From: Microcoleus sp. LEGE 07076
GTDB lineage: Bacteria; Cyanobacteriota; Cyanobacteriia; Cyanobacteriales; Microcoleaceae
Direction: 5' to 3'
Assembly: GCF_015207455.1 (NCBI RefSeq)
Contig: NZ_JADEWV010000059.1
Location: 1-32,372 of the forward strand
Length of the DNA: 32,372 bases
Shown: positions 1 through 32,372 of the stretch, piece by piece
Numbering within the stretch: the stretch's first letter is position 1
Layout of the letters: each line of letters begins with the position of its first letter
Made by a program: the position numbers and the translations under genes
Notes under the pieces: model-generated
The model's input: only the letters and a program-made list of their open reading frames with translations
Database searches by the model: none
Told to the model about the DNA's origin: nothing

Positions 1-189
1 GTTAAAGGCTGCTGTTTGGAGAATACTTGAAGTGCGATCGCGACTGTTGTTATCTACTATAAGATATTCTACACTTTGTGGCGGGTAAGTTTGCGATCGC
101 AAGCACTCAATTAAATCCGGCAAATCCCTCTCACCGTTATAAACAGGTACCACCACCGCAACAATCGGTAAAAAACCATCATCGTTCAT
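1..189 (-). CDS. Family 2 glycosyltransferase, N-terminal fragment cut by window edge
   Basis: Reading leftward from an ATG at 187-189, 63 codons stay open to the window edge. The peptide begins MNDDGFLPIVAVVVPVYNG and continues with an L-x-S-Q-T-Y-P segment and then VEYLIVDNNSRDRT. The VVVPVYNG strand and the VDNNSxDxT motif are the nucleotide-sugar-binding start of GT-A fold family 2 glycosyltransferases, which move sugars onto lipid or polysaccharide acceptors at the inner face of the membrane. Only the first part of the catalytic domain is visible, so the metal-binding DXD, the acceptor and the product cannot be told. The family call is firm and the specific role is unknown. Confidence 0.85.
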   Translation of the reverse strand, partial: MNDDGFLPIVAVVVPVYNGERDLPDLIECLRSQTYPPQSVEYLIVDNNSRDRTSSILQTAAFN

Positions 190-203
190 GCTTCTTCCTG
201 TTT

Positions 204-251
204 GTAGTGAGGACTGAAGTCCTCTCTTTTCAGGACTAAAGTCCTTACTAC
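204..251. repeat. Palindromic dispersed repeat, GTAGTGAGGACT type
   Basis: The 12-base arms at 204-215 and 240-251 (GTAGTGAGGACT and AGTCCTTACTAC) are inverted with one mismatch. Nested smaller palindromes lie inside (GAGGACT/AGTCCTC). It sits between two minus-strand genes and could fold as a hairpin in RNA. This kind of element is common in the gaps of filamentous cyanobacterial genomes; mobility is inferred. Confidence 0.7.
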
Positions 252-274
252 GAACCTTTTTATTGTAGTTTAAT

Positions 275-809
275 TTAAGGAATAATTTCTACAGCCGTTC
301 CCTGCTGCACGAATTGATACGATTCTTCAACATCCTTATTTTCCAGTGAAACGCAGCCCAAAGTCCAGTTCTATCTCTATTTAATTAACTTCTGTGAATT
401 TGCCGATACGCCGTGAATCCCAATCTCGCTGCCAACACTATCTTGCCATGAAATTGTACCAGCTTGCTTGGCTTGAATATGTTTGCGCCAAGATTGTTTA
501 GTGGGATAATCCAGCCAGATAAACTTCGACCAACTTTCGTGAGGATACATATCTTTAATTCTAAAAATTCCTTCAGGCGTGCGCGAATCCCCTGCTTTGA
601 ATTTATCACCTGTGGGGTTGCCACCAAATACCACCGGATAAGATTTAATCGGCTGTTTGTCGGCATATACAGTCAATTTATATTTAGACTTTTCAACTAA
701 GATAGAAATTCTCGTTTTATCCAAATTATATTGAGCTAGCAGCTAGCAATAAAAAGCCCGCAGATGAAGCAATTATCCAAATATTGCGTTTTCTGTTTTT
801 GAGTTCCAT
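275..809 (-). pseudogene. Broken L,D-transpeptidase (YkuD family)
   Basis: Intact members cross-link peptidoglycan or attach proteins to it outside the membrane, using a His and a Cys in HGxx...S/LGC. Here an ATG at 807-809 opens a signal-peptide-like stretch (MELKNRKRN, then a hydrophobic run to LLLAASS) that hits TAA. Moving one frame restores the mature domain from about 735 (QYNLDKTRISILVEKSKYKL). That frame runs through YPVVFGG, TPEGIFRI and the catalytic-His motif IHGV, then meets TAG at 377-379 and TAG at 371-373, one codon apart. The same frame resumes with NWTLGCVSLENKDV, which holds the catalytic Cys, and ends at TAA 275-277. One frameshift and two stops separate signal, His and Cys, so no active enzyme can be made unless the stops are read through. 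Confidence 0.85.
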
Positions 810-864
810 TGCATTAACTGCCAGTATCAGTTCTCAAAATTATAACTTCGGAGCCTTGAACGGG

Positions 865-944
865 CAAGATGCCCATTCCACAACTGCATTTAGTGTGGAA
901 CAAGCATCTTGTCTGTGTTTGTGAAACAGGCCGGAAAGCCTGTT
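865..944. repeat. Two adjacent palindromic repeats
   Basis: The first has paired arms CAAGATGC (865-872) with GCATCTTG (904-911), and TTCCACA (876-882) with TGTGGAA (894-900). The second is AACAGGC (925-931) with GCCTGTT (938-944). They lie between mraY and the broken transpeptidase gene and look like dispersed intergenic palindromes. A role in mRNA 3' ends is possible, but there is no following T run. Confidence 0.65.
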
Positions 945-1005
945 CTTGAAAATAGTAGAAAATATCTCTTACATACCCTGAAAAATCCCTTACCCCAATC
1001 CACTC

Positions 1006-2121
1006 TCAACTGTTGCCCGCAAACAAAACAATCATTAAGACTAACACCGCGTTAGTTAAATAAAAGATACCAACAACCTGAGTTTCCAGCCAGCCGCACA
1101 GTTCTAAATGATGGTGCAGGGGAGCCATTTTTAACAGACGCTTGCCGATGCCATCCGGGCCTTTTGTAGCTTTGTAATAACCTACTTGAGCAATTACCGA
1201 CAGTGTTTCTATAAAGAAAATCCCGCTGATAACTAATAATATCCAAAGGCTGTTTGTTAATAAAGCTACTGCACCCAACGCACCGCCCAAAGCCAAGGCA
1301 CCTGTATCGCCCATAAACACGCGGGCTGGATTGCGATTGTGAGTTAAGAAACCGAGGCAACTGCCGCTGATGCAGGCGCAAAATATCATTAATTCTGGCG
1401 AAGTTGAGGCTACAGATGCGCCCAGTCCCAAAAGTGCGATCGCCCCTAAACCTCCCATCAACCCATCAACGCCGTCAGTAAGATTAGTAGCATTGCTTTC
1501 AGCAACTAACACAAACCCCGCCAGTGGCCAAAACAGCAAGCCCAAAGGCAATACCCAACCAAAAGGCAAAGCAATGTTAGTAGAAATAGCTGGATTGTGG
1601 AACATCAGCCACAGACAAAATAAAGCGGCAAAACCTATTTGCAAAGCCAATTTCATCCGAGGTGAAATACCTTTGTTTGACTTGCGGCGGAGAATTTGCC
1701 AGTCGTCCAGCCAGCCGATGAAACTGTAAGCTAAAGTTAAAGCCGATACGGCAACAACGTCTGAGTTAAAATTCGACAGCAATAAAGCGACTGCGACTCC
1801 CGCCGGTACAAAAAACACGCCTCCCATTGTCGGCGTTCCCGCTTTTTTCAAGTGGGCTTGGGGGCCGTCTTCGCGAATTATTTGTCCGGCTTTTAGTTGC
1901 TGGAGTACGGGAACTACTAGATAGCCCAATCCCGATGCAACTAGAGCACAAACAACTAGCGGGACAAATAGCGATGCAGGCGAATTCAAAAGTCTACCCG
2001 CTGCTACATCTAAACCGATCGCTACAATGCCGAGTCCCAAACCCAGCAGCAGGAATAAATTCCTGCCTGTAAGTTTGAAAGGCATACTAAAAGGGATTCT
2101 CTCATCCACAAAGTTATCCAT
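1006..2121 (-). CDS. mraY: Phospho-N-acetylmuramoyl-pentapeptide-transferase
   Basis: MraY transfers phospho-MurNAc-pentapeptide from UDP to undecaprenyl phosphate, making lipid I, the first membrane step of peptidoglycan synthesis. The 371-residue protein is highly hydrophobic with about ten membrane segments, normal for the family. Family motifs appear in order: KKAGTPTMGG, the DDW catalytic aspartates, NATNLTDGVDGL, MGDTGALALGG and the PLHHHLE loop near the C-terminus. The frame is open 12 codons further upstream, but the ATG at 2119-2121 follows AGGAG at a good spacing, so I start there. A DUF3134 gene lies 130 bp upstream on the same strand. The identification is secure. Confidence 0.97.
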   Translation of the reverse strand: MDNFVDERIPFSMPFKLTGRNLFLLLGLGLGIVAIGLDVAAGRLLNSPASLFVPLVVCALVASGLGYLVVPVLQQLKAGQIIREDGPQAHLKKAGTPTMGGVFFVPAGVAVALLLSNFNSDVVAVSALTLAYSFIGWLDDWQILRRKSNKGISPRMKLALQIGFAALFCLWLMFHNPAISTNIALPFGWVLPLGLLFWPLAGFVLVAESNATNLTDGVDGLMGGLGAIALLGLGASVASTSPELMIFCACISGSCLGFLTHNRNPARVFMGDTGALALGGALGAVALLTNSLWILLVISGIFFIETLSVIAQVGYYKATKGPDGIGKRLLKMAPLHHHLELCGWLETQVVGIFYLTNAVLVLMIVLFAGNS

Positions 2122-2251
2122 ATCACTCCTGGCCACACACCATTTGAAAATAAGCAATTGACAATTGGAGAATAGGGTGCGATACCGGAGATTGCGAAAT
2201 CTCTTAGTTTTTCTTCCCTGTTTCCGGTTGATTGTTTCACCCTTGTAGCAG

Positions 2252-2488
2252 TTATTCGTCGCCTACACCCGCATCCTCTTCTGCCTCTTCTTCATCATCG
2301 TAAGGAGTGTCGTCAACTGCCATCAGTTCGGGAAATTCTTCTTCGTTGAGATATTCTGGTTCTTGGACATCCCTTGCTAACAGGCGATTGTTAGATTCCA
2401 ACCAGTCTAAAAGAGATGATTGCTGCTTTAATGGAATTACGTCCGCAGGCAAGTGGCGAGGGATTTGGCGCAGAGATGGGTTATACAT
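2252..2488 (-). CDS. DUF3134 family protein
   Basis: This is a 78-residue acidic protein. It starts MYNPSLRQIPRHLPADVIPL, has a central SSLLDWLESNNRLLARD segment, then EPEYLNEEEF, and ends in a strongly acidic tail rich in Asp and Glu. The opening and the LxWLE...LxARD pattern match the cyanobacterial DUF3134 family as I remember it; its function is not known. There is no signal peptide or membrane segment, so it should be cytoplasmic. It shares strand with mraY, 130 bp downstream, and might be cotranscribed with it, but this gap also holds no obvious terminator or promoter. Confidence 0.8.
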   Translation of the reverse strand: MYNPSLRQIPRHLPADVIPLKQQSSLLDWLESNNRLLARDVQEPEYLNEEEFPELMAVDDTPYDDEEEAEEDAGVGDE

Positions 2489-2879
2489 GATTCTCGGTTT
2501 CTAAAGAGAAAGACGCTATCGAGTAGAGGTAATGTCTTGCCTAGTGACTGCTCTTGCGATAGAGCGCTTGCAAATTCCGCGTCCAGCATGGCTAGGGCAT
2601 TATACCACAGGCACTGTTTGCTTCCGGATCGGGATTGAATGGCAGACCGAAAATGAACTCACCCCAAGCATGGGCCTCAGAATAACACTAAAATCCGCTC
2701 TTGCCAATCCTTTTTTAGGTATAAGTATTGTCAGCCGAGACGATCGTATTTAAGATATCCCAGGATACGCGGCGCTGTAGCAAGCGGCACATTCGCCCCA
2801 GTCCCTGGGTTTTCGATCGAAGCCTGATGGCGAATACCCTCTACCTTTTTAAGTCAAATCTCAAACAATAAATCCCAGG
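2489..2879. promoter_or_regulatory. Divergent intergenic region with a possible -10 element
   Basis: The gap separates the minus-strand DUF3134 gene from the plus-strand glycosyltransferase gene and should hold both promoters. On the minus strand TATAAT occurs at 2604-2599, about 110 bp before the DUF3134 start, but no convincing -35 box lies 16-18 bp upstream of it. Short open frames on the plus strand here have no recognisable product. I see no RNA gene. Confidence 0.3.
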
Positions 2880-4559
2880 ATGGATACAACGGCGGCCGTT
2901 TTATACAACAAAGAGGGTTACGACACCGGAGGAAAGAGACTTTTGGGGCGTCATGCAGCCGGAGAAGGGTTCCTCAAAAGCTTAGTTCAATACGGAACCG
3001 CTGACTCGCTCTACTGTTGCACAGATAGCAAAAAAACCTTTGAGGAGTTTTGTTCGCGCATTGAACCTTGGCTGCAACAACCTCGGAAAGTCCGCTGGAT
3101 TCCTGCACAGCGGTCGGATTTGCTGTCTCAACCGGGCACAATTTATCGACCCGATCCTGCCCTTGCGGATCTGGTTTGGGCGCGCCGATTTGTCGATCAG
3201 CGGGCCTACAGCGTTTGCGGCGTTACTCACACCATCGGTACAAAATACGTCATGGAGGCAATCGGCGGTTTGATCGCCGCACCCATCCAGCCTTGGGACG
3301 CCCTGATCTGCACCTCTAGGGCCGTGAAAACAGCAGTAGAAAAAGTTCTGAGCGAGTGGTCAGAATACTTAGCGCAGCGCAACGGCGGCAAACCGGAAAT
3401 TTTGGTCAAATTGCCCGTTATTCCCCTAGGAGTCGATTGTAGCGCGTTTGGGCAGGGTGTGGAAGCAGTTAACAGCCGCCGCCAACAGCGACAAGAACTC
3501 GGCATTTCTCCCGGCGATATTGTGGTGTTGTTTGTCGGCAGATTAACTTTTTCGGCAAAAGCTCATCCCATACCGATGTACATCGCCTTAGAGCGAGCAG
3601 CACAACAGACCAATGCTAAAATCCACTTAATTCAAGCCGGTTGGATCGAAGATCCGAGAGAAGAACCCGACTTTAAAAATAGCGCGCAAATCTTTTGTCC
3701 CTCGGTAAATGCTATTTTTTTAGATGGCAGAAAGCCGGAAGTTAGAATTAATATTTGGTCGGGGGCAGATATTTTTATTTCGCTTTCGGACAACATTCAA
3801 GAAACCTTTGGACTAACGCCAATCGAAGCAATGGCTAACGGACTGCCGGCCATAGTCTCTGATTGGAACGGATACAAAGAATCAGTACGCCACGAAATCG
3901 ACGGCTTCCGGATTCCGACACTGATCCCGCCGCCAGAAGCTTGTTTGGATTTAGCCATAAATTATCTCGACGGTAGTTTGAATTGGCCGACTTACATGGG
4001 TCATACTTCCTTAGCCACCGCAGTTGATATTGATGCTTGTACTAGCGCTTTGTGCCAATTAATTGACAGCCCGGAATTGAGAAAGCGGATGGGCGAAAAT
4101 GCGAGACAAAGGGCGAGGGAGATTTATGATTGGAAAGTAGTAATTGCTGCTTACGAACAGTTGTGGCGGGAATTAGCAGAAATTCGGGTTTCTGCACCGG
4201 AATCGGCACCTTTAAAACCAGGGAAACCGCCTTATCCGCTAAGCGACGATCCGTTTCGGGTGTTGGGCCATTATGCGACGAGAACTTTAACCAATGATAT
4301 GGTGCTGAGTCTGGGTGCGATCGCCACACCAGAACTTCTGAAAGAGTTGCAGACAATTTGGTTTAGCAGTTTCGGTCAAGACAGAAGAATCTCTGTTAAG
4401 ATTCAGATGGAGATGTTAAAGGCGATCGAGCAAAAAGGTACTGTCAGCGCGGGCGAAATTCTCAGGCTGTATGCCAAAAACGAGCAAGAATTAGCTTACC
4501 TGTATCGGACGCTACTCTATCTCGTAAAATTTGGGGTGCTAGTGATTGGGAATCGGTAA
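2880..4559 (+). CDS. GT4-type glycosyltransferase with extra C-terminal domain
   Basis: The 559-residue protein has a two-lobed GT-B fold. The N-terminal lobe opens VLYNKEGYDTGGKRLLGRH, and the linker PVIPLGVDC leads into the C-lobe strand IVVLFVGRL. The nucleotide-sugar site reads QETFGLTPIEAMANGLP, with the E-x7-E pattern of GT4 enzymes, followed by VSDWNGYKE. These enzymes make glycosidic bonds for polysaccharides or glycolipids in the cytoplasm; donor and acceptor are not readable. After about residue 440 comes a segment beyond the usual glycosyltransferase end, including MEMLKAIEQKGTVSAGEILR and a helical YLYRTLLYLVKFGVL, which looks winged-helix-like (inference). The ATG follows CCCAGG closely. 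It is unrelated to the GT2 fragment at the window start. Confidence 0.88.
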   Translation: MDTTAAVLYNKEGYDTGGKRLLGRHAAGEGFLKSLVQYGTADSLYCCTDSKKTFEEFCSRIEPWLQQPRKVRWIPAQRSDLLSQPGTIYRPDPALADLVWARRFVDQRAYSVCGVTHTIGTKYVMEAIGGLIAAPIQPWDALICTSRAVKTAVEKVLSEWSEYLAQRNGGKPEILVKLPVIPLGVDCSAFGQGVEAVNSRRQQRQELGISPGDIVVLFVGRLTFSAKAHPIPMYIALERAAQQTNAKIHLIQAGWIEDPREEPDFKNSAQIFCPSVNAIFLDGRKPEVRINIWSGADIFISLSDNIQETFGLTPIEAMANGLPAIVSDWNGYKESVRHEIDGFRIPTLIPPPEACLDLAINYLDGSLNWPTYMGHTSLATAVDIDACTSALCQLIDSPELRKRMGENARQRAREIYDWKVVIAAYEQLWRELAEIRVSAPESAPLKPGKPPYPLSDDPFRVLGHYATRTLTNDMVLSLGAIATPELLKELQTIWFSSFGQDRRISVKIQMEMLKAIEQKGTVSAGEILRLYAKNEQELAYLYRTLLYLVKFGVLVIGNR

Positions 4560-4586
4560 TGGTTCATGTTAAATCGAATAAGATTC

Positions 4587-4615
4587 GGCGGTTAAAACCA
4601 CTCCTTGTCAAACGA
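4587..4615. repeat. Dispersed repeat copy, GGCGGTTxAAACC type
   Basis: GGCGGTTAAAACCACTCCTT followed by GTCAAACGA is nearly identical to 21911-21939 (GGCGGTTGAAACCGCTCCTT, then GTCAAACGA). Both copies lie just downstream of plus-strand genes. The paired GCGGTT/AACCGC core is intact in the second copy and degraded here. Confidence 0.7.
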
Positions 4616-4760
4616 TTTTCGCGTCTGGACTGAAGATTAAAATTAAGTCTAGGGTTCGCACTACGTACAGAGAATAAGAGGATGGGCAAAAGCCATTTTT
4701 TCAGTCATTTGTATCATATATCCTCTTCTAAACCCGCCCCTAAAAAATGCTACTGACTAA

Positions 4761-4829
4761 TGACTGCTGACTGCTGACTGCTGACTAGGGAATTGGGCAA
4801 ACAGGGAATTGGAAATTGGGCAAACAGGG
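4761..4829. repeat. TGACTGC heptamer run and 16-bp direct repeat
   Basis: TGACTGC is repeated three times plus a partial copy at 4761-4787. Immediately after, AATTGGGCAAACAGGG occurs at 4791-4806 and again at 4814-4829. Together with the heptamer array that follows, the whole 379-bp gap between the two genes is repeat material and shows no gene. Confidence 0.85.
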
Positions 4830-4850
4830 CATTGGGAATAGGAACTAACC

Positions 4851-4920
4851 AATAACCAATAACCAATAACCAATAACCAATAACCAATAACCAATAACCA
4901 ATAACCAATAACCAATAACT
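4851..4920. repeat. Heptamer tandem array (AATAACC)x10
   Basis: Ten consecutive 7-base units fill 4851-4920; the last unit ends in T instead of C. The array ends 18 bp before the ATG of the PAP/fibrillin gene. Short tandem heptamers of this kind are well known in filamentous cyanobacteria and are expected to vary in copy number by slippage. There are no spacers, so it is not a CRISPR. Confidence 0.95.
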
Positions 4921-4938
4921 ACTGACTCTTAAAAAACT

Positions 4939-5523
4939 ATGCTTAAAAAATCTGGACTATTAGAGATAATTGCTGGTAAGAATCGCGGTTTGCTGGCGAC
5001 TCCAAACGACAAACAGGCGATTTTAAGTGCGATCGCCCAATTGGAAGATTACAACCCCACATCTCGCCCCGTCGAAGCCGCAGAGCTTTTAGAAGGTGAT
5101 TGGCGGTTATTGTACACCAGCAGCAGCGCCCTGTTGAATATTGACAGTTTTCCGCTGTTAAAATTAGGTCAAATCTATCAATCCATCCGCGTCAAAGAAT
5201 CAAAAATTTATAACATTGCCGAAGTTTACGGATTGCCTTATTTGGAAGGGATTGTCAGCGTAGCTGCGAGATTTGAAGCAACTTCGGAACGGCGAGTGCA
5301 GGTGAAATTTGAGCGATCGATCTTGGGTTTAAGCAGGTTGATTGGCTATGAATCTCCGGCAAAATATATCAATGAGATTGAGTCGGGGAAAAAGTTTGCT
5401 GCTGTAGATTTCAAGCTGGATGCGCGGGAACAGCAGGGATGGCTGGATATTACTTATTTGGATGGCGATTTGCGGATCGGGCGCGGCAATGAAGGAAGTG
5501 TTTTTGTGTTGACAAAACAGTGA
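4939..5523 (+). CDS. PAP/fibrillin family protein
   Basis: This 194-residue protein has the plastid-lipid-associated (PAP/fibrillin) layout. An N-terminal helical part (LLEIIAGKNRGLLATPNDKQ) is followed by the hallmark LEGDWRLLYTSS, then a beta-barrel region with LGQIYQSI and ending in DITYLDGDLRIGRGNEGSVF. In cyanobacteria and plastids such lipocalin-like proteins associate with thylakoids or lipid globules and are linked to photoprotection; the ligand is usually unknown. No signal peptide is present, so a peripheral membrane or stromal-side location is likely. A heptamer array sits right in front of the start codon, so the promoter must lie upstream of, or within, repeat DNA. Confidence 0.88.
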   Translation: MLKKSGLLEIIAGKNRGLLATPNDKQAILSAIAQLEDYNPTSRPVEAAELLEGDWRLLYTSSSALLNIDSFPLLKLGQIYQSIRVKESKIYNIAEVYGLPYLEGIVSVAARFEATSERRVQVKFERSILGLSRLIGYESPAKYINEIESGKKFAAVDFKLDAREQQGWLDITYLDGDLRIGRGNEGSVFVLTKQ

Positions 5524-5606
5524 TTTTGTGATGCTTGATTGAGTTCGATATATTTTTTGCTTGAAAGTTGCGATCAATCTAAAATGATACCGGGAGGGAT
5601 ACAATC

Positions 5607-6047
5607 ATGACATCAACTATTAAAGAACCAATGGGCAAAATTACCACAACACTGACGATCGCGAATCGCCTCGACCAAGGTAAGGCAGAAGATAATCTAA
5701 TTCCTGCCGATCGAGTACGTTCTATTACCATAAAAAATGTGCTGGTAGATACTGGGGCGACTACTTTATGCTTGCCGCAGGATGCGATCGCCCAACTCGG
5801 TTTAAAACTCCTGAAAACCGTGCCTGTAGCAACGGTAACAGGCATCGGTACAGCACGCATTTTTGAAGATGCAAAAATTTCATTAATGGGAAGAGACGCG
5901 ACTTTTGAGTGCATAGAACTGCCCGCAGGAGCCGATCCGTTATTGGGCGTCATCCCGTTAGAAGCATTAGGAATTGAATTGGATTTGCAGAAACAAACAC
6001 TCGTGCTTTTGCCGCTGAGTCCGACGGCTAGTTATTTAAGAATTTGA
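5607..6047 (+). CDS. Retropepsin-like aspartic protease (clan AA)
   Basis: The 146-residue protein contains one copy of the aspartic protease signature: NVLVDTGATTLCLP, with the presumed catalytic Asp at residue 48. Later come the GIGTARIFEDAKISLMGR strand region and the hydrophobic LLGVIPLEALGIELD segment, which corresponds to the second conserved retropepsin element. A single DTG per chain means it should work as a homodimer. Related small bacterial proteins are annotated as clan AA aspartic proteases, but their substrates are mostly unknown. GGGAGGGAT precedes the ATG at a normal distance. It has no signal peptide. It lies 83 bp after the PAP/fibrillin gene and may be cotranscribed with it. 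Confidence 0.85.
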   Translation: MTSTIKEPMGKITTTLTIANRLDQGKAEDNLIPADRVRSITIKNVLVDTGATTLCLPQDAIAQLGLKLLKTVPVATVTGIGTARIFEDAKISLMGRDATFECIELPAGADPLLGVIPLEALGIELDLQKQTLVLLPLSPTASYLRI

Positions 6048-6086
6048 ATTTAGCAGTTAGGAAATAACCTAAAATGCAACTTATTG

Positions 6087-6326
6087 TTACTCCGTCAGTT
6101 TTGTCTGTTCTTTGTTTTCTGCCGGCATTGACTTTCTGACAGCTAGCACTAACTCCGCTTCGGTACATCGATACAAATCCCGCATTCGGAATACTTGCCA
6201 AACTTCCATCTTTGGCAATGTTCGACCCTTTTCCCAGTTGCGAATTGAAGATTCAGCACATTCTAGTATATGTGCTACGTCTATAATTTTCAGCCCCGCA
6301 CGTTCTCTTAAGGCTCTCAGATCCAT
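6087..6326 (-). CDS. Small helix-turn-helix DNA-binding protein (XRE type)
   Basis: The 79-residue protein is almost entirely one HTH_3/XRE domain. LRALRERAGLKIIDVAHIL forms helices 1-2, and CAESSIRNWEKGRTLPKM forms the recognition helix and following turn. This is the standard five-helix fold of Cro/C1-type repressors. No sensor or multimerisation domain follows, only a short charged tail. It probably binds DNA near its own gene: two direct CGTTAAGT repeats lie about 30-50 bp upstream of the start. It is convergent with the protease gene. The target genes are unknown. Confidence 0.8.
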   Translation of the reverse strand: MDLRALRERAGLKIIDVAHILECAESSIRNWEKGRTLPKMEVWQVFRMRDLYRCTEAELVLAVRKSMPAENKEQTKLTE

Positions 6327-6354
6327 AGCTGACCGAACCTTTTCAGGGACAAAA

Positions 6355-6375
6355 CGTTAAGTTTTACCGTTAAGT
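6355..6375. promoter_or_regulatory. Candidate operator: direct repeat CGTTAAGT x2
   Basis: CGTTAAGT occurs at 6355-6362 and 6368-6375, with starts 13 bp apart. The pair lies upstream of the HTH gene on the minus strand and just before a possible plus-strand promoter, where an autoregulatory or divergent operator would be expected. Binding by the HTH protein is inference. Confidence 0.4.
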
Positions 6376-6376
6376 A

Positions 6377-6406
6377 TTGACGTTTGCGACCGATTTGATG
6401 TTTAAT
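6377..6406 (+). promoter_or_regulatory. Possible sigma-70-type promoter
   Basis: TTGACG at 6377-6382 and TTTAAT at 6401-6406 are 18 bp apart, reading toward the small pseudogene at 6490. It overlaps the end of the candidate HTH operator region. Consensus match only. Confidence 0.3.
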
Positions 6407-6489
6407 CATAGTAGTAGAGGCGTTAGTCGATTTCTGGCAAGAGACTTACTAACGCCCTTTCCTGTACTCCTTACGAATACCACACGATT

Positions 6490-6741
6490 ATGCCACAAAA
6501 CGGTTATCAACAGGGATTCTGTGCGAATCCTCGGGCGATCGCGTACCAAAAACGCCTTTACCCTTGGGCGATCGCCAAACTCATGCCAAATATGCAGCGC
6601 GCGATTGTGGGGCGATTTCGCAGTTGATCGGATGCTGACGGGCACTTGCTGTGTCTGCGTCAACTCATGCCCCAAGCAACGCTTGTCGTAGTCTTTGACT
6701 TGCAGCCAGACTTAGAAGTACCTACCGCGCCCGCAGAATAA
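6490..6741 (+). pseudogene. Small cyanobacterial protein interrupted by one TGA
   Basis: From ATG 6490 the frame reads MPQNGYQQGFCANPR, then RLYPWAIAKLMPNMQR and AIVGRFRS, and hits TGA at 6625-6627. It continues in the same frame as SDADGHLLCLRQLMPQ and ATLVVVFDLQPDLEV to TAA at 6739-6741, 83 codons plus stop. The pattern PWAIxxLxPNMQRxIVxRFRSRSDADGHLxxLRxLxP matches a small uncharacterised cyanobacterial protein type I recall. The stop falls where Arg (CGA) would stand, so a single C-to-T change explains it. Function is unknown. A sequencing error is the main alternative. Confidence 0.6.
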
Positions 6742-6746
6742 AGTAA

Positions 6747-6802
6747 GGTGCGTCAGATCCCAAATCCTCAACAATCAATTCAACAACTTCGTCTGACGCA
6801 CC
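6747..6802. repeat. Inverted repeat GGTGCGTCAGA
   Basis: GGTGCGTCAGA at 6747-6757 and its exact complement TCTGACGCACC at 6792-6802 flank a 34-bp A+T-rich middle. It looks like a small dispersed or MITE-like palindrome just after the small pseudogene. Confidence 0.75.
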
Positions 6803-6912
6803 CTACAAGTCGCTTTCAGCTTGATACTTAGCTTCAATTTGGTACTAATTACAGCAGTCGATAAATATCAACTTAAGTTAGGATAAAATTATCCTCAATT
6901 TGTTTTTAAATC

Positions 6913-7581
6913 ATGACTTCTACAACAGCAAAATTCATTGTGTCTCAAGTGGGTGAAATTCCCCAATGGCAAGCCGCGACATGGGAAGATTATGTAGCTG
7001 CTTGCGAAGATCCGTCTTTGGAAGAAGCCAGAATATTTTTTTATGAAGGATATCTTTGGATAGACATGGGTAATGAAGGGCCTCAGCACGCTAGATTTAA
7101 CAATCTCTTGACGCTGGTGTATTACGCCTGGTTTGTCAACAAAGGAGGACAAGCTTTCGATGATTTGGGTGGATGTGTAATTGAAAAGCCAAAGGTGGGA
7201 GGAGGTGCGCCCGATCGCATTTTATATATTGGCGGAGAATTCATCCAGTGGCAAAAAGGGGAACCGCGCCGAATCAATCTGAATCAATCTCGAATTCCTG
7301 ATTTAGTAGTAGAAACTTCCGATACTACTTTGGCCAGCGATTTAGATGGAAAGAAGCGCTTGTATGCTGCTTTTGGAATTCCTGAATATTGGGTGGTAGA
7401 TATTAAAGGCGAGAGAGTTTTGGCATTTCGATTGCAGGAAAATGGGCAGTATCAGGAATGCGAAATTTCCGGTGCGCTGGAGGGATTGCCAATTGCTTTG
7501 CTGTCGGAGACTTTGAAACTTTTGAATCAGGGAAATGGGACGGCGGCGATGTGGTTTGCTCAACAAATTGGGAATTTGTAG
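6913..7581 (+). CDS. Uma2 family endonuclease (DUF820)
   Basis: The 222-residue protein has the PD-(D/E)XK core of Uma2 proteins: GGGAPDRILY, then RIPDLVVETSD, a KKRLYAAFGIPEYWVVD segment and a C-terminal ALLSETLKLL helix. The predicted active-site residues are the Asp of PDLVVE, the Glu that follows and the Lys of KKRLY. Uma2 proteins are strongly expanded in filamentous cyanobacteria; nuclease activity is predicted from fold and the biological role is unclear. A 7-bp palindrome (AGGATAA/TTATCCT, 6880-6895) lies just before the gene. A second Uma2 gene at 21976-22700 is broken. Confidence 0.88.
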   Translation: MTSTTAKFIVSQVGEIPQWQAATWEDYVAACEDPSLEEARIFFYEGYLWIDMGNEGPQHARFNNLLTLVYYAWFVNKGGQAFDDLGGCVIEKPKVGGGAPDRILYIGGEFIQWQKGEPRRINLNQSRIPDLVVETSDTTLASDLDGKKRLYAAFGIPEYWVVDIKGERVLAFRLQENGQYQECEISGALEGLPIALLSETLKLLNQGNGTAAMWFAQQIGNL

Positions 7582-7595
7582 AGAAGTTGGCGAAA

Positions 7596-7629
7596 AGTGC
7601 GTTAGCGAAGCCCTCGAAGAGGATCGCAC
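7596..7629. repeat. 34-bp palindromic element (intact copy)
   Basis: This 34-bp element starts AGTGCGTTAGCGAAGC and ends GAAGAGGATCGCAC; the outer GTGCG and CGCAC are inverted. It starts 14 bp after the Uma2 stop codon. A second 34-bp copy sits inside the Uma2 pseudogene at 22054-22087 on the other strand. Confidence 0.8.
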
Positions 7630-7766
7630 GCGATTCACAATAATTTTTTCAAGCTCGACTCTAGGGCTGCCACAATCTCTGAGAATGTTGATATTTGTGC
7701 TAAGCTAATCTACAAAAGATGTCACGATCGTGCAGTAACCTTTCTGTGATTTAAAGGAGCAAGTCA

Positions 7767-8021
7767 ATGAATATTGTCTTAAAGCCGGAATACGAAGAGT
7801 TTATTCGCTCGCAAATTCAAAGCGGAAAATATAGCAGTGCTGAAGAACTAATTGGAGAAGCGATCGCACTTTTAATAGAACGGAAACAACGCATCGAAGA
7901 ACTCCGCCAGAAAATAGCAGTTGCAACTGCACAAATTGCTAACGGACAAGTAACAGATGGAGAACTTGTGTTTGCCAGAATTCAAGAAAAGATCGATCGA
8001 AGAGAACAGTCAGGGGCATGA
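7767..8021 (+). CDS. ParD-like antitoxin of a type II toxin-antitoxin pair
   Basis: The 84-residue protein begins MNIVLKPEYEEFIRSQIQSG with KYSSAEELIGEAIALL after it, the ribbon-helix-helix signature of ParD/CopG-type antitoxins. The strand (NIVLKP) dimerises and binds the operator, while the C-terminal helix (GELVFARIQEKIDRRE) should wrap and neutralise the toxin. A strong AAAGGAG ribosome site sits 7 bp before the ATG. Its stop codon overlaps the toxin start as ATGA, giving translational coupling. The pair probably represses its own promoter. A paralogous antitoxin with the same NIxLKPxxxxFIxxQ opening lies at 31697. Confidence 0.9.
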   Translation: MNIVLKPEYEEFIRSQIQSGKYSSAEELIGEAIALLIERKQRIEELRQKIAVATAQIANGQVTDGELVFARIQEKIDRREQSGA

Positions 8022-8323
8022 ACAGTTATACATTTTCAGATGAAGCTGTTCGAGATTTGAATAATATTTGCGAATACATTGGTCGCAATAGTTCTAAAGC
8101 AGCCAGCGAGCTTTTTGATGCAATTCGTCAAAAATGTAAACTTGTCGCCGAATTTCCCAATATGGGCAAACGCTATGAGAGGTTATCCCCCAACTTGCGC
8201 GGATTTATTGTTAGGGATTATTTGATTTTTTATTACCCGAGATCGGACGGGATTGATATTGCTCGGGTGCTGCGGGGCGATCGAGACTTGGAATTATTGC
8301 TTTCAGAGTTAGGGGAAGATTAA
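8018..8323 (+). CDS. RelE/ParE family toxin
   Basis: The 101-residue protein opens NSYTFSDEAVRDLNNICEYI and continues with a long helix, FPNMGKRYERLSPNLRGFIV, the strand DYLIFYYP, and IARVLRGDRDLELLL near the end. This is the standard RelE/ParE fold. The DL..I..YI helix and the R-G-F-I-V-x-D-Y-x-I-F-Y strand pair resemble ParE (gyrase poison) more than RelE (ribosome-dependent RNase), but the target cannot be fixed from sequence. It overlaps the antitoxin by 4 bp. The frame is complete, unlike the related toxin gene at 31975. Confidence 0.9.
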   Translation: MNSYTFSDEAVRDLNNICEYIGRNSSKAASELFDAIRQKCKLVAEFPNMGKRYERLSPNLRGFIVRDYLIFYYPRSDGIDIARVLRGDRDLELLLSELGED

Positions 8324-8408
8324 TTAGCGTTGGATCGATCCCAAAGGGCGATCGCACTTGGGAAAGAAAAGGGCGATCGCACTCTCCTCCAAAAACGCGA
8401 TCAAAATT

Positions 8409-8440
8409 ATCTGCGTCCATCTGCGTCATCTGCCTCAATC
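8409..8440. repeat. ATCTGCGT-type dispersed repeat
   Basis: ATCTGCGTCCATCTGCGTCA is followed by TCTGCCTCAATC. A related copy is at 24140-24177. The surrounding gap (8324-8511) also holds two GCGATCGC sites and no gene. Confidence 0.6.
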
Positions 8441-8511
8441 AACGGTCAAAAAAAAAGACAAATCGCCTCACTTACAATCATAAAAAATCTAAAATATAAA
8501 ATCATAAAAAA

Positions 8512-9327
8512 ATGCTCCGACTCTCCCAAACCCAACTCAAAATCCTCAAAGAATGCCCCCGCAAATTTCAATACAGCTACTTAGAACTCCTCGCCACTAC
8601 CGCCTCTCCAGAACAAAAACAAAAACTCACATGGGGCAGCCATTTTCACCTTTTGATGCAGCAGCGAGAACTCGGACTTCCCATTGAATCAATCATCCAA
8701 CAAGACCCCCAACTCGGGCGCTGTGTAGCAGCCTTTATTAACGCCGCCCCCGAACTTTTCGCGGAACGTGAAAATAGCGACCAAATTTTCCGCCAAGCCG
8801 AACACCCCCGGATATTAATTTTTCAAGACTACCTATTTACAGTTATCTACGACTTATTAATAGCAGAACCAAACGCCGCCAAAATTCTCGACTGGAAAAC
8901 CTATCCGCGCCCTCAAAAATCCCAATGGATAGCAGAAAGTTGGCAAACTCGCCTATATTTATACGTCTTAGTCGAAACCAGCGACTATTCCCCCGAACAA
9001 GTTTCTATGACATACTGGTTCGTACAATTGCAAGGAGAAGAACCGCCGCAACAACTAACATTTTCATACAACCAAACAGAACACGATCGCACAAAACAAG
9101 ATTTAACCCAAATATTGCGCCAGCTAACCGACTGGCGACAGCGATATTCCGCTGGCGACGAATTTTTCCCGCAAGTAGAAATTAGTGCCAATCTTTGCGC
9201 TTCCTGTCAATTTGCCACTCGCTGCAACCGCACAGAAGACACCCAAGCTTTTTCACCAAATTTTCCGGCAGAAACTCCCGCAAATTGGCTGCCAAATGTT
9301 GCTATAATCGACGAAATATTCATTTAA
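8512..9327 (+). CDS. PD-(D/E)XK nuclease with iron-staple cysteines (Cas4/AddB-like)
   Basis: The 271-residue protein opens MLRLSQTQLKILKECPRKFQ, with Cys 15 in the first helix, then WGSHFHLLMQQ. The nuclease core is VIYDLLIAEP followed by AKILDWKTY, giving the D...DxK pattern, and QTRLYLYVL is the following helix. Near the C-terminus LCASCQFATRC provides C-x2-C-x5-C. One N-terminal Cys plus this triplet is the layout of the 4Fe-4S iron staple in AddB, Cas4 and Dna2-type nucleases, which process DNA ends. No helicase domain and no cas genes are present. recJ follows 244 bp downstream on the same strand, so a shared role in end resection is plausible but inferred. Confidence 0.82.
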   Translation: MLRLSQTQLKILKECPRKFQYSYLELLATTASPEQKQKLTWGSHFHLLMQQRELGLPIESIIQQDPQLGRCVAAFINAAPELFAERENSDQIFRQAEHPRILIFQDYLFTVIYDLLIAEPNAAKILDWKTYPRPQKSQWIAESWQTRLYLYVLVETSDYSPEQVSMTYWFVQLQGEEPPQQLTFSYNQTEHDRTKQDLTQILRQLTDWRQRYSAGDEFFPQVEISANLCASCQFATRCNRTEDTQAFSPNFPAETPANWLPNVAIIDEIFI

Positions 9328-9355
9328 TATATAAACAAGCCCCCCAAATTTTACT

Positions 9356-9471
9356 CGTTACTAGGCTCTGCCTGGTAACGCCAATACGGAGGCTCTGCCT
9401 CCAGTTTTCCCTATCGTAAGCGAGGCAGAGCCTCTGGAAATGGGTTCCCAGGCAGAGCCGGGGAACCAGTG
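9356..9471. repeat. AGGCTCTGCCT palindromic repeat cluster
   Basis: Two nested inverted pairs occur here: AGGCTCTGCCTGG (from 9363) with CCAGGCAGAGCC (ending near 9459), and GAGGCTCTGCCTCCAG with GAGGCAGAGCCTCTGG inside. It could form a large hairpin after the nuclease gene. This is a dispersed repeat type frequent in filamentous cyanobacteria. Confidence 0.8.
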
Positions 9472-9491
9472 ACACTATTAGTCGTCCGGTG

Positions 9492-9548
9492 GGGGCGGGT
9501 TTATAGATATTGTGGATGTGAATGAAAGATGGTTGGTGAACCCGCCCC
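9492..9548. repeat. GGGGCGGGTT inverted repeat
   Basis: GGGGCGGGTT (9492-9501) pairs exactly with AACCCGCCCC (9539-9548) across 37 bp. A partial copy (GTAGGGGCGGGTTCAC) occurs at 32341-32356. It ends 23 bp before the recJ start. Confidence 0.8.
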
Positions 9549-9571
9549 TACAGGAATTCATGAAATAACCA

Positions 9572-12139
9572 ATGACAGAACTACTTCAAAATTTGCCATC
9601 TCAACCTTTATCCCAGCCTCCAGCTTGGCTGATCCAAGCTGTCAAAAAACACGCACCACAACTCCCCGGAAACTATGCCGCCGCACTTCTCTGGTATAGA
9701 GGAATTCAAAACCCCGAAGCAATACCTGGTTTTCTCAATCCCAAACTTTATCAACCAGCAAGTCCGTGGGAATTCGGGCAAGAAATGCACCTGGCTACAG
9801 ACAGAATCCAGCAAGCAATAAATAGTAACGAAAAAGTCGCTATTTGGGGAGATTTTGACGCAGATGGCATCACATCCACCTCGGTTCTTTGGGACGGATT
9901 AGGAGAATTTTTCGCTCAAAACGATCGACTAATTTATTATATTCCCAACCGTTTAACCGAATCTCACGGACTTAATCTCCCCGGAATCGACAACTTAGCA
10001 AAATCGGGAATTACGCTAATTATTACCTGCGATACAGGCAGTACAAACATCGCCGAAATCGAATACGCTACCAGTTTAGGCATAGATACAATTATCACTG
10101 ACCACCATACATTGCCGGACGATCGCCCGCCAGCGACAGCAATTATCAATCCCCGCTACTTTCGGGCCAACCACCAACTGTTTAACCTGTCCGGTGTTGC
10201 CGTAGCTTACAAATTAATCGAAGCATTGTATCACACATTGCCGGATGTTCCGCAGCGCCCGCTCACAGATTTATTGGAGTTAGTGGCGATCGGCTTAATT
10301 GCCGATTTAGTCCAACTTACAGGAGACAGCCGCTACCTAGCACAAATCGGCATAGAACAACTGCAAAAACAAATCAAAAATCCCACCCGTCCGGGAGTAG
10401 CAAAATTGCTCGAACTGTGCAACAGATCGGGCGATCGCCCAACCGACATTTCCTTCGGCATCGGCCCTAGAATCAACGCCGTCAGCCGCATTCAAGGCGA
10501 TGCTAGATTCTGCGTAGAACTCCTCACCAGCCGCGACAAAAAACGCTGCGAAGAACTAGCAAATTTAACCGAAATTGCCAACACCAGACGCAAATCTTTA
10601 CAAAAAGATGTTGCCAAAGATGCAGCCGAAAAACTAGCCAAACTCGACCTTTCAACTACTAGCGTTATTGTCCTCAGCGACCCCCAATGGCCCGTAGGAG
10701 TATTAGGATTAGTAGCAGGACAAATCGCCCAAGAATACGGCCGCCCGGTAATTTTATTCTGCACCGAGGGAAGCGAAGAAATCAACCAAAGTCTTGGGGA
10801 AGCGCAACTTGTCGATTCTTTAAACCCCGATGTAAAAACACTTTCCCCATCCCAAATCCCAAATCCCAAATCTAAAATTGCCAGGGGTTCGGCGCGTTCC
10901 GCCAATCAAATAGACCTTTACAAATTAGTCAAAGACCAAGCGCATTTATTGGACAGATTCGGCGGTCATCCCTTCGCCGCCGGATTGAGTCTCCCAATTG
11001 AAAATATTCCCCTATTTACCGATGCTGTCAATCAACAACTCCGACAACAATACAGCGCAGATAGTTTAACAGCAGCCTTGGTTCAAGCCGACTTGAAAAT
11101 TACTGTCTCCGAATTAGGCAAAGAGTTATTTCAAGAACTCAAATTGCTCGAACCCTGCGGTATGGGCAACCCTGCACCAAAATTGCTGATCGAAAACTGC
11201 TGGTTTAAAAATATTTGGAATAAGAATATTAAAGATTTAAAAGGAAAAGAAATAAAGTATATCAAAACTTCTTTTGATATTTGGGATGAATCTAGGGATA
11301 CAGGATTTGCCGGCATTTGGTGGGGACACTACCGAGACGAAGTTCCCGAAGGGCGGTGCGATGCTACTGTCGAACTTGATTTCAATACTTACAGGTCGGA
11401 CTATGAAGTGCGGTTGATCTCAGTGCGGGAATGCACGGATGACAAACAATTTAATGCCCTGACTAAAATAGATTGGATCGTAGACTGGCGCCAGAGAAAT
11501 CAGGATGAAGAGTTGTTAGCAGTTAGCAAAAACTTAGAATCTCAAATGTCGGCCCAAAATCTAGTTGAAAATTCAGAAATAGTCGATCGCCAAAACTGCA
11601 TTATCCTCAAAGAATGCCCCGCAAGCTGGGACGAACTGCGGATCTGGTTTCGCAAAGCACAGCACGCTCAGAAAAAACTGGCGATCGCCTACACTTTACC
11701 CCCACCAGTACCGCCACAGCAAATCTGCCAACAGCTAATCGGCATCGCCAAATACCTCAGCCGCACCAACAAACCTGTCACCAGACAACAACTAAACCAA
11801 AAACTCGGCATCGGCGACACATCTCTGCGACGGGGATTCGCAACCCTACAGCATCTCGGTTTCCAAGTCAATTACCGCGATCGAGCTTTCCACATCACCA
11901 GACAACCAGAAACAACAAAAATGGGAGAGAACATCTCCAAACCCTTATTCTCTGGTTCCTCAACCCATTTCCAGGAGCAAAATTCCCCGCCAGCAGTCGG
12001 TTTTGCAGCGCAATTCCTAGCAGCAGTCTCTGAAGAACAATTCCGGCGGAAATATTTTTGTGAAGTACCCCTTTCCACCATTGTGTCGATCGCCCGAGAG
12101 ACCGTTTTCCAAGAAGATTATACAGAAAATTCCTTCTAA
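9572..12139 (+). CDS. recJ: Single-stranded-DNA-specific exonuclease RecJ
   Basis: RecJ degrades single-stranded DNA 5' to 3' in recombination and mismatch/excision repair. The DHH-phosphoesterase motifs are GDFDADG (residues 93-99), CDTGS (153-157) and TDHH (176-179); these hold the metal-binding aspartates and histidines. DHHA1 follows with ARGSARS and the glycine/histidine motif RFGGHPFAAGLSL. At 855 residues it is much longer than the E. coli enzyme (577). Part of this is a C-terminal extension with a winged-helix-like segment (RQQLNQKLGIGDTSLRRGF). Part is a 32-residue insertion at 404-435, between CTEG and ARGSARS, that contains three CCCAAAT DNA heptamers (10851-10871). Motifs on both sides are intact, so the enzyme is probably active. 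Confidence 0.95.
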   Translation: MTELLQNLPSQPLSQPPAWLIQAVKKHAPQLPGNYAAALLWYRGIQNPEAIPGFLNPKLYQPASPWEFGQEMHLATDRIQQAINSNEKVAIWGDFDADGITSTSVLWDGLGEFFAQNDRLIYYIPNRLTESHGLNLPGIDNLAKSGITLIITCDTGSTNIAEIEYATSLGIDTIITDHHTLPDDRPPATAIINPRYFRANHQLFNLSGVAVAYKLIEALYHTLPDVPQRPLTDLLELVAIGLIADLVQLTGDSRYLAQIGIEQLQKQIKNPTRPGVAKLLELCNRSGDRPTDISFGIGPRINAVSRIQGDARFCVELLTSRDKKRCEELANLTEIANTRRKSLQKDVAKDAAEKLAKLDLSTTSVIVLSDPQWPVGVLGLVAGQIAQEYGRPVILFCTEGSEEINQSLGEAQLVDSLNPDVKTLSPSQIPNPKSKIARGSARSANQIDLYKLVKDQAHLLDRFGGHPFAAGLSLPIENIPLFTDAVNQQLRQQYSADSLTAALVQADLKITVSELGKELFQELKLLEPCGMGNPAPKLLIENCWFKNIWNKNIKDLKGKEIKYIKTSFDIWDESRDTGFAGIWWGHYRDEVPEGRCDATVELDFNTYRSDYEVRLISVRECTDDKQFNALTKIDWIVDWRQRNQDEELLAVSKNLESQMSAQNLVENSEIVDRQNCIILKECPASWDELRIWFRKAQHAQKKLAIAYTLPPPVPPQQICQQLIGIAKYLSRTNKPVTRQQLNQKLGIGDTSLRRGFATLQHLGFQVNYRDRAFHITRQPETTKMGENISKPLFSGSSTHFQEQNSPPAVGFAAQFLAAVSEEQFRRKYFCEVPLSTIVSIARETVFQEDYTENSF

Positions 12140-12416
12140 CTGATAAGCTGATGTCCATCTAAATTGCATTCGTCGGAAGCGAGAAAGGTTTTTGTGGAGA
12201 TCGCTTGCTTGACACATCTATTCCTGACGCCGGTGCAATATCTCAGTTCTAAGAAATATCTTAGTTATCAATTGATGCCGATAAAATAAGGCATAGCACA
12301 ATAGGAGTTATCCGTTGCGAGTCACGCCCAAAACTCAAAAGCGATAACTCACAGACTAAAACCCAAAACTCCCCCACCGCTTTGTGTCGATCGCACATCT
12401 CCAATTTAAAACCCAT

Positions 12417-14666
12417 ATGCTCCTCTGTCCCCGCTGCCAATTTGAAAATCCCAATCTAAACAAGTTTTGTCAACAATGCGGAAATTCCTTAATTTACAAA
12501 CCTTGCCACCAATGCGGCGCCCAAGTCGCCGTTAGCGCCGCATCATGTCAAAATTGCGGAGCCACAACAGGTCAAGTGTGGCGGGCGATTATCTGCGGTC
12601 GATCGAATTTTCCAGCAGTCGAGCTAGACGAGTCAACCGTACCCCCAGGCGAAGCCCAAACCACCGACAACCTTCCAGAAATCGCATCAGCCCAAAACTC
12701 TCCCGAACCGATCGCCGACTCCGCAATAGCAGCCTCACCAACTTCTCCACAGCCCGATGCCGCCGCACTCAGTGCAGAAACGGACAGTATGGTTGGCGCA
12801 GGGGCGATCGCACCAGAATCCTTTGAAACAGACCAAAAAAACTCTACTACAGCACCAGAGCAGCAAATAACCCCATCTGAAAACAATTTCATCACCCCAC
12901 CACAGGCAGAGCCAACCCCAGAAACAACAGAGAACCCCGAAGCGCCCAAAGACCAATCCCCAGAAATCCCCGTCCCCAATCAAGCCGAATATTTAATTTC
13001 TGCCCAACCGGCAGGAGATTATCTAGACAGCCAGCAGCGCTACCAACTCCTAGAAACCCTGCCGGCGAGAAAACAGTCAGACACATTAGCAGTAACAGTA
13101 TTGGACTGTCAGCCGCTGCAAATGTCACCCCTCAAAGCAATGCTAGCAGCCAACTCTGCCAGCGTCGCCAAACGAACTTCTCCCTACACCGCAGCAATCA
13201 AACAAGGAGAAAATTCGACCAACGGAGCCTTAGCAGAGCTTTGCCAAGGCATAGCTGAACCTTATCTGGCACTCCGGTGGCAATTCTCTCACAACCTGCC
13301 AGTCATTCACGATAGCTGGTCGGACAACAAACAGGCAGTGCTGCTGCTAGAAAACTGCTCGCAATGGCCGCTGCTGGTAGAACGGTGGAGTCAGCCGGAA
13401 ACTTCCACCCAGCAAATTGTGTACTGGCTGCACGAAATGACAGAACTGTGGGCAGCCCTAGAACCCTGGCGCTGCCGCCAAAGCTTGCTGGAACTAATAA
13501 ATTTGCGAGTCAACCCCGACTCTTCCTTTTCCTTTGTCTCTTTGCGGCTGCAATACCTCTATCCCGAACCCGCCGGCTCAAACCTGCAACTAATAGATTT
13601 GGGGCAACTGTGGCAGACGATATTTAACCAGTCCGGTCGCACTCAGTTTGGCGCATTGCTTGAACTGCTGCAACAAATGTACAAAGGCGAGATTAACACA
13701 ATCGAAGAATTGCGATCGCGCCTAGAAACCGTTCCCCTCGAACTCCAACCCGCACTTCCAGCAACCATAACCCCCACCCGTTTCCAAAACAGCATCCCCG
13801 ACAGCTCACCCCCCGACGCTGGCGAAGTCTTAACCCAGCCCATGCCAGTCCAGATGTACGGCTTAGAAGACGCAGGCCTCACCGATGTCGGCCGCACCCG
13901 CGACCACAACGAAGACTTCTTCAGCATCTGGACTCAGATAGACAAACTCGAAAGCTGCTTCGGTCGCATTTTTCAAACCAAAGGGCTTTACATTCTCTGC
14001 GACGGCATGGGCGGACACGACAGCGGAGAAGTAGCCAGTCAACTAGCTGCAGAAACCCTCAGAGAATTCTTTCAAACCAATTGGGAAAATCAACTGCCCC
14101 AGGCCGACACCATCCGCGAAGGAGTGCTGCTAGCCAACAAAGCCATCTTTGAAATCAATCAAAAGGACGGACGCTCCGGCAGCGCCCGCATGGGTACAAC
14201 CTTAGTCGCAGTCTTACTTCAAAACACCAAATTCGCCGTCACCCACGTCGGCGACAGCCGCCTCTACCGGCTCAGAAAGGGTCATCCCCTAGAAAAAATC
14301 ACTTCAGACCACGAAGTAGGGCAGCGCGAAGTTAAGCGCGGGGTTGACCCGGAAACTGCTTATTCCCGTCCCGACGCCTATCAACTAACTCAAGCCATCG
14401 GCCCGCGAGACAGTAATTTTCTCAAGCCTGACGTGCAGTTTTTCGACTTGTGCGAAGATACTTTATTGATTTTGGCCTCCGACGGCCTGACAGATAATGA
14501 TTTGTTGGAAACTCACTGGTCGAGCACTCTCGAACCCCTGTTCAATCCCCAAGCCGATCTCGATCGGGCAGTTACCGAATTGATTGAACTGGGCAACAAA
14601 CGCAACGGTCACGACAATATCACGGCAATTATCATTCGGGCGCAGGTAGGGGCATTTCGATTTTAA
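12417..14666 (+). CDS. Zinc-ribbon PP2C-type Ser/Thr protein phosphatase
   Basis: The 749-residue protein starts with two zinc ribbons: C4, C7, C18, C21 and C30, C33, C44, C47. A Pro/Glu-rich linker follows, then a middle region of about 250 residues (YQLLETLPARKQSD, LPVIHDSWSD, LQLIDLGQLW) that resembles a degenerate kinase fold without HRD. The PP2C domain fills the C-terminal third: GRTRDHNEDFF, LCDGMGGHDSGEVAS, GTTLVAVLL, THVGDSRLYRL, LASDGLTDND, GHDNITAIII. All metal-binding aspartates are present, so it should dephosphorylate Ser/Thr. The frame is open 11 codons upstream to a GTG, but the ATG directly before the LLCPRC ribbon fits the family. An FHA kinase gene follows 586 bp downstream on the same strand. 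Confidence 0.92.
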   Translation: MLLCPRCQFENPNLNKFCQQCGNSLIYKPCHQCGAQVAVSAASCQNCGATTGQVWRAIICGRSNFPAVELDESTVPPGEAQTTDNLPEIASAQNSPEPIADSAIAASPTSPQPDAAALSAETDSMVGAGAIAPESFETDQKNSTTAPEQQITPSENNFITPPQAEPTPETTENPEAPKDQSPEIPVPNQAEYLISAQPAGDYLDSQQRYQLLETLPARKQSDTLAVTVLDCQPLQMSPLKAMLAANSASVAKRTSPYTAAIKQGENSTNGALAELCQGIAEPYLALRWQFSHNLPVIHDSWSDNKQAVLLLENCSQWPLLVERWSQPETSTQQIVYWLHEMTELWAALEPWRCRQSLLELINLRVNPDSSFSFVSLRLQYLYPEPAGSNLQLIDLGQLWQTIFNQSGRTQFGALLELLQQMYKGEINTIEELRSRLETVPLELQPALPATITPTRFQNSIPDSSPPDAGEVLTQPMPVQMYGLEDAGLTDVGRTRDHNEDFFSIWTQIDKLESCFGRIFQTKGLYILCDGMGGHDSGEVASQLAAETLREFFQTNWENQLPQADTIREGVLLANKAIFEINQKDGRSGSARMGTTLVAVLLQNTKFAVTHVGDSRLYRLRKGHPLEKITSDHEVGQREVKRGVDPETAYSRPDAYQLTQAIGPRDSNFLKPDVQFFDLCEDTLLILASDGLTDNDLLETHWSSTLEPLFNPQADLDRAVTELIELGNKRNGHDNITAIIIRAQVGAFRF

Positions 14667-15252
14667 AATTTGGATGCTGTCAATTTTTTAAAGGCAGCGT
14701 CCTGGCAGGCTAAGCTTAAAACTCCAATTGTTGTCGGTTCGCCAACAACAACTGCCGTTTCTGGGCAAGGCTTGACTTTCTGTCTTATTACCTGAATTAC
14801 GATTTAGTTAAGTGAATGCTTAATATCTATCATCAAAAACTTGTTGCGCTTCGGGTCATTAGCAACCAATGCCACAATCAAAAACGAGTTTTTGATTGTG
14901 AGTCTGACAATCTTTTGCTCGATCGGGAAAACGCAGCGATTATTCGATCTCTGATTCCCATTATCGCTTAGTAAGGATACGCCGTCCTGAATTCGTGCCT
15001 GTAGACTGGAAGCAACCGACTCCCGAAAAAGAAGCAGGAAATAAAATAAGTTTCAAATGTCTCCTTGATGTCAGTCTTGTCCACCTTGTATAAATCTTAC
15101 AGCATATTCCATGTAGATGTAGAGAGCGAGAAACCGGGTTTCACAGAACAGAATCAGTAATGATGCCATAACTGTAAAGAAACCGGGCTAGGAGTGTGTC
15201 TTCACAAACCTGGAATACGCTGTATGTGGCAGATTAATCCTATGAATCGAAA
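14667..15252. other. 586-bp gap with hairpins, repeats and a possible promoter
   Basis: No coding frame is convincing here. It holds a GC hairpin with a TTCG loop near 14734-14755, a perfect inverted repeat at 14873-14900, and GAAACCGGGTTTC-type repeats at 15130-15142 and 15179-15187. A possible promoter for the kinase gene is TTGATG (15065-15070) with TATAAA (15089-15094), 18 bp apart. Confidence 0.45.
14873..14900. terminator. Perfect 13-bp inverted repeat hairpin
   Basis: CACAATCAAAAAC (14873-14885) and GTTTTTGATTGTG (14888-14900) are exact complements separated by GA. It lies between the phosphatase and kinase genes and could stop transcription in either direction, although the stem is A+T rich and lacks a long T tail. 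A repeat or protein-binding site is the alternative. Confidence 0.4.
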
Positions 15253-16494
15253 ATGCTGCTGACTCTTTTAGATCCAGAAAAACAGACCCCCCTGCAGCAG
15301 TGGAGTTTCGAGAGCGAGTCCATTGTCCGCATCGGCCGCTCTCCTGACAATCATGTTGTGATCCCCAATGCTCTAGTGTCGCGGGAACACCTAGAATTGC
15401 AAAGAGTTAAAAGTGACAGCGACCGTCAGTGGTACTTAGTCAATTCCGGGACAAATGGCACTTTTGTTAACGGTATTCTCGTGTCTCAAGGTTGGATATC
15501 CGACGGTGCCCTGATCCAGTTGGCGCGGGGCGGCCCAACTCTGCATTTCCAAGTTGTCACTATTGAACTCGGCGGCAAAATTGAGGCGATCCCTACCGTC
15601 AATTCTGCCCCCCCGAGGTGTACCCACGCGGGAAACCCGCCGGGGAATTTATTCTGCATCCACTGCGGCGAACCGATTAAAGTCGATCGCACAATCCGTC
15701 ACTACCAAGTGCTGCGAACTTTGGGCAAAGGCGGTATGGGGACAACGACTTTAGCTTGGGATCGAGCAAAAGCCAAAGCTCAAAAACCCGGAAGTTCTCC
15801 CGCAGCTTCTTTGGTAGTCCTCAAGGAAATGAATGCTGACATGGCTCAAATAGGCAAAGCTCAAGAACTGTTTGAACGTGAAGCTAAAACTCTCAAGGCC
15901 CTCCACCATCCGGGAATCCCTCAGTTTTTTGACTTTTTTGTAGAAGGGGGGAAAAAATACTTGGTGATGGAAATGCTCCACGGCGAGGATTTAGAAAAAC
16001 GCATCTACAACCGCGGGCCTGTTGCTCCCCAACAGGCGATCGAGTGGATGATCCAAACCTGTGAAATTTTGGACTACATTCACTCTCAAAAACCCCCGAT
16101 CGTCCACCGGGATATTAAACCTGCTAATTTGTTAGTGCGGCACCGGGACAATCGCATTACTGTGCTCGATTTTGGCGCCGTTAAAGAAATCGGCACTCCT
16201 CCGGGCACTCGCATCGGCGTTGAAGGCTACACCGCACCAGAACAGGACCGGGGACAACCTCTGCCTCAGTCGGATTTATATGCTATTGGGCCTACTTTGA
16301 TTTTTTTGCTGACGGCCGAAAGCCCTCAAAAGTTTTATGGGAAAATAGCTGGAGGTTACGGGTTTAAGCTGGAAAATATTCCGACTATCGCCCCGAAGTT
16401 GCGGGAGACCATTGTCCGAACCACAGCAGCTAAGCCTGGCGATCGTTTTCAAACCGCTCAACAATTAGCTCGAGCTTTAGCAACTTGCCTTTAA
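15253..16494 (+). CDS. FHA domain / zinc-ribbon / Ser-Thr protein kinase
   Basis: This 413-residue protein joins three modules. Residues 1-105 are an FHA phosphothreonine-binding domain (VRIGRSPDNHVVI, SREHLEL, NGTFVNG). Residues 123-139 hold a zinc-ribbon-like CxxAGN...CIHCG segment. Residues 151-410 are a Hanks-type kinase with the glycine loop LGKGGMG, lysine 191 in VVLKE, the alpha-C Glu near 210, HRDIKPAN (285-292), DFG (306-308) and APE (328-330). All catalytic residues are present, so it should phosphorylate Ser/Thr residues; no membrane segment is visible. The FHA domain probably recognises its own or a partner's phosphothreonine. The PP2C gene just upstream, also with N-terminal zinc ribbons, is the obvious antagonist. 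Confidence 0.93.
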   Translation: MLLTLLDPEKQTPLQQWSFESESIVRIGRSPDNHVVIPNALVSREHLELQRVKSDSDRQWYLVNSGTNGTFVNGILVSQGWISDGALIQLARGGPTLHFQVVTIELGGKIEAIPTVNSAPPRCTHAGNPPGNLFCIHCGEPIKVDRTIRHYQVLRTLGKGGMGTTTLAWDRAKAKAQKPGSSPAASLVVLKEMNADMAQIGKAQELFEREAKTLKALHHPGIPQFFDFFVEGGKKYLVMEMLHGEDLEKRIYNRGPVAPQQAIEWMIQTCEILDYIHSQKPPIVHRDIKPANLLVRHRDNRITVLDFGAVKEIGTPPGTRIGVEGYTAPEQDRGQPLPQSDLYAIGPTLIFLLTAESPQKFYGKIAGGYGFKLENIPTIAPKLRETIVRTTAAKPGDRFQTAQQLARALATCL

Positions 16495-16633
16495 CAGAAA
16501 GAATGAGTCCTCAGTCACTAGCAAGAGGAAAGAAGCAAGAGGAAAGAAGTTAGAAACGGCAAATTTATTCATAAATTTACCCAATCGCCTTTGAATTTCT
16601 CTGAGACACCCAACTCCTCTATCTCCTCTGTTA

Positions 16634-16852
16634 TTATTCCTCGTCCCAAGCTTCTACAGCTATCAACTCGCTCACAGGGTCTTGCATAGAAAAATCAAAC
16701 TCTAGCAGTTGCTGTTTCCAGTAAGGCCATTCGTCCCCATAAAGCAGAGCTATTTTCCAAATGCTGTCTGTCGGCTTGATAATGTCAGACGTCACGAGAG
16801 AATGCACCTGACGCTGGAACTTAACCATCGGCTGTATCACCTTCTGGCTCAT
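16634..16852 (-). CDS. Small conserved protein, DUF4327-like
   Basis: The 72-residue protein reads MSQKVIQPMVKFQRQVHSLV, then KPTDSIWKIALLYGDEW, and ends with FDFSMQDPVSELIAVEAWDEE. The pattern of an N-terminal LV helix, I-W/Y-x-L, a W in the middle, and D-x-x-S/xDL...E-x-W-D-x-(D/E) at the end resembles DUF4327, a small cyanobacterial family without known function. The frame is open 17 codons upstream, but the ATG at 16850-16852 follows AGAGGT at a good distance and was chosen. It is convergent with the kinase gene. Between them is a tandem AGCAAGAGGAAAGA repeat. No signal or membrane segment is seen. Confidence 0.65.
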   Translation of the reverse strand: MSQKVIQPMVKFQRQVHSLVTSDIIKPTDSIWKIALLYGDEWPYWKQQLLEFDFSMQDPVSELIAVEAWDEE

Positions 16853-17001
16853 AATACCTCTTGAATTGTTTAAATCTTGTGTAATTACCACTTCCCAGCG
16901 CACACTTTTACCGCAGTTTCGCCAAGAACAGTCTAACCAAGATACGTGTAGATTTTTGTCGGGAAGCTACATATTCAACTTGTATCTCAACACTGTTCGT
17001 T

Positions 17002-17496
17002 TTGACAAGGGCCTATAAGCAAGACTTAATAGTCAAGACCGACTTCAAAGAATTAATCATCTGTGAAATGTCGCACTATATGCTCTCGATCGGCAGTGGG
17101 AAGTTTGCCGCCTCGATTGTTTCCACATATGATAGCAGATGCCAGGGCCCAGGAAGGTCGCTTGTTGACAAGGCCGAGGAAAACGAGAAACTGCAATTAC
17201 TGTTTCGCTGCTACAGACTAATTTCCGCTTTCGGGCGATTATTCAAAGCACCTGTTTCAGCTTCGACGCTGGTGAAAACTGTGAGAGTAGGGTCTGAGCT
17301 GCATAAACTAGATTATAGCTCTAATGACGGCAAAGGTGTTGAAACTCACCGTCCTTTGATGAGCGATCGTGCTGGGCGAAGCAGGGATGCCCTTGAATGT
17401 ACTTGCTTGCCAAGCATAGACCTGGTGCCGGGCGGCGTTTGCAGCGAGATTTATCGAGTTCTCAATTTCGGCTTTTCTATATTAATACAAGATTGA
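17002..17496 (+). CDS. Uncertain hypothetical protein
   Basis: An open frame of 164 codons starts with TTG; an internal ATG (MSHYMLSIGSGKFAAS) at about 17068 is a more normal start. The middle reads EENEKLQLLFRCYRLISAFG and the end is Cys-rich (ALECTCLPSIDLVPGG). I recognise no family, signal peptide or membrane segment, and no ribosome site stands out. It is the only long frame in the 1-kb stretch before pyrB, so it may be a real orphan gene, a degraded one, or chance. Confidence 0.3.
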   Translation: MTRAYKQDLIVKTDFKELIICEMSHYMLSIGSGKFAASIVSTYDSRCQGPGRSLVDKAEENEKLQLLFRCYRLISAFGRLFKAPVSASTLVKTVRVGSELHKLDYSSNDGKGVETHRPLMSDRAGRSRDALECTCLPSIDLVPGGVCSEIYRVLNFGFSILIQD

Positions 17497-17696
17497 GGAT
17501 GTTTGCTACCAGGGTTCGGGAGCGGCGCGGCTTCAGCTAGACTTACTTCACTTTTTCAGCGCGCATTACCGCTGATATAGGGGTTCTCAGTTAGGTGTGA
17601 GGTATGCCCGGTTAGACTTATGGCTGGCGCGGGCCTGCTTGGTACTTCATATGAGAGCTTGAAAGGCTATATCTCTATTAAACAACAAAGCCCTCC

Positions 17697-17748
17697 TCAA
17701 AAATTGTTGGATACGAGCCCAGTTTTTTGGTCAAAAATTGTTGGATAC
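17697..17748. repeat. 18-bp exact direct repeat upstream of pyrB
   Basis: TCAAAAATTGTTGGATAC occurs at 17697-17714 and again at 17731-17748, 34 bp apart. It lies about 120-170 bp before the pyrB start in a 370-bp gap with no recognisable gene. Protein-binding sites or duplication scars are both possible. A segment AAATCTCAAATCTAAAATTG just before the start codon resembles the repeat inside recJ. Confidence 0.6.
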
Positions 17749-17867
17749 TGTTAACCGGAATCCGCGCGAGTGTCGATCGAACATTCCATGCCCTCCAGCG
17801 CTGGCGTGCAAGCAAGTTCCAAACCCATCGTCCGTCCTGATTCAATAAATCTCAAATCTAAAATTGC

Positions 17868-18848
17868 ATGACTTGGACAAGGCGACACATTCTCACTCTG
17901 GCTGATTTTACCTCCGACGAATACGACACCGTGCTGCAAACCGCGGCCAGTTTTCGGGAAGTGCTCGGCCGCCGCACTAAGAAAGTGCCGGCCCTGCAGG
18001 GTCAAGTGGTCGCGAATTTGTTTTTTGAACCCTCCACCCGGACTCGCAACAGTTTTGAATTGGCGGCGAAGCGGCTGTCGGCGGATACGCTGAATTTTAC
18101 CCCCGGCAGTTCTTCTCTGACCAAGGGAGAGACTATTCTGGATACGGCTAAGACTTATCTGGCGATGGGAACGGATTTGATGGTCATCCGCCACGAACAA
18201 GCTGGAGTCCCCAGTACAATTGCTTCGGAAATGGATCGTTTGGGTTCGAGAGTCAGCGTTCTGAATGCTGGAGACGGCCAGCACGAACACCCGTCGCAAG
18301 GTTTGCTAGATTTATTTACTATTTGTTCTCTGTTAGATAGCGAAGGCCCGCGGCTGGAACTTTTAGCGGGCAAAAAAATTGCTGTGGTGGGGGATATTTT
18401 GCATTCGCGGGTGGCGAGGTCGAATATTTGGAGTCTCACGGCTTCTGGGGCAGAGGTTCATTTGGCCGGGCCGCCGACTTTGTTGCCGCTGTTGTTTGCT
18501 GAGTGCGGCGATGGTAGGGAAGGTAAGTTATTTTTGCACTGGCAGCTTGAACCTGCTTTGGCCGATGCTGATTTTGTGATGACTTTGCGGCTGCAAAAGG
18601 AACGGATGAGCCAGCATTTGCTGCCGAGTTTACGAGAGTATCATTCTTTGTATGGAGTTACGCGCGATCGGCTGAAACTCTGCAAGCCGGATGTGAAGGT
18701 GTTGCACCCCGGCCCGGTTAACCGCGGCGTGGAAATTAGTTCGGAATTGATGGACGATCCCCAGTTTAGCCTGATTTCTCAGCAAGTTACCAGCGGCGTA
18801 GCGGTGCGGATGGCCTTACTGTATCTGATCGGTGGCGGTAAAGTTTAG
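17868..18848 (+). CDS. pyrB: Aspartate carbamoyltransferase catalytic subunit
   Basis: PyrB joins carbamoyl phosphate and aspartate to make carbamoyl-aspartate, the committed step of pyrimidine synthesis in the cytoplasm. The 326-residue length is normal. Carbamoyl phosphate is bound by [13 protein letters not shown] (STRTR at 56-60), the SSLTKGET loop, and HPSQ (141-144). Aspartate binding is shown by RLQKER (241-246) and [11 protein letters not shown] (from 280). No regulatory subunit gene (pyrI) is near, as is usual in cyanobacteria. The ATG at 17868 gives the expected MTWTRRHIL start; no strong ribosome site is present. A hairpin terminator follows the gene. Confidence 0.97.
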
Positions 18849-18915
18849 GTTGTTAGCTGTTACTGATTAATTTCCGATATTTGATTATTTTCAGCCTCCA
18901 TCGCCTCTTTACAAT

Positions 18916-18946
18916 AATCGTTACCCAGTATGGTTGGGTAACGATT
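18916..18946. terminator. Bidirectional hairpin terminator
   Basis: AATCGTTACCCA (18916-18927) and TGGGTAACGATT (18935-18946) form a perfect 12-bp stem with a 7-base loop. It lies between convergent pyrB and the SH3 gene, where a shared terminator is expected. Confidence 0.75.
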
Positions 18947-18985
18947 AAAACTCTTTCTAGAAATGTAAAGCGATCTAGTTAAGAG

Positions 18986-19363
18986 TTAGGAGATCCAGGC
19001 AGTAGACACCCAGCCGCCGCCTTTGAGTTGGGCCCAGCCGCGTTTGTAACGACCGGTCAATTTTACGTGGTCTCCACGATATAACTTACCGATGACATGA
19101 GCACAGCCATTGGGGCGGTGGCGGATATTCAGTCGGCCGCCATTCGTGACAACTTTGGCGTACCTGTGATGATTGTGACCGCCGCCGCAGCGCTTGTAGT
19201 GGCAACTTGCCTGGGCTTCGCCAGTGGCGCCCAGAACAGATAAGGCTACTGCCAGACCTGCAGCACCTACCAATGCAGAATTGGGAATTTTAAATTCCAT
19301 TTGGAGTTCGGACTCTGGAGATTCATAAGCAACAAAAGAATGGTTCAATGCTAGTGCTTCCAT
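18986..19363 (-). CDS. Secreted bacterial SH3-domain protein
   Basis: The 125-residue protein has three parts. First comes an unusual polar leader (MEALALNHSFVAYESPESEL). Next is a hydrophobic segment ending in an Ala-rich cleavage-like site (LVGAAGLAVALSVLGATGEAQA). Last is a bacterial SH3 domain (GGRLNIRHRPNGCAHVIGKL, GDHVKLTGRY, WAQLKGGGWVSTAWIS). SH3b domains usually bind peptidoglycan peptides, so a periplasmic or wall-associated role is likely. A His/Gly-rich CGGGHNHHRY stretch precedes the domain and might bind metal. The frame is open 33 codons upstream, but the ATG at 19361-19363 follows GAGGA and gives the best start. Confidence 0.75.
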   Translation of the reverse strand: MEALALNHSFVAYESPESELQMEFKIPNSALVGAAGLAVALSVLGATGEAQASCHYKRCGGGHNHHRYAKVVTNGGRLNIRHRPNGCAHVIGKLYRGDHVKLTGRYKRGWAQLKGGGWVSTAWIS

Positions 19364-20217
19364 AGTTTCCTCAATGATTGTTGTTAACATTTGTTGGTAC
19401 AGGCTCAGGTCAAAACCTCGATTCACAGCCCTAACCATTAATTTATGTGTCAGACAAGGCACAAAATGGCGTTACAGTCTTGGTTTTGCCGAGGATTCGC
19501 CAAGTTGCCTGAATCTAGCACAAGTCTATGATGTCACTTAATGAGCTTTTCGACACAAAAAAATAAATAAAGTTTACATTTTCTGGTGAAAACTTGAGAC
19601 GGCGTCGATCGCCAGGAGCGCAGAATTCAACTTAAGTGTGTCATTGAAAAGGGATAGCAGTCATCGTTTCGGGGTGGGAGATTGCTTGCCGAGAGTCGGG
19701 AAAGAGACTGCTGATTTTGGTGTGCTGACTGATTGATTTGCTACACCTGCGACGGACAGCTATTGGATCGCGCAAGTTTCCTGCTGATATTGAAGCACTG
19801 TCTTGATTTGGTTGGAACAAAATAATTCTACCCGATCGCAGGCGTTGCACAGATTAGGGGCGATCGAGATTTTGGTAAAGATTTGCCAGAACTTTGTCCC
19901 TGACAAAGATGCAAGCTGACATACTATTATAAAAAGCGAAACAAAACAAGTTTGGGGTTTGTTTCCGCGAACCCTGCGTGTAAGGTGCGGCTCGATGAGA
20001 TTGTCGATTGAATGCGAGGGATTTTTAAGGGCTCGGCACTACCCAGAATAATTAGAAAGGATCTAAATAGCCACCCCACAGAATTTGCATTGTGCGATCG
20101 ACTTGTGGCATAACTAAGTCAACCGAAAAAAGTAGAAAATTTGTAGCCGTGCGTCTGCGCGATGCCTTTGGGCGATCGCGAACCAATTTAAACCAGAAAA
20201 CCCGATTCAATTATCCC
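19364..20217. other. 854-bp gap without a recognisable gene
   Basis: This divergent region separates the SH3 gene from the GH10-like gene. It holds a perfect 7-bp hairpin CTTTGTC-CCT-GACAAAG at 19892-19908, an A+T-rich TATTATAAAA stretch near 19925, and a GTGCGTCTGCGCGATG palindrome-type repeat near 20148-20179. The open frames here show no family features. The length suggests regulatory DNA or decayed sequence. Confidence 0.4.
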
Positions 20218-21867
20218 ATGAAAATTGCACCAACTCGCATCGCGAATTTTCAACATCAGCGACGCTTTTTAAGTGCGGTAACTGCTGTGATAACCAGTAG
20301 CTTCATCAGCCAGCTTGTTTTGTCTTTTATCGAAAATAAACCAGCCTTTGCCGAAACATCAGCCTATTGTCAATTATCCAAAGAACAGGTAAATCAAAAA
20401 GAAGACTTGCGCCGCGCCGCCCTGTCAGGAAAAACGGAATCCCAGCAAGCATATTTTGCCGTTTTGAAAAAACACGCGCGGGAAATAGCAGAATGTCGCC
20501 AAAAAACTTGGCCCCAAACCCAAGCAGTTTGGCTGCGTTTGTATCCCTGCGATGTCAGGCCCGGAGAAATCGATCGAGTATTAGACAAAGTTGTCAATAA
20601 AGGTTACAACCAAGTCTATGTCGAAGTGTTTTACGACGGTCAAGTGCTGCTCCCAGCAGCAGACAATCCAACTGCTTGGCCTTCGGTTTTGAGAAATCGC
20701 GGCTACGAAAAATACGATTTGCTAGAAAAGGCGATCGCCAAAGGCCAACAGCGAGGTTTAAAAGTATACGCCTGGTTGTTTACCATGAACTTCGGCTATA
20801 CCTATTCTCAGCGTCCCGACAGACAGCAAGCCCTCGCCCTCAACGGTAAAAACCAGACAAGTTTAACAGTAATTCAAGACGCAGCAATTAACGAAGATTT
20901 CGGAGAAGTTCCGGGCAATCAAGCCTTTGTCGATCCCTACAATTCCCAAGCAAGACAAGACTATACTTTGTTAGTAAATCAAATAGTCAAGCGCAGGCCG
21001 CAAGGAATGTTATTCGACTACATTCGCTATCTACGGGGCGTCGGGCCAGCTTCAGTTGCTACCAAAGTTCAAGACTTGTGGATTTACGGCCCAGCATCGC
21101 AGCAAATACTTTTGCAGCGGGCTAACAATCAGCAAGGGCGAGATTTAATTCAGCGATATTTAACCAAAGGATTTATCAATACTAATGACGTTCAAGCAGT
21201 AGTCAAACAGTATCCGACCGAGCAACAACCTCTTTGGCAGGGGCGAGTCCCGCAACCTATAGCAGTAGCAACTCCCCCTTCTAGAAGACAGAATGCCACA
21301 TCAAAAGTAGCCTCAAAAACTCCCGCCACAAAATCGGCAAACGCTGCAACTCCCGCGCCAAAACCGACACCAAAACCGCCACTTCCCGACACGGGAATTC
21401 TGCAAAAAGACCTCTGGCAACTGAGCGTTGCTCACGCAGTCCAAGGAGTATTAGAGTTTTTTGGAATGGCAATTGCACCAGCTCAAAGAATGGGAATTCC
21501 TGTCGGAGCAGTGTTTTTTCCTGATGCCAATAAAAAGATAAATCAAGGCGGATTTGATTCGAGATTGCAGCCTTGGGACAGCTTTCCGGCTGCTGTCGAA
21601 TTCCACGCGATGTCTTACGGAAATTGTGGGGATGTAAGCTGTATCGTGCCGCAGGTGCAGCGGACAGTGAGTTTAGCGCCTCCGGGAGCAAAAATCATTC
21701 CTGCCCTTGCCGGAGATTGGGGAAAATCTGTGAAAAATCGGCCGTCTTTGGAGATTCAAATGCGGGCAATTCGCTCGGCGACGCCGCAAATTAATGCGGT
21801 GAGTCATTTCTCTTTTGGCTGGCAAGAACCGGAGGACGAAAGGGCGCGGCAAACTTGTCGGTTTTAG
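20218..21867 (+). CDS. Secreted family 10-like glycosyl hydrolase (GHL10)
   Basis: The 549-residue protein begins with a signal peptide (hydrophobic core VTAVITSSFISQLVL, likely cut after PAFA at residue 45). The catalytic barrel starts at QAVWLRLYPCDVRPGEID, with GYNQVYVEVFYDGQVL, GLKVYAWLFTMNFG, FVDPYNSQARQDY and GMLFDYIRYLRG; this is the GHL10/DUF187 type of predicted glycosidase. A low-complexity Pro/Ala/Lys linker (about residues 385-430) interrupts the barrel before VAHAVQGVLEFFGMAI and the closing strands. The substrate is not known; related proteins are thought to act on cell-wall or extracellular glycans. The frame is open 42 codons upstream, but only the ATG at 20218 puts a signal peptide at the start. 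Confidence 0.85.
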   Translation: MKIAPTRIANFQHQRRFLSAVTAVITSSFISQLVLSFIENKPAFAETSAYCQLSKEQVNQKEDLRRAALSGKTESQQAYFAVLKKHAREIAECRQKTWPQTQAVWLRLYPCDVRPGEIDRVLDKVVNKGYNQVYVEVFYDGQVLLPAADNPTAWPSVLRNRGYEKYDLLEKAIAKGQQRGLKVYAWLFTMNFGYTYSQRPDRQQALALNGKNQTSLTVIQDAAINEDFGEVPGNQAFVDPYNSQARQDYTLLVNQIVKRRPQGMLFDYIRYLRGVGPASVATKVQDLWIYGPASQQILLQRANNQQGRDLIQRYLTKGFINTNDVQAVVKQYPTEQQPLWQGRVPQPIAVATPPSRRQNATSKVASKTPATKSANAATPAPKPTPKPPLPDTGILQKDLWQLSVAHAVQGVLEFFGMAIAPAQRMGIPVGAVFFPDANKKINQGGFDSRLQPWDSFPAAVEFHAMSYGNCGDVSCIVPQVQRTVSLAPPGAKIIPALAGDWGKSVKNRPSLEIQMRAIRSATPQINAVSHFSFGWQEPEDERARQTCRF

Positions 21868-21910
21868 GGGGATGATATCAAATCTGGGTTCATTACCCGA
21901 TTGCTTGCTC

Positions 21911-21957
21911 GGCGGTTGAAACCGCTCCTTGTCAAACGAAGTCTGCCTCCGCAGACT
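21911..21957. repeat. Dispersed palindromic repeat, GGCGGTTGAAACCGC type
   Basis: GCGGTTGAAACCGC is followed by TCCTTGTCAAACGA and the small palindrome AGTCTGCCTCCGCAGACT. It shares its first 29 bp with 4587-4615, and the GGCGGTT/AACCGC core also builds the large palindrome at 26291-26438. Confidence 0.8.
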
Positions 21958-21975
21958 AAGAGATTGAGGGGATAT

Positions 21976-22700
21976 TTAAGCGGGATTGGCAAAGCTAGCT
22001 AACTGTTGGACAAACTCTTGATGTGCGTCACTGTTTAATCCGGCTTGAAGAATGGCGATCCTCTTCTGCAAGCTTCGCTAACGCACTTGACATATCCCCC
22101 TCTAGCAGTGCCGAAACAGCCAGCCACAACCCCGGAAAAACCCGGCTGCGGATAATTCCTTCCGCATCGGGAAGCAGAGAAATATATTCTTCTTCCTGTA
22201 AAGAAAACCAATCAATCCGGCGATTCATGACTTGCCAAACGAGATATTCTTTGACTCCATTGCGGCGGTAAACTCGTTTTTTGTCGCGTAGATTGATCGT
22301 CGCGGTACTAGCAGCAATTTCGGCAACAAATTCGGGCGCGCCTAGGATATAACCGTCATCGCTGAGGCAAGTTTGGCCGCCATGTTGGGAATCAATTAGT
22401 AGTACAGCATCGGGTTGCGGTTCGTTATCCACATCGAGACGCACGGTGGGGTTATCGCCGAGACGCAGGCCTGGAGTAGCAATTTTGAACTCCACAGCCA
22501 GCCCATTAAATCGGCATGGGGTTCGGCGTGGGGTTCAAACCGTAAGGGTGAAGCCATATAAACAATTCCTTCAATCAATTCTGCTTTTTTGAGTTTTGGC
22601 ATAGCCCTATAGCGCCGCTCGAATTCTGCAAAAATTTAGCAAGTTCGCCATTTTCCAAAGGGGGGATCGCAATGCGGCTGAGATTTGCCGGAGCAATCAT
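21976..22700 (-). pseudogene. Uma2 family nuclease broken by two frameshifts and a 34-bp insertion
   Basis: From ATG 22698-22700, preceded by AGAGGAGA, the frame reads MIAPANLSRIAIPPLENGEL and loses phase near 22640. A second frame gives [20 protein letters not shown] and [12 protein letters not shown] up to GWLWS near 22500. A third gives [51 protein letters not shown] and SALLEGDM; it includes the Uma2 core residues. A 34-bp palindromic element (22054-22087) then shifts phase again. Beyond it AILQAGLNSDAHQEFVQQL reaches TAA at 21976-21978. The assembled product would be a full-length Uma2 protein, so this gene has decayed recently. Confidence 0.85.
22054..22087 (-). repeat. 34-bp palindromic element inserted in the Uma2 pseudogene
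   Basis: On the minus strand this is the same 34-bp element as 7596-7629 (opening AGTGCGTTAGCGAAGC, closing GAAGAGGATCGC). Thirty-four is not a multiple of three, so it shifts the frame. Removing it joins EGDM-type sequence directly to AILQAGLNSD. Confidence 0.75.
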
Positions 22701-23221
22701 GACTTTTCTCCTCTTGTAATGCGTCGGTATCTTGCGATTTTAGCTAATTTTAGGCAAGCTTGTAAGCCGCGAAATTTTGGCGATCGTCTTTGAGAAGGAG
22801 CTTATTTGCTAAAATATTGAGATAGAGGTTAACACAGAGGAATATTTACTATGGTAAGTCAGCCAGAAATAAAAGAGCCAGTAGCCGAGCGAGATCCGGC
22901 GATCGATGACTTAAATAGTATAAAATCGTAATTAGAAGTAATTTAAAATAGGTTCACAAAAGCTATGGTGGCAGCATCGGAAAGATTAGTAAAAATATCT
23001 TCCATAAAATATCGCAATACCAAACATAATTAGGGCCTGGAAAGATAATCATTGGGTATATCGGCCCAAAAATACAATAATTTTCAGATGCGCCAGACTT
23101 TTAGCTGAAGGTTTTGGCGCTGCGACAATCCCTGTTTTTAAACAAAAATTAATTTAGCCAACTCTTAAGCTGACCGAATTGTCAGCGATAATTAGATTGT
23201 TAAAAGCAAATTGTACAGTAC
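22701..23221. other. 521-bp gap with a possible gene remnant
   Basis: This A+T-rich gap has one short frame with a start-like context: ATG 22851 after GAGGAATATTTACT, reading MVSQPEIKEPVAERDPAIDD and ending at TAA 22929-22931 (26 residues). Its composition looks coding, but it is too short for a known family and may be a 5' remnant of a lost gene. The rest shows no gene. Confidence 0.35.
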
Positions 23222-24109
23222 ATGACTCCCAAATTTATTAAAAAATCCGTAATTCAAATCTTGATACTTGTCGGATCGATCGCCCTTTTTTCCCTGTTCC
23301 CTAAAAACCCACAAACTGCTAGCTCAAATTCAATAGCCCAAATCCCCCCTTTTGACAATTCCCCGCCCAATCTCCTCAAACCGCCCAAACCAACAAAAAT
23401 ACCGCCTTCTCCTGCGCCCAAACCAGCCGAACAACCTTTAGTATTCGCACCGCCGGCGCAATTTCGCAGCCAAATTGTTTATAAAGCAAGTATCAGCAAC
23501 TCCAAAGTTATCGCCCTGACATTTGACGACGGCCCATCACCAGAAACTTTGAAAATATTAGAAGTGTTGCAGAAACACAACGCTGTGGCTACATTCTTTT
23601 GTTTGGGTAGAAATCTGCGAGAATATCCAGAAATTGCTAAAAAAGTTGTGCAAGCCGGAAATGCGATCGGCAACCATACGTGGCATCACTACTATCACGA
23701 TGTTACCGAAAAAATAGCCTCCAATGAAATCGATTATACGGGCATTCACATTTATCGATCGACTGGCGCAAGAAGTTTCTTGTTTCGTCCTCCCGGCGGC
23801 CGCTTAAATAACGGTTTCGCGGATTACGCTAAAAATAAAAACTATGTAGTAGTCATGTGGTCGATCGACCCTAAAGACTACCAACAACTGCCCGCAGATA
23901 CGATCGCAAATACTGTAATTTTTCAAGCACAACCGGGGGCGATCGTATTGTTGCACGACGGCGGGGGCAGCCGTCACAACACGGTAAAAGCCTTGAATAT
24001 AATTATTCCCAAACTAAAACAACAGGGATACCGTTTTGTCACCATACCGCAACTGCTACAACTGCAAGCAGAACAAAAACAGCAAACAGTCGATCGCCAA
24101 CCCAAATAA
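23222..24109 (+). CDS. Polysaccharide deacetylase (NodB domain), membrane-anchored or secreted
   Basis: The 295-residue protein has an N-terminal hydrophobic segment (IQILILVGSIALFSLF) followed by a Pro-rich linker to about residue 80. The NodB catalytic domain follows: TFDDGPS (100-106), the metal-binding H-x3-H at 152-156 (NHTWHH), RPPGG (189-193), W-x-x-D (213-216) and LLHDG (243-247). All five motifs of carbohydrate esterase family 4 are complete, so it should remove acetyl groups from N-acetylated sugars such as peptidoglycan or an exopolysaccharide. The leader places it outside the membrane; the true substrate is not readable. The ATG directly follows GTACAGTAC without a clear ribosome site. 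Confidence 0.93.
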   Translation: MTPKFIKKSVIQILILVGSIALFSLFPKNPQTASSNSIAQIPPFDNSPPNLLKPPKPTKIPPSPAPKPAEQPLVFAPPAQFRSQIVYKASISNSKVIALTFDDGPSPETLKILEVLQKHNAVATFFCLGRNLREYPEIAKKVVQAGNAIGNHTWHHYYHDVTEKIASNEIDYTGIHIYRSTGARSFLFRPPGGRLNNGFADYAKNKNYVVVMWSIDPKDYQQLPADTIANTVIFQAQPGAIVLLHDGGGSRHNTVKALNIIIPKLKQQGYRFVTIPQLLQLQAEQKQQTVDRQPK

Positions 24110-24139
24110 ACAAAAACTTCAGCAAAATCAACTCTACCC

Positions 24140-24177
24140 ATCTGCGTTCACCTGCGTTTATCTGCCTCAATCTGCGA
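24140..24177. repeat. ATCTGCGT-type dispersed repeat
   Basis: ATCTGCGTTCACCTGCGTTT is followed by ATCTGCCTCAATCTGCGA. It is related to 8409-8440 and sits in the gap between the deacetylase and nuclease genes. Confidence 0.6.
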
Positions 24178-24233
24178 TTGCAATTACACTAATGCTAAAA
24201 TAATTACCAATAATTAAAACTCGATAAATTATC

Positions 24234-24857
24234 ATGCAAAAACTTCAAGCAATGGATATTAACCTCCGCTATCTAATCGATAACTTCGGCTTGCAGCGAG
24301 TTCGCCACAGCGAATTTTTCCGAGAATGGCAAGAAAACTTGCCGGAAGTAACTGACACAGAAAAACAATTGCTCGATCGCGTTCAAGACATATACTTCAA
24401 CTTGGTAGACTCCCCACCTGTATTGGAAAATGCAGTCAAACTCACGATAGTCAGCCCGATTTTGTTTATTGCCGGTCTGTTTGAGTCTCCTTTTCAAGTC
24501 AAAGCCGAAAAATCGATCGCTATTCAAGAGGAAGACGAAGGCAGAATCATCGAAGGCAGAATAGATATCCTAATTATGAAAGCAAACTTGTGGGTGACAG
24601 TAATTGAATCCAAACAACTTTCGTTTTCAACAGACGAAGCACTTGCCCAACTCCTGACATATATGCTGGCAGATCCGCATCCAGAAACTCCTACTTTTGG
24701 TATGATTTCTACAGGTGCTAACTTCTCTTTTGTCAAGTTAGTTAGAGGTGAAACTTCGCAGTATGCCTTGTCGCCAGAATTTGTAATCCGCAATCCCGGC
24801 AATGATTTGTACCGCGTTTTGCAGATTTTAAAACGCCTGAGTCAATTGCCAGACTAG
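24234..24857 (+). CDS. Restriction-subunit-R-like PD-(D/E)XK protein
   Basis: The 207-residue protein contains VENAVK-type helix sequence (SPPVLENAVKLTIVSPILF), then GRIIEGRIDILIM and LWVTVIESKQLSF. This gives the E...D...E-x-K order of a PD-(D/E)XK nuclease core, with GRIDILI holding the Asp and VIESK the Glu and Lys. Similar stand-alone proteins in cyanobacteria are annotated as restriction endonuclease subunit R, although they lack the helicase domains of a real type I R subunit and no methylase or specificity subunit lies nearby. Its role is unknown; a defence or regulatory role is inference. An ATG six codons later (MDINLRYL) is an alternative start. Confidence 0.75.
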   Translation: MQKLQAMDINLRYLIDNFGLQRVRHSEFFREWQENLPEVTDTEKQLLDRVQDIYFNLVDSPPVLENAVKLTIVSPILFIAGLFESPFQVKAEKSIAIQEEDEGRIIEGRIDILIMKANLWVTVIESKQLSFSTDEALAQLLTYMLADPHPETPTFGMISTGANFSFVKLVRGETSQYALSPEFVIRNPGNDLYRVLQILKRLSQLPD

Positions 24858-24902
24858 CAATAAAAGCAATTTTAATCTTTATTTCAAAACAGACAATATC
24901 TA

Positions 24903-24960
24903 ATATCATGTCCGCCGATAACGACCGCGATCGAAGCGTTTTTCTGACCGGACATGATAT
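24903..24960. promoter_or_regulatory. 12-bp inverted repeat ATATCATGTCCG before the desaturase-SDR gene
   Basis: ATATCATGTCCG (24903-24914) and CGGACATGATAT (24949-24960) are exact complements separated by 34 bp. The right arm overlaps a TATAATAT stretch that could serve as a -10 region 30 bp before the next start codon. It may be an operator with looping repressor dimers, or a small mobile palindrome. Confidence 0.45.
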
Positions 24961-24989
24961 AATATCTGAAATTTCTAACTTCTGCGAGC

Positions 24990-26267
24990 ATGGTAAATTA
25001 CTGGATAGTCGGCGCTGTAGCAATAGCTTCTGTCTGTTGGGCAGAAATCATCCGAGACTTTTATCACGTCGCGTCTCATTATGTGCCGCCTTTGCAAAAG
25101 CTGCACAATTGGCATCACCGCGTTTTCCGCCCGAATTTGACGCCCGTTAGCGAGACAATTTACAAGCAAGCGCACTGGCGTCACGATGTGCCCGAAGCTG
25201 GGGCGATGTTGGTTTTGGGCTTGTTGCTGTGGGTTTTAGCTTATTTTTGGCTGCCGGAATATCATTGGGGCGCAGCAGCCGGTTGTATTTATACTTTAGG
25301 CTTTTTGTTGAGCGCGATCGCCCGCGCGACAGGCATCAAAGGTGCAGACGAATTAACCGACATCACCCACCAACCGGGAGACTTCCAGACTCTACCGGGC
25401 AACTGGTTCGTTAATAAACCTTATCATTGGCGGCATCACTTCGACAATCAAAATGCTTACTATTGCGGTACTTTCACCTTAATAGATAAACTTATGGGCA
25501 CAGCACTTTCTCTTAAAGGCAAAACTGTAGCAGTCACCGGTGCATCGGGAACTTTAGGGCGTTTACTTCTCAAACACCTGCACAAAGCTGGTGCAAAAGT
25601 TATCGCCCTCTCCTCGGGAAATGAGCAAATTACTTTGAATTTAGAGGGCGAGATTTTGCCTGTAAAAACCGTAACTTGGCACGCGGGAGAAGAGGTGGAT
25701 TTAGCTCAATTGTTAGAAAAAATCGATATTCTCGTCATCAATCACGGGATTAATGTACAGGGAGAAAGAACCGGAGAGGCGATCGCAAATTCATACGAAA
25801 TTAACACTTTTTCTGCGTGGCGGCTGATGGAACTCTTTTTCTTAACAGTCCGAACTAACGAAAACATCGCTTGCAAAGAAGTCTGGATCAACACTTCAGA
25901 AGCAGAAGTAATTCCCGCTGTCAGTCCCCTGTACGAACTCAGCAAACGCGCCCTCGGAGATTTAGTCACCCTGCGGAGGCTGGACGCGCCCTGCATCGTT
26001 CGCAAACTGATTTTAGGGCCATTTAAAAGCAACTTAAACCCGATCGGCATTATGTCGCCAGACTGGGTAGCACAGCAAATTGTTAAACAAGCTAAAGCTG
26101 ATGTCCGCAATATCATCGTCACAATCAATCCTTTGACTTTGATTGTTTTCCCAGTTAAAGAATTCTTTGTTTCTTCGTATTTCCAACTCTTCAGCCGCAA
26201 GACAGTTGCAGAGATTAAAGCAGCGGCGACAGCGGAAAAATCCAATGTTGAAGCTAAGATTAATTGA
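24990..26267 (+). CDS. Bifunctional sterol desaturase / short-chain dehydrogenase fusion
   Basis: The 425-residue protein fuses two enzymes. Residues 1-170 are a fatty-acid-hydroxylase/sterol-desaturase part with histidine boxes HVASH (26-30), HNWHH (39-43), HWRHD (62-66) and HWRHH (146-150) and membrane helices between them; such di-iron enzymes oxidise lipids in membranes. Residues 175-425 are a short-chain dehydrogenase with the cofactor motif TGASGTLG (183-190), NHGIN (251-255), a conserved INTFSAW, a Ser-containing NTSEAEV and the catalytic YELSK (315-319). This fusion is a known cyanobacterial architecture. The two halves probably act in sequence, hydroxylating and then oxidising a lipid, but the substrate is unknown. 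Confidence 0.9.
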   Translation: MVNYWIVGAVAIASVCWAEIIRDFYHVASHYVPPLQKLHNWHHRVFRPNLTPVSETIYKQAHWRHDVPEAGAMLVLGLLLWVLAYFWLPEYHWGAAAGCIYTLGFLLSAIARATGIKGADELTDITHQPGDFQTLPGNWFVNKPYHWRHHFDNQNAYYCGTFTLIDKLMGTALSLKGKTVAVTGASGTLGRLLLKHLHKAGAKVIALSSGNEQITLNLEGEILPVKTVTWHAGEEVDLAQLLEKIDILVINHGINVQGERTGEAIANSYEINTFSAWRLMELFFLTVRTNENIACKEVWINTSEAEVIPAVSPLYELSKRALGDLVTLRRLDAPCIVRKLILGPFKSNLNPIGIMSPDWVAQQIVKQAKADVRNIIVTINPLTLIVFPVKEFFVSSYFQLFSRKTVAEIKAAATAEKSNVEAKIN

Positions 26268-26290
26268 CAAAGAAAAAACGCAGAATATCG

Positions 26291-26438
26291 GGCGGTTGGA
26301 AACCGCGACTACACAGACAAAACCCGCCTCCGCGGGTTGAAGACAAACAGGGCGGTTAAAAGTACATTACCTTCTTAAGTCCGCGGAGGCGGACATAGTT
26401 TGTATAGTCGCGGTTTCAACCGCCGAGTTTCAACCGCC
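26291..26438. repeat. Large composite palindrome of GGCGGTT and CCGCGGAGGCGG units
   Basis: The left arm begins GGCGGTTGGAAACCGCGACT (26291) and runs to CCGCCTCCGCGG. The right arm runs from CCGCGGAGGCGG (26381) through TTTGTATAGTCGCGG to GTTTCAACCGCC. The arms match over about 40 bp with a central spacer, followed by an extra GTTTCAACCGCC copy. It fills the gap between two convergent genes and may act as a shared hairpin terminator; it looks like a non-autonomous mobile palindrome. Confidence 0.8.
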
Positions 26439-26447
26439 GACTCTTAT

Positions 26448-27047
26448 CTAATTACTAACCTCAGCCATTTCAATCACACGGCCGTCATAATCCTTGACCA
26501 AAAAATTCAGCGGCTTTTCCCGGCGAATTTTATAACTAATGCCGCGAGTTTGTACCCTCATCAATAGCTGATCCAAACAATCGCGATCGAAACAAACATG
26601 ACGTTCGCGATTTTTTTCCCCTACACCAGCCCCGCTAATAATGTGCAGTTGCGTATTTTTCATTAACTGATACCACAAACCCTCGGGACTCCCCATCGTT
26701 TGAGAGCTCGTTCCCCTCCCGACATTCGGCGACAAATACAGGGGGTCGATGCCAGTGGTTCCCAAGGTTTGCTCGTAATTGTAGTAGTAATGCAGCGGCA
26801 CTTCTGCTACGGGCAGGTTTAGCATACCTTCATAGAACTCCCTGGCTTGTCCGAGATCCGATACCATCACCGTGTGTACCTTCGGAGCACTGGTGAGAAA
26901 CATCCACATCGCCCCCGCATAGGCGGCCAGCAGCATCACCATAATCCCTTGAGTCGAAAACAAGCTGTCCAGGGGCAGGTCTGGCAAAAAAGAGCTCAAG
27001 TACAAAGGCCCAAGTCCAAAAGCAATAAAACTAACTGCTAGAGTCAT
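26448..27047 (-). CDS. Membrane-anchored VOC (glyoxalase-like) protein
   Basis: The 199-residue protein has two N-terminal hydrophobic segments (VSFIAFGLGPLYLSSFL and GIMVMLLAAYAGAMWMFL), then a VOC domain from about residue 55. That domain reads KVHTVMVSDLGQAREFYEGM, the VAEVPLHYYY strand, and ERHVCFDRDCLDQLLMR to FLVKDYDGRVIEMAEV. The paired H...E and H...E positions of a VOC metal site are present (HTV, HVCF, VIEMAE). VOC proteins bind small molecules or catalyse metal-dependent isomerisation and cleavage; the specific reaction is not readable. The membrane anchor is unusual for this fold. It is divergent from the cyclotransferase gene. Confidence 0.8.
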   Translation of the reverse strand: MTLAVSFIAFGLGPLYLSSFLPDLPLDSLFSTQGIMVMLLAAYAGAMWMFLTSAPKVHTVMVSDLGQAREFYEGMLNLPVAEVPLHYYYNYEQTLGTTGIDPLYLSPNVGRGTSSQTMGSPEGLWYQLMKNTQLHIISGAGVGEKNRERHVCFDRDCLDQLLMRVQTRGISYKIRREKPLNFLVKDYDGRVIEMAEVSN

Positions 27048-27167
27048 GAATTATAAGAAAGGGTAAACAACGAAATTTATCAAGATTGTGGTCGCGATCG
27101 CCCGCGAGACTTAAACTATTAGCTTAGGCATCTATCTTAGCAAAAACTAGCGGTTAGGCTCTACCCG

Positions 27168-27581
27168 ATGAAAGTCTTTGTCTACGGCACTCTCAAACCG
27201 GGGGAGTGCAACTATCTGCGCTACTGCGAGGGAAAGGTTGTGGATGCTTGTCCGGCGATCGCCCGCGGTCAGCTTTTTGCGCTGCCGATCGGCTATCCTG
27301 CAATGGTGGCCGGAGATGGTAACGTCTGCGGTTTTCTCCTCTGTTTCGCAAATTCGGCTATTTTGGACGATTTAGACAGACTGGAAGACTATCATCCGCT
27401 GCGGGAACCGACGGAAAACGAATATCAGCGACAGGAAATCGAAATTTGCGATCGACACTTCAAACCTCTAGGCACGGCTTGGGCTTACTTCATGGTACCC
27501 GATCGCGTTCGTGCTCTAGGAGGCATCTGGCTGCCCGATGGGACGTGGGAAAATCGGTTTTTCGCCAAATCAAGTGGTTAA
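27168..27581 (+). CDS. Gamma-glutamylcyclotransferase-like protein
   Basis: The 137-residue protein opens MKVFVYGTLKPGECN, the family signature that binds the gamma-glutamyl group. The catalytic Glu is expected at residue 73 in LDRLEDYHPL. IARGQLFALP, GFLLCF and the closing AWAYFM strands complete the GGCT/AIG2-like beta-barrel. Such enzymes release 5-oxoproline from gamma-glutamyl amines or glutathione-type compounds in the cytoplasm; the actual substrate is not known here. It overlaps the convergent response-regulator gene by 4 bp at the stop codons, so no terminator fits between them. Confidence 0.9.
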   Translation: MKVFVYGTLKPGECNYLRYCEGKVVDACPAIARGQLFALPIGYPAMVAGDGNVCGFLLCFANSAILDDLDRLEDYHPLREPTENEYQRQEIEICDRHFKPLGTAWAYFMVPDRVRALGGIWLPDGTWENRFFAKSSG

Positions 27582-28315
27582 TGCCGATGAGCTGAGGAAA
27601 TTGCCATTGCCGCGGGCGAGGGCGGCTCGAACCTGTAACCGTAACCCCGAACCGTTTTAATCAACTGCGATCCTGTAGCATCAACTTCAATCATTTTCTT
27701 GCGAATCTGGCCGATATGTACGCTAACAACTTTCTCTTCTTCTGTGCTGTTGCAGTTCCAACCCCAGATTTTTTCGATTAGCTGTTGGCGACTCCAAGAT
27801 TGACCGGAATGACTTGCCAAAAAATACAAAATCTTAAATTCCAAGGCTGTTAACTTGATAATTTTGTCGTTGAGTGTTGCTTCTCGACGCGCTGAATCGA
27901 TCGCGAATCGATCGAATACAATACGTGATGGAGTAACACACCTCATCCGTCTCAACACAACTTCGATCCGCATTGCTAATTCCTGAAGACCAAATGGTTT
28001 GCAGATATAATCATCAGCACCTACAGACAGGACTTTAATTTTATCCGCTTCGTCTGTGCGGCTGCTTAGCATTACCACAAAAACATTAGTACGGCGCTGC
28101 ATTTCCTGGCAAAGATGATAGCCTGTAGTATCCGGCAAATTCCAATCTAGAACTACTAGCATTGGCTTAAATTCCTCAAACAATGCTAAAGCAGTCTCGC
28201 CATCTGCTGCCGAATCTACTTGATATTTCTGATTTAAAAAACGATGAACTAGATTGCGAATGGGTGGGTCATCATCCACCACGAGAATCTTGAGAGCAGT
28301 ATTAGTAGTCATCAC
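27578..28315 (-). CDS. OmpR/PhoB-type response regulator
   Basis: The 245-residue protein has a receiver domain (residues 8-122) with the acidic triad DDD at 14-16, phosphoacceptor Asp 57 in VVLDWNLPD, a Ser at 84-85 and Lys 106 in CKPF. A winged-helix DNA-binding domain follows (about 130-232), with LTALEFKILYFLA, WSRQQLIEKIWG, VVSVHIGQIRKK and TVRGYGYRFE. It should be phosphorylated by a histidine kinase, bind DNA as a dimer and control transcription. No kinase gene is adjacent. The rearranged anti-sigma-type ATPase lies 44 bp upstream on the same strand, most likely in one operon. An ATG one codon later is an equal start. Confidence 0.95.
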   Translation of the reverse strand: MMTTNTALKILVVDDDPPIRNLVHRFLNQKYQVDSAADGETALALFEEFKPMLVVLDWNLPDTTGYHLCQEMQRRTNVFVVMLSSRTDEADKIKVLSVGADDYICKPFGLQELAMRIEVVLRRMRCVTPSRIVFDRFAIDSARREATLNDKIIKLTALEFKILYFLASHSGQSWSRQQLIEKIWGWNCNSTEEEKVVSVHIGQIRKKMIEVDATGSQLIKTVRGYGYRFEPPSPAAMAISSAHRH

Positions 28316-28359
28316 AAAAAAATGTCTTTCTTATTACTTGAAAGTTGACAAGTACAGAT

Positions 28360-28947
28360 TTAGTCAAGCATACATCCCAGCTCGCTCCAAATAACAGGCA
28401 ATTCTTCAAGCAACTTAGCTTGGATGTCAAAAGGCTCTCCCATATCCCAAATTTTGACTTCTAGACGTTCGTTAAATACGGTTATTTCAAGGTCGATCGG
28501 AGTTTGAAAATGCAGATTTTTGTGTGCGTGGCGAACAGCATTTGTAAATCCTTCTATCGTAGCAAGTTTGCACTGCTGCAAAACTGCTTCGGGAATGGGT
28601 AGATCCTCTAACTGCTCGACCCACCATAAAACTTGTGCAACACTATTGAGGTCAGTGTTTAGTTGAAGGTAAATTATTTTAGTTGGCTGATTGTAAATTC
28701 GATGAAAATGGCGATCTTGTTCTTTTTTAAATCCAAAATTCAAGCTGTTAAAAAAAATAACTATCCCCTGCAAATAACCAGATTGATTCGTCTGCTGGGG
28801 TGGTATTGTGTCGGGCTGAAAATTTTTCACAATTAACAGACAGTTGCGATTGTCAGAAGTGCGTTTATAGCTGAGATTGTCGGCAATTTTGTTAATAAGT
28901 TTTATGCCGATTCCACGGGAGGGAATTGCCTTGATATTATTGCTCAT
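28360..28947 (-). CDS. Anti-sigma-type ATPase (RsbW-like HATPase) in circularly permuted order
   Basis: The 195-residue protein carries the parts of a cyanobacterial RsbW-type HATPase in swapped order. Residues 7-45 read IPSRGIGIKLINKIADNLSY, then RTSDNRNCLLIVKN, normally the C-terminal end with the G2 ATP-lid motif. A 45-residue linker follows. Residues 90-190 then give the usual N-terminal half: KIIYLQLNTDLNSVAQVLWW, the N box IEGFTNAVRHAH (Mg/ATP-binding Glu and Asn) and the G1 box WDMGEPFD. The chain stops just after, where G2 would normally follow. No missing half lies up- or downstream. All ATP-site motifs are present, so a working permuted domain is possible. The ATG at 28947 is chosen for its AAGGA site; another start is at 28968. 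Confidence 0.75.
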   Translation of the reverse strand: MSNNIKAIPSRGIGIKLINKIADNLSYKRTSDNRNCLLIVKNFQPDTIPPQQTNQSGYLQGIVIFFNSLNFGFKKEQDRHFHRIYNQPTKIIYLQLNTDLNSVAQVLWWVEQLEDLPIPEAVLQQCKLATIEGFTNAVRHAHKNLHFQTPIDLEITVFNERLEVKIWDMGEPFDIQAKLLEELPVIWSELGCMLD

Positions 28948-29097
28948 GTTGCTATCCTTTTTCATCATTTAATAGGTGATTTCTAGAGACACAAGAGAGT
29001 GGCATTTTGAAGGATTAATTTTGGATGATTTATGCCTGACTTTTCTCCTATGCCGTGCAGTTGTTGTCAGGATCATTTTCTCTTGGTTGCTGGGATC

Positions 29098-29127
29098 TTG
29101 ACAAACTCAGTTTGCGATCGCTAAACT
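29098..29127 (+). promoter_or_regulatory. Candidate promoter of the NACHT gene
   Basis: TTGACA (29098-29103, perfect -35) and TAAACT (29122-29127) are 18 bp apart. A HIP1 site (GCGATCGC, 29114-29121) fills the end of the spacer. Transcription would start about 35 bp before the chosen ATG. Confidence 0.45.
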
Positions 29128-29169
29128 GATCTAAAATTGAGATTGACAAATAAAAAAGTAAATTATCTA

Positions 29170-31608
29170 ATGACGACCCTCAAAGCCTCTGACGAGGGAT
29201 TAGTAAAAATTAGGCAAGCTAGAAGAGAAAGGGGATCGACGATAGAAGACCCCAGATGGCTAGTAGAAGCTAGTCAAACATTAGAGCCCGATCGCGCTTG
29301 GACAGAGGCAGGGCCCTATGCCGATGGCCTATCGCTGCCAACTTGGAGGCGTTTTTTAGCAGGAAGAGAACCAATTAAAGCCCATGCTTTCAAGGCTTTC
29401 TGCACGGTTTTGCAGTTGGATTGGGAAGAAATTGTCGATCGTCCTCCTTTAGTCTCCCCTTACCAAGGGGGGGTTGGGGGGGTTAGAAATTTTTGCCAAC
29501 AGCCTATTGATGCGGTAGTGGAAGAGATCCGGCAAAAATGCCACAGCAAAATCCAACAGCTTTACAGCAAAATGCAACTGTTGGATATTGCACAGCCCGT
29601 TGATGTCAGCAACCTCTACGTTGAAGTCAACATTTTGGAGGAAATTACCAGTTGGCAGCCGGGAGAAATTAGCGATTTATTGAGAGACTTCAACCCAGAT
29701 GCGGATAACTTTAATCGCTTGGGATTGGGTAAAGTACGCCAGAAACGAGTCCCTGGATTGGATGCGGTGAAATCTCACTCTAAACTGATGGTACTCGGCA
29801 AACCTGGTTCCGGTAAAACTACTTTTTTGAAACACATCGCCATTCAGTGCGATCGGGCAAAATTTGAATCAAACAAAATACCGATTTTTATCCCTCTCAA
29901 AACCTTTGCTGAAATCGCTAATCTTGACTTATTAGAATATATCAGCGACGAATTTGCCAGTTGCGGAGTAGAAGGGCGATCGCAAACTGAATTCGCACTC
30001 AGTCAAGGCAGAGGTTTGATTTTATTAGACGGCTTAGATGAAGTGCCAGAATCAGATAGCGATGCAGTCGTCAGACAGATTCGTCATTTTGCCGGAAAGT
30101 ATTACAACAATCAGTTTATTATTACCTGTAGAATTGCCGCTGCTAAGTACAGATTTCACGACGCAGCCTTTACCTGTGTTGAGGTAGCCGATTTTAATAA
30201 TAAGCAAATCGCTGCCTTTGCTGGCAATTGGTTTGTGGCTTTTTCCCAGAATATGGAGGCAGGGAAAGCTTTAGCATCTCAATTTATAGAGCAGCTAAAA
30301 ATGAATAAAAATCAGCAAATCCGAGAACTGGCAGTAACGCCTATCTTGTTAAATTTGACTTGTTTAGTATTCCAAGCAAAAGCGGATTTTCCATCCAACA
30401 GAGCCAAGTTGTATGAGGAAGGAATGGAAATAATGCTCATAAAATGGGATGAAACCAGAGGCATTAAACGGGATGAAGTTTATCGCGATTTGAATTTGTG
30501 CCGCAAGAAACATTTACTTGCTTTTGTAGCAGTTATTACTTTTGAACGGGGCGATTATTTTTTTGAAAAAAACACAGTTCAGCAATTGATTGCCGAATAT
30601 CTAGCTAATTTGCCCGATGCCACAACTAACCCCGTTCAGTTGGAGATGGGCAGTGAGGTTGTGCTGAAGGCGATCGAAGCACAACATGGCTTATTAGTGG
30701 AAAGGGCAAGAGGGATTTATTCATTTTCTCATCTAACATTTCAAGAGTATTTTACTGCTACAGAAATAGTTAACAATTCTGCTCCACAAGCTTTGGAAAA
30801 ACTGGTCAGCCACCTGACCGAGAAGCGTTGGCGAGAAGTCTTGTTGTTAGCAGTTGGGATGTTGCAAAAAGCTGATGACTTGTTGCTGTCAATTAAGCAG
30901 CAAGTTGATGGACTGGTCGCTGACAATGAGCAGTTGCAGCAGTTCCTACTGTGGATCAACAAAAAATCCCTTTCTGTTGATTGTGCCTACAAACCTGCGG
31001 CAGTTAGAGCATTTTACTTTACCCTTGAATATCCCCTCCTTGACTGTGGCTTTGCCCTTTCTCTTGACCCTTGTCTAAAAAAAGTTGTGGGACAAGCTCT
31101 GGAACAGGTTCTTAACCTTGCACTTGAAGGTGCTCTTGACCTTGCCCTGAATACCGTCCTTAAGGATGCGCTTGAGCCTACTCTTGGTTACATCAGGCTT
31201 ACCCTTGAACGTACCCTCGTCCCTAACCTTGACCTTGTTCTTGACTGCGACCTTGTACCTGCCCTTAAGCCTGAACAAAGGCAAGGGATACAAGAACTTC
31301 TGGAACAACTGCCCGATCCAAAAAGTGACAAAGATATCTTTGCAAAATGGTGGCAAGATAACGGTCAGGCTTGGGATAAGCGATTAAGACAAATGATGAT
31401 TTTGTATCGCGATCTGGGTCGCGTTTGGCAATTTAGCGAACAACAGAAGTCATTGCTGAAGAATTATTACGATGCTAATAAATTGCTGGTAAAGTGCCTT
31501 AATAGCGGTTGTAATGTATCTCCTGCTGTGCGGCAGGAAATTGAGGAGACCTTGCTGTTGCCGATCGCCCATATCCAAAAAACCGGTGACAAGTGCGGTC
31601 GCGTTTAA
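29170..31608 (+). CDS. NACHT-domain STAND NTPase, NLR-like
   Basis: The 812-residue protein starts with a helical, HTH-like region (residues 1-90: GLVKIRQARRERG, LPTWRRFLAGREPIKA, LQLDWEEIVD). The NACHT NTPase follows with Walker A GKPGSGKT (210-217), Walker B LILLDGLDE (283-291), the sensor-like FIITCR and FSHLTFQEYF near 530. A Leu-rich repetitive stretch comes next (about 630-700, units like LALEGALDLAL), then a C-terminal helical domain (WQFSEQQKSLLKNYYDANK, SPAVRQEIEETLLLP) like that of bacterial NACHT conflict-system proteins. Such NLR relatives are known anti-phage sensors. Residues 92-106 derive from an inserted repeat. The ATG at 29170 is preferred over an upstream TTG. No separate effector gene is seen next to it. 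Confidence 0.88.
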   Translation: MTTLKASDEGLVKIRQARRERGSTIEDPRWLVEASQTLEPDRAWTEAGPYADGLSLPTWRRFLAGREPIKAHAFKAFCTVLQLDWEEIVDRPPLVSPYQGGVGGVRNFCQQPIDAVVEEIRQKCHSKIQQLYSKMQLLDIAQPVDVSNLYVEVNILEEITSWQPGEISDLLRDFNPDADNFNRLGLGKVRQKRVPGLDAVKSHSKLMVLGKPGSGKTTFLKHIAIQCDRAKFESNKIPIFIPLKTFAEIANLDLLEYISDEFASCGVEGRSQTEFALSQGRGLILLDGLDEVPESDSDAVVRQIRHFAGKYYNNQFIITCRIAAAKYRFHDAAFTCVEVADFNNKQIAAFAGNWFVAFSQNMEAGKALASQFIEQLKMNKNQQIRELAVTPILLNLTCLVFQAKADFPSNRAKLYEEGMEIMLIKWDETRGIKRDEVYRDLNLCRKKHLLAFVAVITFERGDYFFEKNTVQQLIAEYLANLPDATTNPVQLEMGSEVVLKAIEAQHGLLVERARGIYSFSHLTFQEYFTATEIVNNSAPQALEKLVSHLTEKRWREVLLLAVGMLQKADDLLLSIKQQVDGLVADNEQLQQFLLWINKKSLSVDCAYKPAAVRAFYFTLEYPLLDCGFALSLDPCLKKVVGQALEQVLNLALEGALDLALNTVLKDALEPTLGYIRLTLERTLVPNLDLVLDCDLVPALKPEQRQGIQELLEQLPDPKSDKDIFAKWWQDNGQAWDKRLRQMMILYRDLGRVWQFSEQQKSLLKNYYDANKLLVKCLNSGCNVSPAVRQEIEETLLLPIAHIQKTGDKCGRV

Positions 31609-31663
31609 TTGCTCACCATCGCCCTCCCCTTCGCCTTTACACGGAGAGAGCCAGTGGAAATGA

Positions 31664-31669
31664 TATAAT
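31664..31669 (+). promoter_or_regulatory. Possible -10 element of the second antitoxin gene
   Basis: TATAAT lies 27 bp before the antitoxin ATG. The best -35-like match (TTTACA near 31636) is 22 bp away, which is too far, so the promoter is uncertain. Confidence 0.35.
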
Positions 31670-31696
31670 GGCTAAAAGTTATTAGAAGTAAAGCGC

Positions 31697-31978
31697 ATGA
31701 ACATTACTCTAAAACCTGACCATAATAAATTTATTGAAGCGCAAGTCAAAAGTGGCAAATATTCTTCGGTGGATGAGGTAATTGCTGCGGCGTTGGAACT
31801 ACTCGCAGACAGAAGCGATCGGCAACAGAGCGATCGTTATCAAGAATGGGTGGATGAAACTCGTCCAAAAGTAGCAGCAGGACTAGCTCAACTTGAAGGC
31901 GGCGAAGGAATTGATGGGGAGATAGTTATAGCTAGATTGCGGGAAAAATTTCGCAAAATGCGGGAAAATCAACAATGA
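31697..31978 (+). CDS. ParD-like antitoxin (second module)
   Basis: The 93-residue protein opens MNITLKPDHNKFIEAQVKSG with KYSSVDEVIAAALELL, the same ribbon-helix-helix type as the antitoxin at 7767. Its C-terminal toxin-binding part (GIDGEIVIARLREKFRKMRE) also matches the GELVFARIQEKI end of the other. It should bind its own promoter as a dimer. Its stop overlaps the start of the toxin frame as ATGA. Because that toxin carries a stop codon, this antitoxin may be an orphan that survives as a DNA-binding protein or can protect against related toxins. Confidence 0.9.
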   Translation: MNITLKPDHNKFIEAQVKSGKYSSVDEVIAAALELLADRSDRQQSDRYQEWVDETRPKVAAGLAQLEGGEGIDGEIVIARLREKFRKMRENQQ

Positions 31979-32277
31979 GCCGCTACATTATTTCCCCTGA
32001 AGCCAGTCGCGATCTCAATGAAATTACCGATTACTTTGCAACTAAAAATATAGATGCAGGTGAACAATTTGTTGAAGACTTTGATAAAAAGTGTCGTAAT
32101 TTAGTTAAGTTCCCCAATATAGGGCTCAGTTACGAGTAACTAGCTCCTTCTGTGCGGGGAATTCCTATCAGAGGTTACATAATTCTTTATCGGGCGCTGG
32201 ACAACTTAATTGAAATTGTTCGGATCGTGAGGGGAGAACGGGATTTACCTTCTCTATTTTCTGATGATCGGGAGTGA
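31975..32277 (+). pseudogene. RelE/ParE toxin with an internal stop codon
   Basis: The frame starts at ATG 31975 and reads MSRYIISPEASRDLNEITDY, then FVEDFDKKCRNLVKFPNIGLSYE, and meets TAA at 32137-32139 (codon 55). It continues without a frame change as LAPSVRGIPIRGYIILYR and IEIVRIVRGERDLPSLF to TGA at 32275-32277, 100 sense-equivalent codons plus stop. This matches the length and layout of the intact toxin at 8018, whose FPNMGKRYERLSPNLRGFIV aligns across the stop. A CAA-to-TAA or GAA-to-TAA change explains it. The stop removes the strands and Arg residues needed for toxicity, so the module is inactivated. Confidence 0.85.
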
Positions 32278-32340
32278 AATTGCTGCTAGGTTGCCTCAAT
32301 ATCCGTTGTAACTGAGATATTGCACCATTTTCAATAAGCT

Positions 32341-32356
32341 GTAGGGGCGGGTTCAC
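32341..32356. repeat. Partial GGGGCGGGTT dispersed repeat
   Basis: GTAGGGGCGGGTTCAC near the window end matches the right arm (reverse complement) of the inverted repeat at 9492-9548. The rest of the element would lie outside the window. Confidence 0.6.
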
Positions 32357-32372
32357 TCTTGAGCCTTAAAGC

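Follow-up and report, generated by a model that had tools for sequence, protein, structure and literature searches.

RsbW-type ATPase genes with swapped halves in Microcoleus and its relatives: a probable natural circular permutation

The window analysed here is a stretch of 32,372 nucleotides from Microcoleus sp. LEGE 07076. Its minus strand carries an open reading frame (28360-28968; 202 residues from the first ATG) for an RsbW/SpoIIAB-type HATPase in which the G2 half (B) stands ahead of the half containing the N box and G1 (A). Met8 (28947, giving a gene at 28360..28947) is the likelier start, as an earlier note on this DNA had proposed, because an AAGGA directly precedes its codon; an AAGGA- or GAGGA-like site stands 5′ of the equivalent codon in 11 of 12 genes inspected from the same family (family 1; upstream DNA of the twelfth is incomplete), and many ORFs of a second family start at this position. 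The B half (residues 17-50; 28819..28920, minus strand) runs from SRGIGIKLI to NCLLIVKNF, comprises the G2 box SRGIGIK with the last helix and two strands of the HATPase fold, and scores 73 bits against a half-HMM that was built with the permuted family included. A linker of about residues 51-96 (28681..28818, minus) leads to the A half (residues 97-186; 28411..28680, minus), which supplies the first strand, the N-box helices and G1; the N box itself, EGFTNAVRHAH, occupies residues 139-149 (28522..28554, minus) and G1, DMGEPFD, residues 175-181 (28426..28446, minus). The C-terminal tail (residues 187-202; 28363..28410, minus) corresponds to the first part of a cut ATP lid. The motifs are thus all present in the reversed block order that had been described: G2 half, linker, N box, G1. 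Besides the window gene, 54 distinct B-A sequences have this order rather than the canonical N-G1-G2, and one further sequence reads B-A-B. The ATPase gene is followed after 44 bp, on its own strand, by a gene for an OmpR/RpaB-like response regulator (27578..28315, minus). The divergent neighbour encodes a NACHT/NCH2 protein (29137..31608, plus) and also lies beside several family-1 genes elsewhere, although we claim no functional link. Two short overlapping ORFs at 31697-32139 are, we presume from their motifs, a ParD/ParE-type toxin-antitoxin pair.

HATPase_c_2 (PF13581) was the only family returned by a Pfam scan of the window protein (E 2.5e-17), with two matching stretches, the better of which pairs residues 105-186 with positions 3-85 of the 127 in the profile; the score of 63.5 bits is above the curated cut-off of 27.4. 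All 55 rows of the swapped-order alignment match PF13581 at E ≤0.01, and its N, G1 and G2 boxes are all present in the permuted family. Scores against the curated RsbW equivalogs fall below their cut-offs (34.3 of 155.05 bits for TIGR01924 and 38.9 of 145 for NF003144), as do those of the two normal-order relatives scanned (L003 and L004). A profile built from the 55 swapped-order rows (54 B-A and one B-A-B) matched one distinct PDB sequence, that of Bacillus subtilis RsbW (E 3.2e-12), and did so in swapped blocks: profile positions 129-185 fall on RsbW 38-93 and positions 8-32 on RsbW 100-124, this second (B-half) block being weak when taken alone (10.9 bits, i-Evalue 2.1). The block positions imply that the protein begins inside the ATP lid and ends on the other side of the same lid, and they support a cut between RsbW residues about 93 and 100, in the loop where the break had been placed from the motifs. 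An AlphaFold (AF2) model with a pTM of 0.70 gives residues 21-50 and 101-180 pLDDT values of about 90 or more, and builds the B half from a helix (20-28) and two strands (31-36 and 42-49). Its pLDDT is below 50 for the first G2 residues (to 17) and at 192-202 in the tail, and is low over 55-91 in the linker, where one helix (64-77) is predicted. The best solved-structure matches obtained with sequential aligners are RsbW (6m36/6m37) and SpoIIAB (1th8). Packing of B on A as one HATPase fold is therefore a supported prediction on the grounds of pLDDT, pTM and homology. Alternatively, A of one chain might pair with B of another in an obligate domain-swapped dimer, the permutation mainly altering the dimer. 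SpoIIAB and RsbW are dimers and the linker is long and flexible, but its 45 residues look sufficient for packing within a chain, and the pTM quoted above was reached for a monomer; we consider such a dimer very unlikely. Half order, lid position, predicted fold of the halves and conservation all agree with the identification of a permuted RsbW-type ATPase.

Residues E139, D175, G177 and G21 are present in 55/55 aligned rows and N143 and G19 in 54/55, the sole exception at both positions being one tandem copy in M. vaginatus HSN003. By homology to SpoIIAB, we take E139 and N143 to serve in catalysis and Mg binding. Across families, constraint on both halves is stronger than on the linker: for 12 family-1 and 10 family-2 sequences, respectively, mean dN/mean dS is 0.28 and 0.15 for B, 0.30 and 0.30 for A, 0.72 and 0.56 for the linker, and 0.90 and 0.75 for the tail (a ratio of means by NG86; pairs whose dS was undefined or at least 1.5 were dropped, which left 30 to 66 for each segment). 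The closest pair taken alone (the window gene and L008) has few changes and gives dN/dS values near 0.66 (B), 0.39 (A) and 0.58 (linker); the seven nonsynonymous and three synonymous changes in B yield a ratio no lower than that of the linker. A protein that no longer hydrolyses ATP, and acts as a binding or decoy module, would be one outcome of the permutation. Lid integrity matters in related kinases, the lid is cut here, and one of the M. vaginatus HSN003 copies has lost both N143 and G19. Retention of E139 in every row and of N143 in all but one, together with the constraint on both halves across families, speaks against such a loss, which we regard as rather improbable.

Swapped-order genes are widespread in the genus. 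The genome of origin has a second one on another contig (C63; 216 aa, 47% identity to the window protein), and normal-order relatives on three more (C300, C146 and C91). Among 39 genomes searched, own included, 15 others of the same genus have end-to-end colinear homologues with the same half order at 55-87% identity, and a search of 388 genomes of the order found full-length swapped-order genes, falling into two families, in 27/29 same-genus genomes, own included; the window ORF is for these reasons not a chance one. For G003 (74% complete) and G006 of the genus there was no swapped match among the matches listed. Swapped-order genes were found in eight other genomes of the 388 (G042, G090, G108, G077, G249, G327, G273 and G358) and a B-A-B gene in G116. 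In a phylum-wide sample of 386 genomes, overlapping the order set, swapped matches (E ≤1e-38) came from seven genomes of the genus and from G077 only; at most eight candidates per genome were scored in both of these searches. Bacteria outside the phylum were reached only through a contig scan, in which the best 80 of 497 related stretches were considered, and permuted forms may occur there. Spread by phages or plasmids was considered and rejected: the 61 pattern stretches in viral contigs included no relatives, phages gave no match, and the one plasmid record found matches query residues 99-186 only. The earlier note had raised the prospect that close relatives would have the normal order at this locus, or that the assembly is locally in error. 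The relatives keep the swapped order, and the gene recurs in many separate assemblies, including two single-contig genomes (G019 and G021); the complete genome record of M. vaginatus HSN003 is also among the carriers. Given this recurrence and the constraint on the halves, and with nothing beyond the odd half order in its favour, we see practically no chance that the gene is an artefact in the form of a pseudogene remnant, a misassembly or a chance ORF.

The response regulator gene invites the idea that the ATPase works in cis with the protein encoded just behind it. A homologue of this regulator lies behind the ATPase gene, on the same strand, in 13/17 family-1 loci examined, and in the window the gap is the 44 bp given above. 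The regulator is full-length and in one piece in the window and in 5/13 of these loci, but is frameshifted, fragmentary or interrupted in the other 8/13, while the ATPase ORF is open in 17/17; part of the frameshifts may be assembly errors in MAGs. There is also no such neighbour in the family-2 loci compared; in the genome of origin, the family-2 gene is flanked by a pentapeptide-repeat gene on one side and a DUF3593 gene on the other. A role in cis with the regulator is on balance quite unlikely, and its decay disfavours it as an obligate partner. In two other lineages, genes for PAS/GAF-type hybrid histidine kinases are convergent with permuted genes (L145, 5867-10678; L150, 5716-7662). Possible partners are encoded in the genome of origin, which has 11 STAS (PF01740) and eight SpoIIE-phosphatase (PF07228) places. 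The contigs of its normal RsbW-type genes include STAS and phosphatase matches (C146), STAS (C300) or phosphatase (C91), whereas the contigs of the permuted genes, C28 (32 kb) and C63 (27 kb), have no PF01740 or PF07228 match. Thus neither permuted gene has the STAS and phosphatase genes of a partner-switching module alongside, which leads us to view the permuted proteins as kinases or sequestering factors for partners encoded elsewhere.

We think it probable that the window protein represents a natural circular permutation of the RsbW/SpoIIAB serine-kinase fold which arose by duplication and truncation, and that the protein retains an ATP- and partner-related function. B would fold back on A to form one ATP site, with the linker bridging the old N and C ends and the ATP lid left as two free tails. 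Most likely the protein still binds ATP, acts by phosphorylating or sequestering a partner (a STAS protein or another) whose gene lies elsewhere in the genome, and, its lid being open, exchanges nucleotide faster. We infer an ATP-dependent partner-switching kinase with its lid cut into two free ends. In Nostoc, PMC8256260 and PMC6495340 propose that the RsbW-type HmpW phosphorylates the STAS output protein HmpV, whose target is unknown, and for this reason a sigma factor should not be assumed as the target of the permuted proteins.

The route to the swapped order is best approached through related genes. Half-HMMs run on the ORFs of 160 loci sorted these into 55 distinct B-A, 47 A-B and one B-A-B sequence, the last (L093, identical to L149) from an Oscillatoria sp. 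SIO1A7 MAG (G116), the only MAG with this form. Its protein has a linker of similar pattern, followed after A by a normal lid and C end, and its gene is convergent with an AMP-binding menE-like gene 1 bp away (the men names are tentative, being based on Pfam and neighbouring genes). This menE-like gene is followed by other genes homologous to those that come after menE in G108. In G042, G090 and G108 (a record that also appears as L080), the B-A gene converges on the orthologous menE-like gene across a gap of 38 to 79 bp and has a 4HBT thioesterase gene on its other side. In G155, a convergent normal A-B gene overlaps the orthologous menE-like gene by 4 bp and has a 4HBT gene upstream. In G116 the 4HBT match shares the contig with the B-A-B gene but lies some 31 kb from it, so that only the menE side is common to the three forms. 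Searched against 22 genomes, the menE-like query gave one match per genome at E ≤1e-60 in 21 of them, and some of these matches, including those in G116 and G197, are partial. That the position is shared is informative because, in 18 regions fetched behind menE, a 4HBT homologue was found in 16 and an RsbW-type gene in G155 only.

Two kinds of vestige complement these three forms. When read past the stop, the tails that follow A in L062 (G108) and L064 (G090) align to the G155 protein over its lid and B half, with 1 and 0 of 2000 shuffles scoring as well (9 and 6 of 2000 once the first lid residues are removed), whereas the tail of L063 (G042) fails to reach significance, with 285 of 2000. Against the G116 protein, 60, 22 and 1579 of 2000 shuffles were as good for L062, L064 and L063. 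This test was post hoc, L062 and L064 having been chosen after an earlier match; among 14 tails tested for a decayed B, L063 aside, the 11 others scored like shuffles. In family 2 and in the window gene, too, the C-terminal tail scored like shuffles and was rejected as a decayed B half. L062 and L064 are near relatives and therefore represent one tail-decay event at most. Judged by these alignments, the tail in two of the three genomes G042, G090 and G108 resembles a decayed second B. The other vestige is in Hormoscilla, where two normal A-B genes (L108 and L109) have a B-like stretch just ahead of A, scoring 10.7 and 15.6 bits compared with a best of 3.7 in 1000 shuffles, for stretches that were picked by eye. 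A blind scan of the DNA upstream of 62 normal genes gave 7.8 and 12.5 bits for the same two genes, with 1860 shuffled frames at or below 4.1. L139 (55.9) ranked above them and L180 (4.8) below, slightly over the shuffles. L139 consists of two tandem normal-order RsbW-type genes (5734-6402 and 6511-7032) about 108 bp apart, and could illustrate, in a living genome, the sort of duplication from which a permutation might begin. L180 (G281:C8, minus strand, up to 2189) has a normal A-B domain inside a 729-aa ORF whose flanks look, by eye, like a cellulose-synthase-type glycosyltransferase.

A scan of 112 flanks, each of at most 1200 bases, around 56 distinct genes (55 B-A and the one B-A-B) revealed nearly no leftover halves beside permuted genes: setting aside the L077 tandem pair, B gave a single 13.4-bit fragment (L049; shuffles ≤6.9) and A at most 4.8 bits (shuffles ≤3.9). 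The L049 fragment (G008, downstream of 2097) resembles the end of B with linker and is perhaps a decayed second copy. L077, in M. vaginatus HSN003, comprises tandem permuted copies at 5052-5729 and 5935-6564 (L154), the second with G19 changed to K and N143 to H. The earlier observation that no leftover half lies on either side therefore holds for the window and for nearly all permuted relatives, but not for the B-A-B and vestigial forms in other genomes; the argument then drawn from it, that missing leftovers speak against a partial tandem duplication, is outweighed by the B-A-B gene and the decayed halves in relatives. In the pathway we propose, an A-B gene would duplicate to give B-A-B, which could lose its last B to give B-A, or keep it while the first B decays, as in the Hormoscilla form. 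Duplication followed by truncation is the route that fits these sequences best. In a structure search with a model of the B-A-B protein, the SpoIIAB/RsbW rows end at or before model residue 190, short of B2 (195-228), which is a hint, though no proof, that B1 rather than B2 takes the ATP site.

The backbone of a concatenated tree of both halves (99 rows and 123 columns, after removal of 20 near-copies from 62 normal, 56 permuted and one B-A-B sequence) is weak. Most permuted rows, Hormoscilla and the normal gene L173 fall outside both the NI clade and the main NII clade of normal rows, with the permuted L150 and the B-A-B sequence (L093) placed loosely beside NI. L006, a distant long-branch normal relative from the genome of origin, was left out of the B-half and concatenated trees, and the contig-end-clipped L035, which has an A half only, was dropped. 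No branch separates the permuted rows from the rest in any of 200 bootstrap trees, and the best tree requires three changes, yet one permuted clade is not rejected (p-AU 0.296, or 0.379 with B-A-B included). On this combination, several permutation events or transfer between lineages are possible. Separate trees of A and B have too few columns, and with just 34 for B the placements of B halves are not firm. These trees bear on an alternative in which the permuted gene is a chimera, with B from an NII-like (GLKLM type) paralogue and A from an NI-like (FDLEAK type) one, fused by a deletion between neighbours. Permuted B halves do stand apart from NI rows in the B tree, the FDLEAK motif after G1 is common in NI rows, and, by path, B1 of L093 is nearest to NII rows and B2 to an NI row. 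By identity, though, that same B2 is nearest to an NII row (L133, 62%), most permuted rows belong with neither clade in the concatenated tree, and L173, a normal gene adjoining that same menE-like gene of the three-form comparison, itself pairs FDLEAK with a GIMLM-type B. We judge the chimera unlikely and retain duplication and truncation as the preferred route.

The half order appears to be new while the protein kind, an RsbW-type HATPase, is known, and the intermediate-like relatives make the case unusual. Natural permutation is usually inferred from end products; here normal, doubled and swapped genes can be compared, together with decayed halves. The GHKL fold is used by sensor kinases, gyrase, Hsp90, MutL and anti-sigma factors, and is unrelated to the P-loop fold of the GTPase CpgA/YloQ. 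The present genes indicate that the GHKL ATPase fold tolerates a cut in the ATP lid under natural selection, and the permuted family offers a ready test of the role of the lid in RsbW-type partner switching. A bolder and less probable reading is that this is the first natural Bergerat/GHKL permutant, with its route visible in living genomes, that the cut lid confers a nucleotide-exchange behaviour of its own, and that B-A-B acts as a switch, its two G2 halves competing for a single ATP site.

Among known systems, RsbW/SpoIIAB (PF13581) has the same N, G1 and G2 boxes and, by prediction, the same fold elements as the permuted protein, which differs in having its halves swapped, its ATP lid cut and its former ends joined by a 45-residue linker. 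HmpW of Nostoc punctiforme and other partner-switching kinases of cyanobacteria (PMC8256260, PMC6495340) presumably belong to the same broad RsbW-type group. The three normal relatives in the genome of origin share contigs with STAS and/or phosphatase matches, but the two permuted genes do so with neither. The likeness to LvrC of Leptospira (9qih, a response regulator according to the entry title) is at the level of the common fold. We did not find a natural permutant of this fold in our searches of open-licence PMC papers, PMC3710099, PMC3517971, PMC12918730 and PMC5468089 included. A circularly permuted GTPase, CpgA/YloQ, is named in PMC3517971, and is likewise a permuted NTPase domain in a living protein. 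In contrast to CpgA/YloQ, the present case is a Bergerat/GHKL-type ATPase with intermediate-looking relatives.
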